Source: Candidatus Saccharimonadota bacterium
GTDB taxonomy: Bacteria > Patescibacteriota > Saccharimonadia > Saccharimonadales > Saccharimonadaceae
Length of the DNA: 64,000 nucleotides
Assembly (NCBI GenBank): GCA_017404515.1
Contig: JAFRCG010000028.1
Span: 1-64,000 of the forward strand
Direction: 5' to 3'
The position numbers and the translations under genes were made by a program. The notes under the pieces are model-generated. The model had not been told where the DNA came from. It was given only the letters and a program-made list of their open reading frames with translations, and did no database searches. Of this stretch, positions 1 to 64,000 are shown one piece after another. How positions within the stretch are numbered: position 1 is the stretch's first letter; the number at the start of each line of letters is the position of its first letter.

Positions 1-38
1 CAGCATTCATCCAGAGCCAGGATCAAACTCTCCATTAA
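1..38 (-). rRNA. rrs: 16S ribosomal RNA, 5' end only (partial)
   Basis: The reverse complement reads into the universal 16S 5' motif AGAGTTTGATCCTGGCTC at positions 31 down to 14. By comparison with E. coli numbering the mature 5' end should lie about 8 bases before this motif, near 38. The rest of the gene runs off the left edge. The sequence directly after the motif (CTGG then ATGAATGCTG) differs slightly from the common CAGGATGAACGCTG form. Confidence 0.95.
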
Positions 39-264
39 GGACCTCTTTATGGATTCCTGACGCAATATCTTCTCTTGAAGATCTGCCGGCGTCCAAGGTC
101 AAAATTAGAAAATTTGAATACTCAAATTGAAAAAACTGACGAATGATATAGATTTTTATGCGGATACATTTCGTATAACCAGATAAAAATCAATAAATTG
201 CACAACTGAATTGTTAAATTCCGCTAAGCAACTTCAATAAAGATGTCTCGCAGTTGTTAGACTA
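39..264 (-). other. rRNA operon leader
   Basis: This is the stretch between the predicted rRNA transcription start and the 16S 5' end, about 225 bases with no gene. A segment near 205-225, read on the minus strand as GGAATTTAACAA, loosely resembles a boxA antitermination element, but the match is too weak to call. Inverted segments that could pair with the 3' flank of 16S cannot be tested because that flank is outside the window. Confidence 0.5.
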
Positions 265-270
265 TCTCCT

Positions 271-299
271 ATCTTATCGCATTTTCAAAGATAAGTCAA
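271..299 (-). promoter_or_regulatory. rRNA operon promoter
   Basis: On the minus strand there is TTGACT (294-299), a 17-base spacer, then TAAGAT (271-276). This is a near-consensus housekeeping sigma promoter that fires toward the 16S gene. Transcription should begin near 264. Confidence 0.85.
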
Positions 300-361
300 C
301 AGTTTTTTTGAGATTTTTTCAATTTTTCAAACTTTTTTGACTAGATTTTATCAATTTCTGG

Positions 362-817
362 CTAAAATTTGCCACCCGCTAGCAAAAACGCTGCCACGCC
401 CAACAAAATTCCGATTATCGCCCCTACAATCACCTGCGGGATTGTGTGTCCTTCCACGATTTTCATTGGCTTGGTCTTAGCATTATCGTCACTTCTTGCA
501 ATCTCATTTAGAAGTCTCCCCTGTTCCCCTACCGCATAACGCACATTTACGGCGTCATATACAAAAATTATCGTTGTGCAGAGTGCTAGCACAAACACCG
601 GCGTATCAAACCCATACATCAAACCAATTGCCGTAGTCAGCGCCATAAAACTAGCAGTGTGCCCAGACGGCATCCCACCAGATTTAAACGCAAAATACAA
701 AAAATCAGAAAAAGTGAATTTGCTTCTTTTCTTTGCTAAACCAGTTATTAGCTTGCAGAGTTGTGCCACCAACCATCCCGACACAAACGCCCCAAATAAA
801 AATATTGCCTTTTCCAT
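362..817 (-). CDS. DUF212 / divergent PAP2 family membrane protein
   Basis: A 151-residue integral membrane protein of the DUF212 (YuiD-like, acid phosphatase/vanadium haloperoxidase-related) family. The family signature is visible as GGMPSGHTA at about residues 47-55, which resembles the PSGH phosphatase motif of PAP2 enzymes, followed by DAVNVRYAVGEQ. There are hydrophobic segments at the N-terminus, around 60-85 and at the C-terminus. The true substrate of this family is unknown; a role in lipid or isoprenoid phosphate hydrolysis is only inferred from the motif. The start ATG at 817 follows a -10 box by six bases, so the mRNA is probably leaderless. Length matches the family. Confidence 0.85.
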   Translation of the reverse strand: MEKAIFLFGAFVSGWLVAQLCKLITGLAKKRSKFTFSDFLYFAFKSGGMPSGHTASFMALTTAIGLMYGFDTPVFVLALCTTIIFVYDAVNVRYAVGEQGRLLNEIARSDDNAKTKPMKIVEGHTIPQVIVGAIIGILLGVAAFLLAGGKF

Positions 818-823
818 ACTCTC

Positions 824-829
824 ATTATA
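824..829 (-). promoter_or_regulatory. -10 box six bases before the ATG (leaderless)
   Basis: TATAAT preceded by TGG (extended -10) sits six bases before the DUF212 start codon at 817. Transcription would therefore start at or next to the A of the ATG, and there is no room for a Shine-Dalgarno site. Confidence 0.6.
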
Positions 830-864
830 CCATAATAACTTTAGATTTATAAAAACCAGAAATA

Positions 865-887
865 GAGGCAGATTTTAGATCTGCCTC
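865..887 (-). terminator. Hairpin after the surface protein gene
   Basis: A perfect 9-bp inverted repeat (GAGGCAGAT / ATCTGCCTC, 5-base loop) lies downstream of the stop codon at 946 and upstream of the DUF212 gene. On the minus strand it is followed by only a short T-rich run, so it may be a weak intrinsic terminator. Confidence 0.5.
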
Positions 888-945
888 TTAGAAACTATGT
901 TGCAGTGTTATCTAGGTGAACTATATTGTTTTTTATTACAGTACT

Positions 946-2247
946 CTATCTGTCGCTACTTTTTTCTCCTTTCTTTTGATTATTAGATTTATATTTGCCA
1001 AAGAACAAAAACCACCAACCCACCACTAGAGCTACCGCTATCAACACTATCGTTATCAGCCATAGCGTGCTTGGTTTTTCATTTGTTTCTTTGCCTAATT
1101 CCGGTACCCCCACATCATCACTGTCAGATACAGTTATTGCCTCAACATTCGTTGTCGTTTTTTCATTTTCACTGGCATTACTATCGCTATTATCTGCAAT
1201 CTCCAAAACAATGCTCGTTTTTTTCTGGTTGCTGTTTTGGTTATTGGCTGAGTCGCTACTTTGGTCATTGCTCTTGTTTCCCTGTTGTGCATCATTTAAA
1301 GTCGCTACTAGCTCCTTATTAGCTAAACTGCTGTCTACGCCAGATGCCGTCTCGTCAATCGGCCCACTAGTTGGTTCATCGGCTGAACCATCCGTCAGCC
1401 CATCGGTAGATTCTCCAGTCGGATCATCAGCTGGTCCATCAGTTGAGCTACCAGTCAAACCACCAGTTGAGGCATCGGTAGTATCAGTTGGCTCATCTGT
1501 CGGCTCAACTGGATCATCTGGCACTATCTTATAAATTGGTGGCCAATCTCCTGACTCATACACCACGCTCTCTATCGCCGCCGTCAAAACAGCATCCTCA
1601 TCAGCCGGAATTTCCAATCTATTCCCAAGATGATCATATGGCTGATATTGTATCTTATTTCCATCCAATATTTCCGCCCTACACTCTGTTGCCTGTCCAG
1701 ATAAGAACACCGTGGAATTTGTGCATCTACTATAGTCAATCCTTCCAGTCAAACTTTTGTTACTAGAAATTATCAAATTATAAAACATCCTACCAGTTTC
1801 ATTCTCGTACAAATCTCCACCCCGGTTTGCAAACGAATTAATCGGGATTATCTCGCCATTCTCCCATGTACTACTCAGGCGCACAGCCAAACCAACATCT
1901 ACTATCGTCTCGTCGTCAAAACCACCATTTCCTGCCATACTTAGTTCATAATCACTTGGATCCATGCCGAATCCAATATGGACATAATTTGGAAATTCAA
2001 GCTCCTCTGTTTCGTCAACTTTTTCATACTTTGCTTCCAAATATGACTCACCCGGAATTATTTTAGTAATCACAAAGTTCGTCAAAGTATTCACCGGGAA
2101 AACTGGTGGATCTACCAATATTGATTTAGCCGAGACATCATTTACTGGCATCATATTATTTACCGTGCCTGCTAATATTGCCATGGCTAAAAGTAGCATC
2201 GAGGCCTTTTTAAATTTTGTTAATTTTCGCGTTTTTAGTTCGCGCAT
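946..2247 (-). CDS. Secreted, membrane-anchored surface protein with Thr/Asp/Pro-rich stalk
   Basis: A 433-residue protein of unknown function. Residues 1-40 form a signal peptide with a basic start, a hydrophobic core (MLLLAMAILAG) and a VSA cleavage-like site. Residues about 42-250 look like a folded extracellular region. About 250-305 is a low-complexity stalk of repeated T/S-D-G-P-E units, and the following Ser/Asn-rich linker leads to one membrane helix at about 395-417 with a basic cytoplasmic tail. This layout fits a Gram-positive-type surface protein anchored by its C-terminus, with no LPXTG motif seen. A ribosome binding site (AAGGAGA) precedes the ATG. The 128-bp repeat element lies just upstream. 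Ligand or partner cannot be inferred. Confidence 0.7.
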   Translation of the reverse strand: MRELKTRKLTKFKKASMLLLAMAILAGTVNNMMPVNDVSAKSILVDPPVFPVNTLTNFVITKIIPGESYLEAKYEKVDETEELEFPNYVHIGFGMDPSDYELSMAGNGGFDDETIVDVGLAVRLSSTWENGEIIPINSFANRGGDLYENETGRMFYNLIISSNKSLTGRIDYSRCTNSTVFLSGQATECRAEILDGNKIQYQPYDHLGNRLEIPADEDAVLTAAIESVVYESGDWPPIYKIVPDDPVEPTDEPTDTTDASTGGLTGSSTDGPADDPTGESTDGLTDGSADEPTSGPIDETASGVDSSLANKELVATLNDAQQGNKSNDQSSDSANNQNSNQKKTSIVLEIADNSDSNASENEKTTTNVEAITVSDSDDVGVPELGKETNEKPSTLWLITIVLIAVALVVGWWFLFFGKYKSNNQKKGEKSSDR

Positions 2248-2297
2248 AAATCTCCTTTTACAAATTATTTGCCACTCAGCATATCAATCCAGCAAAA

Positions 2298-2425
2298 CCT
2301 ATCCAAGCATAAGCCCGTTAAATCGTAACATCCCACTTTTCTATCAAGCTCATGCTTGCACAGGTTTTACCTTTGTGCTAAACAGGAGTGTTACAAAACT
2401 CTATTGCTTAAAAATATCCCCAAAA
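2298..2425 (-). repeat. 128-bp intergenic repeat, copy 1
   Basis: This 128-bp segment is identical, base for base, to 62099-62226. It contains an inverted pair CAAGCAT / ATGCTTG. Both copies sit in the same orientation between the end of one minus-strand gene and the start of the next. A short related fragment (GCTCATGCTTGC followed by AGGTTTT) occurs at about 13510-13530. Confidence 0.9.
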
Positions 2426-2462
2426 CTACCCCAAAATCCACCAAAATTCCCTCAAAAAATAA

Positions 2463-2483
2463 GTGTTGTAGAATTTACAACAC
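2463..2483. repeat. TGTTGTA palindrome next to repeat copy 1
   Basis: GTGTTGTA and TACAACAC form an 8-bp inverted repeat. A related longer palindrome stands at the equivalent place beside the other copy of the 128-bp repeat (62252-62276). It could be a protein-binding operator or part of the mobile or processed unit. Confidence 0.7.
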
Positions 2484-2517
2484 CTATTTCTAACTTAACT
2501 TCTTTTCGCTCAACTAA

Positions 2518-2543
2518 CAGGGGTCGGCATTAACCGACCCCTG
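2518..2543. terminator. Strong hairpin downstream of gyrA
   Basis: A perfect 10-bp stem (CAGGGGTCGG / CCGACCCCTG, 6-base loop) lies 34 bases after the gyrA stop codon. The T-run is on the plus-strand side (2549-2556), so as an intrinsic terminator it points rightward. For gyrA mRNA it may act as a 3'-end stabiliser or a weak terminator. Confidence 0.6.
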
Positions 2544-2576
2544 CTGCTATTTTTTTGTATTTTTCAGCCAAATTGT

Positions 2577-5138
2577 TTATTTTGCAGCTTTTTCAAGCGG
2601 TGTTTCTGGCGCTTCTGACTTTTCTTCTTCCTCTTCAGGCAAAACTATACCAATAGAAGCCACTGTATCACCTTCACTCATCCGCATAATCCTCACCCCT
2701 TGAGTTGCCCGTCCTAGTGTTGGAATTTCTTTCATTGCCACCCTAATTGCCTGACCCTTAGTAGACATCATAATCACCTCTTTGGCTGCTGGGTCTAATG
2801 TGTGGACTGCCACAATTGGGCCAGTCTTGGTAGTGACAGACGCTACTTTGATTCCTACGCCACCTCTTTTATGTACTGGGAAATTAGACACCGCAGTAGC
2901 TTTTCCGTAACCATTAGCAGAGATCGCTAGAAGTTTTTGTGATGGATCAGTCACAATGTCCATACCCACAATCTCATCTTTTAGACGAAGTCTCATACCG
3001 CGTACACCTCTGGCGCTTCTACCCATTGCGCGTACTTGGTTTTCGTTAAACCTTACTGCCTGACCTGCTGAGGTGGAAATGATAATATCGTTAGAACCAG
3101 TAGTTCCCTTTACCCACTTTAGCTCATCACCTTCATCTAGTTTTATTGTAATCAAGCCATTTGTTCTAATATTCTCATAATCTTTGATTGCGGTCTTCTT
3201 TATTGTTCCCTTCTTGGTCGCCATAAAGAGATATCCCTCATCACCAAGCTCATTCCCCTGTTTGATGATTGCCGTAATCTTCTCATCTGGGTGCATGTTT
3301 AACATATTCACTGCCGCTGTTCCCTTGGCAGACAGAGACGCCTGTGGTACCTCGTAAGCCTTTGAGCGGAAAACCCGCCCCTGTGAAGTAAAGAATAGCA
3401 AGAAATCATGTGAGTTTGCCGTAATAATCTGAGAAATCACATCTTCTTCCTTGGTTGTCATTCCACGCTTACCTTTACCGCCCCTGTTTTGCTTGCGGAA
3501 GTCATTCTGAGACACACGCTTCATGTAGTTCTCTGCCGTTAGCAAGATTACGCTTTCTTCCTCTGGGATCAGCTCCTCTTCAGAGAATTTGCCTACTTCA
3601 TGATTGATAATCTTTGAACGACGAGGATCGCCATACTTTTCTTTCAGTGCCAGAAGTTCCTCTTTTATCACCTTCAAGATTTCGTTTTCGTCTGCCAAGA
3701 TCGCCTCTAATTTCTTGATTAGTTCGTGCAATTCTTTTAGCTCTTCCTCAATCTTATCGCGCTCTAGCCCTTGGAGTCTTCTTAGCTGCATCGCCAAAAT
3801 TGCTGCTGCCTGTATCTCTGACAAGCCAAACTTATTCATCAATCTTTTATCAGCATCATCGTAGCTTTCGCGGATGGTCTTAATCACTTCATCGATGTTA
3901 TCTAGAGCAATCTTCAAACCTTCCAAGATATGGGCGCGTTCTTTTGCTTTCTTTAGGTCAAACTCCGTCCTTCTTCTTACTACTTTCTGACGGTGCTTAA
4001 TGAATTCACCCAAAATCTCTTTTAGCCCCAAGATTCTCGGTTGGATACCATCCACCAACGCCAACATATTGTAGTGGAAAGTAGTCTGAAGCCCTGTCAT
4101 CTTGTATAGCTGATTCAGAATCTTCTTCGGGAAGGCATCTTTCTTTAGTTCCACTACTACGCGGATTTTACCTCTAGCAGATTCATCTCTTGCATCAGCA
4201 ATATGATCAAGTTTTTTATTCAATACTAGCTCGCGGACCTTCTCTATAAAGCCCTCTTTACTCATACCATAAGGTACTTCTGTAATAACAATGTTATAAC
4301 GGCCATTCTTGCGCTCTTCAATATTAGCTACTGCCCTAATTGTTACCGAACCCTTACCAGTAGCATAAGCCTGTTTCATTGGCGCGCCGCCATAAACTTC
4401 TGCCCCTGTTGGAAAATCCGGACCCTTCACATGTTTCATCAAATCATCTAGGGTAATTTCTGGATTATCAATCTGTGCCACTGTAGCATCTACTAATTCC
4501 CCCAGATTATGTGGTGGAATATTAGTAGCCATACCTACGGCAATACCCATCTGCCCGTTCAAGAGAATATTAGGCAGAGCCGCTGGCAAAACCACTGGTT
4601 CCTGTTCAGAACCATCAAAGTTATCCCTAAAATCAACTGTTTCTTTCTCGATATCGGTCAAAAGTTCGGTCCCCACCTTGTCCATTCTAGCCTCAGTATA
4701 CCTTGAAGCAGCCGCCTCATCACCGTCCATTGAGCCAAAGTTACCTTGTCCCTCAATCAAGGTGTAACGCATTTTCCAAGGCTGCGCCAAATTCACCATT
4801 GCATCATAGATAGAAGAATCACCGTGTGGGTGATATTTACCCATCACCTCACCTACGATACGCGCAGACTTCACTGTTGCATGTGGTGCTTTCCATCCAT
4901 TTTTGTTCATCGCATAGAGAATACGGCGATTCACTGGTTTCAAGCCATCTCTTACATCTGGAAGCGCACGGTCAATAATCACTGACATCGAATACCTTAG
5001 GAAGTAATCTTCCATCGTGCTTTCTACTGTCCGAAGCTCAATTCCGTCTATTACTTTTGTTTCACTTTTTTCTTCAGAGGTATTATCTTCTGGTTCTGGC
5101 ACCTCTGGTATGTTTTCTTTAACATCTTCTTTTACCAT
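2577..5138 (-). CDS. gyrA: DNA gyrase subunit A
   Basis: An 853-residue type IIA topoisomerase subunit that cleaves and rejoins DNA and, with GyrB, introduces negative supercoils. The catalytic tyrosine is Y147 in AASRYTEARM. The quinolone-binding segment reads HGDSSIYD with Ser108 and Asp112 at the positions of E. coli Ser83 and Asp87, so the sensitive-type residues are present. A coiled-coil arm spans about residues 390-480 and the C-terminal beta-propeller carries a gyrase box-like stretch (QNRGGKGKRG, about 535-545). There is an extra acidic N-terminal extension of about 30 residues. It starts 9 bases after gyrB with a strong AAGGAGG site, so the two form one operon. Confidence 0.97.
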   Translation of the reverse strand: MVKEDVKENIPEVPEPEDNTSEEKSETKVIDGIELRTVESTMEDYFLRYSMSVIIDRALPDVRDGLKPVNRRILYAMNKNGWKAPHATVKSARIVGEVMGKYHPHGDSSIYDAMVNLAQPWKMRYTLIEGQGNFGSMDGDEAAASRYTEARMDKVGTELLTDIEKETVDFRDNFDGSEQEPVVLPAALPNILLNGQMGIAVGMATNIPPHNLGELVDATVAQIDNPEITLDDLMKHVKGPDFPTGAEVYGGAPMKQAYATGKGSVTIRAVANIEERKNGRYNIVITEVPYGMSKEGFIEKVRELVLNKKLDHIADARDESARGKIRVVVELKKDAFPKKILNQLYKMTGLQTTFHYNMLALVDGIQPRILGLKEILGEFIKHRQKVVRRRTEFDLKKAKERAHILEGLKIALDNIDEVIKTIRESYDDADKRLMNKFGLSEIQAAAILAMQLRRLQGLERDKIEEELKELHELIKKLEAILADENEILKVIKEELLALKEKYGDPRRSKIINHEVGKFSEEELIPEEESVILLTAENYMKRVSQNDFRKQNRGGKGKRGMTTKEEDVISQIITANSHDFLLFFTSQGRVFRSKAYEVPQASLSAKGTAAVNMLNMHPDEKITAIIKQGNELGDEGYLFMATKKGTIKKTAIKDYENIRTNGLITIKLDEGDELKWVKGTTGSNDIIISTSAGQAVRFNENQVRAMGRSARGVRGMRLRLKDEIVGMDIVTDPSQKLLAISANGYGKATAVSNFPVHKRGGVGIKVASVTTKTGPIVAVHTLDPAAKEVIMMSTKGQAIRVAMKEIPTLGRATQGVRIMRMSEGDTVASIGIVLPEEEEEKSEAPETPLEKAAK

Positions 5139-5147
5139 ATTGCCTCC

Positions 5148-7130
5148 TTAAAAGTCTAGATCATCCAAATTAACTTTTGCGGCTCCAGCCTGAATAAAGT
5201 TTTTACGAAGATCGACCTGATCCCCCATCAGCTTCGTAAAGATTGCATCCGCTTTCTCTGCATCTTCAATGTTCACCTGTATCAGCACCCTATTTTCTGG
5301 ATTCATTGTGGTCTCCCAGAGCTGTTTTGCATCCATCTCACCAAGACCTTTAAACCTCTGTTGTGCTGTATATCCAGCCTGCTTAAATCTCTCCTGACCT
5401 TCATCAATTTTGGTCCCGGCTTTCTTCTTTTCCTCAATCTTCTCTGTTAATGCCTTTTCTAGCGCATCTTCATCATAGAGGTAATCAATCTTGCGAGTAT
5501 TTCCTGTACCCTTGATCAAGCCAAATAGTGGCGGCTTTGCCAAATAGACATGCCCTGCTTTAATCACCTCTGGCATATAGCGGAAAAAGAAAGTAAGTAG
5601 TAGCGTAGAAATATGTGAGCCATCCACATCGGCATCGGTCATAAACACAATCTTGTCGTATCTGAGACCCGCAATATCAAATTGCTCGCCAATACCTACG
5701 CCTAGACCCTTTATCAGGGAGACTAGCTCTTGGTTGGCTAACATCTTGTCTAGCCTTGCCCTCTCGGTGTTTAGCACTTTACCTCTTAGTGGCAAAATCG
5801 CCTGGATCTTTGGATCGCGACCTTCCTTAGCCGAACCAGCCGCCGAATTACCCTCTACGATAAAGAGCTCACATTCACTTCTGTCTCTAGAAGAGCAATC
5901 TGCCAATTTGGATGGTAAATTCAACCCTTCAAACGCACCCTTGCGGATGACATTATCTCTAGCTGCTCTTGCTGCCTTTCTAGCTCTGGCCGCCAAAGTT
6001 GCCTTAGAGACAATCTTCTTTGCAATCTGTGGATTTTCCTCTAGGTAATACCCAAAGTACTCACTCATTACCTTGTCGACATAGCCGCGCACCTCCGGAT
6101 TTCCTAGCTTGTTCTTGGTCTGACCTTCAAACTGTGGATCTGGTAATTTTACCAAAATCACCGCTGTCAAACCTTCTTTGATGTCATCTCCGGTCAGATT
6201 CTCTTCTTTCTCTTTCAGTAAGCCATTTTTCCTTGCATAATCATTAATCGTGCGATTTAATGCCGTCCTAAATCCTACTACATGCATACCACCATCAGGG
6301 GTCAGCACATTGTTGGCAAACGGCTTCATCGTCTCAGAGAAAGTATCATTATACTGTACGGCAATTTCCACTTCAGAATCTTCTATCTGTTTCTCTACAT
6401 AGAAAATATCATCTGCTAGTACTTCTTTTCCGTTGTTGAGGCGTTTTACATAAGATTTGATACCCCCTTCAAAATAGAATGATTCTTTCTCCCCTGTTCT
6501 CTCATCTACGACAGAAATCAAAATCCCCTTTGTCAGATACGCCTGGTGTCGAGCATAACTTGCCACCCAGCCATAATCAAAAGTAGTTGTCTCCTTAAAA
6601 ATAGTTGGATCTGGATAAAATGTGATGGAAGTTCCCTGTCTGTCGGTCTTGCCGGTCACCTCTAATGGTTTTACGGTTTTACCAGTATCAAACTCTATGT
6701 GATTTATCTTTCCATCTCTATAGACCTCTGCCACCATTCGCGTAGAAAGCGCGTTTACCACCGAAGAACCTACACCGTGGAGACCAGATGACACCTTGTA
6801 TCCACCATCACCAAACTTACCACCTGCGTGTAGCACCGTCAGCACTGTTTCCAGCGTAGAAAGATGCGTTTTAGGGTGCAAATCTACTGGGATACCACGC
6901 CCATTATCATCTACTCGTACTCCCCCGTCTGCTAATATTGTTATTTTTATCTTAGTTGCATATCCTGCAATCGCCTCATCGATGGAGTTATCTGCAATTT
7001 CCTTGATTAAGTGATGTAGCCCATCATAGCCAGTCGACCCGATATACATACCTGGGCGCTTGCGTACTGGCTCTAGCCCCTCCAAAACCTGGATTTGTGA
7101 GCTATCATAACTATTAGCTTTCTCAGCCAT
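5148..7130 (-). CDS. gyrB: DNA gyrase subunit B
   Basis: A 660-residue ATPase subunit of gyrase. The GHKL ATP-binding fold is at the N-terminus (ADNSIDEA, DNGRGIPVD, HAGGKFG, GLHGVGSSVVNALS). The TOPRIM metal site is visible as EGNSAAGSAKEGRD and DADVDGSHIS. The C-terminal GyrA-binding motif appears as QRFKGLGEMDAKQLWETTM. Length is that of the short (Gram-positive type) GyrB without the proteobacterial insert. It is first in the gyrB-gyrA operon under the promoter at 7167-7195. The early residues (QIQVLEGLEPVRKRPGMYIG) are canonical, which supports the ATG at 7130. Confidence 0.97.
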   Translation of the reverse strand: MAEKANSYDSSQIQVLEGLEPVRKRPGMYIGSTGYDGLHHLIKEIADNSIDEAIAGYATKIKITILADGGVRVDDNGRGIPVDLHPKTHLSTLETVLTVLHAGGKFGDGGYKVSSGLHGVGSSVVNALSTRMVAEVYRDGKINHIEFDTGKTVKPLEVTGKTDRQGTSITFYPDPTIFKETTTFDYGWVASYARHQAYLTKGILISVVDERTGEKESFYFEGGIKSYVKRLNNGKEVLADDIFYVEKQIEDSEVEIAVQYNDTFSETMKPFANNVLTPDGGMHVVGFRTALNRTINDYARKNGLLKEKEENLTGDDIKEGLTAVILVKLPDPQFEGQTKNKLGNPEVRGYVDKVMSEYFGYYLEENPQIAKKIVSKATLAARARKAARAARDNVIRKGAFEGLNLPSKLADCSSRDRSECELFIVEGNSAAGSAKEGRDPKIQAILPLRGKVLNTERARLDKMLANQELVSLIKGLGVGIGEQFDIAGLRYDKIVFMTDADVDGSHISTLLLTFFFRYMPEVIKAGHVYLAKPPLFGLIKGTGNTRKIDYLYDEDALEKALTEKIEEKKKAGTKIDEGQERFKQAGYTAQQRFKGLGEMDAKQLWETTMNPENRVLIQVNIEDAEKADAIFTKLMGDQVDLRKNFIQAGAAKVNLDDLDF

Positions 7131-7166
7131 CTTAGCTTACCTCAACTTTATTTATTAACTTCTTCT

Positions 7167-7195
7167 ATCATACACCTTATAGCTCAAATTTTCAA
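7167..7195 (-). promoter_or_regulatory. gyrBA promoter
   Basis: Minus strand TTGAAA (7190-7195), 17-base spacer, TATGAT (7167-7172). Transcription should start near 7160, giving a leader of about 30 bases. The same hexamers and spacing drive the structured RNA at 11.9 kb. Confidence 0.8.
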
Positions 7196-7338
7196 GAGAA
7201 AAGCACCTCATCTCCACCCCTGTCAAATCCACAAAAATCAAATTTTATTTGTAGCTATAAGCCTTTTACAGGCGATTTCAGACACCTTTTTTACAAAGTA
7301 GCGTCTATATACTATTTTTAGTCCAAAACCGCCTAAAA

Positions 7339-7354
7339 ACGCGTCCTGGCGCGT
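7339..7354 (-). terminator. Intrinsic terminator after the VirD4-like gene
   Basis: On the minus strand a stem ACGCG / CGCGT is followed by TTTTTA about 35 bases downstream of the stop codon at 7390. The remaining 130 bases up to gyrB show nothing further that I can interpret. Confidence 0.6.
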
Positions 7355-7389
7355 CAAGGGTACAATCTTTATTTAAGCATAAGCACTGC

Positions 7390-10215
7390 TTATCTAATTT
7401 TGAAAACTTCTTCTTCTCTTGCCTTATCGCTATCTGGCATTGCCATGTCTTCGGCTTTTTTGCCACCTGCTTGCTCTACATCTTCATCTGGTACTACATT
7501 ATCAAACACCGGCCCATCACTCTTGTTTATAGCAGTATCTACTCCTGCTTCACCCTGCATCCTCGCCACCATTTCCTCTGGTGAACGGGTTGGTTCTGTT
7601 GTATTTAGAGGACCCTTAGTAGCGCTCTCTTGTCCGTCTCCCCTCTTATTCATCCACTTCTCCAAAAACCCTTCCGGCTTCTCTGCCACTTCCGCCATCT
7701 CTTCCCCCATCCTCTTGTTTATCTCTGCGTCCACTTCTGCTCTTGTTCGCCCATATTTAGTCGCCGAATACAGCTTCAGCGTTTCTAGCACATCTGCATT
7801 GGCCACCCCTAGTGGCGGTATCAAATTCATCGTGAACGGTGTACTTGGCACCCCATACATCATCACTGTTGTAATAGCGTGATGATTTGGCTGTTTGTGT
7901 AAATCTTCTGCGTTAAACACCGGCAAAAAGGCCTTTTCTAGCATCTCCGCATCTGTAATACCTACTCTACCAGCAATAATTGTTCCCACATTTCCTAAGA
8001 TCCCCTCTCTAATCTTATCTGTTAGCTGCGTCATAAACTGGTTAGCAATCACCAAATTCAGCCTAAATTTCCTTGCCTCAGATAAGATACTCTCAAAGCT
8101 CTCTGTTGAGAAGTTCTGGAACTCATCCACAAACAAACAGAAATCTTTTCTTTCATCCTCTGGGGTATCCACTCTAGACATTGCCGCCGTTTGGAACTTC
8201 ATCACAAAGATCATACCTAAGAGTTTTGAGTTTATCTCCCCCATCTTTCCCTTAGACAGATTAACTAGTAATATCTTATTATTATCCATAATATCTCGGA
8301 TATTAAATCCAGAATGTACCTGCCCCAAGATATTTTTCATCATCGTATTAGAGAGAAACGGTCCCCATTTTGAGGCAAACCAGGTGATCACCTCTCCAGC
8401 GTCGTTACTCTTTTGGCTTGCCGGAAATTCTTTTGTCCAATAATCATACACTGCCTTATCCGTTACATACTGCAATTTACTCTTTACAAACTCTGGGTCA
8501 ATAAAACACCTTGGTATATCTATAAATGTTGCTCCATTTGGATCACTCATCAAGAGCAGCGCTGCATTTCTAAACATATGCTGACCTCTTGGCCCAAAGA
8601 ATCCCTGATTCCCCGGATCATACAACGACTGCAACATATTTATACCCTCTTGTACGATAAAGTCTTTTTGATCCTCTGTTTCCCACTCAAACATATTCAT
8701 CCCCATTGGATGTTCAATATCCCCTGGGTCAAAGTAAATCACATCATCAATTCTCTCTGGTGGCACCTTAGACAAAATCTCCTCCACCACATCACCATGT
8801 GGATCAATAAAGGCAAATCCTTTCCCTGCTAGCATATCTTGATACGCCAAATTCCCCATCAAAACAGATTTACCCATACCAGTCTGGCCAATGATATAGA
8901 CATGTCTTCGCCTATCATCATCTGCCAGCCTAATCTCTTTCTTTTGCCCCCTAAATTCGTTCACACCTAGTAGTATTCCCTCTGTTACCAGCTTAGCCGG
9001 ACCATCTACCTGCTTGGTTAGCTGCCTCTCTACCTGTGAATTTGGTATCGTATTTTGGCTTGGCAGATGGAAAATCGTTGCAAGCTCCACCGTATTCAAA
9101 ATTGAACTGGTATTTCCCTGTGGAAAAATCCGGAAAATGAAATCTTTTGCCAACTTTCTCTCATCTGTTAACATATTATATTTGAAGCCGTTATAGGTCT
9201 GCGAGTTAAACTGAGAAAACGCCGAAACCACTCCTCCTATCAAGGCATCAGATCTAGCTTTGTTTCTAGAGCTAGCAATCACTCTAATCAACACCTCAAA
9301 ACCCGGATAACGCGCTTTTTCTTCTATCGCCCCTATTTCCTCTTGTTGCGCGCTTGTTAGTGGTTTCTCTGGCTCCTTTTGATCTTTCGGGTGCTCGCCC
9401 ATCGGCTCCACTGGCAGTCTAATCAAATCTCGTACCGTATCCACCACCCAAATGCCATGTCCACTTTTTTTGTTCCCATCTCGTATATTTTTTGTTCGCT
9501 CCTCAGAATTTTTAGTCCAAGCACCATCAGTCGGCCTAAACATTAATTGCATTGCCATTCCTTCACCTTCTTTTGCCGCCGACAACGCGTTTAGTAGCGC
9601 CGACGATGCATCCCATTTCATATCCTCATAAGTAGCAATCGGATAGACATACTCTTTTCTAAGAGTTAATTCCCCACCAGATACACCAGCTATCCCCGCC
9701 TCTTTAGAAAAGATATTATCTTCATAAGCCTCTTCCAACCTGGCTGTCGGATACGCCGAAACAATTGCCTGCTTCACCGTCTCTGTTATTACGGCTGGTA
9801 CCACCGCATAGTATTTTATTAGCCCATCTGCTGCCACAATCTCAAAAGAGACATGCCTTTGCCCATAAATCTTTGTTTTCCATCCTTTTTTTAGAGTAGA
9901 GGAGATAATCGAATACATTATCTGTGCCTGAGAAAGTGCCTCGTTTGTTACATCTCGCTCATCTCTAGAGCCACCCTGTATATCGTCTGTTGATGGCGGC
10001 AAGTGTATCAGCATTGGCACCATCTTTACCCCTCGCTCTAGGTTTTTTGCTTCACGCTTTTTCTTTATCTGCTTAGCAATAATCAACGCCACCACCCCTA
10101 TTGTTGCCATTATCACTAACACCAATACTATCCAGGCAATCAGTGTAGTTCCCTTTGCTAGTCCATTCTCTGTTGCGTCTATCGTAGTGTTCTCTAAAGC
10201 ATCATCGGAAATCAT
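7390..10215 (-). CDS. VirD4/TraD-like (HerA-FtsK superfamily) membrane-anchored ATPase
   Basis: A 941-residue protein with one N-terminal membrane helix (about 24-46) followed by a basic stretch, a large middle domain, and a RecA-type motor. The Walker A motif GQTGMGKS is at about 441-448, followed by AFIDPHGDVVEEIL, and Walker B reads CLFVDEFQNF at about 691-700. A Q-containing sensor (IANQFMTQL) follows. This is the arrangement of type IV secretion coupling proteins and TraM-recognition ATPases that bring DNA or protein to a membrane channel. No other T4SS genes are in the window. The C-terminal 130 residues are acidic and low-complexity. Its ATG overlaps the stop of the upstream acidic protein (ATGA), so the pair is probably translationally coupled. 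Confidence 0.8.
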   Translation of the reverse strand: MISDDALENTTIDATENGLAKGTTLIAWIVLVLVIMATIGVVALIIAKQIKKKREAKNLERGVKMVPMLIHLPPSTDDIQGGSRDERDVTNEALSQAQIMYSIISSTLKKGWKTKIYGQRHVSFEIVAADGLIKYYAVVPAVITETVKQAIVSAYPTARLEEAYEDNIFSKEAGIAGVSGGELTLRKEYVYPIATYEDMKWDASSALLNALSAAKEGEGMAMQLMFRPTDGAWTKNSEERTKNIRDGNKKSGHGIWVVDTVRDLIRLPVEPMGEHPKDQKEPEKPLTSAQQEEIGAIEEKARYPGFEVLIRVIASSRNKARSDALIGGVVSAFSQFNSQTYNGFKYNMLTDERKLAKDFIFRIFPQGNTSSILNTVELATIFHLPSQNTIPNSQVERQLTKQVDGPAKLVTEGILLGVNEFRGQKKEIRLADDDRRRHVYIIGQTGMGKSVLMGNLAYQDMLAGKGFAFIDPHGDVVEEILSKVPPERIDDVIYFDPGDIEHPMGMNMFEWETEDQKDFIVQEGINMLQSLYDPGNQGFFGPRGQHMFRNAALLLMSDPNGATFIDIPRCFIDPEFVKSKLQYVTDKAVYDYWTKEFPASQKSNDAGEVITWFASKWGPFLSNTMMKNILGQVHSGFNIRDIMDNNKILLVNLSKGKMGEINSKLLGMIFVMKFQTAAMSRVDTPEDERKDFCLFVDEFQNFSTESFESILSEARKFRLNLVIANQFMTQLTDKIREGILGNVGTIIAGRVGITDAEMLEKAFLPVFNAEDLHKQPNHHAITTVMMYGVPSTPFTMNLIPPLGVANADVLETLKLYSATKYGRTRAEVDAEINKRMGEEMAEVAEKPEGFLEKWMNKRGDGQESATKGPLNTTEPTRSPEEMVARMQGEAGVDTAINKSDGPVFDNVVPDEDVEQAGGKKAEDMAMPDSDKAREEEVFKIR

Positions 10216-11009
10216 GCCGCGTTCTCCCCACCCGTATTTATCTGTTTTATGTCTTCTACAATTTCGCTCATACCCGGTATATCTTTTGCCATCTGCTGTG
10301 CCATCTCCATGTTTCTCAACTCAGAAAATTCCATCGTTTTCCCTGACTCATCGGCCCCCTGTCTACCAACACCATCTGCCCCATCATCACCAAAAATCCG
10401 CCCATAATTATCCCTAAGGCCCTCTGTCATCATCTTGTTCTTGATGTTATCTAGTTCAAACGGATCATTCTTGTACTCTTCTACCTTTTCCTCTATGTAC
10501 TTCACTGATTCCTTGTCTATAATTTCCCCGTCAAAGTTCAAAATTTTCTGCTTATCAATTTTCCCTTCGGTGGTGCCATCCGTTGCCAAAGACTTCTGTA
10601 CTGTCACCTCTGGAAAATCGACGATCTCCTTCCCTGTCAGTTCCTCTTTTTCTCCTGATTCCCACTCTTTGACATCTTTTAACTCTGCCGCTTTCCCATC
10701 TATCTCTGATACCGCCGTTTCTTCTGCTAATTCAACGCCATGTGCTAAACCATTATTTCCCCCTGTACTTTCAATACCCCACCTATTGTTTCCAGTAGCA
10801 ATCTTTCCCCAATCCTCTGATTTACTAGCAACACTGCCTAGCTCCGCCTTTACAGCTTTATCGTCATTAACTGGCTTAGAAACCTCATCTTTCTCATTGT
10901 CTCCAAGGTTTTCCCCCTGTCCTTCCAAAACTGAGTTCACTGGCGCATCAAAAACCATTGGCTCGCCAGCATCTCTACCCCCGTTACCTCCCGCTTTTGG
11001 ATTATCCAT
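10212..11009 (-). CDS. Acidic, hydrophilic protein coupled to the VirD4-like ATPase
   Basis: A 265-residue protein with no membrane segment, no cysteine and no family I recognise. It is rich in D, E, K, G and N, and the N-terminal 110 residues look disordered. More ordered helical stretches appear at about 120-180 (EVTVQKSLATDG, EKVEEYKNDPFELDNIKNKM) and at the C-terminus (ELRNMEMAQQMAKDIPGMSEI). It precedes the coupling-protein-like ATPase with a 4-base ATGA overlap, so an adaptor, substrate-presenting or regulatory role for that motor is a reasonable inference but unproven. Its ATG lies six bases behind a -10 box. Confidence 0.7.
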   Translation of the reverse strand: MDNPKAGGNGGRDAGEPMVFDAPVNSVLEGQGENLGDNEKDEVSKPVNDDKAVKAELGSVASKSEDWGKIATGNNRWGIESTGGNNGLAHGVELAEETAVSEIDGKAAELKDVKEWESGEKEELTGKEIVDFPEVTVQKSLATDGTTEGKIDKQKILNFDGEIIDKESVKYIEEKVEEYKNDPFELDNIKNKMMTEGLRDNYGRIFGDDGADGVGRQGADESGKTMEFSELRNMEMAQQMAKDIPGMSEIVEDIKQINTGGENAA

Positions 11010-11015
11010 ATGCTT

Positions 11016-11021
11016 ATTTTA
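11016..11021 (-). promoter_or_regulatory. -10 box six bases before the ATG (leaderless)
   Basis: TAAAAT preceded by TGC (extended -10) ends six bases before the ATG at 11009. It likely drives the acidic protein and VirD4-like gene pair as a leaderless transcript. Confidence 0.55.
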
Positions 11022-11068
11022 GCACATTTTTAGAATAATTTAGGAATATTTCTGCTTATTTTTTAGTT

Positions 11069-11416
11069 TTATAGCCTTTTGTTTATCACAAAACAGCCCA
11101 GCACCACAAAAACCACTGTCATACCAATAGTCGCCAAGTTAAAACTACCAAAAGACCTAATCAATAGCAACATCACCGGCCCAAAAGCAATCATCGCCGC
11201 ATAGTAATGCTCTTTTCTCTCTGTTCTTCTATACCCCATCAGTCGCACAAATCCCACCACTAATAGATTCACCACTCCAAACACCACTATATAAACCATT
11301 GTAAAAAATACTAAAACCCCTAAGGGACCCACGCCCGTAGGGGTAGTAAAATTTATCATCGCGAGAATAATAATCACGGCAAGCAAACTCAGAAGCATCA
11401 TCAGACGAGTAAACAT
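11069..11416 (-). CDS. Small membrane protein of unknown function
   Basis: A 115-residue protein made almost entirely of membrane helices (four, at about 5-22, 30-53, 70-88 and 92-110) with a positively charged loop (MGYRRTERKEHY) between the second and third. I do not recognise the family. An upstream in-frame GTG would add MWYNEV, but those codons are the -10 box itself (TATAAT at 11423-11428), so the ATG at 11416 is the better start and the message is likely leaderless. It lies just downstream of the structured RNA on the same strand and could also be read from that promoter. Confidence 0.65.
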   Translation of the reverse strand: MFTRLMMLLSLLAVIIILAMINFTTPTGVGPLGVLVFFTMVYIVVFGVVNLLVVGFVRLMGYRRTERKEHYYAAMIAFGPVMLLLIRSFGSFNLATIGMTVVFVVLGCFVINKRL

Positions 11417-11422
11417 AACCTC

Positions 11423-11428
11423 ATTATA
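11423..11428 (-). promoter_or_regulatory. -10 box six bases before the ATG (leaderless)
   Basis: TATAAT preceded by TGG, six bases before the ATG at 11416. Confidence 0.6.
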
Positions 11429-11444
11429 CCACAAGATTTTCTAT

Positions 11445-11902
11445 TTGGCTTAGTTCTCTCCCAGAACACTCGACCCCAACTGCGAAAAGGTCGTTCCAAA
11501 TATTTGTTTTATTATTCTCCCAAAGATAAGAAATTTTTGCCCTATTTTCATAGGGCTAAAGAGTGGGAGTTATCCGGCACGATTAAATTACTTTAGGCCG
11601 CAACTCTCATTCCACTCTCTAGCTTTTGACCGCCTCGCTTTTGCGAGACATTGTCCTTACTAACATCTTCAGTCATTCTTTTTTCTTTAAGGTACTAATG
11701 GCTTAGATCTTAGTGCGCTCTACGCATTTAGCGGAGCTATAGGTAATTCCTACTTTGTAATTTATGGCTAGAAATTACCTATTTGCCCGCCAAATCTGGC
11801 TTCCTGATAGAATCAGAGGAGCTATTATCTAGCCCCGAAAGCTTATTTGTATGTCATGTTTTCCTTTTAATTTACAATTTTTTGTTTTGGTCTTTTCGAC
11901 TT
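11445..11902 (-). ncRNA. Unassigned large structured RNA candidate
   Basis: About 450 bases without a convincing gene but with a strong promoter at one end and dense inverted repeats. On the minus strand I see: AGGTAATT / AATTACCT (about 11781 to 11743); GGCTAG (about 11836-11831), which can pair with CTAGCC inside the loop of that hairpin and so form a pseudoknot; GCTC-CGC / GCG-GAGC (about 11738-11718); CTCGC-AAAA-GCGAG (about 11647-11634); AGAGTGG / CCACTCT (about 11619 to 11564); GCCCTA / TAGGGC (about 11555-11538); and CGACC / GGTCG (about 11493-11471). It is not the tmRNA, which is at 13040-13395. No tRNA-like T arm, SRP loop or RNase P core is present. The 3' end is uncertain. A 27-codon ORF (11676 to 11594) lies inside but looks incidental. 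Confidence 0.55.
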
Positions 11903-11908
11903 GTTTTC

Positions 11909-11937
11909 ATCATAGCACAAGCTCTTTATTTTTTCAA
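11909..11937 (-). promoter_or_regulatory. Promoter of the unassigned structured RNA
   Basis: Minus strand TTGAAA (11932-11937), 17-base spacer, TATGAT (11909-11914). It is identical in hexamers and spacing to the gyrB promoter. Predicted start is near 11902. Confidence 0.75.
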
Positions 11938-11952
11938 GACCTTTGAGCACAT

Positions 11953-12040
11953 TTTTTATTGTATTTTTTACAACATTCTACTATTTTATTCAATTTTATA
12001 TCTGTAATTGCGCTTTATTTGTATGTTGTGTTTTTTACAA
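11953..12040. repeat. Two TGTTGTAAAAAA motifs in an AT-rich gap
   Basis: The minus strand carries ATGTTGTAAAAAATAC (about 11960-11976) and ATGTTGTAAAAAACACAACAT (about 12022-12042), the second being itself an inverted repeat (ATGTTGT / ACAACAT). The same core occurs upstream of comM and twice inside it. Apart from these motifs the stretch 11938-12080 is AT-rich with no gene. Confidence 0.6.
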
Positions 12041-12080
12041 CATTATGCCCATTTTTAGTCTTTTTCTTTGTTCAAAATAT

Positions 12081-12626
12081 TTATTTTAGTCGTTTTCCAG
12101 CTTCCGCCCATTTATAAAATTCGTTTGTGTTAGTACCAGGCCTTGGCGCTTCATATTCATAGATCGCAAATTGGTCGGTATCTAAATCACCACCAAGCTG
12201 CTCAGCCTCATATTCTAGCCACTTCCTAGCAATATCCGCTATTGCGGCATCAAAATCCTGGTACTCGTAAACTCCTCTGTATTTCTCCCAGGCGTGCTCA
12301 TACCAGTACACCTTACCATCTTCCTCAAAAAGTAAAACCGTATGGGTGGGGCACTCTTTTGTCCCATAATAGACTAGAAATACCGTCTTTCTCTCTATAT
12401 CGGTTGGCAGCAAAGACCTTTCCAGCTCTACTTGATCCCAACAAACCCCCAATTTGCTCTTTTTTAGCTCCTCTGGGGCCTGCAGACGGTACTTTTCGCT
12501 GTAGTTCTCGTCCACATCGCTATGATGCCTGTAATCATTGTCTACCCAGCCATATTTCACGCCCTGCAGCACTTTTTCTAGCTCCTGTGCCGTTTTTGGC
12601 CATTCTGCCTTATCCAATTTTGCCAT
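12081..12626 (-). CDS. Putative transglutaminase-like cysteine peptidase-fold protein
   Basis: A 181-residue soluble protein. Cys62 in GVCWDQVELER, followed by His95 (CPTHTVLLF) and His111 (WYEHAW), resembles the Cys-His-Asp arrangement of transglutaminase-like proteins, in which GxCWD marks the nucleophile. The order and spacing are right but I cannot confirm the family. No signal peptide is seen, so it is probably cytoplasmic. An ATG at 12626 preceded by a perfect AAGGAGG site is used here; the longer reading from a TTG further upstream would place that ribosome site inside the gene. It stands alone, with RNA genes on both sides. Confidence 0.6.
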   Translation of the reverse strand: MAKLDKAEWPKTAQELEKVLQGVKYGWVDNDYRHHSDVDENYSEKYRLQAPEELKKSKLGVCWDQVELERSLLPTDIERKTVFLVYYGTKECPTHTVLLFEEDGKVYWYEHAWEKYRGVYEYQDFDAAIADIARKWLEYEAEQLGGDLDTDQFAIYEYEAPRPGTNTNEFYKWAEAGKRLK

Positions 12627-12784
12627 TTTCTGCCTCCTTTTTTTGCTTTGCCGCCCAATTTTCTTTTGCACTCATTTTTTCTTGTCCTCATTTTATCATT
12701 TTCGCAGCCTTTTGACACTCCACCCATCACATTTTGCTTGTGGAAAACTTTCAAAAAATCATAAAAAATTTATGCAAAAAGTTA

Positions 12785-12813
12785 TTGACATAAGTATTTT
12801 GGAGAGGTATTAT
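12785..12813 (+). promoter_or_regulatory. Near-consensus promoter for a small RNA
   Basis: TTGACA (12785-12790), 17-base spacer, TATTAT (12808-12813). It points rightward into a region with no gene and a terminator 100 bases on. Confidence 0.8.
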
Positions 12814-12819
12814 AGAGAT

Positions 12820-12917
12820 AGCTTTTGAATAAAAAAATTATTCAAAGCCAAAAACAAAAATCACTAGCCAAAAAACTCCACACTCTACGAAAAGTCCGGT
12901 ATCCTCGCAGTTCCGGA
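12820..12917 (+). ncRNA. Candidate small RNA of about 98 nt
   Basis: The region between the consensus promoter at 12785-12813 and a textbook intrinsic terminator (AAGTCCGG / CCGGACTT then TTTTCTC, 12890-12917). The 5' end can fold into TTGAAT / ATTCAA (12824-12845). The middle 40 bases are A/C-rich and look single-stranded, as in many regulatory small RNAs. No start codon with a ribosome site is present. Target and function are unknown. Confidence 0.65.
12890..12917 (+). terminator. Intrinsic terminator of the small RNA
   Basis: An 8-bp G+C-rich stem (AAGTCCGG / CCGGACTT) is followed by TTTTCTCT on the plus strand. Confidence 0.8.
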
Positions 12918-13004
12918 CTTTTTCTCTGTCCAAAAATAACCCATAAAAGCCCCAAGGGTAGGCTTAAAATACCCCAAAAGCCCTTCCCACCACCCCCAGA
13001 CCAT

Positions 13005-13028
13005 CAAAAAATCGCCTCTTTGGCGATT
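13005..13028 (-). terminator. Intrinsic terminator of the tmRNA gene
   Basis: On the minus strand AATCGCC / GGCGATT is followed by TTTTTTG, about 12 bases after the tmRNA CCA end. Confidence 0.85.
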
Positions 13029-13039
13029 ATTTTGCTATC

Positions 13040-13395
13040 TGGTGGAGCTGCCGGATACTGCCTCCGGGTCCGAACTACCTTCATAATACCATTCTACATG
13101 CATAGTCTATCTGTTCTTCTTGATATTTCTTACCAGTACAAACAGACAAAATCTGATAAGTGTCATGACCATCTTTCGGACCTCTGTTAGTCGGGCAAAG
13201 GACCTATTCCCATAAATCTGATAACTCTATCTGTTATGGAAACTCTCAGTAGAGCCAGCCTATCTATAAATTAGGCAAAAGCAGGCATGTAAGCTACATG
13301 CTTGCTGGAAGATTTTTCTTCACTTTTTCAGTACTTACGGTACAAAACGACATGCTTGGTATCTGTTAATAATCCGTCTAAGCTTTGTCAGCCCC
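13040..13395 (-). ncRNA. ssrA: Transfer-messenger RNA (tmRNA)
   Basis: A 356-nt one-piece tmRNA that rescues stalled ribosomes. The 5' end GGGGCTGA pairs with CAGCTCC before an encoded ACCA, forming a 7-bp acceptor stem with a G3-U70 wobble, the alanine identity element. The tag frame, read from about 13321 to the TAA at 13273, gives EEKSSSKHVAYMPAFA. The resume codon is uncertain by one. An AFA end is known from mycoplasma tags. Unpaired A-rich sequence precedes the tag, and several stems follow the stop codon as expected for the pseudoknots. The T arm is odd: a perfect 5-bp stem CCGGA / TCCGG closes a loop GGCAGTA, not the usual TTCRANN. Its promoter and terminator are both visible. Confidence 0.93.
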
Positions 13396-13406
13396 AACTA
13401 AGATCA

Positions 13407-13435
13407 ATTATACCACAACTGTTTTCAAGATGCAA
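13407..13435 (-). promoter_or_regulatory. tmRNA promoter
   Basis: Minus strand TTGCAT (13430-13435), 17-base spacer, TATAAT (13407-13412). The predicted start lies about five bases before the mature 5' GGGGC. Confidence 0.8.
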
Positions 13436-13469
13436 TACTCTGTTATTTCGCTTGCGGTTTTTATCTGTT

Positions 13470-13495
13470 TTATTATTTTTTACAACACGAATTTT
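13470..13495. repeat. TGTTGTAAAAAATA motif upstream of comM
   Basis: The minus strand reads TGTTGTAAAAAATA, followed at a fixed distance by ACAGAT, the same layout as in the two copies inside comM. A fragment of the 128-bp repeat (GCTCATGCTTGC) follows at about 13512. Confidence 0.55.
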
Positions 13496-13551
13496 CAAAA
13501 AGTATCAGGCTCATGCTTGCTTAGGTTTTTCACTTTTGCTACCTTGAGGTT

Positions 13552-15075
13552 ATGATTGCAAAAACTACCTCTATTATTCCACTCGGATTCAGCGCCGCCG
13601 AGATTAAAGTTGAAGGCGCTAAAAACAATGGCCTACCCAGCTTTAACATCGTCGGCATGGGCTCTAGGACCATTTCTGAGGCGCGTGAACGCGTCAAGTC
13701 CGCCATCAAGAGCTCTGGCTTCTCCTTCCCTAGCCAGAAACTCGTTATCAACCTTGCTCCTGCCGACCTAGAGAAAGACGGCTCTCTCTTAGATCTACCT
13801 ATCGCTATCAATGTCCTCATCCTCGCCGGGGAGCTCCAGCAAAAAGATATAGAAGGTTGTGCCTTTGTTGGCGAACTGTCTCTAGACGGCTCCCTTAACC
13901 CTGTGCGCGGTATCATCAACATCGTCGAAGCCGCCAAAAAACTTGGCATTCGCGATCTCTTTATCCCTGTTAAAAATTTTACTCAGGCCAAGATCATCTC
14001 TGGTGTTCATCTTATCCCAGCCAATACTCTCTCGGATATCTTTCTCCACCTCAAGAAACAGCTTGTCATCTCCCCACCGCCAAATGTTGTAAAAAATACT
14101 AATACAGATATAAGCACTACCGATTTGCCGTTTCCTACCCTGGACCAAATCAAAGGCCAAGCCATCGCCAAGCGCGCTCTTTCTATCGCCATTGCCGGAC
14201 GCCACAATATTCTTCTTTCTGGGCCACCTGGCACCGGCAAAACCATGCTTGCTAAATCCAGTCTTGGGCTCCTACCCCCGCTTGATATTACTGAACAAAT
14301 TTCTATCACCAAGCTTCATTCCCTAGCCGGCACAACTACTCACATCATCAAGGATCGACCTTTTAGAACGCCTCACCATACTAGTAGCTTAGCATCTCTC
14401 ATTGGTGGTGGCGCCAAAGCCACCCCGGGTGAAATCTCCCTAGCCCATCTTGGAGTCCTCTTCCTTGACGAGCTTCCAGAATATCCCAGATCCCATCTTG
14501 AATCACTCCGTCAACCGCTAGAGGATCACGAGGTGACTATCTCTCGCGCCAAAACCAAAGTAGTCTACCCTGCCGATTTTATGCTTATTGCCACCATGAA
14601 TCCTTGTCCTTGTGGCTACCTCGGCGACCCCTCGCATTCCTGCACTTGCACTAACACTAGGATCGCGAATTATCAGAGAAAGCTTTCTGGTCCACTGCTA
14701 GACCGCATTGATCTGTTCGTCGAGATCGAACGCCCAAAAGCCTCCGATCTCCTTTCTAACTCCTCTCCATCAACATCTTTGCGCCATGATGTTGTAAAAA
14801 ATACTGTAACAGATGCTATCGCCATTCAGCATCAGCGCTACCAAGATCAGCACACTTTCAATTCTTACGCTTCAGCTCACTCTATCACCGAAAATTTTTC
14901 CCTCTCCAAATCTGCCGAGTCTCTGCTAAACTCCGCCTCCAGCCGCCTCAATTTGTCCGCCAGGAGCTACTTCAAGCTCATTAAAGTCGCCCGCACTATT
15001 GCCGATCTAGAAAAATCTAATTCCATTCTTGATTCCCATATTGCAGAAGCCCTTACTTACCGTCGAAAAAACTAA
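13552..15075 (+). CDS. comM: ComM/YifB family Mg-chelatase-like AAA+ ATPase
   Basis: A 507-residue protein of the ComM family, hexameric AAA+ helicases that help integrate transforming DNA by branch migration. The N-terminal lonS5-like domain spans about 1-165. The AAA+ core carries Walker A SGPPGTGKT (about 221-229), FRTPHHTSS, Walker B GVLFLDELPE and the cysteine cluster MNPCPCGYLGDPSHSCTC. The C-terminal Mg-chelatase domain follows. Two linker segments contain the same 17-base DNA word and so the same peptide, (N/D)VVKNT, at about 181-186 and 415-420, which other ComM proteins do not usually show. A weak TGC-TACCTT six bases before the ATG may be the -10 box. With pilus genes at 51-60 kb it suggests natural competence. 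Confidence 0.93.
   Translation: MIAKTTSIIPLGFSAAEIKVEGAKNNGLPSFNIVGMGSRTISEARERVKSAIKSSGFSFPSQKLVINLAPADLEKDGSLLDLPIAINVLILAGELQQKDIEGCAFVGELSLDGSLNPVRGIINIVEAAKKLGIRDLFIPVKNFTQAKIISGVHLIPANTLSDIFLHLKKQLVISPPPNVVKNTNTDISTTDLPFPTLDQIKGQAIAKRALSIAIAGRHNILLSGPPGTGKTMLAKSSLGLLPPLDITEQISITKLHSLAGTTTHIIKDRPFRTPHHTSSLASLIGGGAKATPGEISLAHLGVLFLDELPEYPRSHLESLRQPLEDHEVTISRAKTKVVYPADFMLIATMNPCPCGYLGDPSHSCTCTNTRIANYQRKLSGPLLDRIDLFVEIERPKASDLLSNSSPSTSLRHDVVKNTVTDAIAIQHQRYQDQHTFNSYASAHSITENFSLSKSAESLLNSASSRLNLSARSYFKLIKVARTIADLEKSNSILDSHIAEALTYRRKN
14086..14112 (+). repeat. TGTTGTAAAAAATACT motif, comM internal copy 1
   Basis: ATGTTGTAAAAAATACT is followed after three bases by ACAGAT, in the linker before the AAA+ domain. 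It is identical over 17 bases to the second internal copy. Confidence 0.7.
14789..14815 (+). repeat. TGTTGTAAAAAATACT motif, comM internal copy 2
   Basis: ATGTTGTAAAAAATACT followed after three bases by ACAGAT, in the same reading frame as copy 1. Confidence 0.7.
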
Positions 15076-15084
15076 TTTGACCCC

Positions 15085-15113
15085 TTGAAAAATTCTAGCA
15101 TCTTTGCTATAAT
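15085..15113 (+). promoter_or_regulatory. infC operon promoter
   Basis: TTGAAA (15085-15090), 17-base spacer, TATAAT (15108-15113). Transcription should start near 15120, leaving a leader of about 26 bases before the unusual infC start codon. Confidence 0.85.
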
Positions 15114-15145
15114 GAGAAAGATTAAGGTTAAGAGAAAGGATCCCC

Positions 15146-15667
15146 ATAGTCAACAATAATTCACGCACTCGTATAAACGGTGAAATTCGCCACGAAAAAG
15201 TTCGTGTAATTGGTAGTCAAGGGGAGCAGCTTGGCATCATGAGTAGTCGTGAGGCTCAAGCCCTAGCTCGCGATCAGGGCGTAGATCTTGTAGAGATTGC
15301 CGCTAACGCTGATCCACCTGTTGTCAAGGTCATCGATTGGGGCAAATACCAATACCAAAAGATGAAAGAGCAGGCCAAAAATCGCAAAAAAGCTCGTGAA
15401 AAACAGTCCGAGCTCAAAACGATGAAAATCGGCCTCAAAATCAGTGACAACGACCTTAACATTAAAATCCGCAAGATCAAAGGTTTCCTTGAAGACGGTG
15501 ACCGTGTCAAAATCATGATCATCTTTCGTGGCCGCGAAATGGCCCACAAAGAAATCGGCAATGAACTTCTAGACAAGGTCCTTGCCGAGATTAGCGACCT
15601 CGCCGTAGTCGATGGTAAGCCTCAGCTTGCTGGACGCAATCTATCCATTGGAGTTCGAAAGAAGTAA
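15146..15667 (+). CDS. infC: Translation initiation factor IF-3 (non-AUG start)
   Basis: A 173-residue IF-3, which keeps ribosomal subunits apart and checks initiation codons. Family residues begin well upstream of the first ATG (15239): the translation from 15146 reads NNNSRTRINGEIRHEKVRVIG, the conserved IF-3 N-terminus. The only start codon placed correctly behind the ribosome site AAAGGA (15135-15140) is ATA at 15146. ATC at 15140 is the alternative but overlaps that site. Rare AUU/AUA/AUC starts are the known basis of IF-3 self-repression. The C-domain carries KIGLKISDNDLNIKIRKIKGFLEDGDRVKI and FRGREMAHKE. It leads the infC-rpmI-rplT-rpmB operon. Confidence 0.93.
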   Translation: MVNNNSRTRINGEIRHEKVRVIGSQGEQLGIMSSREAQALARDQGVDLVEIAANADPPVVKVIDWGKYQYQKMKEQAKNRKKAREKQSELKTMKIGLKISDNDLNIKIRKIKGFLEDGDRVKIMIIFRGREMAHKEIGNELLDKVLAEISDLAVVDGKPQLAGRNLSIGVRKK

Positions 15668-15745
15668 CTTTAGACTTCCTAGGCTCGGATAGCGCACTTT
15701 TTGTGTAATACTACACATATATATCAACTAACTAAAGGAGTTTTT

Positions 15746-15940
15746 ATGCCAAAGCTAAAAACACATAAAGGCACCGCTAAACGCATCAAAATTACCGGTT
15801 CAGGTAAACTTATCCGCGAGCGCGCCTATCAAAATCATATCCTAGCTAAAAAGTCGAAAGCTAGAAAGCGCAATATGAAAACCGCTGCCGAAATCAACGG
15901 TAAAATCGCTAAGAATATTAAGACTGCACTAGGAGTTTAA
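15746..15940 (+). CDS. rpmI: 50S ribosomal protein bL35
   Basis: A 64-residue basic large-subunit protein. [22 protein letters not shown] is the bL35 signature. The ATG at 15746 follows an AAAGGAG site by five bases. A longer reading from 15701 would add 15 residues not seen in the family. It sits between infC and rplT as in most bacteria. The 78-base gap after infC could hold a second promoter (TGTG-TAATAC near 15706) but this is weak. Confidence 0.95.
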
Positions 15941-15941
15941 G

Positions 15942-16289
15942 ATGAGAGTTAAAAGAGGCGTGGCTGCTCACGCAAAACACAAGAAGATTATTACCAGAGC
16001 TAAGGGAATGCAGCACTATCGCACCCGCAGCTTCCGTATGGCTAAGCAAGGCGTCATCAAGGCTCTTCGCTATAGCTACAGAGATCGCCGCAACAAAAAA
16101 CGCGACCTTCGTTCCCTTTGGATCACCCGTATCAACAATGCCTCCAGAGAACTTGGCCTTTCCTATTCCCAGCTAATTGCTGGTATGAAAGCCAAAAATA
16201 TCAATATTGACCGCAAAATCTTATCTGATCTTGCCGTCAATCAGCCAGAGGCATTCAAAGCTATTGTTAATACTGTGAAGGAGAAATAA
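15942..16289 (+). CDS. rplT: 50S ribosomal protein bL20
   Basis: A 115-residue early-assembly protein that binds 23S rRNA and in many bacteria represses its own operon. The family pattern [33 protein letters not shown] and [21 protein letters not shown] is complete. It follows rpmI by one base and runs straight into rpmB. The ribosome site is AGGAG inside the end of rpmI. Confidence 0.97.
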
Positions 16290-16481
16290 ATGGCAGTTTG
16301 TGAAATTTCCGGCAAAGGCAAAATGTATGGACACAATGTTTCCTTCTCTCAGAGAAAGACTCGCAAGGTTTTCAAACCTAATGTCCAGAAAAAGACCCTT
16401 ACAGTCGATGGCAAAAAAGTCAAAGTCAATGTTGCTACTTCTACCCTTCGTACTCTAAAGAAAAAAGGTCTCATTAAATAA
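16290..16481 (+). CDS. rpmB: 50S ribosomal protein bL28
   Basis: A 63-residue bL28, recognised by MAVCEISGKGKMYGHNVSFSQRKTRKVFKPNVQKKTL and the C-terminal STLRTLKKKGLIK. The ATG directly follows the rplT stop (TAAATG), and a GGAGAA site lies at the end of rplT. bL28 is more often paired with bL33, so its place as last gene of the infC operon is uncommon. An intrinsic terminator follows. Confidence 0.95.
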   Translation: MAVCEISGKGKMYGHNVSFSQRKTRKVFKPNVQKKTLTVDGKKVKVNVATSTLRTLKKKGLIK

Positions 16482-16495
16482 CAAAGCCAACCAAA

Positions 16496-16526
16496 AACCG
16501 CTGAGCCCAAAACTCAGCGGTTTTTT
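16496..16526 (+). terminator. Intrinsic terminator of the infC operon
   Basis: A 10-bp stem AACCGCTGAG / CTCAGCGGTT with a 7-base loop is followed by TTTT. It faces the RNase P RNA gene, which is convergent. Confidence 0.9.
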
Positions 16527-16558
16527 GATGTGATGAAAGTTTTATTTTTTATCTTAAA

Positions 16559-16881
16559 AGCTCAAAGTAAGCCGGGTTCTGTCGTCGATAAATCAACGGG
16601 CAATCATCTATCTAGACACTAAATTGCTTCAGTGTTCAAGCGGTAAGCGTGCATCCTCGGGACGAGGTTTATAGCACTCCTTGCAGCCGGTAGGGTTTGC
16701 CTCCGTTAAATGTCACCATCTAGCGCTGTGGGCTCTTACCCCACTCTTTTCACCCTTGCCTTTCGGCGGTATAGTTTCTGTGGTACTTTCCCTACGCTTA
16801 CGCGCGGTTGCCGTTAGCAACTACCGTACCCTGTGCTGCCCGGACTTTCCTCTGGCTATGCCAGCGATTGCCGTTTGAGCT
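16559..16881 (-). ncRNA. rnpB: RNase P RNA (bacterial type A)
   Basis: About 323 nt of the catalytic RNA that trims tRNA 5' ends. On the minus strand the conserved core GAGGAAAGTCCGGGC is near the 5' end (about 16855-16838) and ACAGAACCCGGCTTA is near the 3' end (about 16583-16569). The ends pair exactly (AGCTCAAA with TTTGAGCT), giving the P1 helix and the boundaries used here. Hairpins that fit the specificity domain lie between. It converges on the infC operon terminator. The 3' side runs into AT-rich sequence, so the mature end may be made by processing. Confidence 0.95.
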
Positions 16882-16902
16882 TTTTTAATTATAACACATT
16901 TA

Positions 16903-17811
16903 TCAAAAAGTCTGGTTAAGATTATTCGATTTTCTAGAAAAATGCCCCACCAGAGCCTTATTTGCCTCTGCATCGGCCTGCTGATTCTGGTCTCGCTTCA
17001 CATGCACAAATGTTACCGCCTCAAAATTCGGCAACATATTCTTGATATCTTGATGTATCGGCAAAAAATCCATACTTTTCACCGGATAAATTCCCTTCAT
17101 CTGATTGACCATCATCAAGTTATCAGAGACAAATTTCACCCGTTTTAAACCTAGCTCTATTGCCTGTTCGCATCCCTCCTTCAAAGCATAATATTCCGCC
17201 ACCCTAGAAGTCGCAAACCCAATAAATTCTCCTCCTCTTTTTATCTCTTGGCCATTTTCACCAATAATGTAATATCCAATCGCCGCCGGTCCAGGGTTGC
17301 CTTTGCTACCACCATCCACATAAACCGTTGCTCCATCCACCGCGCTCCTAGCCATCACCTCGGCTATACTAGAAAGTCTCGGTACATTAGCATCTGAGGT
17401 CCCTAAGATCTTCCCACCTAGTACCTCTAATACAGAAATCGACGATTCATTAATTCGAATTGCTGCTAGTTCTTCATTTCTTAAATACTTATACTCGCTA
17501 TAAACTTCCTTTGGAGTCAAAACTTCATTAGCTAGCTTTATCTTATAGATTACAAATAGGTTGCCTAATTGGCTACTGCCAGCTATGCCCACAAAGGTAA
17601 CCACATCAAACAGTTTTATCTCTGATACATCCACCCCCAAAAAATCATATACCACCCGTGCCATTGCCTCTTCTGGCTGCTCGCCAAACCTGATTTTCCC
17701 TGTTGGCAGTTCCCAATCTGGTAGTTCCTCGGCACGGCCTTTTATTTTTTTAAGCATCAAAATCTTGTCATCTGTTCTAACAATACCTACTACTCTGATT
17801 CTCTGCTTCAT
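16903..17811 (-). CDS. Nudix-domain / ribonuclease HI fusion protein
   Basis: A 302-residue two-domain protein. Residues 1-150 form a Nudix fold, but the Nudix box is degenerate. G-x5-E is present (GKIRFGE), while the following REUXEE part reads RVVYDF, which lacks the metal-binding glutamates. Residues about 160-285 are a complete RNase HI domain with DEDD residues in YVDGGSKGNPGP, VAEYYALKEG, VSDNLMMV and KRDQNQQADAEANKA. So the enzyme probably cleaves RNA in RNA-DNA hybrids, while the Nudix part may bind a nucleotide ligand without hydrolysing it. An AAGGGTGG site precedes the ATG, and a structured element lies in the leader. Confidence 0.88.
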   Translation of the reverse strand: MKQRIRVVGIVRTDDKILMLKKIKGRAEELPDWELPTGKIRFGEQPEEAMARVVYDFLGVDVSEIKLFDVVTFVGIAGSSQLGNLFVIYKIKLANEVLTPKEVYSEYKYLRNEELAAIRINESSISVLEVLGGKILGTSDANVPRLSSIAEVMARSAVDGATVYVDGGSKGNPGPAAIGYYIIGENGQEIKRGGEFIGFATSRVAEYYALKEGCEQAIELGLKRVKFVSDNLMMVNQMKGIYPVKSMDFLPIHQDIKNMLPNFEAVTFVHVKRDQNQQADAEANKALVGHFSRKSNNLNQTF

Positions 17812-17832
17812 CTGCCACCCTTATGTCTTATT

Positions 17833-17960
17833 GCCCTAGTAGCCGTTTTCCCCTGTTGTATTAACAAGGTGGGTAAAATCTTATGCGTATCTCCACGGAG
17901 TCTACGCCACGAAATCCCTTTATTACGATTATTCAGGAAAATATCGTAACCACTAGGGCT
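17833..17960 (-). ncRNA. Structured RNA or leader element of unknown family
   Basis: The minus-strand RNA has a closing stem GCCCTAGT / ACTAGGGC (17952-17959 with 17833-17840). It encloses three hairpins: TTACGAT / ATCGTAA, GCGTA-CTCC / GGAG-TACGC, and CTTGTT / AACAGG. That makes a four-way junction typical of riboswitches and other folded RNAs. An extended -10 (TGATATAAT) at 17967-17975 starts transcription almost at the first stem. No T-run follows, and the Nudix-RNase H start codon lies 22 bases beyond the element, so a cis-regulatory leader is likely. I cannot match it to a known riboswitch. Confidence 0.6.
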
Positions 17961-17966
17961 AATTCT

Positions 17967-17975
17967 ATTATATCA
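17967..17975 (-). promoter_or_regulatory. Extended -10 promoter before the structured leader
   Basis: TGA-TATAAT overlaps the stop codon of the upstream M50 protease gene. No clear -35 is seen. Confidence 0.6.
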
Positions 17976-18620
17976 AGAAATCCCTACAAGCATATAAAAG
18001 AAATTCAAAATTCCACCAATCATTCCACTCAGTAACCTAGATAACACCGAAGATAGCACCACCACCAAGATCAATACCAAAAATAGACCTGCAGTTCTCT
18101 CTATTCTTTCCATTACTTCTCTAGCTCCATCTGGTGCAATTGCATATAACACTCTAGATCCATCTAGCGGTGGTATCGGCAAAATATTGAACACAAAAAA
18201 TCCTAAGTTCACCATCACTAGATTTACAAATATCTCAGTTGCCACTCCGCTATAAGTCGTAAATATGCCAAGATTATACCCTATCAAAAAAGCAACTAGC
18301 GCCAAGATAAAATTAGTTAGTGGCCCAGCTATTGCTACTAATGCCATCCCCCAAACTCCAAATTTTAGATTTCTCGAATTCACTGGGACTGGCTTAGCTC
18401 CACCGAAAATCGGCCCTCCTGTAAGATACAGAATTAGTGGCACTGCCACCGAAAACACTGGATCAATATGTTTTATTGGATTCAGTGTTAGCCTCCCTTC
18501 TTCTTTAGCCGTAGTATCACCCAGAGCATAAGCCACCAAACCATGTGCTAGCTCATGCAAAATCATTGACACCAAAATCACCCCCAATACAATCACTATC
18601 CCCAAAACATCAATCTGCAT
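17973..18620 (-). CDS. Site-2 protease family (M50) zinc metalloprotease
   Basis: A 215-residue intramembrane protease of the short M50B type without PDZ domain. The zinc motif HELAH is in the first helix region (ILHELAHGLVAYALGD, about 22-37). The second metal-binding segment is NILPIPPLDGSRVL (about 146-159). The phrase KHIDPVFSVAVPLILYLTGGPIFGGAKPVPVNSRN between them is typical of the family, and five to six hydrophobic helices span the protein. These enzymes cut membrane-bound regulators or signal peptides. The substrate is unknown. The ATG overlaps the stop of the upstream gene by one base (TAATG), so they are co-transcribed. Confidence 0.9.
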   Translation of the reverse strand: MQIDVLGIVIVLGVILVSMILHELAHGLVAYALGDTTAKEEGRLTLNPIKHIDPVFSVAVPLILYLTGGPIFGGAKPVPVNSRNLKFGVWGMALVAIAGPLTNFILALVAFLIGYNLGIFTTYSGVATEIFVNLVMVNLGFFVFNILPIPPLDGSRVLYAIAPDGAREVMERIERTAGLFLVLILVVVLSSVLSRLLSGMIGGILNFFYMLVGIS

Positions 18621-19132
18621 TAATTTAGTGCCACCACCTCTAGCGTAGCTGGCAAGGCATCAGCATTTTTCACCTTTAGCCTCTTTTCGGTCCTTGCTGC
18701 CACCTTCAAATCGGTTACCATGCCATCAATATTTCCCATTGATACCACTAGTTTTGGCTCTATTTCGCGTACTGCCCTTACCGAAGATGTACAGAGAATG
18801 TCCATCATACCCAAATCATCTAGTCCCTGCTCAATATCTCCCAAAATTCCAACATGTACTCCGCCTATCTCTACATCATAAATCGTTTTGCCAGAAAGCT
18901 TTGGTCTCTTTCCGTCGGCCTTTCCATCAGCAATATCTTCTGCCGAAGATCCTTTTTCTGGTACAGGCAAACCTCTAATTGTTGCATCGCCTATCTCAAA
19001 CTCACCTGGCCCTTGAATTGGTCCTACCTCCAATCCTGCATCAATTGTGTATTGCGCGACATTAAAAGTTACCGTTGTCTTCTTAGTAATTATCGTAATT
19101 TCTTCTGGTTTTTTGCTCTCAATCTCAAACAT
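18620..19132 (-). CDS. Degenerate metallo-beta-lactamase-fold protein
   Basis: A 170-residue protein resembling the UlaG/YycJ-like MBL fold by its strand pattern: GPGEFEIGDATIRGLPV, TIYDVEIGGVHVGILGDIEQGL, and an end segment EPKLVVSMGN. The HxHxDH zinc motif expected near residues 35-45 is absent and the final histidine is replaced (SMGN in place of PMHY-like), so it is probably not a metallo-hydrolase. A proline-free acidic loop (AEDIADGKADGKRPK) is inserted in the middle. It is joined to the downstream protease gene by TAATG overlap, and its role is unknown. Confidence 0.6.
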   Translation of the reverse strand: MFEIESKKPEEITIITKKTTVTFNVAQYTIDAGLEVGPIQGPGEFEIGDATIRGLPVPEKGSSAEDIADGKADGKRPKLSGKTIYDVEIGGVHVGILGDIEQGLDDLGMMDILCTSSVRAVREIEPKLVVSMGNIDGMVTDLKVAARTEKRLKVKNADALPATLEVVALN

Positions 19133-19153
19133 AATCCTCCTTTTTCTTTTTTA

Positions 19154-19759
19154 TCAGCCTTTTATAATCTTCTCTGGATCATAGATTTCAGAAATCTCCA
19201 TTTCCATCAGATCCAGAATAAACCTATCACGCACACTTTTACGATACGAATAATCGTCTTCGCTCATAATCACATAATTCAGTGGCTTACCCATTTTCTT
19301 TTCAATTACTTCTGCCCAGTGCGTCAATTTTTTCGTTCTGTCATCGCCGATAATCAAAATGTCCACCCCATCCTGTCCCGGTATTCGATTTGTAACAATT
19401 AGACCCTTGAGATAATTTTTTACAGGTTTCGCATACTCGTCCCAGCCGCTACGCTTAACACTTGCCTCCCGGCTGAACTCCATTTTTGCAGAAAATATTT
19501 CTAGAAGTGCATGACTCAGTGGATGTTTAGTATTTGCCGAGTAATAAACTTTATTATCGTAAGTTTCATTTTTTATTACTCCTATACTATCTAGGTTGAG
19601 TAGCTCTCTTCTTACAGAGTTGATCTGTTCGTCAATTACCCTAGTAATCTCCCTAACATAAAAAGATTTATTAGCATTTCCAAAAAATAGTCCTAGTAGC
19701 TTAGTCCTTGTCTTCGAACCAAACAATTTTTCTAGTGGAGTTGCATTTTCTTTAACCAT
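19154..19759 (-). CDS. Winged-helix protein with a nucleotidyltransferase-like domain
   Basis: A 201-residue protein. The N-terminal 85 residues look like a winged helix-turn-helix (SKTRTKLLGLFFGNANKSFYVREITRVIDEQINSVRRELLNLDSIGVI, then a wing with VYYSANTKHPL). The C-terminal part (about 110-195) resembles small nucleotidyltransferase-fold domains (GVDILIIGDDRTKKLTHWAEVIEKKMGKPLNYVIMSEDDYSYRKSV). This pairing recurs in Patescibacteria and archaea as putative transcription regulators. Its start overlaps the end of miaA by eight bases, so it is translated from the same mRNA. Target genes are unknown. Confidence 0.65.
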   Translation of the reverse strand: MVKENATPLEKLFGSKTRTKLLGLFFGNANKSFYVREITRVIDEQINSVRRELLNLDSIGVIKNETYDNKVYYSANTKHPLSHALLEIFSAKMEFSREASVKRSGWDEYAKPVKNYLKGLIVTNRIPGQDGVDILIIGDDRTKKLTHWAEVIEKKMGKPLNYVIMSEDDYSYRKSVRDRFILDLMEMEISEIYDPEKIIKG

Positions 19760-20561
19760 CTTGTATACATTTTATCACGCCTGGTTTAATTTTTTCAAGT
19801 GGCAACCAAACAATTTTATCATTCCTCTTAAACCAAGTTAGCTGGCGCTTAGCCAAATGCCAATCATCATAAAATGCTAATCTTTTTGCTTCCTCTAGGT
19901 TATATTTACCCTGCATATATCCCCAAGCAAATTGGTATATGTTGCTCTTCATCGCTTGGCTATTCCATCCATATTTTTTTACCAAAAATGCCGTCTCATC
20001 ATAGAGTTCCTGAATAAATAATTTATTCACCCTCTTTTTTAATCTTTCCCGCAATTCTTCTGTTGGCCATTGCACTCCAAAAATTTTATATCCGGATACC
20101 ATTTTTTGTCTATCAGAACAATTTATTTGTTCAGTAGTTATATGTTCTCTTTCACTGCTGTTCTTTATTTTTTCTCCAGTCTTCCCCCTAAACTTATAGT
20201 CATAAATTAGTGCATCGACATATAAACCTGTTCCGCCCACTACTATTGGCACATGTCCCTTTGCTTTAATTTCATAAATTTTTTGTTCAGCCAAGGCCTT
20301 CCAATCTGCCACCGTAAACCTTACTCCTGGTTCTACTAGGTCTATTCCAAAGTGCGGCACTCCTTGCTGTTCTTCCTTACTTGGTTTAGCTGTGCCAATA
20401 TCCATATACTTATAAATCGCCCTGGAGTCCGCCGAAATAATCTCCCCACCTACTTCTTTGGCAATTTCTATAGATATTCCAGTCTTCCCTGAGCCAGTTG
20501 GCCCCACAATTACAATTACTGGCCCAGTATATATTTTCTTGCCTTCAATAGTCTCATTCAC
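19752..20561 (-). CDS. miaA: tRNA dimethylallyltransferase
   Basis: A 269-residue enzyme that adds a dimethylallyl group to A37 of tRNAs reading UNN codons. The P-loop GPTGSGKT is at about 19-26, followed by EIISADSRAIYKYMDIGTAKPSKEE and VGGTGLYVDALIYDY, all hallmark segments. The middle domain is shorter than usual (typical length 300). Toward the end the expected QLTWFKRN segment is present (AKRQLTWFKRND). The only start that keeps the P-loop intact is GTG at 20561, two bases after the thrS stop (TAG-C-GTG), so it is likely coupled to thrS. Confidence 0.93.
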   Translation of the reverse strand: MNETIEGKKIYTGPVIVIVGPTGSGKTGISIEIAKEVGGEIISADSRAIYKYMDIGTAKPSKEEQQGVPHFGIDLVEPGVRFTVADWKALAEQKIYEIKAKGHVPIVVGGTGLYVDALIYDYKFRGKTGEKIKNSSEREHITTEQINCSDRQKMVSGYKIFGVQWPTEELRERLKKRVNKLFIQELYDETAFLVKKYGWNSQAMKSNIYQFAWGYMQGKYNLEEAKRLAFYDDWHLAKRQLTWFKRNDKIVWLPLEKIKPGVIKCIQDG

Positions 20562-20562
20562 G

Positions 20563-22380
20563 CTATTTTAATTCTTGCAAAAACTTGCCTAGCTTGCTCA
20601 AACTTACTTTTTCTTCTCTGCTCCCACCATCAGCATTTTCATCATGAATCCTTACACTCACCTCTTTGGCGTCAATATCTTTTGGCCCTATAATTAGCAC
20701 ACATGGAATTTTCATCTCTGTTGCACGACGAATCTTCTTGCCCAGAGAGTCTGCTGAAGCATCTATCGCAAATCTTAGTTCGTTATATTTTAACGGCTTA
20801 TCCAGTACTACCTCAGACAGTGCCTCTGTCACCTGCTCTACATAATCACCCACCTGATCATTTACCGTCAAAATCCTCACCTGCTCTGGAGCAGCCCAAA
20901 ATGGGAACCAGCCCGCAGTATGCTCAATAAACACCGACAAAAACCTCTCAATTGAACCCAGCGTTGCGTGGTGAATCATCACTGGTTGCTCTTTTTCACC
21001 CTTCTCGTTGGTAAACTCCAAGCCAAATCTATCTGGCTGTACAAAATCTAGCTGTACTGTCGCTACCTGATGTTCCCTACCAATGGCATCTTCTGCCATA
21101 AAATCGATCTTTGGCCCATAGAAAGCAGCCTCACCCTCTGCCTCAAAGAAGTCCAAACCATTTTCTATTGCTGCCTCTTTAATCTGTGCCTGTGCCATCT
21201 CCCAAAGCTTTGGATCTCCAAGGTATTTATCTTCATCACTCCTATAGGATAATCTAGCGCGCAACTTACTCATCCCAACAGTCTCATATAGTTCTCTGAT
21301 AATCTCTACTAGCTGTTGAATCTCGCCTTTAATCTGTTCCTTTCGGCAAAATACATGCGAATCATCCTGTGTCAGTGATCTCACTCTAGAAAGTCCGCCC
21401 AGTTCACCAGTTTTCTCGTCTCTATAGTCCGTTGTGGCTTCCATATAGCGTACTGGCATCTCTTTGTATGTTCTAGGTCTAGACGCAAAAATCTGTGCAT
21501 GATGTGGGCAGTTCATCGGTTTCATTGCAAATTCTTCACCATTTACCTGTGAATGTACCATAAACAGCTCATCACCAAATTTGGCATAATGCCCAGATGC
21601 CTTATAAAGATCCACCTTGGTAATATGTGGTGTCCACACCTTAGAAAATCCCGCTCTCGCCCTAAGAGATAGTGAATAATTTGCCATCACCTCTCTTAGC
21701 ACTGTTCCTCTCGGTGTAAACAATGGCAATCCTGCCCCTACCAAGTCCGAAAATGTGAATAAATCTAGCTCTTTTCCAAGTTTCCTATGATCTCTAGCTT
21801 TTGCCTCTTCCTGGCGCTTCAGATACTCGTCTAGCTCTTCCTGCGTCTGGAATGCTACACCATATAGTCTAGTCAGCATTTCTCGCTTCTCGTCACCTCT
21901 CCAATAGGCTCCAGCTACACGAATCAGCTTAAACGGACCAATCTCACCAGAGTCCTCTACATGTGGCCCCTTACAAAGGTCAGAAAATACTTCTTTCCCG
22001 TCCTTAGTCACCATTGTATAAAACGATATTGTTTCCGATTCTGGAAGTTCTTCTATCAATTCCTTCTTCAAGGTTTGTTTGCCATCTATTGCCCAAGAAA
22101 GCGCTTCTTCCCTAGATTTCTCTGAACGCACCATCTCAAATTTCCGCTGGATAATCCCTCGCATCTTCTTTTCAATTTTAGGGAGATCACTATCAGAAAT
22201 CTTGGTGTCACCAAAATCTATATCGTAATAAAATCCGTTTTCAATTGCCGGCCCAATTCCAAACTTCGCCTCTGGATATAGCTCCTTCACTGCTGCCGCC
22301 ATTACATGAGAAAGTGTATGACGCATCCGCTCCACAAAATCTAAATCTGGCTCTGCTTCATCAATTTGTTTTTTGTTCAT
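20563..22380 (-). CDS. thrS: Threonine--tRNA ligase lacking the TGS domain
   Basis: A 605-residue class II synthetase. The N-terminus begins directly with the editing (SAD) domain, where HTLSH at about 20-24 and the later CKGPHVEDSGEIGPFKL provide its metal ligands. The usual N-terminal TGS domain is missing. The catalytic core has the motif 2 region RYMEATTDYRDEKTGELGGLSRVRSLTQDDSH, zinc ligand MKPMNCPHH, and motif 3 GSIERFLSVFIEH. The anticodon-binding domain ends with KIPCVLIIGPKDIDAKEVSVRIHD. The ATG at 22380 follows AAGGAAAG and is preferred to an upstream GTG that overlaps a TAAAAT promoter element. It heads the thrS-miaA-19.1 kb gene chain. Confidence 0.95.
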   Translation of the reverse strand: MNKKQIDEAEPDLDFVERMRHTLSHVMAAAVKELYPEAKFGIGPAIENGFYYDIDFGDTKISDSDLPKIEKKMRGIIQRKFEMVRSEKSREEALSWAIDGKQTLKKELIEELPESETISFYTMVTKDGKEVFSDLCKGPHVEDSGEIGPFKLIRVAGAYWRGDEKREMLTRLYGVAFQTQEELDEYLKRQEEAKARDHRKLGKELDLFTFSDLVGAGLPLFTPRGTVLREVMANYSLSLRARAGFSKVWTPHITKVDLYKASGHYAKFGDELFMVHSQVNGEEFAMKPMNCPHHAQIFASRPRTYKEMPVRYMEATTDYRDEKTGELGGLSRVRSLTQDDSHVFCRKEQIKGEIQQLVEIIRELYETVGMSKLRARLSYRSDEDKYLGDPKLWEMAQAQIKEAAIENGLDFFEAEGEAAFYGPKIDFMAEDAIGREHQVATVQLDFVQPDRFGLEFTNEKGEKEQPVMIHHATLGSIERFLSVFIEHTAGWFPFWAAPEQVRILTVNDQVGDYVEQVTEALSEVVLDKPLKYNELRFAIDASADSLGKKIRRATEMKIPCVLIIGPKDIDAKEVSVRIHDENADGGSREEKVSLSKLGKFLQELK

Positions 22381-22467
22381 AACACTTTCCTTTCTTATCT
22401 TATATTTTACCACACTTCTGACTTTTTCTGTATTTTTATCGTTTTTTATGTTAAAATATAAGAATGT

Positions 22468-22544
22468 GGGTCGCTAGCTCAGTTGGCTAGAGCGTCTCGT
22501 TTACACCGAGAAGGTCGGGGGTTCGAGCCCCTCGCGACCCACCA
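22468..22544 (+). tRNA. tRNA-Val (anticodon TAC), CCA encoded
   Basis: Cloverleaf with 7-bp acceptor GGGTCGC / GCGACCC, anticodon loop TTTACAC closed by CTCG / CGAG, and T arm with GTTCGAG. The CCA end is encoded. A TGT-TAAAAT -10 box lies about ten bases upstream (22450-22456). Confidence 0.95.
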
Positions 22545-22555
22545 AAATGAAAATA

Positions 22556-22578
22556 CGAGAGCTTGCTCTCGGATTTTT
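22556..22578 (+). terminator. Intrinsic terminator of tRNA-Val
   Basis: CGAGAGC-TT-GCTCTCG followed by GATTTTT. Confidence 0.85.
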
Positions 22579-22610
22579 GTTTTGGGGGCTTGTCGCGCAT
22601 GGGGTGACCT

Positions 22611-22628
22611 GCCCCTCGCGACCCACCA
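22611..22628 (+). repeat. Duplicate of the tRNA-Val 3' end
   Basis: The 18 bases GCCCCTCGCGACCCACCA repeat the last 18 bases of tRNA-Val (22527-22544) exactly, 84 bases downstream and after the terminator. This is the footprint expected from integration or excision of an element at a tRNA 3' end, though no integrase gene is in the window. Confidence 0.75.
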
Positions 22629-22664
22629 GTACAAAAGTAAACCCCGAAGGGGTTTATTTTATGC

Positions 22665-22670
22665 TACAAT
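22665..22670 (+). promoter_or_regulatory. -10 box six bases before the ATG (leaderless)
   Basis: TGC-TACAAT, six bases before the ATG at 22677. A small hairpin ACCCC-GAA-GGGGT (22640-22653) stands just before it. Confidence 0.55.
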
Positions 22671-22676
22671 ATACTT

Positions 22677-23381
22677 ATGGCAAGTGCGACCACTAAAGCC
22701 AAGGAAGCAAAATCATCTTCAAAGGCTCCTGTCTTTGCTGAAGGGCTTTGTTTCAAAAAGCTTTTCTTCATTTTCGTTATTGGCAGCGTCTTTGGAGATT
22801 TTTATGAACGCATTTTGACTCTTGTCGCTCATTTTATGGGTGGAGATCCATTTTTCTGGGAAAGAAGAAGCGCAGTCATTTATGGCCCCTTTAGCATAAT
22901 TTATGGCATTGGCGCCGTTCTCATGGTACTAGCCTTTGCCAGAAAAAAATACACCTGGTGGCAAATCCTTATCTTTGGTGGCCTTATTTGCGGTATCTTT
23001 GAATATCTTATGGGTCTCTTTCAGCAAATCTTCACTGGTACCAGCTCTTGGGATTACAGCGATCACTGGCTAAATATCGGCGGCAAAACTTCCCCTTATA
23101 TTATGCTTGTCTGGGGCATCATCTGCTTGGGTTTCATCAAATATCTTTACCCTCTACTTAGCAGTTGGATCGAAAAAATCCCTGCCAAAATCGGCAATTA
23201 CCTTTTCTGGTTTTTACTCATCTTCTTAATTATAGACATGCTACTTTCGTTCTCTGCTGTCGTCAAAATGAATCTTCGTCACCACGATATGCCTACCTTA
23301 ACTCCATATGGTAAATTCCTAGATACTGTCTATCCAGATGATAGAATTCACAAAGCTTACCCCAATATGATAGACATTTAA
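22677..23381 (+). CDS. CmpB-type putative ABC transporter permease (PF06541-like) membrane protein
   Basis: A 234-residue protein with five to six membrane helices. The pattern FFIFVIGSVFGDFYERI, RRSAVIYGPFSIIYGIGAVLMVL and GLICGIFEYLMGLFQQIFTGTSSWDYSDHWLNIGGKTSP matches the family annotated as putative ABC-transporter type IV or CmpB. No ATPase partner is nearby, so transport is unproven. The first 25 residues are hydrophilic and K/S/A-rich. Start ATG 22677 follows a -10 box by six bases. It converges on the DD-carboxypeptidase gene, and the two stop codons lie in a short inverted repeat (TAGACA / TGTCTA, 23374-23394) that could terminate both. Confidence 0.75.
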   Translation: MASATTKAKEAKSSSKAPVFAEGLCFKKLFFIFVIGSVFGDFYERILTLVAHFMGGDPFFWERRSAVIYGPFSIIYGIGAVLMVLAFARKKYTWWQILIFGGLICGIFEYLMGLFQQIFTGTSSWDYSDHWLNIGGKTSPYIMLVWGIICLGFIKYLYPLLSSWIEKIPAKIGNYLFWFLLIFLIIDMLLSFSAVVKMNLRHHDMPTLTPYGKFLDTVYPDDRIHKAYPNMIDI

Positions 23382-23388
23382 CTTTTGT

Positions 23389-24573
23389 CTACATTTCCCA
23401 TCCAAACACTCTCAAAAATCTTTGCCATAGAGATGGTTCTGATACTAAATTTTGTGCGTTTGCATTTACACTATATTCTCTGCCATTTAGCCTTATTTTT
23501 AGCGTGCCACCGGCTCCACTCATATCCAAATTATAGACATTTCCATCTTCATTCCAAGCAATCGTATTTAGCGTTTCACTAGCTACAATTGGCGTCTTTC
23601 CCATCCACCAAGAATCGTAATACCCCAGCTCTTCGCCATCACTTACTACTACCTGTTCTTTTAGCTGTTCTTGCGCGCTTGAGATTAGTTTTAGCATATT
23701 ATCAAAAGAATTCTGTCTAGTATCCTCACCCAAAATCGCTGCCGTTATAATATGCTCCCCTTCCAAATATCCAGTCACCAAACAATATCCAGAAATTCCG
23801 TTATATCCAGTCTTTATCCCAGATATTCTATTTACCCCCAAAATCTTATTGGTGTTTTCTATCGTCCCAGCTACCGGTACTACCGCACTCTGTCTTGAAA
23901 CAATTTCCGCTAGCACCGGATTTTGTAGCACTTTCTGCCCAATTATTGCCAAATCCGCTGCCGTGCCTACTGTGCTAGTTCCGTATCCACTAGCATCATC
24001 GCCAATTTCTATACTTGTTATCCCCCAACTTATAAGCCTCTGTTTTGCGTATTCTCTATATGCGTCTATCGAAGAAAACGCCCATCTTGCCAAAGTGTCT
24101 GCCATATTATTGCTTGAGGCTAGCAGCATTGCCGTCAACGCATCTTTCTCACTTATTTCCTCACCAACCTCCACTGCTGTCACCGAACCATTGTTCTGTG
24201 TATACCAAATGTAATCCCTGTAATCTTCCTGCGATATCACCAAAGTCTCACCGCTCTCACCCAGCTCAAAAGGTTTCTTTTCCATCACTATCAAGGCCAC
24301 AATCATTTTGGCCGTACTGGCTATCGGCAGCATCCTTGTAGTGTTTTCAGATGTATCGCCTTGCAAAACTATGCCATCTACCGCCACAGCTCTTTTAGTG
24401 TCACTCTCATTTCCTAAATCAATAGACAGAAAATCTGGCAGCTCAAAAGTTACTGCCATCTCCACCTCGGTGTCCAGAGTAGCCATTCTGTATACCAGAA
24501 TGGTTGCTCCAAACACCAGAAGTACTACAATAGTTTTTAAAACAAGAGATCTATTTTGTCTTATCTTAGGCAT
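23389..24573 (-). CDS. D-alanyl-D-alanine carboxypeptidase (PBP5-like, S11)
   Basis: A 394-residue penicillin-binding protein that trims the stem peptide of peptidoglycan outside the membrane. A single N-terminal membrane anchor (VLKTIVVLLVFGATILVYRM) precedes the serine peptidase domain. All three active-site motifs are present: STAK (in PIASTAKM), SSN (in LLASSNNMAD) and KTG (in SGIKTGYNG). No C-terminal amphipathic anchor of the E. coli type is obvious. In-frame TTG, GTG and ATG codons cluster at 24579-24573, and the ATG is chosen here. It follows directly on the bile salt hydrolase-like gene. Confidence 0.88.
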   Translation of the reverse strand: MPKIRQNRSLVLKTIVVLLVFGATILVYRMATLDTEVEMAVTFELPDFLSIDLGNESDTKRAVAVDGIVLQGDTSENTTRMLPIASTAKMIVALIVMEKKPFELGESGETLVISQEDYRDYIWYTQNNGSVTAVEVGEEISEKDALTAMLLASSNNMADTLARWAFSSIDAYREYAKQRLISWGITSIEIGDDASGYGTSTVGTAADLAIIGQKVLQNPVLAEIVSRQSAVVPVAGTIENTNKILGVNRISGIKTGYNGISGYCLVTGYLEGEHIITAAILGEDTRQNSFDNMLKLISSAQEQLKEQVVVSDGEELGYYDSWWMGKTPIVASETLNTIAWNEDGNVYNLDMSGAGGTLKIRLNGREYSVNANAQNLVSEPSLWQRFLRVFGWEM

Positions 24574-24579
24574 CACCAA

Positions 24580-25521
24580 TTATTGTAGCTCAGTACCGTC
24601 AACATCGTAATCAGAAAGTGCTGCTTTCTGGATTGTTGGGTCCTCATAAGTATTGTAGTAATAGGTCTTAGTTGCGGCAGAATATCCACCAGTATAGACT
24701 GTCTTCTCAAATTTACCATCAGCCATTGCTGCAGCACCATCAATCATCGCTACACCTGCAAGTGTGTGGAATAATCTTGATACATTTTCTTCCTCAGAAG
24801 ATTTGGCTGGATAATGCGTGTTTAGATAAGCCACGCGCACAAAACGAGATGGAGAATAGTAATCACCAGGAATACCACGCATCAAAGAACCAGAGCCAAA
24901 TACAGAAAGCTCCGCTTTGTCCCATTTTATAGTACCAGGATCTACAGAGGAAAGATTCATATAGTTTCTTAGGTTTTCCCTATGCCATGCATAACCTGGT
25001 TGGTTAGTAAGCACATCTACATCGTTATGGAAGATCTGCATACCATCAGCAGTATATTCTACCACAATGCTTCTCTTTGCATCACCGATAATATAATGCA
25101 AAAGTGATACTGGATATTTATCATTAATTGGCTTAGCTACAATTACTACACTCTTCAAGGCTTCCTCTACTTCGTCCACCGTTTTGAAATTCATTGCTAT
25201 CCACAAAGGAAATTCGTATGCTGCGATATTAGTTTTACCATCCACTGCATTGGCTTCATATTGTGCATATCCTGGGAAATTTAACCCTGCAATTGCTAAT
25301 CCTGCCTCATTTCCGCAGTCAAAATAAAGTGGTTTGCCTTCTTCTACGATACCCATACCAATCAAAGCGTGTTTTGGAGTAAGCTCACCCAAGAAAGCTG
25401 ATTGGTATTTATAACCTTTTGGCGTCACTACAATCTTTTGGCCATATCCTACTGACCAGTCTAAGTTCCTACCAAAAAACATATTACCTTTATCATCATT
25501 GAAACGCACACCTGTGCACAT
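24580..25521 (-). CDS. Bile salt hydrolase / penicillin V acylase family Ntn hydrolase
   Basis: A 313-residue choloylglycine hydrolase family protein. After removal of Met1, Cys2 becomes the N-terminal nucleophile (MCTGVRF). The partner residues Arg18 and Asp21 are in GRNLDWS. Downstream signatures include GLAIAGLNFPGYAQY, LTNQPGYAWHRENLRNY and the arginine of SPSRFVRVAY. These place it with amidases that split conjugated bile salts, penicillin V or acyl-homoserine lactones. Substrate cannot be chosen from sequence alone. There is no signal peptide, so it acts in the cytosol. It has its own TATAAT (25563-25568) and a TTGGAGG ribosome site. Confidence 0.85.
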   Translation of the reverse strand: MCTGVRFNDDKGNMFFGRNLDWSVGYGQKIVVTPKGYKYQSAFLGELTPKHALIGMGIVEEGKPLYFDCGNEAGLAIAGLNFPGYAQYEANAVDGKTNIAAYEFPLWIAMNFKTVDEVEEALKSVVIVAKPINDKYPVSLLHYIIGDAKRSIVVEYTADGMQIFHNDVDVLTNQPGYAWHRENLRNYMNLSSVDPGTIKWDKAELSVFGSGSLMRGIPGDYYSPSRFVRVAYLNTHYPAKSSEEENVSRLFHTLAGVAMIDGAAAMADGKFEKTVYTGGYSAATKTYYYNTYEDPTIQKAALSDYDVDGTELQ

Positions 25522-25570
25522 ATTTTTGCCTCCAATCGTGCTTATGTTTAATATCTGTGCCTATTATATA

Positions 25571-27232
25571 CTACTTTTTGACGATTTTCTTGGTGACATC
25601 AAATTTTTCCATGTAATTCGCAGTTAGTAACCTCGTCTGCGCATAAAACGCTGCCGCCGACTGATACACAATAGCCACCACCGGAGACAAAACCCACTGC
25701 AATACCATTCCTACGGACTTAACTCTATTGTATTTTTTAGGTCTAGGTGGCAACATTCTCAGAGAAACCAACACCGTCACCATCAAACCGATTGAAGCAA
25801 ACAGCTGAATCCAAGATACCGTCACCGGTAAATTATAGGTAAGCAGTTCCCTACTCTGAAAATTCAAAAGCCTTGGTATCCAACCACCAAAGGCCACAAT
25901 TGGACTCATCGCCGCCAGAGTCACATGCCCGTCTAATAACCTCATAAACTTTGGAAACAGCAACCATAGTGGCATTTTTCTGCGTTTCTTGTCTGCCATT
26001 CTCACTCCCACATATGCTACATCACTCGCACCATAATCCCATCTTCTTAGCTGCACAAATTGCGCCTTTACTGTCTTCCAAAAACTCTCCTCTAGTACAG
26101 CATCTTGATAGATTGGCACCTTGATAGATAACACTTCGTATTTCCCCCGGAAATGGAACAAGCTCCGCCAATACTGGTGTCCATCTTCCACAATCGTCCT
26201 CTTGCTCCAAAAATCCATCTCATAAAGCGCATCCAGTGGCTGCGAATGCGAAGCAAAATTTCTAAGTAGATGCGGCCTCTTTACATTAATCACATTAAAG
26301 AAAGAGTTAGATACCGCAATTACCCTCATCGGTGCACTAGCATCCCAAATATTATTCATAAATAGCGACACTGGCTGAAATGCCATTCTTTTTCTATCTG
26401 GATTCACTACAAATTCATACGCTACATAATCTAAGTACCCCTTGCTCATCCGGTTATCTGCATCTAGCGATGTCACAATTACTCGCTCCATCGGTATCTT
26501 TTTCTTTGCTACATACTCTGCTAAATGTTGCCCTGCATAAGTTAGATTTGGCCCTTTCCCCTTTATCTCCTGCGGCAAACCATCTGGATGCTTTACGATA
26601 ATAAAATCATAAAACACCCCCTTAAACATCTCCTTTAACTTCTTAGCATTTTCTTCAATTTCTTTTCCGCCTCGCTCTTCATAACCGAGTACAAAAATTA
26701 TTCGCTCATTATCAAAAGTCGTATCTCGCACCGCCTCCACCGTTGGCACCAGCGTTTCCATTCCCTCATTATATGCCACCATTATCACCGCATGGTAAAC
26801 CTTTTTTGGATCTGGAAAATCATTCGGCGCAACGCTCATCATTCTCAAATTTTCTATATGTTCATCAAAATTAAACGCTCGGCTAGAGCTCCCTCTTAGT
26901 GCCTCAAATTTTTCGTGCGGAGTTTCTAGATCTATGTATCTCTGTCGCCAATCCACCTTCATTGCCTGCTGGATTTCCCTGTACCCCTGTACTGTCCGCA
27001 CTGCTACTCCCACAGCTTTCACTAGTGTAATTGTAATAATAATCAAAAGATAAATCGCCCCCAAAGTCGGAGAAATCAAAGAAAAGACAAACAGCGCTAT
27101 TATCATTGAATAAGATAGCGCTCCTGGCAAGATCTCAAAAAAACGATATAATCTAGTCCGTTTCCCCAGCGGCAACTCTAGGTCGTCCGTCATAATTATT
27201 CGGCCTTCCAAACCTCGTCGTTCTCTAGCCAT
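25571..27232 (-). CDS. Processive family 2 glycosyltransferase, membrane-bound
   Basis: A 553-residue GT2 enzyme with two N-terminal membrane helices (about 35-80), a cytoplasmic GT-A domain and at least three C-terminal helices. Sugar-nucleotide binding is shown by VTSLDADNRMSKGY (DxD). The acceptor motif of processive synthases appears as QLRRW in KAQFVQLRRWDYG. The nucleotide-binding start is HAVIMVAYNEGMETLVPTVEAV. It probably extends a cell-surface polysaccharide, but the sugar is unknown. A second ATG lies 13 codons in (27193). It follows the small membrane protein gene by nine bases and is likely co-transcribed. Confidence 0.85.
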   Translation of the reverse strand: MARERRGLEGRIIMTDDLELPLGKRTRLYRFFEILPGALSYSMIIALFVFSLISPTLGAIYLLIIITITLVKAVGVAVRTVQGYREIQQAMKVDWRQRYIDLETPHEKFEALRGSSSRAFNFDEHIENLRMMSVAPNDFPDPKKVYHAVIMVAYNEGMETLVPTVEAVRDTTFDNERIIFVLGYEERGGKEIEENAKKLKEMFKGVFYDFIIVKHPDGLPQEIKGKGPNLTYAGQHLAEYVAKKKIPMERVIVTSLDADNRMSKGYLDYVAYEFVVNPDRKRMAFQPVSLFMNNIWDASAPMRVIAVSNSFFNVINVKRPHLLRNFASHSQPLDALYEMDFWSKRTIVEDGHQYWRSLFHFRGKYEVLSIKVPIYQDAVLEESFWKTVKAQFVQLRRWDYGASDVAYVGVRMADKKRRKMPLWLLFPKFMRLLDGHVTLAAMSPIVAFGGWIPRLLNFQSRELLTYNLPVTVSWIQLFASIGLMVTVLVSLRMLPPRPKKYNRVKSVGMVLQWVLSPVVAIVYQSAAAFYAQTRLLTANYMEKFDVTKKIVKK

Positions 27233-27241
27233 ATAGGTAAA

Positions 27242-27646
27242 TTACCCCTCTCCTAGCAACCTAAACAGCACCAAAAATGTGCCCAACACTACAAACAGCG
27301 AAATCACCACAAACGCTCTTGCTGCACTCTCCCCTCTCCTCTTATAGAGTTTTATTGCTATTAAGTTATGTATGAACCCCATTATAATAGCAAGCATCGA
27401 AAACGCCAGCATATCTACCCAGCTACCATCTCTATATCCGCCAGCTATTCTCATCTCCGTCAAATCTTCCCCAGCAAAACTACCTATATCTCCATATCCC
27501 ACCTTCACCACTGCAGACGATGGCTCTAGCGTTATCAAAGAAGTAATCAGGAGCGCAATCGCCACCAGCGCTAAAACAATCATTAGACCAAAAAGCGCCT
27601 TGTGGTCTCTATAGATCTCTCTAAAATTTCGCCCAAAATCATTCAT
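27242..27646 (-). CDS. Small four-helix membrane protein of unknown function
   Basis: A 134-residue protein with membrane segments at about 17-38, 77-97 and 109-130. The short extracellular part between the first two carries VKVGYGDIGSFAGEDLTEMRIAGGYRDGSW. I do not recognise it. A TGG-TATAAT box lies eleven bases before the ATG, and the intervening GGGGGGAG may serve as ribosome site on a very short leader. Its position directly before the processive glycosyltransferase suggests an accessory subunit. Confidence 0.65.
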   Translation of the reverse strand: MNDFGRNFREIYRDHKALFGLMIVLALVAIALLITSLITLEPSSAVVKVGYGDIGSFAGEDLTEMRIAGGYRDGSWVDMLAFSMLAIIMGFIHNLIAIKLYKRRGESAARAFVVISLFVVLGTFLVLFRLLGEG

Positions 27647-27744
27647 AATCTCCCCCCATTATACCACAACTGCTAAAGCTTTCGTTCTTTAATTTTGTGC
27701 ACTAAAACACGAAATGCTAGCAGCGCTGAACCTACCAAAATCAT

Positions 27745-28485
27745 CTATTCTCCTCTCAGTACTCTACGCGGGTTATTTACTAATAAATCCTGAATCGCTT
27801 GCTCTGATCTCAAAATTCTCATCAATTTCTTCCTCACAAGCTCCACCTGATACTCATCAGTATATTTATGTATATCAGAGGCTAGACAAAAGATTTTATT
27901 GCCAAAAAGCAAACGCTTCAAGGTCTTTTCTGCCCTTTTCCCGTATCTACCAGTTAGCGATAGGTAGTTCCCCTGCAACAAACAGCCCATTCCAATCAGC
28001 TCATCCACTTTTTCTGGATTTTCCTGTACATAGATATAGCGCTCCGGATGAGCGATTACTGGCACAAAACCCATCTGTACTAGAGAAAAAAGCGTATTTT
28101 TGGCTGTTTTGTCCTCTGTCCGTATCGGAAATTCAACCAATACATATTTAGTCGAATTCAGCGTCGATATTTCATACATTTCTGGGGTAGTTTTTCCTAC
28201 ATACGCGGCTAACATCTCTGCTAATTTTCCGTCAATATAGACCTCGTTTCCCAGGTATAGATTCACTCTCCTGCCCGCGCCAATTGCCGCCTGTCTCAGT
28301 TCATTAAAAACCTGCCACTTTTTGACATTATTAGCATTATAAATGCTTCCTTTTATATAATGTGGCGTCAAAATTATATCTGTTACACCAGCTCTTTCAG
28401 CCTTTTCTAACATTGCCAAACTTGTTGCCATATCTGGCGAACCATCATCAATGCCAGGCATTATGTGGTTATGAATGTCAATCAT
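27745..28485 (-). CDS. PHP-family protein-tyrosine phosphatase (CpsB/YwqE type)
   Basis: A 246-residue manganese-dependent phosphatase that removes phosphate from the BY-kinase tail. The PHP metal ligands are visible in MIDIHNHIMPGIDDGSPD, ILTPHYIKG, PVIAHPERY and ASDIHKY. Length and motifs match CpsB/CapC proteins. The gene overlaps the end of the kinase gene by eight bases, giving the classic modulator, kinase and phosphatase order used to control capsule chain length and export. Confidence 0.93.
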   Translation of the reverse strand: MIDIHNHIMPGIDDGSPDMATSLAMLEKAERAGVTDIILTPHYIKGSIYNANNVKKWQVFNELRQAAIGAGRRVNLYLGNEVYIDGKLAEMLAAYVGKTTPEMYEISTLNSTKYVLVEFPIRTEDKTAKNTLFSLVQMGFVPVIAHPERYIYVQENPEKVDELIGMGCLLQGNYLSLTGRYGKRAEKTLKRLLFGNKIFCLASDIHKYTDEYQVELVRKKLMRILRSEQAIQDLLVNNPRRVLRGE

Positions 28486-29287
28486 TATTTAGTTTCGAAT
28501 AATACTCATCAGCATAGTAGGATGAATAATATCCGCCTCCCACCTTAGCTTTATTAATCACCACTCCAGAAATCTTAGAATTTACTTTTTCAAAATTCTT
28601 TTTTACATCTTCTAGCTGGTCAATCTTAGTCTTGGCGTTAGTCACCGTCACAATATTTACATCTGTATATTTTGACATCACCAGCGCATCAGAAAGTCCT
28701 AATGCTGGTGGACAGTCAATAATCACAATGTCATACTGTTCACGGAAACTATTAATCAGCTTGCGGTTATTCTCTGAGGAAATCAGCTCTAGTGGATTTG
28801 GAGGTGTAGGCCCAGCTGGCAAAAGATATACATTGTTTACCTGAGTAGGTTTTACATAAATCTCTGGCCTAATAAATGCCATCATACCCACATTCTCTGC
28901 GCTTTTATAACGCAAAATGTAGTTAGAATATCCAGCCATTTTGTCATTCTCTATGCCAAAGATTTCGTGCTGGCGACCTTTTCTCATGTCGCCATCTACC
29001 ACTAATACTCTCTTGCCATCTTGTGCAAATGCCGTTGCTAGATTCGCTACCAAGAAGCTCTTACCATCACCAGATTCTGGAGAAGTCACCAAAATTGTCT
29101 TTAAATCTTTCTCTACAGAGGAGAACATCACATTAGTTTTGATTGATTTTACTGCTTCTGCAAAGGAAGATTTAGGGTTAGTCGCTACCACTAGATCTTC
29201 TACGCCACCACGGCGAGTACCGTCCTTGCGCAATTTATGCTTATGCTTAGAAGCAAGATTCTTCAAATTGAATTTTTTGTCCACCAT
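28478..29287 (-). CDS. Tyrosine-protein kinase, CpsD/CapB (BY-kinase) family
   Basis: A 269-residue cytoplasmic ATPase. Walker A reads TSPESGDGKSFLVANLA (about 66-82), Walker A' VLVVDGDMRKGRQHEIFG and Walker B VIIDCPPALGLSD. The C-terminus ends in a tyrosine cluster (GGGYYSSYYADEYYSKLN), the autophosphorylation tail. It works with the Wzz-like protein upstream, which supplies the activating membrane segment, and is reset by the PHP phosphatase downstream. The ATG at 29287, behind GGGGAGAAAATAAG, is preferred to a further upstream non-ATG start that would overlap the modulator gene. Confidence 0.93.
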   Translation of the reverse strand: MVDKKFNLKNLASKHKHKLRKDGTRRGGVEDLVVATNPKSSFAEAVKSIKTNVMFSSVEKDLKTILVTSPESGDGKSFLVANLATAFAQDGKRVLVVDGDMRKGRQHEIFGIENDKMAGYSNYILRYKSAENVGMMAFIRPEIYVKPTQVNNVYLLPAGPTPPNPLELISSENNRKLINSFREQYDIVIIDCPPALGLSDALVMSKYTDVNIVTVTNAKTKIDQLEDVKKNFEKVNSKISGVVINKAKVGGGYYSSYYADEYYSKLNND

Positions 29288-29288
29288 C

Positions 29289-29960
29289 TTATTTTCTCCC
29301 CGCATTTGGCACTACGCCTAGTACCACCAAACCTACTTTATTCTCTACGGTTTGAGTACTTTTAATCGTATTATCAAGATAGAACATCAATAGCACCAAG
29401 CCTAGTCCAGCGGCAAGACCAGCAGCTGAGTAGCCCAGCAATTGTTTAGCGACATTGATATTATATGGGGCCGTTGCAGCGGTTGCTTTATCTACAATCT
29501 GCACATTATCTATTTTGTATAGCGTTACAATCTCGGTCTTAAACTGCTTTGCTACTTCATTAGCGATCCTCTGCGCCAATTCTGAGTCTTTATCAGATAC
29601 GGTTACATTGATGATCTGTGTACTAGTTACAGAGCTTACGCTAATTTTAGAAGCTAGTTGTTCTACTGTCATACCTAACTTCAAGCTGTCAATCACCTTA
29701 TTTAACACATTTCGGCTCTTGATGATTTCTGAATAAGTTTTCACCAAATTGTTAGACAGTGTCACATCGTTAGTCGTGATACTGTTATTTGATGTCTGCT
29801 CGCTGGTAAGCACCAGTTTGGTAGTAGAATTATACATCGGTGTTTTGAAATAAACAGAGTAAATTTCTCCCAAAGAAACCACCGCAATGAGTACCAAAAT
29901 CACTATGTAGAATTTTGATAATACATATCTCATTAATTCTTTTAGATTTATTTCATCCAT
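29289..29960 (-). CDS. Wzz/CpsC-type polysaccharide chain-length modulator
   Basis: A 223-residue membrane protein with helices at about 15-34 and 170-192 flanking an extracellular domain. The N-terminal MDEINLKELMRYVLSKFYIVILVLIAVV and the C-terminal LLGYSAAGLAAGLGLVLLMFYLDNTIKSTQTVENKVGLVVLGVVP are typical of CpsC/Wzz. The C-terminal cytosolic tail would activate the BY-kinase encoded next (two bases apart). The ATG at 29960 follows GGGAAAG and fits the family start. A TTG five codons earlier gives the longer alternative. Confidence 0.9.
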   Translation of the reverse strand: MDEINLKELMRYVLSKFYIVILVLIAVVSLGEIYSVYFKTPMYNSTTKLVLTSEQTSNNSITTNDVTLSNNLVKTYSEIIKSRNVLNKVIDSLKLGMTVEQLASKISVSSVTSTQIINVTVSDKDSELAQRIANEVAKQFKTEIVTLYKIDNVQIVDKATAATAPYNINVAKQLLGYSAAGLAAGLGLVLLMFYLDNTIKSTQTVENKVGLVVLGVVPNAGRK

Positions 29961-30087
29961 TTTAGACTTTCCCAATATAATATAAACACCGATTTTACGG
30001 TATTACAACCATTTTAGCACACTTTCACCAAAAAGTCAAGAGGCTCATGTTTAGAAAACCCCTTTATTTTGCCTCACTAACTACGAC

Positions 30088-32040
30088 CTATAAAACCACT
30101 TTGAAATATTTATAAAATCCACTCGCCAACATCTCTTGGCTCTCATAAACCGCATCTTTTAATAACCGAACCCAACCTTCCCAATCCTCATATCCTTCTT
30201 CGTCACTATAAAGCTGCATTGCTGGAGCTATTTTTTCTGCCTCTTCATCTATAATTTCAATAATATTCCCCGTCTTAAACGGCCCCTCCCTCAATTCTTC
30301 TACTATCTGCAAAAACTTATTCCGATAATAGCTAGATTCTATTACTTTCTTAAATGTTGATCCTTCACCGCTATATTCACCTTCCATCAGTGATGCTAGA
30401 TGGTCTTTCTTGTCACTCACATAAAATGTCTCATTTCCCCACACTAGATCCGTATCGTAAATCAAGAATCTCCACTTGCCATCGCTATATCTGTTATCTG
30501 GATTTTCTCCACCTATATAACGCCAAATCTCAAAGTTATTCCCCGGCCAATCCACATTATTCCACAATATTTGTATTGCATAATATTTCAAGTAGCTATC
30601 CATATCTATTGACTCTTCCAGCTTTTTCCTATTTTCCTCCTGCTCTAAATCTTCTTCAAATAGCCCGCTTACTCCAGCCGCCTCAAATACTTCTACTTCT
30701 GCACCCTTTATTTTCTCTATTGCATCAGAATTACTCAGGCCAAATCTCTTTTTCAAAAACGAATCCGAATAATTTTGTTGCATATTCATTATTCCGTAAT
30801 ATTCACCATTCAAATACGCTACTGCTCGCTTTGTTGCCGAATACCCATCAAATCCGCTTTCTTCTGCCAATCTTGATGTCACCGAAGATCGGATATTTGC
30901 CTTATCTCTATCTTGACCGCCAGCCGATAATCGCAGTGAATTGTATTTTTTAACTACATTAAGACCGGTCGTGCTACTACCCGACTCTCCAAAATCATAA
31001 GCCAGTTTACTATATCCATATTTCTCATTAGCTACTAGTTTCAGGGCTTTCACCGGCGCCGTCACCACCGTTTTTCCCGATACTTGAATCCCAATATCTT
31101 GGTTCCACAGCACCTCTCCTTCTGGGTCTATCCGTACCACCTGCGCATCTCTAATCCATTCATCCGTACGCATATTATAATTTCCCCAGATATAGTCATC
31201 TGTTCCTTCCAGTTTGGCTTTACTCTCATCATAGACCTTTCCTCGCGTCAAAATTCCCTTCTCATAATCGTATAACCCATCATGGTCAGAAGTTATACTG
31301 ATAATATCCAATGTTATGTCTTCCTCTGGGTTATCCGTCAAAATATATGTCTCAGAAAAGACTTTGCCACATCTCCCGCCAATATAACAATATGCTGCTT
31401 TTACTGGGTAGACTTTCACATTTTCTAATAGCTCCAATCTTATTGGGCCATCATAAACCACACCTGCAGTCTCCGGGTCGTCTCCATCCAAGGTGTATTT
31501 GATCATTGTCACCGGAGAAATTATTGCATCGCTAGTTGCTAGCTCTATCTCTTGGCTATCTGTATATAACCCCGTTTTTTTGCTAAATGTTATCTCTATT
31601 TCCTCTGATGGGCCAGCCTTGCACCACCAAAACACTCCCAGCGTAGCCATCAAAAGTACCGCCACCACAAAAATCAGTATTGTCGCCAAAGCCACACACT
31701 TTTTCCATCGTTTTTTTGGCGGATTCTGTTTTGCTTCTACTAAAGCCTTCTGCTTTATCGCCTGCCTTCTTGGGCTTTCAACTTTATTGCTTTTACTATC
31801 CCTGTTTTTATCATCAGCTTTAGCTTTAGTATTCTTAATATCAATACTTTTAGCCATTTTAGAAACTTTAGTATTTTGACTGCTTTTACTGCCTTTGCCA
31901 TCTTTTTTAGTTTTCCTAACCGGCACACTTATTACCGCTTCCACTTTGTCACCAAAATTAACTTCAATCTCGGTTGTCTCCGGACCTTTTATTTCTACTT
32001 CAATGTCTCTTGCCCGCCCAGTTTCCATTTTCTTACTCAA
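30088..32040 (-). CDS. Membrane-anchored CotH kinase family protein
   Basis: A 650-residue protein. Residues 1-112 are cytoplasmic, very basic and low-complexity, a membrane helix lies at about 114-138, and the rest is outside. An Ig-like chitobiase C-terminal-type domain (TKYTLDGDDPETAGVVYDGPI) comes first. The CotH kinase-like domain follows: LRLSAGGQDRDKANIRSSVTSRLA, AYLNGEYYGIMNMQQ, WNNVDWPGNNFEIWR and KWRFLIYDTDLVWG. CotH proteins are protein kinase-like enzymes known from spore coats, but they also occur in secreted, polysaccharide-linked proteins. Here the kinase-like part is outside the cell, where ATP is scarce. It lies next to the BY-kinase trio. Starts TTG 32040 or ATG 32028 are possible. 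Confidence 0.8.
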   Translation of the reverse strand: MSKKMETGRARDIEVEIKGPETTEIEVNFGDKVEAVISVPVRKTKKDGKGSKSSQNTKVSKMAKSIDIKNTKAKADDKNRDSKSNKVESPRRQAIKQKALVEAKQNPPKKRWKKCVALATILIFVVAVLLMATLGVFWWCKAGPSEEIEITFSKKTGLYTDSQEIELATSDAIISPVTMIKYTLDGDDPETAGVVYDGPIRLELLENVKVYPVKAAYCYIGGRCGKVFSETYILTDNPEEDITLDIISITSDHDGLYDYEKGILTRGKVYDESKAKLEGTDDYIWGNYNMRTDEWIRDAQVVRIDPEGEVLWNQDIGIQVSGKTVVTAPVKALKLVANEKYGYSKLAYDFGESGSSTTGLNVVKKYNSLRLSAGGQDRDKANIRSSVTSRLAEESGFDGYSATKRAVAYLNGEYYGIMNMQQNYSDSFLKKRFGLSNSDAIEKIKGAEVEVFEAAGVSGLFEEDLEQEENRKKLEESIDMDSYLKYYAIQILWNNVDWPGNNFEIWRYIGGENPDNRYSDGKWRFLIYDTDLVWGNETFYVSDKKDHLASLMEGEYSGEGSTFKKVIESSYYRNKFLQIVEELREGPFKTGNIIEIIDEEAEKIAPAMQLYSDEEGYEDWEGWVRLLKDAVYESQEMLASGFYKYFKVVL

Positions 32041-32135
32041 AATCCATTTCCTATACTAATAGACCACCACAAAAACACCTAAACATTCTACATTTCTATT
32101 TTATCATAGCTTAGCCATATTTAAAAACTCCATGC

Positions 32136-32141
32136 TATAAT
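32136..32141 (+). promoter_or_regulatory. -10 box six bases before the ATG (leaderless)
   Basis: TGC-TATAAT, six bases before the ATG at 32148. Confidence 0.6.
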
Positions 32142-32147
32142 ATCTCT

Positions 32148-32945
32148 ATGAATATAGCTTTCCCAGAGTTAGAAAATCCTATCGTCAAACAAGCGGTTAC
32201 AGAATATTCCAGTAAACATCCGGATTTCTCCGCGGTACCAGCGAGTTCCCTAGAAGAAGCCTGCAAGTTAGCCAAATCCGGCACCGCTGATGCTCTGATT
32301 GCCGGGATAGATTATACTACTCGTGATGTAGTTTTGGCCTGCAAAGACTATCTGGGAGCCTTAGGGAGCACTTTTTCTAGCTGCTTTGTCATGAAGCGCC
32401 TTAATAGTTCCAGCACCGATCAAAACACCAATCAGGCTAATCTTCCAGACACGCTCATTTTGGCTGATGCCGGTGTCACCAAAAATCCTACCATAGAGCA
32501 ACTTACCGACATTGTACTCCAAACCTACGAAACTGCCACCAAAATTTTAGACGAACCTAGGATTGCTATGCTTTCATTTTCCACTTTTGGCAGTGCCAAA
32601 GACGAGTCAATTGACAAAATTAATACCGTTATAGAGCGCGTCCATGAAGCTCGCCCAGGGATCTTGATCGATGGCGAAATGCAGCTAGACTGCGCCATAA
32701 ACCCTCGCGTTGCCGAGAAAAAAGCGGCGAATCACCCTTCTAAAGTTGCTGGCTACGCCAATGTCTTAATCACGCCAGATCTAAACTCCGGAAATATCCT
32801 CTATAAATCTCTAGAGCAATTTGGCGGCTACATTGCCGCTGGCCCAATATTACAGGGCTTCAGCAAACCTGCCAGCGACCTCTCTCGTGGCAGCACCGTA
32901 GAAGATATCAAATTAGTCATTGAGACTATTAAAAAGCTAGTCTAG
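32148..32945 (+). CDS. Phosphate acetyl/butyryl transferase family protein
   Basis: A 265-residue enzyme of the Pta/Ptb fold, which exchanges acyl groups between CoA and phosphate. Recognisable segments are LSFSTFGSAKDES, GILIDGEMQLDCAI (the GExQxDxAL-like motif), YANVLITPDLNSGNILYKSLEQFGG and GPILQGFSKPASDLSRGSTVEDI. It is shorter than typical Pta (about 330) because the N-terminal region is trimmed. No acetate kinase gene is in the window. It stands between the CotH-like gene and the AlgX/MBOAT acylation pair, but on the opposite strand, so a metabolic link to O-acetylation is only a guess. Confidence 0.85.
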   Translation: MNIAFPELENPIVKQAVTEYSSKHPDFSAVPASSLEEACKLAKSGTADALIAGIDYTTRDVVLACKDYLGALGSTFSSCFVMKRLNSSSTDQNTNQANLPDTLILADAGVTKNPTIEQLTDIVLQTYETATKILDEPRIAMLSFSTFGSAKDESIDKINTVIERVHEARPGILIDGEMQLDCAINPRVAEKKAANHPSKVAGYANVLITPDLNSGNILYKSLEQFGGYIAAGPILQGFSKPASDLSRGSTVEDIKLVIETIKKLV

Positions 32946-32949
32946 TGCG

Positions 32950-34086
32950 CTATATCAGCTTAAAACTTCCACCGCTCATAGTGTTTCTCTCTACTGCTTC
33001 TATGATAACTGTATCCGAATCAAACCTCTCCATAGAAGATTTCTCATAGGTATTTCTGTTAATACTTACAACCTTGTAAAACACTTTTTGTAGATACGGC
33101 AACATAGCTCCACGGTATGAGTCCCCAACTAACATTACAGTTTTTGCTATATCCGGGTTACTGTTAGTTGAAATCTCTATCATTGCATCCCCCTCTCCTT
33201 CTTTTCTAATCTGAACTTTCGAGTCTTCTTTGTATTTTACCTCTGCTTTAGTATCTACAAAGTAATTTTTCATCCCCAAAAATCTAGCCAAATCCCTATT
33301 ATGTACCTGCGGTTTTGCGTATTGTAGTTCATATTCAAAACCCTTAAACCCTGGCTCAATTCCCTGCATCAATGCTTTAAATCCATAAAATGCACCCAAA
33401 TTATTCCAGTGCGTATCTTGTTTATAATAAAGCTGCCCAACTTCCTTAGCCTTCATTATCTCGTCTTTTGCATAAATCACATTGTCTTGTTTTACCATCA
33501 GAGTATCCAACAATTTTTCATCCCTACTTTTTTCGTCAAAAATTTTCACATCATCTGGCAAATATTCCCTGTAAACATTTTCCTTATTTGGCGCCACAAA
33601 GAAATAAAATTTTTTACCACTTTTTCCTAATTGCTCTGTAGTATTTTTGATATTCTCGCTCACTCTCTTTACGGCATCATCAGAATGCCTAGTAACCCCT
33701 TGCACACTTGCCACCGGATTAGAATCTGTTTTCTTAGCGTAAAATAACCACGCTTCATTACCATTTTTACTATCACTCTTCCCTATCACTACATCTTTTG
33801 TAGTGCTATCTCTAAATACTTCGTAGTTTATCACTGTCCAAATATCTTTTATTATCTTCCTAAATGGCGTGTGATCGCTATAATAATCATCAATTTGCTT
33901 AGGATATTTTTCAATTTCCGCGATATCAAACTCTGGCATCTCCGCCAATTTTCTATTTTCACTATTGTCATCACCAATTACCTCCCCACAAAATATCCAT
34001 GCTATCCCCGGAACAAAAAACAGCAATACAAAAACTCCTATCGTTACATATTTCTGAAATTTATTCATTCCCTCTTTCTTCTTCAT
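32950..34086 (-). CDS. AlgX/AlgJ-like SGNH O-acetyltransferase (DHHW family)
   Basis: A 378-residue membrane-anchored extracellular protein. One N-terminal helix (about 12-34) is followed by an SGNH-like domain with the signature DTHWNNLGAFYGF (about 219-231) and the catalytic serine segment VMLVGDSYRGAML (about 317-329). ENRKLAEMPEF near the start and the DHTPFRK phrase are typical of the AlgX/AlgJ/DHHW family, which moves acetyl groups onto polysaccharides. It follows the MBOAT gene by eight bases with AGGAGGTGCG before the ATG, so the two form the usual donor-acceptor acetylation pair. Confidence 0.88.
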   Translation of the reverse strand: MKKKEGMNKFQKYVTIGVFVLLFFVPGIAWIFCGEVIGDDNSENRKLAEMPEFDIAEIEKYPKQIDDYYSDHTPFRKIIKDIWTVINYEVFRDSTTKDVVIGKSDSKNGNEAWLFYAKKTDSNPVASVQGVTRHSDDAVKRVSENIKNTTEQLGKSGKKFYFFVAPNKENVYREYLPDDVKIFDEKSRDEKLLDTLMVKQDNVIYAKDEIMKAKEVGQLYYKQDTHWNNLGAFYGFKALMQGIEPGFKGFEYELQYAKPQVHNRDLARFLGMKNYFVDTKAEVKYKEDSKVQIRKEGEGDAMIEISTNSNPDIAKTVMLVGDSYRGAMLPYLQKVFYKVVSINRNTYEKSSMERFDSDTVIIEAVERNTMSGGSFKLI

Positions 34087-34094
34087 CGCACCTC

Positions 34095-35552
34095 CTAAAA
34101 CCTAAAGTAAATAAACGCGCTATATGTGTTGTTCACAATCGCCATAATACAAAGTGTTAGTAGTGCAAATATTACAAACGGCTCCACATATTTTGTGCAA
34201 AAAGAAGACATTTTCATGTACTCCTTCTTCGTCTTTTTATGCTCAGAAAGCTTTTTTAATATCACTTGTACTACGCCACAAAATACGATGCCAATTATCA
34301 TCGTCAAAATCGCTCTGTGGTTTGCTACATCATAAATCTGAATCGGTATAGTATCGGCTGGCGCACCTAAAAACATCACTTTCAGATAATGCAGTGCGTA
34401 TTTTAGACTTGGCGCTCGAAATATTACCCAGCTAGTTAACACCACAAACAGCGTATAAAAATGGTTCAAAAAATGCATTTTATCTAGTAGCTTTTTCAAC
34501 CCTAGGCGTTCTATAAAAATGAAAAATCCATGGAATATTCCCCAAATTACGAATGTCCACGCTGCACCATGCCAAATACCAGTTACCAAAAACACTATCC
34601 AAAGATTAATATAAGTCCTAATCTTCCCTTTCCTATTTCCACCTAATGGAATATAAATATATTCTTTAAACCATGTTGATAGTGATATATGCCATCTCCG
34701 CCAAAATTCTGTAATACTCCCAGAGATATACGGAAGATTAAAGTTTTCCATAAACTTAAATCCAAACATTGAACCCAGGCCAATCGCCATATCAGAATAG
34801 CCAGAAAAATCAAAGAATATCTGCAAGGCGTAGCAAAGCGCTCCCAGCCAGGCCACTGGCTGCGTCAGTCCCTGTACGCCTGATCCCGTCACAAAAATCG
34901 CATCTACTATTGCTGCCATCGCATCTGCAATCAAGACCTTTTTAGCAAGACCATAAGAAAATCGCTTCACCCCATAGGCAAATTTTTCTGTGGTCTCTTT
35001 TCTAGAGCTTAAAGCCTCATCTATATCGTGATATTTTACAATTGGCCCAGCAATTAACTGTGGGAAAAACGATACATAAAGCGCCAGTTTTGATAAATTT
35101 TTTTGGACTTTTATTTCCCCTCTATATAGATCAATCACATAGGACATCACTTGGAATGTATAGAAGGAAATGCCTATTGGCAAAGCTATCTCGCCGATTG
35201 TCAAAGTATTCGCCCCAAAGACATTATTGACATTTGCAACTAGAAAATTGAAATACTTAAAATGCCCAAGCAAACCAATATTAAATATGATGTCCAACAC
35301 CAGCCAAAGAGTTTTCTGCTTCTTCTTTCTTTTACGCCTTGCCCTATCAATCAAAAGTCCAAAAATATAGTTTACTACTATCGAAGCAATCATCAAGAGC
35401 ACATATTTTGGCTCTCCCCAAGCATAAAAAACTAAGCTAAAAACAAGTAGAATATAATTTTTGGTCTTTGGAAAAATTTTGCCTATGCTAAAATACAGCA
35501 CAAGCAAAATCGGCAAAAACAACCACAGAAAAGTAATCGAGTTGAACAACAT
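34095..35552 (-). CDS. MBOAT family membrane O-acyltransferase (AlgI/DltB type)
   Basis: A 485-residue protein with about ten membrane helices. The family core RRWHISLSTWFKEYIYIPLGGNRKG and the catalytic histidine in GIWHGAAWTFVIWGIFHG are complete. The N-terminus MLFNSITFLWLFLPILLVLYF is the AlgI/PatA form. It carries acetyl groups across the membrane for the SGNH-type enzyme encoded next, which would decorate a surface polysaccharide or cell-wall component. TGC-TATAAT lies ten bases before the ATG, so the leader is only a few bases. Confidence 0.92.
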   Translation of the reverse strand: MLFNSITFLWLFLPILLVLYFSIGKIFPKTKNYILLVFSLVFYAWGEPKYVLLMIASIVVNYIFGLLIDRARRKRKKKQKTLWLVLDIIFNIGLLGHFKYFNFLVANVNNVFGANTLTIGEIALPIGISFYTFQVMSYVIDLYRGEIKVQKNLSKLALYVSFFPQLIAGPIVKYHDIDEALSSRKETTEKFAYGVKRFSYGLAKKVLIADAMAAIVDAIFVTGSGVQGLTQPVAWLGALCYALQIFFDFSGYSDMAIGLGSMFGFKFMENFNLPYISGSITEFWRRWHISLSTWFKEYIYIPLGGNRKGKIRTYINLWIVFLVTGIWHGAAWTFVIWGIFHGFFIFIERLGLKKLLDKMHFLNHFYTLFVVLTSWVIFRAPSLKYALHYLKVMFLGAPADTIPIQIYDVANHRAILTMIIGIVFCGVVQVILKKLSEHKKTKKEYMKMSSFCTKYVEPFVIFALLTLCIMAIVNNTYSAFIYFRF

Positions 35553-35639
35553 ACCAATTTACATTATAGCACATTCCGCTATAGGCTAGCATTTTTTTCA
35601 CTTTTATGATATAATTACATAAATAACATAAGGTTTAAC

Positions 35640-37394
35640 ATGGCAAAATACACCTCCGAGAAAAATGCATTAATACTCATTTCTCTATTGAAACAATATG
35701 GCATACGCAAGATTATTGTTAGCCCTGGTGCTATGAATGTTAGCTTTGTTGGCAGTATCCAGTCGGACGATTATTTTCAAATTTACTCTTGTGTAGACGA
35801 GCGATCAGCCTGTTATATGGCCTGTGGTCTTGCTGAAGAATCCGGAGAGCCAGTCGCATTAAGCTGCACTGGTGCTACCGCCTCCAGAAATTATTTTCCT
35901 GGACTAACCGAAGCTTACTACAGAAAATTACCAATCTTAGCTATTACATCGGCACAATTCAGAGGTAATGTCGGCCATGGTATCCCTCAAATCATCGACA
36001 GAACAGTCCAGCCAAACGATCTAGTTAAATTCAGTGCACAAATACCAACAATAAATAGTAAGGACGATGAGTGGTATTGCACCATCGAAATCAATAAGGC
36101 ACTCTTAGCATTAACTCATGAAGGTGGCGGACCTGTTCATATTAATCTAGTGACGGAATATAGCACCGATTTTGACATTACAGAGTTACCGATTGCAAGA
36201 AAAATCAACCGTATCACTTCAAACTCTGTCTTTCCGGAAATACCGAGCAATAGTAAAGTCGGTATCTTCGTTGGTAATCATAGCAAATGGTCTAAACAAT
36301 TAACTTCAGCCGTCGAATCTTTCTGCGAGAAACATAATGGCGTAGTTTTATGTGATAGAACTAGTAACTATTTCGGCAAGTATAAAGTATTTCCTAACCT
36401 AATTTGTGACCAGGATAATTATTCTTCAAAAAACAACGATTTTGACTTGCTTATACATATTGGGAACATTTCAGGCGCTTACATGAAACTAAATGCCAAA
36501 AATGTTTGGAGAGTCAATCCAGATGGCAAGATAGTTGACACTTTTAAATGCCTCACTAATGTTTTTCAGATGGAAGAATATGATTTCTTTCACCACTATC
36601 AAAACAATACCAATAAGAAAAACACCAGCTTTAGTCAAGACTGGCAAAAAGAATTTTATGATTTACAGACGAAAACCGTTAGCTGCGAGCTCCCATTTTC
36701 TAACATCTGGATAGCCAGAGAAATTCATAATAAATTACCCACCGAAAGTATTCTACATCTTGGTATCCTGAATTCGTTAAGATCCTGGAACTATTTTGAT
36801 AATCAAAATACTGTCTATGGATATAGTAATACTGGCGGATTTGGCATTGATGGTATTACCTCCACTATCATTGGTGCTTCGCTTGCAAACCCTAAGAAAA
36901 ATATTTACGGCATCATTGGCGATCTAGCCTTCTTCTACGATCTCAACGCCCTAGGAAACCGATATATCGGCAACAACATTAGATTACTCCTTATAAATAA
37001 CGGCTGCGGCACCGAATTCCATAATTATAGTCACGCAGCCCAGGTCTTCGGCGACAAAGTTTCCAATTATATAGCTGCCAATGGCCACTTTGGAAATCAA
37101 TCTATTAACTTAGTAAAGCAATTCTCTGAAACTTTAGGCTTTGAATATATTTCTGCTTCTAATATTGAGGAATTTAAAAAATATGAAGACTATTTCGTCT
37201 CAGATAAAATTTATACTAAACCTGTTATCTTCGAGATATTCACTAATTCAGAAAGTGAAAGTCAAGCCCTAAAAACCATTCGCAGTTTAGAAACTTCTAT
37301 CAAAACTAAACTCAAAAATGACATCAAAAAGAACGCCAAGCAAATTATTGGCTCGTCTGCTAAGCAAAAACTCAAAAAAATCATCGGGAGGTAA
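35640..37394 (+). CDS. MenD-like thiamine diphosphate-dependent enzyme in a glycan cluster
   Basis: A 584-residue ThDP enzyme resembling SEPHCHC synthase (MenD). The N-terminal domain has the catalytic glutamate E54 in CVDERSACYMACGLAEESGEP and the phrase LSCTGATASRNYFPGLTEAYYRKLPILAIT. The C-terminal cofactor site reads GDLAFFYDLNAL...RLLLINN (GDx to NN, about 428-455). No other menaquinone gene is present, and it is set inside a polysaccharide locus, paired with an SDR eight bases downstream. A role in making an unusual sugar or acyl donor is inferred. The last 35 residues form a basic amphipathic tail (KLKKIIGR end). Extended -10 TGATATAAT (35604-35612) and an AAGG ribosome site precede it. 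Confidence 0.8.
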   Translation: MAKYTSEKNALILISLLKQYGIRKIIVSPGAMNVSFVGSIQSDDYFQIYSCVDERSACYMACGLAEESGEPVALSCTGATASRNYFPGLTEAYYRKLPILAITSAQFRGNVGHGIPQIIDRTVQPNDLVKFSAQIPTINSKDDEWYCTIEINKALLALTHEGGGPVHINLVTEYSTDFDITELPIARKINRITSNSVFPEIPSNSKVGIFVGNHSKWSKQLTSAVESFCEKHNGVVLCDRTSNYFGKYKVFPNLICDQDNYSSKNNDFDLLIHIGNISGAYMKLNAKNVWRVNPDGKIVDTFKCLTNVFQMEEYDFFHHYQNNTNKKNTSFSQDWQKEFYDLQTKTVSCELPFSNIWIAREIHNKLPTESILHLGILNSLRSWNYFDNQNTVYGYSNTGGFGIDGITSTIIGASLANPKKNIYGIIGDLAFFYDLNALGNRYIGNNIRLLLINNGCGTEFHNYSHAAQVFGDKVSNYIAANGHFGNQSINLVKQFSETLGFEYISASNIEEFKKYEDYFVSDKIYTKPVIFEIFTNSESESQALKTIRSLETSIKTKLKNDIKKNAKQIIGSSAKQKLKKIIGR

Positions 37395-37402
37395 TAAAAT
37401 AT

Positions 37403-38269
37403 ATGCAAAACAAAGCCAGAAAACTTATTTCAAGTATCAAAAAACCATTTCTCAAAAAAGTTCCAACTCCATATCCACTCCTTCAGGGCGAATATCTAAA
37501 AGGGCGTTCCGCCTTTATCACTGGTGGTAACAGTGGAATTGGCTTTGAAATTGCAAAGAAATTTTTAGAGAATGGGGCATCTTCAATCGTTATCGCCGGT
37601 CGTAATATCGAAAAAAATAAAAAAGCCTTAGCTAAACTAGAAAAAAATAAAAAATATGGCAGTCAATCAATTAGCTATATTACTATCGATTTAGAAAATA
37701 TCGACGAGTCAATCAAATTGGTAAAGAACTTCCTTAAATCTAATGCCCACCACAAAACAAATATCCTTGTAAACTGTGCGGGTATAGGAATAGGCGAACC
37801 GATTGGCAAAACCTCAGTCGAAGACTATGAACGAGTTTTAAAAGTAAATCTAGAAGGAACATACTTTCTTAGCCAAGAATTCTATAATTATATGGTATCC
37901 CACAAAATAAGTGGCAATATTCTTAATGTTCTTTCCTCCAGCTCTGCACGCCCAGCCACTACGGCCTATATCTGTTCAAAATGGGCCGAAAGAGGGCTCA
38001 CAATTGGAATGGCTAAAAAATTTATTAAAGATAATATCGTCGTAAATGCTATTGCTCCTGGCCCTACGGCTACCGATATGCTCGGAATTTCTCCAGAAAA
38101 AGATGGCATTACGCTAAAAAACAACCCGTCTGGACGCTATGCAATGCCACAAGAAATTGCTAATTTAGCAGTTATCCTCACGAGCGACCTAGGTAAACTT
38201 ATCGTTGGCGATGTAGTTTACGCCACAGGCGGTGCCGGCACCATCACAGTTGACGATATCACCTATTAA
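37403..38269 (+). CDS. Short-chain dehydrogenase/reductase
   Basis: A 288-residue Rossmann-fold oxidoreductase. The cofactor motif TGGNSGIG is at about 40-47, the NAG-type motif is NCAGIG, and the catalytic Ser-Tyr-Lys set is in LSSSSARPATTAYICSK. SAFITGG is followed by VIAGRN, suggesting NADP(H) preference through the arginine. A 30-residue basic N-terminal extension (ARKLISSIKKPFLKK) resembles the basic C-terminal tail of the ThDP enzyme and could bind membrane. It probably acts on the product of that enzyme. Its stop codon overlaps the stop of the convergent flippase gene. Confidence 0.88.
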   Translation: MQNKARKLISSIKKPFLKKVPTPYPLLQGEYLKGRSAFITGGNSGIGFEIAKKFLENGASSIVIAGRNIEKNKKALAKLEKNKKYGSQSISYITIDLENIDESIKLVKNFLKSNAHHKTNILVNCAGIGIGEPIGKTSVEDYERVLKVNLEGTYFLSQEFYNYMVSHKISGNILNVLSSSSARPATTAYICSKWAERGLTIGMAKKFIKDNIVVNAIAPGPTATDMLGISPEKDGITLKNNPSGRYAMPQEIANLAVILTSDLGKLIVGDVVYATGGAGTITVDDITY

Positions 38270-39690
38270 TTATTTTTCTTTATTTTGTCTAAAAATATTT
38301 GTACGATTTTCTTTATATGCTTATATAGAAATACTGTAGCTAAGAACGCAATAATTATGCCAGTGAATAATTTAAGCCAAAAAATATCTGTATAATACGC
38401 ACATATCACCACTAAAAAGATAACAAGTCCAGGAACGGCAGAATTCAATTTTACTTTTATATTATATTTCTTCCTAATATCGTAAGCTCTATACAAGGCA
38501 AGAACTGTAAACGCCACTGCCGTAGATACCGCCGCCGCAAAAAGGCCAATAATATTAATAAGAGCTAAGTGAGTCACTATGTTAATTACTGCCGCCATGA
38601 TAGAAGTAGTCGCTATTGCTTTAGTGTCTTTCTTTGCCACATACAACGAGCTCAACAGTCCTACGATAATGTCAAAGAAAACTCCAATTGCTAAAATCGG
38701 AATTAAGCTCAATCCTTCATCATATCTTTCATTTATCATAATCGGATAAATAAACCACATAAATGATAGCATTATTAAGATCGCATAATAAAACAATTTG
38801 GCTATAACATTAAATACTCTGTTGAAATACTCCTCTATATCCTTATCATATATATGTAAAGAAATAGATTCCACCCATCCAATATAGAATACATTATATA
38901 CAGCTACAAGAATCGATGGCAACTTCGATGCCGCTGCCAAAATTCCATTAGCTCCTACACCTAATATTACTGATACAATTAGCCTATCTGACGCATTGAA
39001 TACCCACCACGAAAGCTCATTAGGAACAAGGGGTAGTGCATATTTTCTCAAATCTTTAGCAGATTCTTTTCGATACATCCTTTTAACCGAAAATTTCGCT
39101 AAAATTTTTAATCGAATACATAAGAAAACTACTATCGCTAGCTGCCCCAAAATATTGCCTATCAGCATTCCCTTAACCCCCAAATTGAATATCCCCAAAC
39201 AAATGATATTTACAACAATCATTGTAATCGACCCTAAGAAACTTGCTATCGAATAATCTATCATTCGACCAAGCCCTCTAGAAATTTGGAGCAACATCGC
39301 AGCAAATACCGCAAACACTATATTCACTGCCAAAAACCATGTATATTCATTTTTGAAAAACAGTGAGGCGACAAAACATATCAGCACTCCTATAACACAC
39401 TGCGTTGCAACGCACATCAAACCCGTAACAATAATATCATTTTCACTGCCATCTTTCTTCTGTCTAGCTTCTACTAAATATCTAAAAACCGCTTGCTCAA
39501 GTTGCAAAGAAATTATCGGAAGCCCCAAAGAGACCAGTGTATTTAAAACATCTACAATTCCATATTCTTCAACTGATAAAATATATGTATAAAAAGGTAG
39601 CAACAGAAAACTCGCTGATTGTATTGCAATTTTACTCAGTGATATAATGAATGTATTTTTTACAAGTTGTTTTTCGCGATTACCAGACAT
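38266..39690 (-). CDS. Polysaccharide flippase, Wzx/MATE-like
   Basis: A 474-residue protein with 12 to 14 membrane helices. The N-terminus KQLVKNTFIISLSKIAIQSASFLLLPFYTYILSVEEYGIVDVLNTL is the classic start of oligosaccharide flippases, which move lipid-linked repeat units across the membrane. It sits with a polymerase, an initiating transferase and several glycosyltransferases, as in Wzx/Wzy-dependent pathways. Its start overlaps the upstream pyruvyltransferase gene by 11 bases, so they share one mRNA. The stop overlaps that of the convergent SDR by four bases. Confidence 0.92.
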   Translation of the reverse strand: MSGNREKQLVKNTFIISLSKIAIQSASFLLLPFYTYILSVEEYGIVDVLNTLVSLGLPIISLQLEQAVFRYLVEARQKKDGSENDIIVTGLMCVATQCVIGVLICFVASLFFKNEYTWFLAVNIVFAVFAAMLLQISRGLGRMIDYSIASFLGSITMIVVNIICLGIFNLGVKGMLIGNILGQLAIVVFLCIRLKILAKFSVKRMYRKESAKDLRKYALPLVPNELSWWVFNASDRLIVSVILGVGANGILAAASKLPSILVAVYNVFYIGWVESISLHIYDKDIEEYFNRVFNVIAKLFYYAILIMLSFMWFIYPIMINERYDEGLSLIPILAIGVFFDIIVGLLSSLYVAKKDTKAIATTSIMAAVINIVTHLALINIIGLFAAAVSTAVAFTVLALYRAYDIRKKYNIKVKLNSAVPGLVIFLVVICAYYTDIFWLKLFTGIIIAFLATVFLYKHIKKIVQIFLDKIKKNN

Positions 39691-40828
39691 TCTGCGCTTT
39701 GTTCCCTCTTAAGGCTTCTACTAGCCATTCTTTGGATTTATCTCTATATTTTTTCACCATTTTATCATTTTCTTCATAATTAATACTATCGCTGTATATT
39801 TGTTTATGAATTTCTACCTTACCCTTTTCTATAAAGCGATCTTCAAGGGCTACTTCTTTTAGCATAGTCTTTATTCTAGCATTAGATCCATTTTTATAAA
39901 ACGACCAAAATTTTTTTCTAAAAATCACAGAAAAAGCTGTGCCATGAAAAGAATCAGTAATAACATACTTTGCATTTGTCAACAGGCTCAAAAAATCCAA
40001 CGGCCCATCCGTATAATGACTTTCGGAAATATTTTTCTTATATCCTCTGTTATGCCTACTAAAGTAAACTATCTTCAGACCTTCTTTTTCTGCAACATAA
40101 TTAGCAAAATCGTATAACTCTTTTTTTGGCTCCAAGTCATAGCAAAATATATATTCTTCCATTAAAGATTTTTTTGTTTCTACGGCCTTATCCCAAAAAT
40201 TTTTTTCTGGCAAAAATACTGGATCACACACTACGCTAATTGGCTTATTAGTCAATGCACCAAAAATTTCCGCCAGATTTTTCTCTCTCACCGATATTGC
40301 GTCGAGCCTCTTTAGTCCTTCTCTAAAACCTTTTTTACTATCAACTGTATCTCTCCCAGTGCTTGCTGCATATGCTACTCTTCTCATCTGCTCATTTCCA
40401 AAATTCAACATATAAATCTTGTCTATGCCCTTAGTAAGATTTTCATTCCATATTTGATCACTACCAGCAACCAAGATATCAAAATCGTTGCAGGCACCAG
40501 CACTTATTTCAGCCTGATCAAAACTTTCTGTTAATGCTAAATTGTTTTCGATAAACTCCTTAAAAACTTTTTTTCTAAAAATATTTTTTCTGAGATATAA
40601 AATATTTGAAAATAAAGTTTTGCTAACTGTAAATAAAGAACTTGTGTCAACATGCAAAAGTTTATATTCATCCTCTATAGCTTTACATCTATAATCAATT
40701 ACTTGTGCATCAAATTCTAATTGAGCTAAAGTATTTTTTAACGCAAAAGCTTGCAACACGGCACCATAGTTCAAACTACGATGAAAAGTTAAAATCCCCA
40801 CTTTCCTTTTAATATTATTTTTCACCAT
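39680..40828 (-). CDS. Polysaccharide pyruvyltransferase family protein
   Basis: A 382-residue GT-B-like enzyme of the CsaB/WcaK family, which puts pyruvate ketals on surface sugars. Characteristic segments are GILTFHRSLNYGAVLQAFALKNTL, DILVAGSDQIWNENLTKG, ISVVCDPVFL and YVITDSFHGTAFSVIFRKKFWSFYK. Pyruvylated wall polymers in Gram-positive bacteria can serve as anchors for SLH-domain proteins, though none is seen here. The start overlaps the glycosyltransferase gene upstream by 14 bases. Some members of this broad family act on other substrates, so the pyruvate assignment is probable rather than certain. Confidence 0.85.
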   Translation of the reverse strand: MVKNNIKRKVGILTFHRSLNYGAVLQAFALKNTLAQLEFDAQVIDYRCKAIEDEYKLLHVDTSSLFTVSKTLFSNILYLRKNIFRKKVFKEFIENNLALTESFDQAEISAGACNDFDILVAGSDQIWNENLTKGIDKIYMLNFGNEQMRRVAYAASTGRDTVDSKKGFREGLKRLDAISVREKNLAEIFGALTNKPISVVCDPVFLPEKNFWDKAVETKKSLMEEYIFCYDLEPKKELYDFANYVAEKEGLKIVYFSRHNRGYKKNISESHYTDGPLDFLSLLTNAKYVITDSFHGTAFSVIFRKKFWSFYKNGSNARIKTMLKEVALEDRFIEKGKVEIHKQIYSDSINYEENDKMVKKYRDKSKEWLVEALRGNKAQNVW

Positions 40829-41951
40829 ACACCGTACTCCTCTTTCTGTCTGTTTTTACTGAATTCTCTGAACCTCTTAGTATTTGCAAATATATCTTGC
40901 CTAATTTATCCTCATTTTTCGCTACATTAAAATCTTGCATTCTTCTAAATACCTGTGTTGTCCTTTTATTACTATTCTTCCTGATCTCATTCACCCAAAC
41001 ACGATCTTCCTCGCTCAAGCTTAATTTTATAAAACTCTTTGAATAAATTACATCATCAGAAACGCTATCAGAGACTATGCATGGCAAGCCATTAGCCTGT
41101 GCCTCCAGTATTGCCATCCCAAAACCTTCAGAAAACGATGTTAATAAGAAAACATCCATCGCCGAATAATACTTCTCTGGCGTATTTGTGGCTTCCAAAA
41201 ATATTACGCTCTCCTTTATCCCTAATTTGGCAACCTGCTCTTTTATCTCACATTCTAGGGGGCCACTCCCTACTAACAGCAACTTATATCTTTTATCTTC
41301 TATTTTACTAAAAATATCTATTAAAAATTTATGATTCTTTTCTGGAGCAAGCCTAGCCATATTACCAATTACAATATCTTCATCACTTATCTCATACTTA
41401 TTTCTAATTTCCAATCGATCTTTATTATTAAATTCAAATTTTTTAAAATCTATAATATTTGGCACATAAAGGTAATCGGCATTGCCAAAACAAAATTCAG
41501 CAGCTTCTCTTCCGCAAGCAAATAAATCTGTTGCGTAATATTTGCTTAGGCTCGCATATATTTTCCATTTAAGCCTTTTTAGTCCTTTATCCATCCGTGC
41601 CTCATGTGCATGATAGATGCGTGTCTTTATGCCACTGTATTTTGCTAAAGCCAGCATCCAAAAGCTCTTTGCACTAAGATGGCAATGCACTATGTCATAT
41701 TGTTCTCTTCGAAAAAGCTCTTTTGTTTTCTTAAAATGTTTTACTATATTCTTTTTTTTCGTAGGTATACTATAAATCTTAATTCCAAGTGTAAGAAATC
41801 TCTTTTCAGCTTTCTTGTCTCGCGGTTCCTGTGTAAGTATGTGGACTTCAAATTGGTTTAAATTTATATGAGATAAATAGTTATATAAAAATTGTTCTAC
41901 TCCACCAAAAGTCAAAGCTGGCACTATCTCTAAAATTTTAGCTCGTTTCAT
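40815..41951 (-). CDS. Family 4 glycosyltransferase
   Basis: A 378-residue GT-B enzyme. The N-terminal part reads KILEIVPALTFGGVEQFLYNYLSHI, typical of GT4 capsule enzymes. The C-terminal donor site is visible in GNMARLAPEKNHKFLIDIFSKI, LLLVGSGPLECEIKEQV and the E-x7-E motif of SFSEGFGMAILEAQANGLPCIVSD. It likely transfers a sugar to the lipid-linked repeat unit on the cytoplasmic face. Starts and stops overlap with both neighbours by 14 bases, so it belongs to the same operon. Confidence 0.9.
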   Translation of the reverse strand: MKRAKILEIVPALTFGGVEQFLYNYLSHINLNQFEVHILTQEPRDKKAEKRFLTLGIKIYSIPTKKKNIVKHFKKTKELFRREQYDIVHCHLSAKSFWMLALAKYSGIKTRIYHAHEARMDKGLKRLKWKIYASLSKYYATDLFACGREAAEFCFGNADYLYVPNIIDFKKFEFNNKDRLEIRNKYEISDEDIVIGNMARLAPEKNHKFLIDIFSKIEDKRYKLLLVGSGPLECEIKEQVAKLGIKESVIFLEATNTPEKYYSAMDVFLLTSFSEGFGMAILEAQANGLPCIVSDSVSDDVIYSKSFIKLSLSEEDRVWVNEIRKNSNKRTTQVFRRMQDFNVAKNEDKLGKIYLQILRGSENSVKTDRKRSTVYGEK

Positions 41952-43221
41952 GCCTATCCTTATTTCTTGTCAAGAAATAGTAAAATACCAATATTATGAC
42001 AAGTTGAAAACCACTAGGCAAATACAACAAGTGGTTATAGAAGAATGATAATAAAATAATTTGAACATAAACTGCATACAATAATATATTTCTATCATTC
42101 ATCTTCTTTTGAATTGCATTATATATTAATCCACCTAATATTCCATACAAAGCTGCTATTATTGCTACTCCTAACGCTCCCAGTCCAACATAAAAATCAA
42201 TAAAATATCCAGAAACAGTAAAGGCTGGAGTTACTAGATAATTCGGAATTTTAATAGCCGTGTCCGTCGGAAATATCGCCTTTGAAATTACAGTAGGTAA
42301 AAATGTGCGAGCAACAGGATATAAACCTCCAAAATTATTCACATCCAATACTACTGCATTATTAATATTCGCAATTGACATTGTAAGATACATATAAACC
42401 CAATAGAAACCAGCCATCGAAGATTGTGATGAGCCCACCTCGTTGTTTATCTCTGCTACATTTAAGAAGTTCTCATATCCTGTTCGAAAATTACCAACTA
42501 TTCCAAATGCTGCTACTCCAGCAACGATTAATGCAACCAATTTCAAGTAAAAGCTCTTCTTTTTATATGGCTTTCGCATTAGTAAATATATTACAAACAT
42601 CTGAATTACTGCACTAACAATTACTTGTCTAGTAATAACGCTTAGATAAAATCCTAAGCAAACCAAAATAATTCCCACATACCCTAACTTCCGTTTTCGA
42701 TCTTTGCTCTTCAAATATAGCATCGTCGAAAGACTAATGATAACGAGACCCACCGCATTCATCAATCCGTGCACTGTAGATATTCCATAATCAGAATATG
42801 TGCGAGGATCACCTATCAACTTCCATACAATCGGTAGGCCTCCGCTATATATAGTCTCCACTATCTCTACAAAGCACCAAATAGCAAAAACCAGGATTAA
42901 CAACTTTTTGTAATTATTTTCAGAAAAAGCTATGCTCTTTTGCCTTCGTGTTTCCTTTTTGACTGCATTCTTTTGCCTTTTATTCAATCGTAATTTATAA
43001 AACACGGAAAAACCAGCAGTAAATACCACAGACTTCATTATGAACAACCAGTATGTTGCATCGTCTAATTCTTGTTGAAGACCAGAAATCTTCAACTGAT
43101 ATAGTAGTATCGCAACCAGCCAAATCATATTATAAATAGTTACTGGATTCATCTTCTTCTTGGTCAAAAAGTATCCCCAGATTATCAAAGCCACAACAGA
43201 AAAAACATACAAACCCAACAT
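41938..43221 (-). CDS. Oligosaccharide repeat-unit polymerase (Wzy-like)
   Basis: A 427-residue protein with about ten membrane helices and a long outer loop, the plan of O-antigen/capsule polymerases. Sequence conservation in this family is low. The assignment rests on topology (helices throughout from MLGLYVFSVVALIIWGYFL on), the phrase SGGLPIVWKLIGDPRTYSDYGI near the middle, and the setting between glycosyltransferases and a flippase. It would join flipped repeat units outside the membrane. The ATG overlaps the stop of the upstream GT2 gene by one base. Confidence 0.8.
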   Translation of the reverse strand: MLGLYVFSVVALIIWGYFLTKKKMNPVTIYNMIWLVAILLYQLKISGLQQELDDATYWLFIMKSVVFTAGFSVFYKLRLNKRQKNAVKKETRRQKSIAFSENNYKKLLILVFAIWCFVEIVETIYSGGLPIVWKLIGDPRTYSDYGISTVHGLMNAVGLVIISLSTMLYLKSKDRKRKLGYVGIILVCLGFYLSVITRQVIVSAVIQMFVIYLLMRKPYKKKSFYLKLVALIVAGVAAFGIVGNFRTGYENFLNVAEINNEVGSSQSSMAGFYWVYMYLTMSIANINNAVVLDVNNFGGLYPVARTFLPTVISKAIFPTDTAIKIPNYLVTPAFTVSGYFIDFYVGLGALGVAIIAALYGILGGLIYNAIQKKMNDRNILLYAVYVQIILLSFFYNHLLYLPSGFQLVIILVFYYFLTRNKDRHETS

Positions 43222-44201
43222 TAATTCACCCTCCTTACGGTTTTAGTATTCCGAGTAGCTTTAAACGCCGCCTTAACGACTGGCATACCAAAATACGACA
43301 ATCTCAATGCCACTTTCGTCTTCTTTCTTACTTTCGGATTTTTGAGTAAACTTTTTCTATATTTTGCTATTTCTTTCTTCATTTTTCTACCACTTCTTTT
43401 TTGTCCAGTCGGCAACTGCCTCAGCACAAAAAAGTCTGCATTTGTCTTACGGCTAATTGCTGCAGCATGAAGTCTGTCATCACCATCTGTGTCCTCTAAA
43501 ATTTCATCAACAACATCCAAAACATCTAGTGTATTTTTCGAAAAAGCCTTTCTTATCAAGCTATCTTCTCTTTCAAAATAGTAATATAGCAAATCGCCAA
43601 TAACAGAAACCTTCTTTGCTTTTTTAAATATCCTGTATAGCATCAGCAAATCTTCGTGGATTATCCCAGATTTAAAACTAAGACCATCAAAGAGTTTGCT
43701 TCTAATTATCTTTCCCCAAAGAGCACTTGTAACCACATTTTGATACAACATCTCTTCACATGCTTCATAACCAGAAATGACTTTATTGTATTTTTCAACA
43801 TCATCATAAATTATATATTCATTTTCCTTGCTTACGGTTATCTGCTCACACTGCACAATATCTGCATTTTTCTCCTGAGCCTCTTGCATCAACCTCTCTA
43901 CATATTCTTTCTTCACCCAATCATCCGAATCTATAAACGCAATATATTCTCCCTTGGCTTTGCTAAGCCCAGTATTCCTAGCAACTGCTACTCCACCATT
44001 TTTTTGATGCACCACACGAAATCTTTTATCCTTTTTTACGCACTCATCGCAAATTCTTCCACTTCCATCTGTGGATCCATCATCTACTAAAATCACTTCG
44101 ATATTGCTATATGTTTGTCCCAAAATAGAATCCAAACATTTTTTCAAATATTTTTCTACATTATAGACTGGCACAATTACACTTACTAACGGAGTTTTCA
44201 T
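43221..44201 (-). CDS. Family 2 glycosyltransferase
   Basis: A 326-residue GT-A enzyme. The nucleotide-sugar motifs are VSVIVPVYNVEKYLKKCLDSILGQTYSNIEVILVDDGSTDGS, ARNTGLSKAKGEYIAFIDSDDWV (DxD-like SDD) and a catalytic-region IIHEDLLMLYRIFKKA (ED motif). It is close to EpsJ/CapJ-type transferases. A basic C-terminal stretch (about 270-326, ending VKAAFKATRNTKTVRRVN) may hold it at the membrane. It overlaps the upstream GT2 gene by four bases. Confidence 0.92.
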   Translation of the reverse strand: MKTPLVSVIVPVYNVEKYLKKCLDSILGQTYSNIEVILVDDGSTDGSGRICDECVKKDKRFRVVHQKNGGVAVARNTGLSKAKGEYIAFIDSDDWVKKEYVERLMQEAQEKNADIVQCEQITVSKENEYIIYDDVEKYNKVISGYEACEEMLYQNVVTSALWGKIIRSKLFDGLSFKSGIIHEDLLMLYRIFKKAKKVSVIGDLLYYYFEREDSLIRKAFSKNTLDVLDVVDEILEDTDGDDRLHAAAISRKTNADFFVLRQLPTGQKRSGRKMKKEIAKYRKSLLKNPKVRKKTKVALRLSYFGMPVVKAAFKATRNTKTVRRVN

Positions 44202-45169
44202 CTCACCCCTCTCCTCATAAACACATGCGCTCTGCCACGCTGTCTTTCCACTTCTTTATCAGAACTTGTCTTATTTCTTATTCCTCTTTTTCCAAGCCCT
44301 TTTCCTCTTGTCATCCCTGCATATCTCACTGCCATATTTGGCACATAGCCGCCCAGCACACGCAAATTCTTGTCTTTAATAGCACCCACCAACACCGATT
44401 TCGCCATCCCCCCCCCAGCCGAATTCACCCCGTGCTCTGCTATTTCTGGGTTTTGTCTCATAAATTCACCAGTCAGTTTATATCTATCATATAGTTCACT
44501 CAGTTTAAAATCATGCGAGTGATACACTACTGCATCGGCCACATATTTTATCTTCCCACCATGCATAATTAATTTATACGCAAAATACATATCTTCCGAT
44601 ATCGGCAGTTCCTTGCCATCATACCCCTTTAGCCTCCTAAACACACTGGCATCTATTGCTCCTGCTGCATCAGAAAAGAAGAATGTCTTTAGCCCCCTTC
44701 TTTCTATGTCTGCCTTAGACACTATAAAAGATTTGTTCGGATAATTATGCGCTCTGGTGTACTTCTCTATATTATTATATTTAGTTTCCTGCTTGGCATA
44801 CGCCGCCTGCACTTCTCCCTTTACAATCGGTGCTACCAGCTTAGCCAAGAAATTTTCATCTCTTATCTCTACATCTTGTGTCAAAAATACCAATATCCGC
44901 CCTCTAGCACTCATCCCTGCTTTCTCTCGCACTAGGCTATGAGAAAAAGCATATCTCTTTATCTTCTTATACGGAATTCCGGCTGCCTTCATTACATCTT
45001 CGGTGTGATCACTACTCTCTGTTAGTACATATATTACATCTGTCAGCCTCACCCCTTTTTGTTTTTTCAAGCTTCTATCAAAATCTAAGATCTCATTTTG
45101 GGCATTAAAAACTGGGCAAATTACAGAAACACTAGGCTTCCTCACCTTCTCTATGCCTTCTTTATTCAT
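44198..45169 (-). CDS. Family 2 glycosyltransferase, rhamnosyltransferase-like
   Basis: A 323-residue GT-A enzyme. Motifs are VSVICPVFNAQNEILDFDRSLKKQKG, GMSARGRILVFLTQDVEIRDENFL (QDV in place of DxD, as in rhamnosyltransferases) and ELPISEDMYFAYKLIMHGGKIKYVADAVVYHSHDFKLSELYDRYKLTGEF. Phrases of the last kind are common in enzymes that transfer rhamnose. A TTG seven codons upstream would read through the -10 box, so ATG 45169 is preferred. It is the first gene of the run that extends to the flippase. Confidence 0.88.
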   Translation of the reverse strand: MNKEGIEKVRKPSVSVICPVFNAQNEILDFDRSLKKQKGVRLTDVIYVLTESSDHTEDVMKAAGIPYKKIKRYAFSHSLVREKAGMSARGRILVFLTQDVEIRDENFLAKLVAPIVKGEVQAAYAKQETKYNNIEKYTRAHNYPNKSFIVSKADIERRGLKTFFFSDAAGAIDASVFRRLKGYDGKELPISEDMYFAYKLIMHGGKIKYVADAVVYHSHDFKLSELYDRYKLTGEFMRQNPEIAEHGVNSAGGGMAKSVLVGAIKDKNLRVLGGYVPNMAVRYAGMTRGKGLGKRGIRNKTSSDKEVERQRGRAHVFMRRGVR

Positions 45170-45178
45170 TTCTCTATA

Positions 45179-45207
45179 ATTATACCGCAAAAACCAATAA
45201 TTTGCAA
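45179..45207 (-). promoter_or_regulatory. Promoter of the glycosyltransferase-flippase operon
   Basis: Minus strand TTGCAA (45202-45207), 17-base spacer, TATAAT (45179-45184), nine bases before the ATG at 45169. The predicted leader is only two or three bases. Confidence 0.75.
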
Positions 45208-45240
45208 CTAAGAATAAGCTTTCTAGCCACTAAAAATCAG

Positions 45241-45864
45241 CTATTTTGTTCCTTCTTTTCTAAAGACTGCTCTAATTGTCCTAAAAAAGATTTTTGTATC
45301 CAAGAGGAAACTCTGATTCTCTATATAATAATATTCCATTTTCAATCTATCTTCATAATCTATGTCGCTTCTTCCTCTGGTCGCCCAATATCCTGTCATA
45401 CCTGGCTTCACCGAATTATAGATTTCTGGTTTTCCCTTGTGCTGCTTCAACTCCCCTGGCACCAACGGCCTTGGCCCAATCAGCGACATCTGGCCCAGAA
45501 GTATATTAAGAAACTGCGGTATCTCGTCAATAGATCCCCTTCTAATTACTTTGCCAACTTTTGTAATCCTCGGATCATCTTCTAGTTTCTGATATTTTTC
45601 CCACTGTGCACGATATTTCTTTTTCTCTAATAAGTCCTTCAGCTGCTTATCTGCATCATATACCATAGAGCGAAACTTATAAATTTTGAATTCTTTTCCG
45701 CCTTTCCCTACTCTAGTCTGCCCATAAATCACCCTATGAAAATCTCCAGTACACATATATGCAATTTTGATAATAATTATTGCTGGAATCAAAATCAGTA
45801 ACCCAATCAAGCCTATTACAATATCAAATGCTCTCTTAAAAAAGAGATAAATCGTTCTTTGCAT
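45241..45864 (-). CDS. Undecaprenyl-phosphate phosphoglycosyltransferase (sugar transferase)
   Basis: A 207-residue monotopic enzyme that starts repeat-unit synthesis by moving a sugar-1-phosphate onto the lipid carrier. The N-terminal re-entrant helix (KRAFDIVIGLIGLLILIPAIIIIKIAY) and the core GRVIYGQTRVGKGGKEFKIYKFRSMV-like segment are present, together with DPRITKVGKVIRRGSIDEIPQFLNILLGQMSLIGPRPLVPGEL and PGMTGYWATRGRSDIDYEDRLKMEYYYIENQSF. The catalytic Asp-Glu pair is replaced only slightly (IDEIPQ). It has its own promoter at 45876-45904. Confidence 0.95.
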   Translation of the reverse strand: MQRTIYLFFKRAFDIVIGLIGLLILIPAIIIIKIAYMCTGDFHRVIYGQTRVGKGGKEFKIYKFRSMVYDADKQLKDLLEKKKYRAQWEKYQKLEDDPRITKVGKVIRRGSIDEIPQFLNILLGQMSLIGPRPLVPGELKQHKGKPEIYNSVKPGMTGYWATRGRSDIDYEDRLKMEYYYIENQSFLLDTKIFFRTIRAVFRKEGTK

Positions 45865-45875
45865 AATTTCTCTAA

Positions 45876-45904
45876 ATTATACATCAAAATACCTCTATTA
45901 TCAA
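45876..45904 (-). promoter_or_regulatory. Promoter of the sugar transferase gene
   Basis: Minus strand TTGATA (45899-45904), 17-base spacer, TATAAT (45876-45881). The ATG at 45864 follows eleven bases after the -10. Confidence 0.75.
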
Positions 45905-46012
45905 CAAAACATAGACATTTTACTTTTTGCATTTCATACTCAATGCTTCTCTACTAATATTTCGTTTATGTTTAAATCTATGCTATAATAAATGCAATAA
46001 ACGGAGATTTTT

Positions 46013-48295
46013 ATGGCTACAAAAGATAGTGACAACATTATTGATGATATTGTTAATAATATCAATGAGTTACCTGTTCAGCCACAGGATGGCAATCCTA
46101 TCAAATCTTCAAAATCAACTTCCAAAAGCCAGTCCAAAAAAGACGACACCAAAGCTTCTACCTCCAAAAAATCTCCTAAACATCATTCCCCTAAAAATAT
46201 CGATGGATTCAAACAACCTCACAAAAAATCTCCAGCTTCTTTCGCTACGGAAGACTCCGTCCCAATCTCCGTAGAAGATACTACTGTCACCATTATTGAG
46301 GCCGACGATATCGAACCTTCAGCAGACGAATCATCCGATGCTAATGCAGAGCCTGCTAGCCCAGAAGAGATCGCAGACGAGCGCCTCGGAGTAGACAATA
46401 CCTCCATCGAAGAGCCCGTCGCAGGAGAAGACGATGTCACTATCATAGAAGTAGACGAAGATGGCATAGCAAAATCAGACGATGCTGAAGAAGATAAAGT
46501 TGCAGAAGATGATATCGTAGAGGAAGACGCCATAGAAGAAGATATCGCCGTAGAATCAGCTATCAACGAAACTGACGAGTCAGAAGAATCTGAAGCTTCC
46601 GAAGAAATTGAAGATGATGAAGTCGAAGAAATCGAAAAAACCGAAGAAGTTGAAGAAGTCGAAGAAGTTGAAGAGGCCGAGAAGTCGGAAGACGAAGACA
46701 TTGAAAAACTCCTTGATGATTTCTCTGCTTCAAAACCAAAAAGCACCAAGTCTGCAACTGCTCCAAAATCTTCCCTCAAATCTCAGCACACTGTTCCAAA
46801 TGGACATGCCTATCGTATTATCAGCCGCATCCTCGGCATTCTCACCACTATTATACTTGGTACTTTTGTTACCTATGCTTCTTTGTCCAATGCTATTCCT
46901 TTCAAATATGTCGCTCTTATCATTGGTGTAAGTGCCATTTTCTCTGGCTTCTATATCTTCAAGACTTTCCGTCGTAAGACTCATCTTTCTGTACTCACTG
47001 TTCTCAATATTTTTGGCGTTATCATTTCTGTCGCCAGCCTCTTTGGTTTCCTCAAGTTTAATGAGCTTCTCAACTTCCTCGACAACAATCTTGGCTCATC
47101 CAATACATCCTATAGTATCTATAATGTCATCGTCAGCAAAGATTCTGAGTATAATAGCCTAGGCGATGTCAAAGGCAAAGAATTCCATAGCATTTCCGAT
47201 TTCGTTGACACTACCAAGCTAGAATCTGCTGTCAAAGAGCAAGCAGATGGCACCGTGGTCTATGTAAACGACATCACTTCTATGCTCAAAGACACCGCCG
47301 CCAACCTCACTTATATTTCCTTACTCAACTCTGGCACTTATGACGCTACTATCGATACCACAGATGGCAAAGTATTCAAAGATACCCTCAAAGTTATCGG
47401 GGAAATCAAGGTCGCCGCAGAAAAAGAAACTTTATCAAGCAATACCGATGTCACCAAAGAAAGCTGGCTGCTATATATTTCTGGTATTGATACTCGCTCC
47501 GGCCAAATGCTAGACAGAAGCCTCAGTGATGTCAACATCGTCATGGCTATCAATCCAAAAACCAAAAACATCCTCATGGTAGCTATTCCTCGCGATTACT
47601 ATGTCCAGCTTCATGGCACTACCGGCCTCCCAGACAAGCTAACTCATGCTGGATCCCTTGGCGGCCTCAGTCTTTCTATGTCCACTATCGAAGACATCCT
47701 AGGAATCGACATCCAGCAATACCTTCGCGTTAATTTCAATGCTGTTACTGGCCTTGTTAATGCTATCGGCGGTATTACTGTCAACTCCGATGTTGATTAT
47801 TCCTTCAAGTGCCATACCAATCCTAATTGTACCATCAATCCTGGACTCAATAACCTAGACGGCGACTGCGCTCTTGCTTTTGCTCGTGAGCGTATGGCCT
47901 ATAGCTCCGGAGACCGTCATCGTGGCGAAAACCAAGAGCAAGTTATCGAAAAAGTCTTTGACAAAATCACCAGTAGCACCACTCTCATCAGCAAATATTC
48001 TGACATCCTAAGGGCGCTTTCCGGTTCTTTTGAAACCAGCCTCACTACCAGTGATATCACCAGCTTAGTCAATATGCAACTAGACGATATGGCCAAGTGG
48101 ACTATCGAATCTTACAACCTAAACGGTACCACTGGTGGCGCCTATACTTATAGCTATCCTAACCAAACCCTTTCTGTCATGTTCCCAGATGCTGCTACCA
48201 TCGAAACCGCCAAAGCTAAAATTCAAGCTGTCTTAAACGGCAACAAGGCCAGCAGCGTCAGTGTTTTATCAACTAACTTAGCTGTGTCATTCTAA
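46013..48295 (+). CDS. LytR-CpsA-Psr (LCP) family glycopolymer ligase with long acidic N-terminus
   Basis: A 760-residue protein. Residues 1-260 are cytoplasmic, extremely acidic and repetitive (EE-V units such as EKTEEVEEVEEVEEAE). Three membrane helices follow (about 268-345). The extracellular LCP domain spans about 480-665: SGIDTRSGQMLDRSLSDVNIVMAINP, MVAIPRDYYVQL, DKLTHAGSLGG, ARERMAYSSGDRHRGENQEQVI. The arginines and aspartates that bind the lipid pyrophosphate are present. LCP enzymes attach teichoic acids, capsules or arabinogalactan to peptidoglycan, which fits the end step of this locus. TGC-TATAAT (45981-45989) and a CGGAGA ribosome site precede the ATG. Confidence 0.92.
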   Translation: MATKDSDNIIDDIVNNINELPVQPQDGNPIKSSKSTSKSQSKKDDTKASTSKKSPKHHSPKNIDGFKQPHKKSPASFATEDSVPISVEDTTVTIIEADDIEPSADESSDANAEPASPEEIADERLGVDNTSIEEPVAGEDDVTIIEVDEDGIAKSDDAEEDKVAEDDIVEEDAIEEDIAVESAINETDESEESEASEEIEDDEVEEIEKTEEVEEVEEVEEAEKSEDEDIEKLLDDFSASKPKSTKSATAPKSSLKSQHTVPNGHAYRIISRILGILTTIILGTFVTYASLSNAIPFKYVALIIGVSAIFSGFYIFKTFRRKTHLSVLTVLNIFGVIISVASLFGFLKFNELLNFLDNNLGSSNTSYSIYNVIVSKDSEYNSLGDVKGKEFHSISDFVDTTKLESAVKEQADGTVVYVNDITSMLKDTAANLTYISLLNSGTYDATIDTTDGKVFKDTLKVIGEIKVAAEKETLSSNTDVTKESWLLYISGIDTRSGQMLDRSLSDVNIVMAINPKTKNILMVAIPRDYYVQLHGTTGLPDKLTHAGSLGGLSLSMSTIEDILGIDIQQYLRVNFNAVTGLVNAIGGITVNSDVDYSFKCHTNPNCTINPGLNNLDGDCALAFARERMAYSSGDRHRGENQEQVIEKVFDKITSSTTLISKYSDILRALSGSFETSLTTSDITSLVNMQLDDMAKWTIESYNLNGTTGGAYTYSYPNQTLSVMFPDAATIETAKAKIQAVLNGNKASSVSVLSTNLAVSF

Positions 48296-48297
48296 TC

Positions 48298-48780
48298 ATG
48301 AGTCCTATTTTGAGCTACCTCATCGTCTTTCTAGTTTCCATGGTTCCAATTATAGAGCTCCGTGGTGCCATTCCTATTGGTGTTGGCATGGGAGTTCCCG
48401 AATGGCTAGCTTTGCTTATTGCTATTGTCGGCAACCTCATACCAGTTCCGTTCATTTATAAATTTGCCCGTCGCTTCCTAGTCTGGGGTAGCAAAAAGTC
48501 CTGGAAACCCCTCAGCAAATTTTGCAATTTCTGTCTCAAAAAAGGCGAAAAAGCTGGCAAAAAAATCCAGAAAAAAGCCGGCGACAGTATCTTCTTAGCT
48601 CTCTTTCTCTTCGTCGGGATTCCACTACCTGGCACGGGCGTCTGGACCGGCACCTTAGCTGCTTCCCTTCTAGATTTAGACTACAAAAAGACCGTCATCG
48701 GCGTATCCTGTGGCGTCCTGCTCGCTGGCGCCATCATGTTTGCAGTTTCCTTTGGCTTATTCAATATTGTATTCAACTAA
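48298..48780 (+). CDS. Small multidrug export protein family (PF06695-like)
   Basis: A 160-residue membrane protein with four to five helices. The N-terminal VFLVSMVPIIELRGAIPIGVGMGVPEWLALLIAIVGNLIPVPFIY and the later LFLFVGIPLPGTGVWTGTLAASLLDLDYKK are diagnostic of the family, whose actual substrate is not established. A basic cytoplasmic loop (KKGEKAGKKIQKKAGD) lies between helices two and three. It starts two bases after the LCP gene and is probably co-transcribed with it. Confidence 0.88.
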   Translation: MSPILSYLIVFLVSMVPIIELRGAIPIGVGMGVPEWLALLIAIVGNLIPVPFIYKFARRFLVWGSKKSWKPLSKFCNFCLKKGEKAGKKIQKKAGDSIFLALFLFVGIPLPGTGVWTGTLAASLLDLDYKKTVIGVSCGVLLAGAIMFAVSFGLFNIVFN

Positions 48781-48786
48781 TAAAAA

Positions 48787-48862
48787 TGGAGCCGCTGGCA
48801 GGGATCGAACCTGTGACCTGCTCGTTACGAATGAGCTGCTCTACCAACTGAGCTACAGCGGC
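48787..48862 (-). tRNA. tRNA-Thr (anticodon CGT), CCA encoded
   Basis: Acceptor GCCGCTG / CAGCGGC, anticodon loop TTCGTAA, T arm with GGTTCGATCC, discriminator T and encoded CCA. A TGA-TATAAT promoter box (48872-48880) lies nine bases upstream of the 5' end. Confidence 0.95.
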
Positions 48863-48900
48863 ACTTATCATATTATATCACAGAGTACTTACACCATATC

Positions 48901-48920
48901 AAAAAAGGCCCTATGGGCTT
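48901..48920 (-). terminator. Intrinsic terminator of tRNA-Asp
   Basis: On the minus strand GCCC-ATA-GGGC is followed by CTTTTTTG, five bases after the tRNA-Asp CCA. Confidence 0.8.
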
Positions 48921-48924
48921 TTAA

Positions 48925-49001
48925 TGGCGGATCCGACGAGACTCGAACTCGCGACCTCCGCCGTGACAGGGCGGCGCTCTAACCAACTGAGCTACGAATC
49001 C
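48925..49001 (-). tRNA. tRNA-Asp (anticodon GTC), CCA encoded
   Basis: Acceptor GGATTCG / CGGATCC (one G-T pair), anticodon stem-loop CCGCC-CTGTCAC-GGCGG, T arm with GTTCGAG, discriminator G and encoded CCA. Confidence 0.95.
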
Positions 49002-49069
49002 ACTACTTGACTATTATACACTACTTGCATCCGTTTCGCAAGAGCAGAATAAAAGCGTGGCATGAGAAG

Positions 49070-49507
49070 TTATTCTCCTGTCTTTTTTAGAATCTTTTTT
49101 AGAATCTTGGAAAGTTCATACGCTTCTCTTGGACTAAGCGCCAAACATTTACCAATTTTCTTTGGAATCTCTCTAGCTTGTACTTTCAACCCCACGCCTT
49201 TTGCCGTAATCGCAATATCTACCGTCCTTATATCGTTTTTATTTCTAGACCTCTCGATTAAACCTTTCCTTTCAAGCTTATCTAAAAGTGGTGTAAGCGT
49301 TCCCGAATCAAGATAAACCCGTTTCGACAAATCTCTCATCGAAATTTTCTCTTCTCCCCACAAAACTAGCATCACAATATATTGCGTATAAGTAATTCCT
49401 AGTTCATCAAGATATGGTGTATATTTCCTGATGATCTCCTTTGATGCTACATACATCGGAAAACAAAGCTGTCTATCCAGCTCCAAACACCTATCATTAT
49501 TCCTCAT
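49070..49507 (-). CDS. ohrR: MarR/OhrR-family peroxide-sensing repressor
   Basis: A 145-residue winged-helix dimer of the OhrR type. With the ATG at 49507 the reactive cysteine in RQLCFPMYVASKEI falls exactly at Cys15, as in Bacillus OhrR, which supports this start. The DNA-binding part reads ITYTQYIVMLVLWGEEKISMRDLSKRVYLDSGTLTPLLDKLERKGLIERSRNKNDIRTVDIAIT. Oxidation of Cys15 by organic hydroperoxides releases such repressors from DNA. It overlaps the end of trxA by 11 bases and is last in the gpx-trxB-trxA-ohrR operon. The palindrome at 51283-51304 is its likely operator. Confidence 0.9.
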   Translation of the reverse strand: MRNNDRCLELDRQLCFPMYVASKEIIRKYTPYLDELGITYTQYIVMLVLWGEEKISMRDLSKRVYLDSGTLTPLLDKLERKGLIERSRNKNDIRTVDIAITAKGVGLKVQAREIPKKIGKCLALSPREAYELSKILKKILKKTGE

Positions 49508-49808
49508 CACTTAGCACTTTCTTCAAATCTTCTTTTGATCTAAGCCCTACCAGCATGTCTTCTAACTTCCCGTCCTTAAAAACCAACAGCGTCGGGATAG
49601 ACATAATCTCATATTTTTCCATCACAGAACTAGCCTCATCGGCGTCCAATTTATAAAACTTCCAACCCTTGATTTCCTCAGCTAGCTCATCAATAATCGG
49701 CGAAAGCATCTGACACGGTCCACACCAATCCGCATAACAATCCACCAATACTTTACCAGTTTTAACTTTCTCCTCAAAATCTTGCTCTGCTATTTGTGCT
49801 ACACTCAT
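49497..49808 (-). CDS. trxA: Thioredoxin
   Basis: A 103-residue cytosolic thiol-disulfide reductase. The active site WCGPC is at 28-32 (VDCYADWCGPCQMLSP), the cis-proline is in MSIPTLLVFKDGK, and the length is standard. It receives electrons from the thioredoxin reductase encoded immediately upstream, whose stop codon shares a base with the ATG (TAATG). It probably regenerates the glutathione peroxidase-like enzyme of the same operon. Confidence 0.96.
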   Translation of the reverse strand: MSVAQIAEQDFEEKVKTGKVLVDCYADWCGPCQMLSPIIDELAEEIKGWKFYKLDADEASSVMEKYEIMSIPTLLVFKDGKLEDMLVGLRSKEDLKKVLSDEE

Positions 49809-50704
49809 TATTTCATCTCCTTTACTGCAGTATCAGCCGCAATTGAACCATCGCTTACTGCTGTTGTTAATTGTTTTAGTTCTTTCGCCCTTGCATCTCC
49901 AGCTACATAAATATGCTCTATATCTGTATGTACTCCGTCTTTGGTTTCTATGTAGCCTTCGTCATCCAATTCCAACACATCTTCAAAAACTTGATTCTGC
50001 GGCACATAGCCCACTGCAATAAAGACACCCGCCACTGGCAATTCCCTCTTTTTTCCATCAGTAGTTTTTATCACTATCGCTTCTACTTTTGAGCCGCCCT
50101 TTAGTGCATCCACATTAGACTTCAAGACAAATTCCACATTAGATTTTTTCTTTAATTCTTCCACATAAGTATATTCTCCTCGAAATTCATCTCTCCTATG
50201 AACTAAGTATACTTTATTCGCCAAATTAGAGAGATAAATCGCATCTTGAAGAGCAGTATTACCCCCTCCTATCACTGCCACATCTTTTCCTTTATAAAAA
50301 TGTCCGTCACAAGTAGCACAATAAGATACTCCTTTGCCAGTTAATTCCACCTCACGCTCCAGTCCTAATTTCCTATTCTCTGCTCCCGTAGCAATAATCA
50401 CTGCATCCGCAGTATATGTTTCTTCATCAGTTCTAACTTTCTTTTGAATACCATCTTCCAATCCAACCGCTTTCTCAAATTTCACTTCTCCACCCAATTC
50501 CTTCACCTGATTATACATATTTGTAGCAAGTTGTACTCCAGAAAGTCCAGAAATACCAGGATAGTTCTCCACTAGTTGCGCATTGATGATTTGCCCACCA
50601 TAAGCTTTTCTTTCCAAAACCAATACCTTTTTGCCAGCCCTAAGCGCATAGAGTGCCGCAGTAAGCCCCGCCGGTCCTGCTCCAATTACAATAACATCAT
50701 ACAT
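49808..50704 (-). CDS. trxB: Thioredoxin reductase (NADPH, FAD)
   Basis: A 298-residue low-molecular-weight reductase. FAD binding is shown by VIGAGPAGLTAALYALRAGK, the redox pair by CATCDGHFYKGK, the NADPH-binding fold by VIGGGNTALQDAIYLS and HRRDEFRG, and the C-terminal FAD contact by HIYVAGDARAKELKQLTTAVSDGSIAA. Electrons flow from NADPH to thioredoxin. It lies one base after the gpx stop and overlaps trxA. Confidence 0.96.
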   Translation of the reverse strand: MYDVIVIGAGPAGLTAALYALRAGKKVLVLERKAYGGQIINAQLVENYPGISGLSGVQLATNMYNQVKELGGEVKFEKAVGLEDGIQKKVRTDEETYTADAVIIATGAENRKLGLEREVELTGKGVSYCATCDGHFYKGKDVAVIGGGNTALQDAIYLSNLANKVYLVHRRDEFRGEYTYVEELKKKSNVEFVLKSNVDALKGGSKVEAIVIKTTDGKKRELPVAGVFIAVGYVPQNQVFEDVLELDDEGYIETKDGVHTDIEHIYVAGDARAKELKQLTTAVSDGSIAADTAVKEMK

Positions 50705-50705
50705 T

Positions 50706-51260
50706 TTATTTCCCCTCCCCTTCTTCTATCAATTTTATTATTTCACTTTCAAACTCTTTTGGTTCCGTTGTGGGCGCAAATCTCCCCACTACATTGCCAT
50801 TTCTATCCACTAAAAATTTCGTAAAATTCCACTTAATAGCACCGGGTTCTTTAGCGGCACTGATTTTTGCAATCGCCTTCATAGCTAACTTATTTTTTAC
50901 GCCCTTTACTTCCTCATCAGGAAATTCTTTACATAAATACTTAAATAGTGGTTCCGCTTTATCACCAATCACTTCCACTTTCGCAAACTGGTCAAAAGAA
51001 GTATTATATTTGGCTGTACAAAACTGATGAATTTCATCGTCACCCCCCGGTGCTTGATGTCCAAACTGATTACAAGGAAAATCTAAAATCTCAAGTCCTT
51101 TAGTATGATACTTCTTGTATAGATTCTCCAGACCTTCATATTGTGGAGTAAACCCACAGCCAGTCGCCGTATTAACAATCAAGAGGACCCTCCCCTCAAA
51201 ATCTCCCAATGAGACATCTTTCCCATTGCGATCTTTTACCTTGAAATCATATATACTCAT
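50706..51260 (-). CDS. Glutathione peroxidase family thiol peroxidase
   Basis: A 184-residue enzyme that reduces hydroperoxides. The peroxidatic cysteine is Cys35 (NTATGCGFTPQYEGLENLY), replacing selenocysteine. The glutamine motif is FPCNQFGHQ and the tryptophan-asparagine motif is KWNFTKFLVDRNG. Bacterial members of this Cys type usually take electrons from thioredoxin rather than glutathione, which matches the trxB-trxA genes that follow. GGAGAA precedes the ATG, and the operator-promoter region is directly upstream. Confidence 0.94.
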   Translation of the reverse strand: MSIYDFKVKDRNGKDVSLGDFEGRVLLIVNTATGCGFTPQYEGLENLYKKYHTKGLEILDFPCNQFGHQAPGGDDEIHQFCTAKYNTSFDQFAKVEVIGDKAEPLFKYLCKEFPDEEVKGVKNKLAMKAIAKISAAKEPGAIKWNFTKFLVDRNGNVVGRFAPTTEPKEFESEIIKLIEEGEGK

Positions 51261-51271
51261 GCTAATTCTCC

Positions 51272-51316
51272 ATTATATTACAAATCAATTGTATACAATT
51301 GATTCTTCTTTGTCAA
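51272..51316 (-). promoter_or_regulatory. OhrR-type operator and promoter of the peroxide operon
   Basis: A perfect 22-bp palindrome at 51283-51304 has the core AATTGTATACAATT, the same core found in the known Bacillus ohrA operator. It overlaps the -10 of a promoter TTGACA (51311-51316), 17-base spacer, TACAAT (51288-51293). A further TATAAT is at 51272-51277. Binding there would block transcription of gpx, trxB, trxA and ohrR itself. Confidence 0.85.
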
Positions 51317-51330
51317 TAGTTTTGTGCTTA

Positions 51331-51408
51331 GGAAATCCACGCAGACTTTTGCTGGACCATAAGCTTGACCGAGCGGCCTTGAGCGCGTCCAGAAAAAGTC
51401 TGCGTGGA
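51331..51408. repeat. Hairpin repeat B, copy 1 (after pilC)
   Basis: About 78 bp with a near-perfect inverted repeat: CCACGCAGACTTTT-GCTGGAC on the left and GTCCAGAAAAAGTCTGCGTGG on the right, around a conserved 30-base loop containing AAGCTTGACCGAGCGGCC. The same unit occurs at 54026-54107 in the same orientation. This copy is 16 bases downstream of the pilC stop. Confidence 0.85.
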
Positions 51409-51423
51409 CCCCCACAACAGTCA

Positions 51424-52629
51424 TTATCCAACGCTATTAACAAGACTATAAATTGGAAATAGCACGGCTAGCACGATACCGCCAATTAGAAGTGCCATTA
51501 TCACCATCAAAATTGGCTCGATCATCGTAGAAATTGCTGCAATCTGCTCATCTAGCTCATCTTCATATACCTGTGCTGCTTTGCCCAACATATCGTCAAT
51601 TTTACCTGATTCCTCACCAATAGATGCCATTTGTGGAACTAACGGCATCATATACTTTTTATCTTTCAAAGCCTCTGATAATGGCTTACCTGCTTGCACT
51701 TTTTCCATTGCCATCTTTATCTGTTCAAAATATACTATGTTATTCGTTGCCTCGCCAGACATTCTCATAGAATCAAGCAAAGCCACGCCCGTAGATAATA
51801 GCATCTGCATCGTTCTTGCAAACCTTGCGTTATAAAGCCTTAAGAACAAATTCTTAAACATTGGTATGTTTAATTTCACTATTGCTAGCCATCTTTTACC
51901 AGTATCCGTCTTCCTAAACTGTATAAACACCCATACCGCTATTGCCACTGCCACTAGCACTATATACCATTGATTAATCACAAAATCCGATAGCCCCACC
52001 AAAATCTGTGTCGCTATTGGTAATTCCTTACCCATATCAGAATACAAGTTCTTTACTTGCGGCACCACCAGCACAATCATAAATACCACCACCGCAATAA
52101 TTACCAGAAGCACAATTGCTGGATAAGTCATTGCGCCTCTAATTTTGGAAATCATCCCTTCATCTTTCTCTTTCTGATCTGCCAAGCGTTTCAGTGCCAA
52201 ATCCAGCGTACCAGATGCTTCACCTGCCTGAATCAAAGAAAGATACACCTGATCAAACACATCTGGGTGTTTTGAACATGCCTCCATCAATGTCTTACCA
52301 GCTTCTACCTGCGACAAAATATCCTCAATCACTCTACGCATCGGCTTACTTTCCGTCTGCTCTGACAAAGTTCTCAGCGCATTAGAAAGTGGCAATCCCG
52401 CTCCAATCAGAGTTGCAAATTGCCTCGTAAAGACAATTTTGTCTTTGCTTGGTACTTTTGAAGAAAGTTTCGCAAAAATACTACTAGTGTCTTCTTCCTC
52501 TACAGTGTCTGGTATATAGCCCTGGTCCAAAAGCAATTTACCTGCAGCGCGTTCATTCTCCGCTTGGATTACGCCTTTTACGCTTTTACCAGTCTTGCTA
52601 TCTTTTGCTCTATAGTTAAACCGCTTCAT
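51424..52629 (-). CDS. pilC: Type IV pilus inner-membrane platform protein PilC (GspF family)
   Basis: A 401-residue platform protein. It has two repeated GspF domains, seen as FTRQFATLIGAGLPLSNALRTLSEQTESKPMRRVIEDILSQVEAGKTLMEA (about 65-115) and FARTMQMLLSTGVALLDSMRMSGEATNN (about 268-295). Three hydrophobic segments are present (about 170-192, 218-238 and 368-392). It links the assembly and retraction ATPases to the growing pilin fibre. The start ATG lies 15 bases after the pilT stop. It is the last gene of the pilus operon. Confidence 0.95.
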   Translation of the reverse strand: MKRFNYRAKDSKTGKSVKGVIQAENERAAGKLLLDQGYIPDTVEEEDTSSIFAKLSSKVPSKDKIVFTRQFATLIGAGLPLSNALRTLSEQTESKPMRRVIEDILSQVEAGKTLMEACSKHPDVFDQVYLSLIQAGEASGTLDLALKRLADQKEKDEGMISKIRGAMTYPAIVLLVIIAVVVFMIVLVVPQVKNLYSDMGKELPIATQILVGLSDFVINQWYIVLVAVAIAVWVFIQFRKTDTGKRWLAIVKLNIPMFKNLFLRLYNARFARTMQMLLSTGVALLDSMRMSGEATNNIVYFEQIKMAMEKVQAGKPLSEALKDKKYMMPLVPQMASIGEESGKIDDMLGKAAQVYEDELDEQIAAISTMIEPILMVIMALLIGGIVLAVLFPIYSLVNSVG

Positions 52630-52644
52630 CTATCGGCCCACCTA

Positions 52645-53979
52645 TTAGCCTCTGGTTAGCCTCTTAAATTCATTCGGATCAACTGCAAACTCCAGTGCGC
52701 TATCAAATGTGATAGTACCCTGTTGCACTAATTTTGCTAGTGTCCTGTCCATCGTCTGCATACCTTCATTCACGCCAGTCTGGATTGTGGTATCAAGCTG
52801 ATGTGTTTTGCCTTCACGAATAATTGAGCGCACCGCTGTATTTGCCACTAGAATTTCACAAGCTGCAATACGCCCACCGCCAATTGCTGGAACTAGCCTC
52901 TGAGAACACACTGCCATCAAAATCGAAGCCAACTGCGAACGAATTTGCGGCTGCTGTTCTGCCGGGAACACATCAATCATACGGTCAATCGATTGCGCTG
53001 CCGAATTAGTGTGCAGTGTTGCAAACACCAAGTGCCCTGTTTCTGCAATCGTAATTGCGCTTTGCATTGTTTCTAGATCGCGCATCTCACCTAGTAGTAC
53101 TACATCTGGATCTTGACGGAGAACCGACTTCAAAGCTCTTGCAAAAGAGTATGTATCATAATGCACTTCCCTCTGCACAATCACTGATCGCTTAGACTTA
53201 TGTGCAAACTCAATCGGGTCTTCAATCGTAATAATATGTACTGATTTTTCCTGATTTATCTTATCAATCAATGCTGCCAAAGTTGTAGATTTACCAGAAC
53301 CAGTAGGACCAGTTACTAACACCAATCCTCTTGGGTAATCTGCAAATGAAGAAATCACCTGCGGCAAACCAAGATCCGCTAGTGTCGGCATCTTATTTGG
53401 AATTAAACGAAACGCTGCCGCTAGGTTGCCTCTCTCCTGAAAAGCATTTACACGAAACCTAGCTATATTTCCATACGCAAAAGAATAGTCAAACTCTTTA
53501 TCTTTTGCTAATGTCTCTCTCTGTTCGCTATCTAGCGTAGAAAATACCAATTTCTGAATCGCATCTTCAGTTAAAGTAGAAATTCCCGCAATCGGAATCA
53601 ATGCGCCATCCACACGCAAAATCGGTGGTAATCCTACTTGGATATGTAAATCTGATGCATTACGCTTGACGCATTCTTCTAGTAAAGTCTCTATTTTTAT
53701 GGTCTTGGCAGGAGTAGCCGCTCCGTTAGTCGCAGCCAAACCTTCACCTATTTCTGCAGACATCGCAGCCGGTGAATTCTCCACTGTTGGTGCTGGAGCA
53801 GCAGGAGCAACTGGCGTAGGCATAGCTGGAGCTGGCGGTGTAGCTGTAGCTGGAGCAGCAGGCATTGGCATTGCACCATATGGCGCAGCCGCTGGAGCGC
53901 CACCTACTGGCTGTGCGCCCATCATCGGTTGTGCCCCCATTGGAGCTGTTTGTGTGTTCATCTGCCCACTACTATCCAT
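52645..53979 (-). CDS. pilT: Type IV pilus retraction ATPase PilT
   Basis: A 444-residue motor that pulls pili back, powering twitching and DNA uptake. The first 80 residues are a Pro/Ala/Met/Gly-rich, probably disordered extension not found in classical PilT (about 350 residues). The PilT core follows: SDLHIQVGLPPILRVDGALIPI, Walker A VTGPTGSGKSTTLAALI (about 219-235), Asp-box DPDVVLLGEMRDLETMQSAITIAETGHLVFATLHT, and the His-box. The AIRNLIRE motif is replaced by AVRSIIREGKTHQLDTTIQTG. A hairpin repeat separates it from pilB. Confidence 0.94.
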   Translation of the reverse strand: MDSSGQMNTQTAPMGAQPMMGAQPVGGAPAAAPYGAMPMPAAPATATPPAPAMPTPVAPAAPAPTVENSPAAMSAEIGEGLAATNGAATPAKTIKIETLLEECVKRNASDLHIQVGLPPILRVDGALIPIAGISTLTEDAIQKLVFSTLDSEQRETLAKDKEFDYSFAYGNIARFRVNAFQERGNLAAAFRLIPNKMPTLADLGLPQVISSFADYPRGLVLVTGPTGSGKSTTLAALIDKINQEKSVHIITIEDPIEFAHKSKRSVIVQREVHYDTYSFARALKSVLRQDPDVVLLGEMRDLETMQSAITIAETGHLVFATLHTNSAAQSIDRMIDVFPAEQQPQIRSQLASILMAVCSQRLVPAIGGGRIAACEILVANTAVRSIIREGKTHQLDTTIQTGVNEGMQTMDRTLAKLVQQGTITFDSALEFAVDPNEFKRLTRG

Positions 53980-54025
53980 GAAACCATTTTAGCATAAGAA
54001 CTTTATTTTGCATAGTAGTTATCGG

Positions 54026-54107
54026 GGAAATCCTTACGCAGACTTCTTTCTGGACCGTAAGCTTGACCGAGCGGCCTTGAGCGTGTCCAGAAAAAGTCTG
54101 CGTGGAT
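54026..54107. repeat. Hairpin repeat B, copy 2 (between pilB and pilT)
   Basis: A second copy of the unit at 51331-51408 with the same stem (CGCAGACTT / AAGTCTGCG), the same loop core and several compensated or small changes. It sits 10 bases downstream of the pilB stop, so it separates the pilM-to-pilB part from pilT-pilC. Confidence 0.85.
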
Positions 54108-54117
54108 TTTCCTTCTG

Positions 54118-55878
54118 TTATGCCAAATCAGATGCTACACGGTTTACTTCCGTCATAGTAGTAATCCCAGAAATCGCTTTCAACATCCCATCTTGTCGCA
54201 TCGTCACCGTTCCCTTAGCCTTAGCCACTTTCATAATATCTGCCGATGTTGCATGTGCCACAATCAGTTTCTGGATATCATCATCCACCGTAATCGTCTC
54301 ATAAAGACCAGCTCGCCCCTTAAATCCACCTGGAGAGTCTTTATCGTCAAACCCTTTTACCAAAGTATATCCATTATTGTTCATCACTGGCAAACCTGGG
54401 TATCCCAAGCTCTCAGATACCGCCGCCACTTGTGATTGTTCCCTTGGCAACAAATTGCCCAATACCTCATTTAGCTCCCTTGTCTCAATCTCTGACGAAG
54501 TATAAGATGTTCTTTTTTCTGTTACTCGTCTCACTAACCTCTGGCCAATTACTGTATTTAGAGTTGACGCAATCAAAAACGGCTCAATCCCCATCTCTGT
54601 AAGCCTTGGTAAAATACCGGCTGCTGAATTAGTGTGCAGTGTAGAAAATACCAAATGTCCTGTTAACGCTGCTTGCACCGCCAAATTCGCCGTTTCCGAA
54701 TCGCGAATCTCACCTACCATAATCACATCTGGGTCCTGACGTAAAATCGAGCGCAGACCTGATGCAAATGTTAGACCAGCATCTACATTTACCTGTATCT
54801 GATTCACTCCGTCCATCTTATATTCTACCGGATCTTCCAATGTTATGATATTAATTTTGACATCCTTTATCTTCTTTATTAATGCATAAAGTGTCGTAGA
54901 CTTACCAGAACCAGTAGGACCAGATGTCAAAATCATACCATTTGGCTTCGAAATTCCATCCATCACCATTCGAAGCGCTCGTCCTACCATACCCATTTGC
55001 TCAATATCCATCGTCGTACCAGTCTTATCTAACAACCTAATCACCACTTGCTCACCCCATACTACTGGTGCAATTGCGATACGAAGATCTACTTCTTTAT
55101 CTCCGATTTGCACTGCAAATTGACCATCCTGTGGCACCCGGTGCTCATCAATCTTTAGATCGGATAAAATTTTTATACGGGACACCAACGCCGGCTCAAT
55201 TGATTTTGGCAGCTCCATTACCTGACGCAAAACACCATCAATCCTACACCTAATCACTAGTGAATCTTCCAGTGGCTCAATATGGATATCTGATGCCTTA
55301 GATTTAACTGCAAAATCCAAAATTGAAGTTAGTGCCTTAGAAATTGGCGAATCCTGAGTAATAGTTTTAGCATCTGAAGCCTGTCTCTGAATTTCTTCAT
55401 TGGTAGATTTCACCGCCTGTCGCACGCTCGAGAAATCACCCACATACTGCGCTAGTACCTGCTTTATCCCCTCCTCAGAAGACATTACCGCCTTAATCGG
55501 CCTGCTCGTCAAAGTAGAAAGATAATCTGTTGCCTGGACATTGGTTACATCTATCATTGCCACTACCAACTGTCCGTTCAGCTCGCCTACTGGCACCACC
55601 ATGCTTCTTGTCGCCACATCTTGTGGCAAATTCAGCAGCATTTCCCTGTCCATTGGTACATTTTTGAGATCCACATATTGCGCACCAATTACTAACGCCG
55701 TTGCATGCGCCACCATTTCAGTATTTATCACCCCTTTGGAAGTCAAATACGCAATTATCGGCTGTTGTTTCTTCTGGGCTTCCTCGCTCGCACTTTTAAC
55801 CAAAGCAGCATCGGCCAGACCTTCGTCGACCAGCAATTTTATTACTTTGTCTTGCGTTTCGCGAGTTAATAGCGCCAC
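54118..55878 (-). CDS. pilB: Type IV pilus assembly ATPase PilB (GspE family)
   Basis: A 586-residue extension motor. The N-terminal GspE/MshEN-type domain spans about 1-150. The ATPase core has SKASDIHIEPLEDSLVIRCRIDGVLRQV, Walker A LTSGPTGSGKSTTLYALIKKI (about 317-337), INIITLEDPVEYKMDGVNQIQVN and RQDPDVIMVGEIRDSETANLAVQAALTGHLVFSTLHTN. The four cysteines that bind zinc in most GspE/PilB proteins, expected after RLVRR, are absent: the segment reads VTEKRTSYTSSEIETRELNEVL. The end (KGRAGLYETITVDDDIQKLIV) is normal. It follows the 109-residue gene by two bases. Confidence 0.94.
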   Translation of the reverse strand: MALLTRETQDKVIKLLVDEGLADAALVKSASEEAQKKQQPIIAYLTSKGVINTEMVAHATALVIGAQYVDLKNVPMDREMLLNLPQDVATRSMVVPVGELNGQLVVAMIDVTNVQATDYLSTLTSRPIKAVMSSEEGIKQVLAQYVGDFSSVRQAVKSTNEEIQRQASDAKTITQDSPISKALTSILDFAVKSKASDIHIEPLEDSLVIRCRIDGVLRQVMELPKSIEPALVSRIKILSDLKIDEHRVPQDGQFAVQIGDKEVDLRIAIAPVVWGEQVVIRLLDKTGTTMDIEQMGMVGRALRMVMDGISKPNGMILTSGPTGSGKSTTLYALIKKIKDVKINIITLEDPVEYKMDGVNQIQVNVDAGLTFASGLRSILRQDPDVIMVGEIRDSETANLAVQAALTGHLVFSTLHTNSAAGILPRLTEMGIEPFLIASTLNTVIGQRLVRRVTEKRTSYTSSEIETRELNEVLGNLLPREQSQVAAVSESLGYPGLPVMNNNGYTLVKGFDDKDSPGGFKGRAGLYETITVDDDIQKLIVAHATSADIMKVAKAKGTVTMRQDGMLKAISGITTMTEVNRVASDLA

Positions 55879-55880
55879 TT

Positions 55881-56210
55881 TTATTCCCCTCCGGAGCTAT
55901 CTTCGCTATCTTTTTTTACCTCAACTACAGTTTCCGTACGACCACAAGCTCTCTGTTCTGCTTCATTCAATTCTCCATCTTGGTCTATGTCTTCACATTC
56001 ACCCACATAAACCTCCACTGTTGGATTTATTGCATCTGGATTAAACACCTCTGGGTCTGGTTGAGCCAAGCTAGCTGGAACCACTTCCACCGTCTTAAAT
56101 GTTACATATTTGGCATCCGGATCACCCAAGATCAAATTGAACAAAATTGCTGCTACCACCGTACCAATTCCAGCCACCAAGATTACTGTAAAAACATCAG
56201 ATTGTCTCAT
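55881..56210 (-). CDS. Small single-pass pilus-operon protein with an EF-hand loop
   Basis: A 109-residue protein in the position of pilP. An N-terminal membrane helix (about 7-27) leads to an extracytoplasmic domain with a perfect EF-hand calcium loop, D74-I-D76-Q-D78-G79-E-L81-N-E-A-E85, flanked by Cys72 and Cys89, which could form a disulfide. The C-terminus is acidic. I do not recognise a PilP domain. Its start codon overlaps the PilO-like gene stop by one base, and pilB follows after two bases, so it is clearly part of the pilus operon. Calcium control of pilus dynamics is an inference by analogy with PilY1. Confidence 0.75.
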   Translation of the reverse strand: MRQSDVFTVILVAGIGTVVAAILFNLILGDPDAKYVTFKTVEVVPASLAQPDPEVFNPDAINPTVEVYVGECEDIDQDGELNEAEQRACGRTETVVEVKKDSEDSSGGE

Positions 56211-57103
56211 TATTTATTCCCCGCTTTCTTCCTTGCGCTATTTGATGCGTAAACCGTTTTATTATTTTCCACTATATCACCGTTGTTTGTATAATATGCT
56301 ACCCCTTGCGACTGTAGAGTTAGCTTGTCCTGACTGCTCCAAGAAATAGTTGCTGCCTGCAAATCAAATGTTCTGATAGATCTTTCTATATTAGTGAGTA
56401 CATTCATCGTTACATCACTTCCTGCCTCTACCGAAAGTGACACCGGAATTGTAGAAAGTCCTTCCGTCCCACTCACTACATTTCCTGATGGCGACAGAGA
56501 TTCTGGGACCCAGTTAGATCTATTGAAAATTTCATTTAGAGATGACATCAACGCCTCTTCATTGGCTTGCGCTGGCAAAGCGTCAGGAATCACCCTCAAT
56601 GCTGAACACATTTTCAACATTGAAAGATCCCGTGCTTTCTCTTCGTCATTATCTGTCTCATCAAACTTTTTCTGGAAATCAATTTTCTTACCATCCGCAT
56701 CGTAACAATCGCTCTGACTATCTCTTGCCACACTTTCTAGATCTGCATTTTTAGCCATATTTACCATCACATTATACCTCAATGAACCCGGCATACTTGT
56801 ACTATCCAATGCATTTGGATTGCATTTAGCGAGTGCCTCGTCAGAAAAATGCCCTTCCTTGTCCGCTCCCTTGCAAAGCCCAATATTTGTAATGGTCTTT
56901 TCGTAATCACTAATAGCTGTGTCTTTAGCCTCAATCACCTTTGAGTTAAACCCAATGTATTTACCGAAAAATATTGCTAGCACTCCGCTTACACCAAGCA
57001 CTACTGCCGCAATCAAAACAATAATCAGTGTCTCTTGCTGAGTCTTAGAAATTTTCAAGCGTTTCGCAAACGCTGGTCCACCTTCATTATTCTCTTCTGC
57101 CAT
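56210..57103 (-). CDS. pilO: PilO-like type IV pilus alignment protein
   Basis: A 297-residue bitopic membrane protein. A cytoplasmic N-terminus of about 22 residues is followed by one helix (about 24-47: TLIIVLIAAVVLGVSGVLAIFFG), then a coiled-coil-like stretch and an extracytoplasmic alpha/beta domain. The late segment IPVSLSVEAGSDVTMNVLTNIERSIRTFDLQAATISW is the ferredoxin-like core of PilO. Four cysteines in the middle may form disulfides. It overlaps both neighbours by one base, in pilM-N-O order. Confidence 0.82.
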   Translation of the reverse strand: MAEENNEGGPAFAKRLKISKTQQETLIIVLIAAVVLGVSGVLAIFFGKYIGFNSKVIEAKDTAISDYEKTITNIGLCKGADKEGHFSDEALAKCNPNALDSTSMPGSLRYNVMVNMAKNADLESVARDSQSDCYDADGKKIDFQKKFDETDNDEEKARDLSMLKMCSALRVIPDALPAQANEEALMSSLNEIFNRSNWVPESLSPSGNVVSGTEGLSTIPVSLSVEAGSDVTMNVLTNIERSIRTFDLQAATISWSSQDKLTLQSQGVAYYTNNGDIVENNKTVYASNSARKKAGNK

Positions 57104-58548
57104 TATTGTTCCTCCGTTTCAAGATTTGTTGTTGCCGTAGTACAGACTACATCGCTATCCGAACAGTCTTGTGCTCTCTCCGAGAACATTGCCTGAATCT
57201 GTGTGTAAGAATCTGTCACATTCTGGCTAGTTGGGGAAATTGCCATCACATGCTTATTTGCAAATTTAAATACTTCCTCATTCAGCGTAATTGTCGCGTT
57301 GAATCTTAGCACCAAGTTACCAAAAGAATCACGCCCGTTAGATGAATCTCTAATCACCACATCGTCAGTAGACAACATACAATTATTCGTAGATGTCCAA
57401 CGCATACTGTTCCCAACATCTGCACCGCTATATGATATACATTCGCTATTAAAATGTGGTATACCGCTAATAGTTCCGCTCTCGTCCATATATCCATCTG
57501 CATACCATTCAGAAAATCTTGGACTTCTAAAAATCTTTACCACATCAGCAGTTCCCATATCAATGCCACTTGCCAATTGCTGATCCATTAAAGATTTGCC
57601 ATAGTCATCTAGTCCATCCATCTTTTTATTGTATGAATCAACTATGGTCTGTTGGAGCTCTTCTGCTGTCTGCTCCGTCACTTCCTGCTTTGTCTCACCA
57701 GTCACTGCAAATTCATCTAACAGATCTTGGACCACATCACTCGTAGTAGGTGTTGTCTCCTCTACTACTTCCCCTTCGTCTTCTCCAAGATCATCCCTTT
57801 CTGGATCACATCCTGGCTTACCCTTCATCCAATAGACATAGATATATTTGTCAGTGACATTGTTTTTCGTCTCTTCATCCATCAGAATATTGCCATCAGC
57901 ATTAGTTTCTACAATACATCTAGTTGGGATTTCGTTATCATCAGCGTCCACATATCTACCATAATCATATTTCATCAACGCAATTCCCTTCTTAAACGAC
58001 TCTAGTACCCGGTAATCAATATATGGTGACACCTTAGCATCCGCCTGTGCGTCAAACCTAATTTCATTCGTAGAAAGATCTACCATCAATTCAGAAATAG
58101 AAATAACATCTGGTCCAGATGGCAAAATTGTTCCTAAAATAGAAAATACCCTAGACAAAACTTTCTTATTGCTACTAATTTCTTCCAACTCCTCAAGCTG
58201 TTTTTGGATAGTCAAAAGTTCGCTCAAGCTATCATAAGATTTTAACTTATCAGACATTTTTTTGAGTTTTGTATCTTGAGTACTCATTGCGATGTTTTGA
58301 CCTTCCCAAATACCAGCCATCACTATCACCGTGCCACCAGATAATGCTACGACAATTATGGCAATAAATAGCACCAAGTTTCTAAACTTCATTGCCTTAA
58401 TCATCCTACGCTTAACCTCCGGCACCAGATTGATCTCGTATGACTTATTTTGTTCGGTCATCATCGTAGGCTTCTCTTTTGGTTTAACGCCGAATTTCTT
58501 CAGAGTTTCCTTCCACTCTTTTTCTAGCCATTTCAAGATATTCTGCAT
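57103..58548 (-). CDS. pilN: PilN-like type IV pilus assembly protein
   Basis: A 481-residue protein, much longer than classical PilN (about 200). The N-terminal region carries the PilM-binding motif YEINLVPEVKRRM (about 34-46), which corresponds to the INLLP-type motif of PilN. It is followed by a membrane helix (about 57-79), a coiled coil, and a long extracytoplasmic part with an acidic stretch (EVVEETTPTTSDVVQDLL). The second half (about 300-481) looks like an added domain with several cysteines. It sits between pilM and the PilO-like gene, overlapping each by one base. Confidence 0.82.
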   Translation of the reverse strand: MQNILKWLEKEWKETLKKFGVKPKEKPTMMTEQNKSYEINLVPEVKRRMIKAMKFRNLVLFIAIIVVALSGGTVIVMAGIWEGQNIAMSTQDTKLKKMSDKLKSYDSLSELLTIQKQLEELEEISSNKKVLSRVFSILGTILPSGPDVISISELMVDLSTNEIRFDAQADAKVSPYIDYRVLESFKKGIALMKYDYGRYVDADDNEIPTRCIVETNADGNILMDEETKNNVTDKYIYVYWMKGKPGCDPERDDLGEDEGEVVEETTPTTSDVVQDLLDEFAVTGETKQEVTEQTAEELQQTIVDSYNKKMDGLDDYGKSLMDQQLASGIDMGTADVVKIFRSPRFSEWYADGYMDESGTISGIPHFNSECISYSGADVGNSMRWTSTNNCMLSTDDVVIRDSSNGRDSFGNLVLRFNATITLNEEVFKFANKHVMAISPTSQNVTDSYTQIQAMFSERAQDCSDSDVVCTTATTNLETEEQ

Positions 58549-59594
58549 TATTTATTGCTCCTCTCTGCCAAGCCAATCGCTACTGCAAATTCACTTGCCA
58601 CCCCTACTAGCGCCTGCTGCTGTTCTGGAGTTACTTGTACTAATTGCCATGGATTACCCTGAATAGTCTGGACATTGGTTTTTACCTCGATATATTCCGC
58701 AATAAACGGAATCACCCCGGCAAAACCAGAGAGCACAATCCCAAGCACTGGTGCTCCTACATATTTGTTCTGGAAGAATCTTACTGATTTTGTTAGCTCT
58801 TGAGCAAAACTCTCCAGACGGTTATCAAGCGCCTTAAATACCTGCCCCTCTAGCTTGTCTTGCGCCAAGCCAAATTTCAAAATGAATCTTCTAGCCTGAT
58901 CTTCCCTTACATTCAAAGTAGTAGATACTGTCTTTACCAATGCAGATAGCCCGCCAGGAATCGAGCGCACCAATCTTGGTGCGCCCCTATACACCACCAC
59001 CAAATCTGTCGATGTTTCACCCAAATCTACAATAATCCTTGCATCCTGCGAACCCACTGGGGCAAGTGATCTTGTCATTGCAATTGGTTCTGGCTCCTGC
59101 GCAATCACATTTAACCCTAATCGCTCAACCATTTCCATCCTACTCTCTGCATAATCCATCCCCGCAGAAGATAGTAGCACCTCTGCTTTTGCTGGATCGT
59201 TTGGGCTAGGCCCTAGGACCGCATAGTCAACCTCTGCCTCATCTACTGCCATTGGAATATACTGGTCTAATTCGTATTTTATAGTCTTCCGCAGTTCTTT
59301 TTCCGTCTGATTAGGCACTTCAATCACCGCCGTATAAGTTTTCCCTGCTGGTAACCCTAAAGCTATGTTCCTAGTCTTAATCCCAGCCTGCTTCATTGCA
59401 CCCAAAATCAACTCGCCCATCTTACGCTGACCGAGTTCACTGGTATCTTGGGAAATCTTCAAATCAATTGGCACATAAGCATATCTTGTCAACTGGAAAC
59501 CATGCTGCATGTCACCATCGAGTTGCACCAAACGCATCGCGCTCGTCCCAATATCCATTGCGAAGAATTCGCCCACTCCATGCAATAAGCTCAT
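58548..59594 (-). CDS. pilM: PilM-like actin-fold pilus assembly protein
   Basis: A 348-residue cytoplasmic ATP-binding protein of the FtsA/PilM family. The actin-fold phosphate-1 motif is FAMDIGTSAMRLVQL, the second DARIIVDLGETSTDLVVVY, and the adenosine motif VLGIVLSGFAGVIPFI. ELRKTIKYELDQYIPMAVDEAEVDYAVLG is a PilM hallmark. It binds the cytoplasmic tail of PilN. The longer reading frame from 59630 runs through a perfect promoter, so ATG 59594 is the start. It is the first gene of the pilM-N-O-x-B-T-C operon. Confidence 0.93.
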   Translation of the reverse strand: MSLLHGVGEFFAMDIGTSAMRLVQLDGDMQHGFQLTRYAYVPIDLKISQDTSELGQRKMGELILGAMKQAGIKTRNIALGLPAGKTYTAVIEVPNQTEKELRKTIKYELDQYIPMAVDEAEVDYAVLGPSPNDPAKAEVLLSSAGMDYAESRMEMVERLGLNVIAQEPEPIAMTRSLAPVGSQDARIIVDLGETSTDLVVVYRGAPRLVRSIPGGLSALVKTVSTTLNVREDQARRFILKFGLAQDKLEGQVFKALDNRLESFAQELTKSVRFFQNKYVGAPVLGIVLSGFAGVIPFIAEYIEVKTNVQTIQGNPWQLVQVTPEQQQALVGVASEFAVAIGLAERSNK

Positions 59595-59601
59595 ACTACA
59601 T

Positions 59602-59630
59602 ATTATAAGCTTGAGCGTATTGGGTGTCAA
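59602..59630 (-). promoter_or_regulatory. Consensus promoter of the pilus operon (leaderless)
   Basis: Minus strand TTGACA (59625-59630), 17-base spacer, TATAAT (59602-59607), both hexamers perfect. The ATG of pilM at 59594 is only seven bases after the -10, so the mRNA should begin at or very near the start codon. Confidence 0.85.
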
Positions 59631-59651
59631 GAGAATTACAAGAGAAAACCA

Positions 59652-60242
59652 CTAAAACTTGCTCAGTTTCAAATAATAAAATCGTTCTCTATTCCCATTT
59701 TTTCCCACTACCTCGTTATCACGCTTTTTCAAAACCAAAAATCCTTTAGTTTTAAGCCACATTTCAAACTCTTTGATAATCTCTCGACGAATCTTTTCAT
59801 TTTTCACCACCCCTTTCACTAACTGCTCTGGCCTTGCCTCAAATTGCGGCTTTAGCATTACTAAATACTCTGTATTTTCCCCAGCAATATTCCTCTTCGC
59901 ATATACTAAAATCTTCTTCAGACTAATAAAACTTACATCCGCCAATATCACATCCGGCTGTTCAATCTCTATCTCATCTTCACGCTTTGGTTTACCGGCC
60001 GCCACCACATCAAAAATATCCGTTTTTTCATGTAGTTCTACGCAGCTGTCAAACCTCAGCGGCGCTACCATCTGTTTTGTGCCTTTTTCTACTGCAATCA
60101 CCTTCTTTGCGCCAGATTTTAGCGCAAACTCTGTAAAGCCGCCAGTAGAAGAGCCAATATCAAGTACAGTTTTTCCTTGGAATCTAAAAGAAAACGCCCT
60201 TGCTGCTTGCTCTATTTTTAGCTCTGCCCTACTGACGCCCAT
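59652..60242 (-). CDS. TlyA-like rRNA methyltransferase lacking the S4 domain
   Basis: A 196-residue FtsJ-fold SAM-dependent methyltransferase. The cofactor site is VLDIGSSTGGFTEFAL (about 25-40), followed by KVIAVEKGTKQM and PDVILADVSFISLKKIL. LKPQFEARPEQLVKGVVK is the TlyA hallmark. Full-length TlyA proteins (about 270) carry an N-terminal S4 RNA-binding domain followed by YVSRGGLKL. Here the protein starts at the equivalent of that link (MGVSRAELKIEQA), so the S4 domain is missing. It likely methylates ribose in 16S or 23S rRNA, but how it binds RNA without S4 is open. It follows efp by 12 bases. Confidence 0.88.
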   Translation of the reverse strand: MGVSRAELKIEQAARAFSFRFQGKTVLDIGSSTGGFTEFALKSGAKKVIAVEKGTKQMVAPLRFDSCVELHEKTDIFDVVAAGKPKREDEIEIEQPDVILADVSFISLKKILVYAKRNIAGENTEYLVMLKPQFEARPEQLVKGVVKNEKIRREIIKEFEMWLKTKGFLVLKKRDNEVVGKNGNRERFYYLKLSKF

Positions 60243-60254
60243 TTATCCTATAGG

Positions 60255-60818
60255 TTATTTACCTTGGCGCTCGCGATAAGCACGCGTCTCAGTATCAACG
60301 CTTACGACATCGCCTTCTTTAATAAAGGCTGGAACTTTTATTACCACGCCAGTCTCCAGCGTAGCATCTTTCATAACCGAAGTAGAAGTATCGCCTTTTA
60401 CCGCATTTTCCGTATAAGTAACTTTCAGCCATAGATTCTTTGGCAATGTCAGGTTAATTGGAGTACCGTTATAGAACTGAATCTCCATCTCATCGCCATC
60501 ACGCATAAAATCTGCAGATTCTCCAACCATCTCAGCCGACAACTCATATTGTTCAAAACTCTCTGGATCCATGAAATAAAATTTTTCGTCATCCTTATAG
60601 AGATATTGCACTTTTCTCGTAGTGACTTCCGCTGGTTCAATTTTCTCTTGCCCCTTAAAAGTCTTTGGAAGCAATGCCCCTGTAATTAAATTTTTTACCT
60701 TGACATTTACGATTGATCCACCCCGCCCCATTACCTTTTGTGAATATTCAACCACTTTATATGGTTGTCCATCCAAAGTAATCAGCACATTCTTTTTCAA
60801 ATCTGTTGGTCCGTACAT
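60255..60818 (-). CDS. efp: Elongation factor P
   Basis: A 187-residue, three-domain translation factor that rescues ribosomes at proline stretches. Domain I begins TDLKKNVLITLDGQPYKVVEYSQKVMGRGGSIVNVKVKNLITG, and the C-terminal OB domain has the signature DATLETGVVIKVPAFIKEGDVVSVDTETRAYRERQ. The loop tip that reaches the peptidyl-transferase centre carries Arg32 (GRGG), as in the arginine-rhamnosylated EF-P class, rather than the lysine modified by EpmA or used bare in many bacteria. No EarP gene is visible in the window. Confidence 0.95.
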   Translation of the reverse strand: MYGPTDLKKNVLITLDGQPYKVVEYSQKVMGRGGSIVNVKVKNLITGALLPKTFKGQEKIEPAEVTTRKVQYLYKDDEKFYFMDPESFEQYELSAEMVGESADFMRDGDEMEIQFYNGTPINLTLPKNLWLKVTYTENAVKGDTSTSVMKDATLETGVVIKVPAFIKEGDVVSVDTETRAYRERQGK

Positions 60819-60832
60819 ACATTCTCCTTAGA

Positions 60833-61024
60833 TTAAGCTACAAATGGTAATAATGCCAAATGACGAGCGCGTTTTACTGCAGTAGCAAGTTGTCTTTGTT
60901 GCTTCATGGTTAGACCAGTCTTAGAAACTGGCTCTAGGCGTCCATAAGCATCAACATATCTCTGCAATGTCTTCACATCACGATAATCAAAGTAAATATT
61001 TGGGTCATTTTTAGTCTTACGCAT
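60833..61024 (-). CDS. rpsR: 30S ribosomal protein bS18
   Basis: A 63-residue S18, on the short side for the family (about 75). The pattern [51 protein letters not shown] is diagnostic. It lies 22 bases after ssb with AGAAAGGGAGAAA before the ATG. The usual following gene for L9 (rplI) is not present; efp comes next. Confidence 0.96.
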
Positions 61025-61046
61025 TTTCTCCCTTTCTTATCTCAAA

Positions 61047-61520
61047 TTAAAACGGAATTTCATCCAAGGCTACTTCACCGCCATCATCAGCAATATCATC
61101 TGGAACTACTTCGTCAACACCATCACCGGCATTACTACCAGAATTGCTACCACTGTTACGGCTTCCACCATCAGAAGCTCCAGAATTACCGCTTAAGAAA
61201 TTAAAATCTTCTACGACAATTTCTACTCTAGAACGCTTTTGGCCAGTGTTCTTATCTTCCCAACTTCTCTGGTCCAAACGGCCACAAACCAAAATCCCCG
61301 TGCCTTTTTTCGCATATTGCTCAATTACTTCGGCAGCTTTACCCCAAGCAGAACAATCAATAAAAGATACTGATTCTTGAGGATTGCCACTTGCATCTTT
61401 ATAATTACGATTTACTGCAACGGAGAAAGAAGTAACCTTTACTCCACTTGGAGTAGTCCTAAGCTCTGGATCGCGAGTAATATTACCGCTAATAATTGCT
61501 TTAGAAAAACCGCGTGCCAT
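61047..61520 (-). CDS. ssb: Single-stranded DNA-binding protein
   Basis: A 157-residue OB-fold protein. N-terminal SKAIISGNITRDPELRTTPSGVKVTSFSVAVNRNYKD and SFIDCSAWGKAAEVIEQYAKKGTGILVCGRLDQRSWEDKNTGQKRSRVEIVVEDFNFL are typical of SSB. A Ser/Gly/Asn-rich linker leads to the acidic tip ending DEIPF, the docking site for replication and repair partners. It starts directly after the rpsF stop. Confidence 0.96.
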   Translation of the reverse strand: MARGFSKAIISGNITRDPELRTTPSGVKVTSFSVAVNRNYKDASGNPQESVSFIDCSAWGKAAEVIEQYAKKGTGILVCGRLDQRSWEDKNTGQKRSRVEIVVEDFNFLSGNSGASDGGSRNSGSNSGSNAGDGVDEVVPDDIADDGGEVALDEIPF

Positions 61521-61907
61521 TTATGCCTCCTCCTTTTCTTCTTCCTTGGTTTCTTCTTCTGTTTCTTCATCCTCTGCACCCTTGCGTGCTTTGCGCTTTG
61601 CTTCCATCTTCAAGCGCCTTTCATCTACTGTTACTAGTAGATAGCGGATAAATTCATCTGCAAGATCCAAGCTATCTGCTACTTTCTTTGCCGCCTTTTT
61701 ATCTTCTGGCAAATCAATTTCGTAGTAGTAGAAAACTGCAAACTCCTGGCCTGAAACTTTGTAGGCTAGGCGTCTCTTGCCTTCGTTAGTTTCTTTAGTA
61801 ATTTTCCCACCATTTTCCTCGATTATTTTCTTAGCTTTATCGAGAGCAGGCTGCAAATTCATCTCAAGATCTGGATGAATTAGCACAGTAAGTTCATACT
61901 GTCTCAT
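61521..61907 (-). CDS. rpsF: 30S ribosomal protein bS6
   Basis: A 128-residue S6 with MRQYELTVLIHPDLE at the start, GKRRLAYKVSGQEFAVFYYYEIDLP in the middle, EFIRYLLVTVDE near the end, and a long K/E-rich tail (EETEEETKEEEKEEA). It pairs with S18 in the small subunit. It heads the rpsF-ssb-rpsR-efp-tlyA run with an AAAGGAG site and its own promoter. Confidence 0.96.
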   Translation of the reverse strand: MRQYELTVLIHPDLEMNLQPALDKAKKIIEENGGKITKETNEGKRRLAYKVSGQEFAVFYYYEIDLPEDKKAAKKVADSLDLADEFIRYLLVTVDERRLKMEAKRKARKGAEDEETEEETKEEEKEEA

Positions 61908-61973
61908 TAATACTCCTTTGGTTAAAGCAAATGCAGCTCTAGACTCACTTGCTGAGTGTTTAATATCTAGATT

Positions 61974-62002
61974 ATTATACCTCAGAATTCAAATTTTAGC
62001 AA
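61974..62002 (-). promoter_or_regulatory. rpsF operon promoter and leader
   Basis: Minus strand TTGCTA (61997-62002), 17-base spacer, TATAAT (61974-61979). The leader of about 60 bases contains a small hairpin ACTCA-GCAAG-TGAGT (61941-61955) that could be an S6:S18 autoregulatory site, but the match to the known site is not established. Confidence 0.75.
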
Positions 62003-62098
62003 GCCCTACTGCCTCTGCAAATTAATATCCAGACTAAAACATATCTATAAATCAAATACGCACTTAGTCCATGGCCTCAACATATCAATTCTTGGTGT

Positions 62099-62226
62099 CC
62101 TATCCAAGCATAAGCCCGTTAAATCGTAACATCCCACTTTTCTATCAAGCTCATGCTTGCACAGGTTTTACCTTTGTGCTAAACAGGAGTGTTACAAAAC
62201 TCTATTGCTTAAAAATATCCCCAAAA
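62099..62226 (-). repeat. 128-bp intergenic repeat, copy 2
   Basis: Identical over 128 bp to 2298-2425. It lies between the ABC exporter gene and the rpsF promoter, in the same orientation as copy 1. Short open frames over both copies (for example 62071-62262) share a peptide only because the DNA is identical. Confidence 0.9.
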
Positions 62227-62251
62227 TCACCCAAAAATTCCCTCAAAAAAT

Positions 62252-62276
62252 ATATGTTGTAAAATTTACAACATAT
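62252..62276. repeat. TGTTGTAAA palindrome next to repeat copy 2
   Basis: ATATGTTGTAAA-A-TTTACAACATAT, a perfect 12-bp inverted repeat. It lies 25 bases after the ABC exporter stop and 25 bases from the 128-bp repeat. Confidence 0.75.
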
Positions 62277-62300
62277 GTCTAAATCCTCCCAGCTTGAGCT

Positions 62301-63962
62301 CTATTTTCTTCTTTTAGTTACCTTTTTTATCTTTCCATCTTCTAGCTCCACTACCCTATCCGCTTTTTCAATCAAATTTTTCTCATGCGTAATAACAATT
62401 ACCGTATGATCTTGTTTCAAATCTTGCAAAATATTTGAAAGATTTGGAATCGCCTGTGCCCCCACCGAAGACACTTCATCAAAAATCAAGATTTCTGATC
62501 TCGTCAAAATCGCCCGCGCAATCGCCAAAAGCTGTTTATCACCTTCAGAAAGTGCGCTCTCATCCTCTGTTATCACCGTCTCATATCCATCTGGTAATTT
62601 GGCAATAATCTTGTCTAACCCAATTCTCTTGCATACCTCTTCCTGCTTGGTATGATTCCTCTCTACTAATGACAAATTATTTCTTATGCTAGTGTCAAGT
62701 GTAAATGGCTTCTGGAACACGCCTGATACATTGGTATTATGCACTCGCTTACTATAATTGCGTATATCTTCATCGTCAATCAAAATCCGGCCCGAAGTCG
62801 CATTTTCTAATCGATACAAAAGATTCATTACAGAAGTCTTCCCTGCCCCTTTCTTCCCTATGATTGCTGTAATTTCATTTGGTCTCGCCTTAAAAGAAAT
62901 TCCTTTCAAAACTTGCTGACCTTTCCGCTTCAAGCCCACATTCCTAAACTCCACCAATCCGTTTATATAATCATTATCAAAATCACCAAATTCAATATCT
63001 GATTCCTGCGTATAACTCAGCAATCGTTTAACTCTTGCCGTCTGCACGCCATACTGAGACATTGCTAGTAAATTATCTCGCCACAATTCAGCCGTCACTG
63101 TTATCACTTGCTCAAAATAAGCAATCAAGAGCACCAGGGTTTCCACCGTCATTTTGCCATTAATCACAAACACCGCCATCATCACATACAGCACAATTTT
63201 GCCAACATAAGATACCCATTCATCCCAAACTGCAAGTTTCTCTCTGTAAAACCGTCTCTTTTTATACTGTTCTGCCCATTTTCTAGCTGTTCCATTATAT
63301 CTTGTAATCATTGCTGGCAAAACATCCATCAATCTAATTTGGCTCGAATTCATTACTACCTGATTAATTACATTAGCTGCCTTATCTTCATATTTTCTAC
63401 ACCCATCAAAACATTTTGAATACTTTTTGGCATTTTTATCCATCAAAATCATATAGATAATATCTGCCAGCACCGCTACTACCGCCACCCAGATGTTGGA
63501 GAACATAAAAATCACAAAAATCATTACTAGCTTCATTATTTTTCCAGCTGCAACCCCAGCTGTGTCTAACACATCCACTACCCATCTAATGTCATCTGTA
63601 CAAGTAGCAATAATTTTACCACGCGACAGCTCATCAAAAATCCCTTCATTTTTAATCACATGTTCTATCAGTCTCTGTTGCAAAAGAATATGGTATCTCT
63701 CTGCCGCATTTTCATACATACGCCAAATTGTTATTCTAGGTATCGTATAGGCAACATAAAATATTAGGTACAATATTGCCCACTTAAAGATATCCTCTAC
63801 TTTCCCTCCAGTAGTCAGTACACCAATGATTGCCGCCGTCGCAAGCGGCGGAAGCAACAATGCTCCGTCCATCACGATATGCAGTAATGCATAGACAACA
63901 AAAAATCCCACCCTTTCCCCCGTAATTGTCATCATATCTTTAAGAAACTGGAAATACCTCAT
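62301..63962 (-). CDS. ABC exporter half-transporter (membrane domain plus ATPase)
   Basis: A 553-residue protein with a type IV exporter membrane domain (helices at about 15-60, 130-180 and 245-290) and a C-terminal ATPase. The Walker A is degenerate: IIGKKGAGKTSVMNLL (GKKGAGKT, about 375-382). The signature motif reads LSEGDKQLLAIARAIL, with LSEGD in place of LSGGQ. Walker B is EILIFDEVSSV, with Val-Ser-Ser where EATSS is usual. The H-loop is VIVITHEKN. These changes suggest it is the degenerate half of a heterodimeric exporter. Its ATG overlaps the stop of an upstream gene (ATGA), probably the partner subunit. Confidence 0.88.
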   Translation of the reverse strand: MRYFQFLKDMMTITGERVGFFVVYALLHIVMDGALLLPPLATAAIIGVLTTGGKVEDIFKWAILYLIFYVAYTIPRITIWRMYENAAERYHILLQQRLIEHVIKNEGIFDELSRGKIIATCTDDIRWVVDVLDTAGVAAGKIMKLVMIFVIFMFSNIWVAVVAVLADIIYMILMDKNAKKYSKCFDGCRKYEDKAANVINQVVMNSSQIRLMDVLPAMITRYNGTARKWAEQYKKRRFYREKLAVWDEWVSYVGKIVLYVMMAVFVINGKMTVETLVLLIAYFEQVITVTAELWRDNLLAMSQYGVQTARVKRLLSYTQESDIEFGDFDNDYINGLVEFRNVGLKRKGQQVLKGISFKARPNEITAIIGKKGAGKTSVMNLLYRLENATSGRILIDDEDIRNYSKRVHNTNVSGVFQKPFTLDTSIRNNLSLVERNHTKQEEVCKRIGLDKIIAKLPDGYETVITEDESALSEGDKQLLAIARAILTRSEILIFDEVSSVGAQAIPNLSNILQDLKQDHTVIVITHEKNLIEKADRVVELEDGKIKKVTKRRK

Positions 63963-64000
63963 TGCCCACCGGCTCTTTCATCAAACTCTTCCATAGAAGT
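63959..64000 (-). CDS. C-terminal end of an upstream gene, probably the partner ABC subunit (partial)
   Basis: The frame that ends with TGA at 63959, overlapping the exporter ATG, reads TSMEEFDERAGGQ and runs off the right edge. This tail and the ATGA coupling fit the second subunit of a heterodimeric ABC exporter, but 13 residues are too few to prove it. Confidence 0.4.
   Translation of the reverse strand, partial: TSMEEFDERAGGQ

Follow-up and report, generated by a model that had tools for sequence, protein, structure and literature searches.

A conserved structured RNA of the Saccharibacteria, probably free-standing, with alternative helices that a terminating ribosome may select in one genus

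TnaC, the Erm leaders, and the trp attenuators share one layout, a tiny open reading frame (ORF) followed by mutually exclusive helices with a common strand. The same layout is found in an RNA encoded in a 64,000-nucleotide stretch of a Saccharibacteria genome (contig JAFRCG010000028.1; hereafter the window). The RNA also resembles tmRNA in combining a structured fold with a short reading frame and in its putative contact with the ribosome; the OLE, ROOL, GOLLD, and raiA RNAs in being long, structured, and conserved with no obvious function; and SRP RNA and 6S RNA in being single-copy and of a housekeeping type. Comparison with these systems revealed that (i) unlike attenuators and stalling peptides, the RNA looks free-standing, with its own terminator in relatives, its ORF varies in sequence and is rich in Lys/Arg, pausing would take place at termination, and neither a terminator nor a start codon is coupled to the helices; (ii) unlike tmRNA, it has no Rfam match, and a separate tmRNA lies at 13040–13395; (iii) unlike OLE, ROOL, GOLLD, and raiA, it has no Rfam match, has a compact form of 140–180 nt, and is restricted to one order; and (iv) unlike SRP RNA and 6S RNA, it contains an A-loop hairpin, P4, and P5/P6, and their covariance models do not match it. 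No earlier report of the RNA was found in the literature searched.

An earlier note on this DNA had described a large folded RNA with many inverted repeats, about 450 bases without a credible gene, and its own promoter. The RNA is real and structured, but its strand had to be corrected to the minus strand (11902 to 11445). The minus strand of 11902–11437 forms several hairpins and folds with −138.3 kcal/mol versus −100.2 kcal/mol (SD 5.7) for shuffles (z −6.7), whereas the plus strand of the same stretch folds more weakly (z −4.6 versus shuffles). The predicted transcript start, judged from a sigma-70-like promoter (11937 to 11909, minus strand), is near 11902. A consensus promoter match is not significant alone (4 found in 2.5 kb versus 4.7 expected); this −35/−10 pair is kept at 137 of the 139 homologous loci, which bears out the proposed promoter. 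The roughly 450 nt 3′ of it contain no conventional gene, as claimed, but do contain an ORF led by a Shine–Dalgarno (SD) sequence, which the earlier note had overlooked along with the two alternative helices described below. The RNA is present as one copy in its own genome, with the following general features.

11445–11902, minus strand: the RNA, extent as set in the earlier note (fold z −6.7 and homologues)
11909–11937, minus strand: promoter TTGAAA, 17 nt, TATGAT, extended TG (pair in 137/139 loci)
11890–11900, minus strand: 5′ terminal hairpin GUC-GAAAA-GAC (alignment, by eye)
11863–11889, minus strand: A/C-rich unstructured stretch ending in AAAAGGA (SD)
11843–11857, minus strand: SD-led leader ORF AUG ACA UAC AAA UAA (MTYK, then stop)
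11539–11556, minus strand: hairpin GCCCUAUGAAAAUAGGGC 3′ of P5 (predicted fold)
11471–11493, minus strand: hairpin with loop UUUUCGCAGUU (alignment, by eye)

In relatives, the 5′ terminal hairpin reads AGUC-GAGAU-GACU or AUCGU-AGGA-ACGAU (alignment, by eye). The hairpin with the UUUUCGCAGUU loop belongs to the subclade of the window (L001, L002, L003, L005, and L012). Two pseudoknots were rejected: the GGCTAG/CTAGCC pairing of the earlier note, because the upstream GGCTAG is kept at 1 of 139 loci, and a pairing of the loop ACCTT with AAGGA, because the loop changes (ACATT) without compensation.

A search of Rfam 15 (4,227 families) returned no match at gathering and chance matches alone at E ≤ 10, and ten compact loci of other families (described below) gave no Rfam match; as the earlier note had supposed, the RNA is a new family with no known relative. 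The covariance models of tmRNA (RF00023), RNase P (RF00010), and 6S RNA (RF00013) did not match it, and those of SRP RNA (RF00169 and RF01854, including domain IV) matched neither the RNA nor its compact forms, its own genome, or 8 genomes. tmRNA and RNase P RNA do lie elsewhere in the window, as previously stated:

13040–13395, minus strand: tmRNA (Rfam, 78.8 bits)
16553–16883: RNase P RNA (Rfam)

This tmRNA was missed by ARAGORN. That the RNA is a diverged SRP RNA, 6S RNA, tmRNA, or RNase P RNA is highly improbable. In its favor, SRP RNA and 6S RNA are otherwise not above cut-off in the genomes tested (among 8 genomes, 6S RNA gave one sub-threshold match, in G311, elsewhere in the genome); against it stand the missing Rfam matches for the long form and the ten compact loci, the separate tmRNA and RNase P RNA, and the proteins. 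The Ffh M domain (PF02978) was not found in the own genome, and the SRP54 GTPase (PF00448) stayed below cut-off in 21 of 21 genomes of the order (controls positive 14/14), which leaves no evident SRP partner. In this genome and in 20 others from the order, the signal recognition particle seems to be missing. Hfq was found in 0 of 18 genomes, which does not fit an Hfq-dependent small RNA.

Nearly every relative of the genus yielded a homologue in a DNA search, and the core of these homologues is about 90% identical. At least 117 genome stretches contain the exact 19-mer TTTCTAGCCATAAATTACA; the titles among the matches listed were Saccharibacteria and one unclassified bacterium. Two covariance models, R1 (P1–P2) and R2 (P4–P6), were built from 21 genus sequences. 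R1 matched three genera, and R2 adjoins R1 in all true cases; R1 matches in families f2 and f33 (L188 and L189) had no R2 partner alongside and were judged to be chance. Across many further genera of the family, R2 matched the syntenic site upstream of the membrane-protein gene. A broader covariance model, R3, whose search uses no gene context, matched 237 of 393 genomes and 89 of 156 genera of the order, the tiny, parasitic Saccharibacteria. On the window it matched 11664–11552 (E 2e-20), and 37 of 40 syntenic loci have an R3 match at the right place, 26 of them outside the training set. Among 380 genomes of the phylum, nothing outside the order passed and all 18 matches lie inside it; the RNA is thus order-wide, not Patescibacteria-wide as had been suggested. 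Two assemblies (G221 and G382; L285–L288) carry two copies each of the RNA and membrane gene; since all four copies adjoin the membrane gene, these are possibly strain mixtures, or else duplications. In many relatives, as in the window, the contig tends to stop about 10 kb downstream of the RNA.

The core hairpins found by R2 and R3 are as follows.

11628–11656, minus strand: P4 hairpin GGAC..GGUC (kept throughout the order)
11555–11623, minus strand: P5 (GCUAGAGAGUGG/CCACUCUUUAGC) around P6 (GAGUU-GCGGCC..GUGCCGGAU-AACUC)

Double changes occur at 27 of 53 pairs in the genus alignment. For the order-level core, an alignment of 40 diverse sequences fitted to the covariance model and biased towards structure has 95.7% of cells paired (30–42% in slid controls), 149 double-change cells versus 42 in shuffles (0/500), and a covariation score of 0.548 versus 0.219 (SD 0.011) in shuffles (0/500). 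The compact forms, whose alignment was not model-fitted, also covary (0/500 shuffles). P6 has covariation support, and P5 was assigned by eye. The covariation in homologues that the earlier note had named as a check is strong, and together with the order-wide recovery it counters the reading that an AT-rich intergenic stretch merely folds by chance, to which we give negligible probability. The RNA is almost certainly a conserved structured RNA.

In other families, the RNA is a compact gene of about 140–180 nt, probably the ancestral form, composed of a promoter (TTGAC..TGTGCTAGTAT), a hairpin with a conserved CAAAAACAAAAA loop, two covarying hairpins, and usually an intrinsic terminator. The first hairpin is GUAAG-loop-CUUAC, with stem strands that vary in step; P4 ends with GAGCGGUCAGUCA, and P5/P6 reads GACGGUAAGCGC..AAUAGU..GCGGAUUUACCGUC. 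The A/C-rich stretch of the window (11863–11889) is the counterpart of the CAAAAACAAAAA loop. Intrinsic terminators lie 3′ of the compact RNA in L271, L275, L276, L278, and L281 (by program) and 3′ of the RNA in L270, L283, and L299–L304 (by eye), and a −10-like box and then the ATG of the gene follow the terminator of the compact RNA. These terminators between compact RNA and gene are the main reason for calling it a free-standing RNA gene, a designation that probably holds for the order generally.

The family of the window has an added helix, P2, and 2 mutually exclusive helices, P1 and P3, with one strand in common.

11785–11794, minus strand: P1 5′ arm UUUGGCGGGC (swap test)
11769–11780, minus strand: P2 5′ arm AGGUAAUUUCUA (compensatory variants)
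11756–11774, minus strand: nearly invariant UUUCUAGCCAUAAAUUACA, running across the P2 end and its loop (117 or more genome stretches match it exactly)
11741–11752, minus strand: P2 3′ arm UAGGAAUUACCU
11727–11737, minus strand: shared strand GCUCCGCUAAA, pairing with the P1 5′ arm or the P3 3′ arm
11717–11725, minus strand: P3 3′ arm GCGUAGAGC (swap test and column counts)

P2 shows the compensatory variants AGCUUAUUUCUA/UAGGAGUAAGCU, AGGUUAUUUCUA/UAGGAAUAACCU, and AGGCAAUU/AAUUGCCU. A hairpin GUAAUUU/AAAUUAC inside P2 was rejected because it is disrupted in relatives carrying AGCUUAUU; P2 is therefore the real helix. The shared strand GCUCCGC(C/U) pairs either with the upstream partner UUUGGCGG to form P1, which encloses P2, or with the downstream partner GCG-UA-GAGC to form P3. 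When arms were swapped between sequences, native P1 arms paired with −13.97 versus −9.91 kcal/mol for permuted ones and native P3 arms with −7.34 versus −5.74 kcal/mol (0/5000 each); sequence relatedness inflates these tests, so that the 14 classes of shared strand are the better measure. Both helices are preserved in divergent copies such as L024 (P1 TTGATG/CGTCAA; P3 GCTTCGT/ACGAAGC), L028 (P1 ATTAGTGA/TCACTAAT; P3 GCTCA-CTAA-TGAGC), L061, and L074. Column-wise shuffles of the genus alignment support P3 (covariation 0/500), and P1 is weak in them (107/500) because MAFFT displaces the P1 arm in divergent rows; the support for P1 is the swap test. These comparisons of sequences show that both P1 and P3 have been kept by evolution in the family of the window. 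Other genera lack a clear ORF but retain P1/P3-like pairing.

The leader ORF is a feature of one genus; the compact form has no clear ORF. An SD-led AUG is present in 95 of 119 genus-like sequences, and the stop codon lies within −12 to +3 nt of the P1 arm in 91 of these 95 and exactly at −1 in 51, whereas the control frames +1 and +2 gave 2 and 22 stops near the P1 arm. The 65 distinct leader peptides are 2–12 aa long and 52% Lys+Arg. Of 75 distinct leader ORFs, 60 have a last codon for Pro or Thr, versus 0 of 40 window ORFs of at least 200 aa, a mechanical list and not curated genes; the last codon of the leader ORFs is mostly CCA or ACG, so that common descent or a constraint on the RNA itself may account for part of the bias. 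Termination stalling has been linked to C-terminal Pro and, in some contexts, to C-terminal Thr (PMC7246954). From their sequence pattern, the leader ORFs are clearly under selection in the genus, and their translation is predicted.

We propose that a ribosome would pause at the stop codon of the leader ORF and cover the P1 5′ arm, which would free the shared strand and let P3 form. The state of termination (release-factor, rescue, or recycling) would gate the fold of the RNA, whose function would reside in the core hairpins P4–P6 and the A-rich element and be exerted in trans on a partner. An energy model of 84 sequences shows the feasibility, not the use, of such a shift: P1 is dominant in 83 of 84 when unblocked, and with the 10 nt after the stop blocked P3 is dominant in 55 and the other 29 do not switch. 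In the window's own copy, the ORF stops about 48 nt before P1, with an extra hairpin in between, so direct gating is doubtful there; the ribosome may act indirectly, or gating may have been lost. As modelled, ribosome-gated switching in this genus is a serious possibility rather than our expectation. The overall proposal, that a free-standing RNA with its own minus-strand promoter, single-copy in most genomes of the order, has its fold gated by a terminating ribosome, we regard as evenly poised.

Another candidate for the target of the ORF and helices is the gene that follows the RNA.

11069–11417, minus strand: membrane-protein gene (115 aa from the ATG), downstream (adjoins the RNA throughout the order)
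11424–11429, minus strand: −10 box TATAAT of the membrane-protein gene, whose ATG (11417) lies 6 nt further on, leaderless type (likewise in relatives)

This small membrane protein, which had no Pfam match, is encoded beside the RNA in 67 of 81 family genomes. Further downstream are genes for a 265-aa protein and then a T4CP-like ATPase (Pfam matches just under the curated cut-off); a 196-aa ORF, tmRNA, and comM lie upstream of the RNA. The ORFs at 5148–7130 and 2577–5138 read as gyrB and gyrA (by eye); an oriC inside the window was rejected since the GC skew does not flip. The membrane-protein and T4CP genes might have this RNA as their 5′ leader, with the RNA acting as a leader-peptide attenuator in which translation of the ORF sets P1/P3 and then read-through. 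A tiny selected ORF upstream of alternative helices is the classical layout and is found at the genus level, although the two are not adjacent in the window's copy; the membrane gene is downstream at 18 of 19 loci fetched via the RNA alone; and in this genus no evident terminator separates the RNA from the gene, so transcription may read through into the gene. We consider an attenuator unlikely, however. As the earlier note had held, the gene has its own promoter, and its view that the RNA need not be a leader is strengthened by the terminator that usually parts RNA and gene in other families, independent intrinsic terminators following the whole RNA in several other lineages. P1 and P3 overlap neither a terminator nor the gene start, and no U-run follows either helix. 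The adjacency may be plain synteny, since conservation is widespread for the whole block of comM, RNA, membrane gene, and T4CP (comM in 55 of 64 loci, T4CP in 24, namely those with enough flank), and adjacency alone is thus no proof of cis regulation.

A constitutive housekeeping RNA would explain the same elements differently: the ORF would shield the 5′ end or hold ribosomes near, and P1 and P3 would be successive, unregulated folding steps. A 5′ hairpin plus a ribosome site is the layout of stabilising 5′ leaders, which the 5′ end of the RNA resembles, and the core function does not need the ORF, given that the compact form has no clear one. This account is rather unlikely, as it leaves the position of the stop codon relative to P1 and the Pro/Thr endings unexplained.

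The gating reading, if true, would mean that a terminating ribosome determines how an RNA folds and that the target is not a downstream gene; the putative switch would take over the logic of known leader-peptide regulation. More tentatively, the RNA may represent a new free-standing class, probably a core component of Saccharibacteria, in which one genus gained a slow-terminating leader ORF and ribosome-switched folds report the termination state in trans. The genetics of Saccharibacteria has so far been protein-centred, and the RNA adds an order-wide class to a lineage without SRP RNA or Hfq detectable in these searches. Cultured Saccharibacteria are transformable (PMC10633639), so mutant tests of the RNA are feasible.

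Upstream of the promoter, 2 dyads were found.

12024–12042, minus strand: upstream dyad copy TGTTGTAAAAAACACAACA, candidate operator
11957–11975, minus strand: second dyad TGTTGTAAAAAATACAATA, preceding the −35 box

With ≤4 mismatches allowed, a dyad of the TGTTGTAAAAAATACAACA type precedes the RNA at 138 of 139 loci versus 5 of 695 shuffles and is a candidate regulator site. The window contains the half-word of this dyad more often than expected (7 versus 0.66), and the half-word also occurs inside comM; further occurrences lie at 14086–14099 and 14791–14804 (plus strand).
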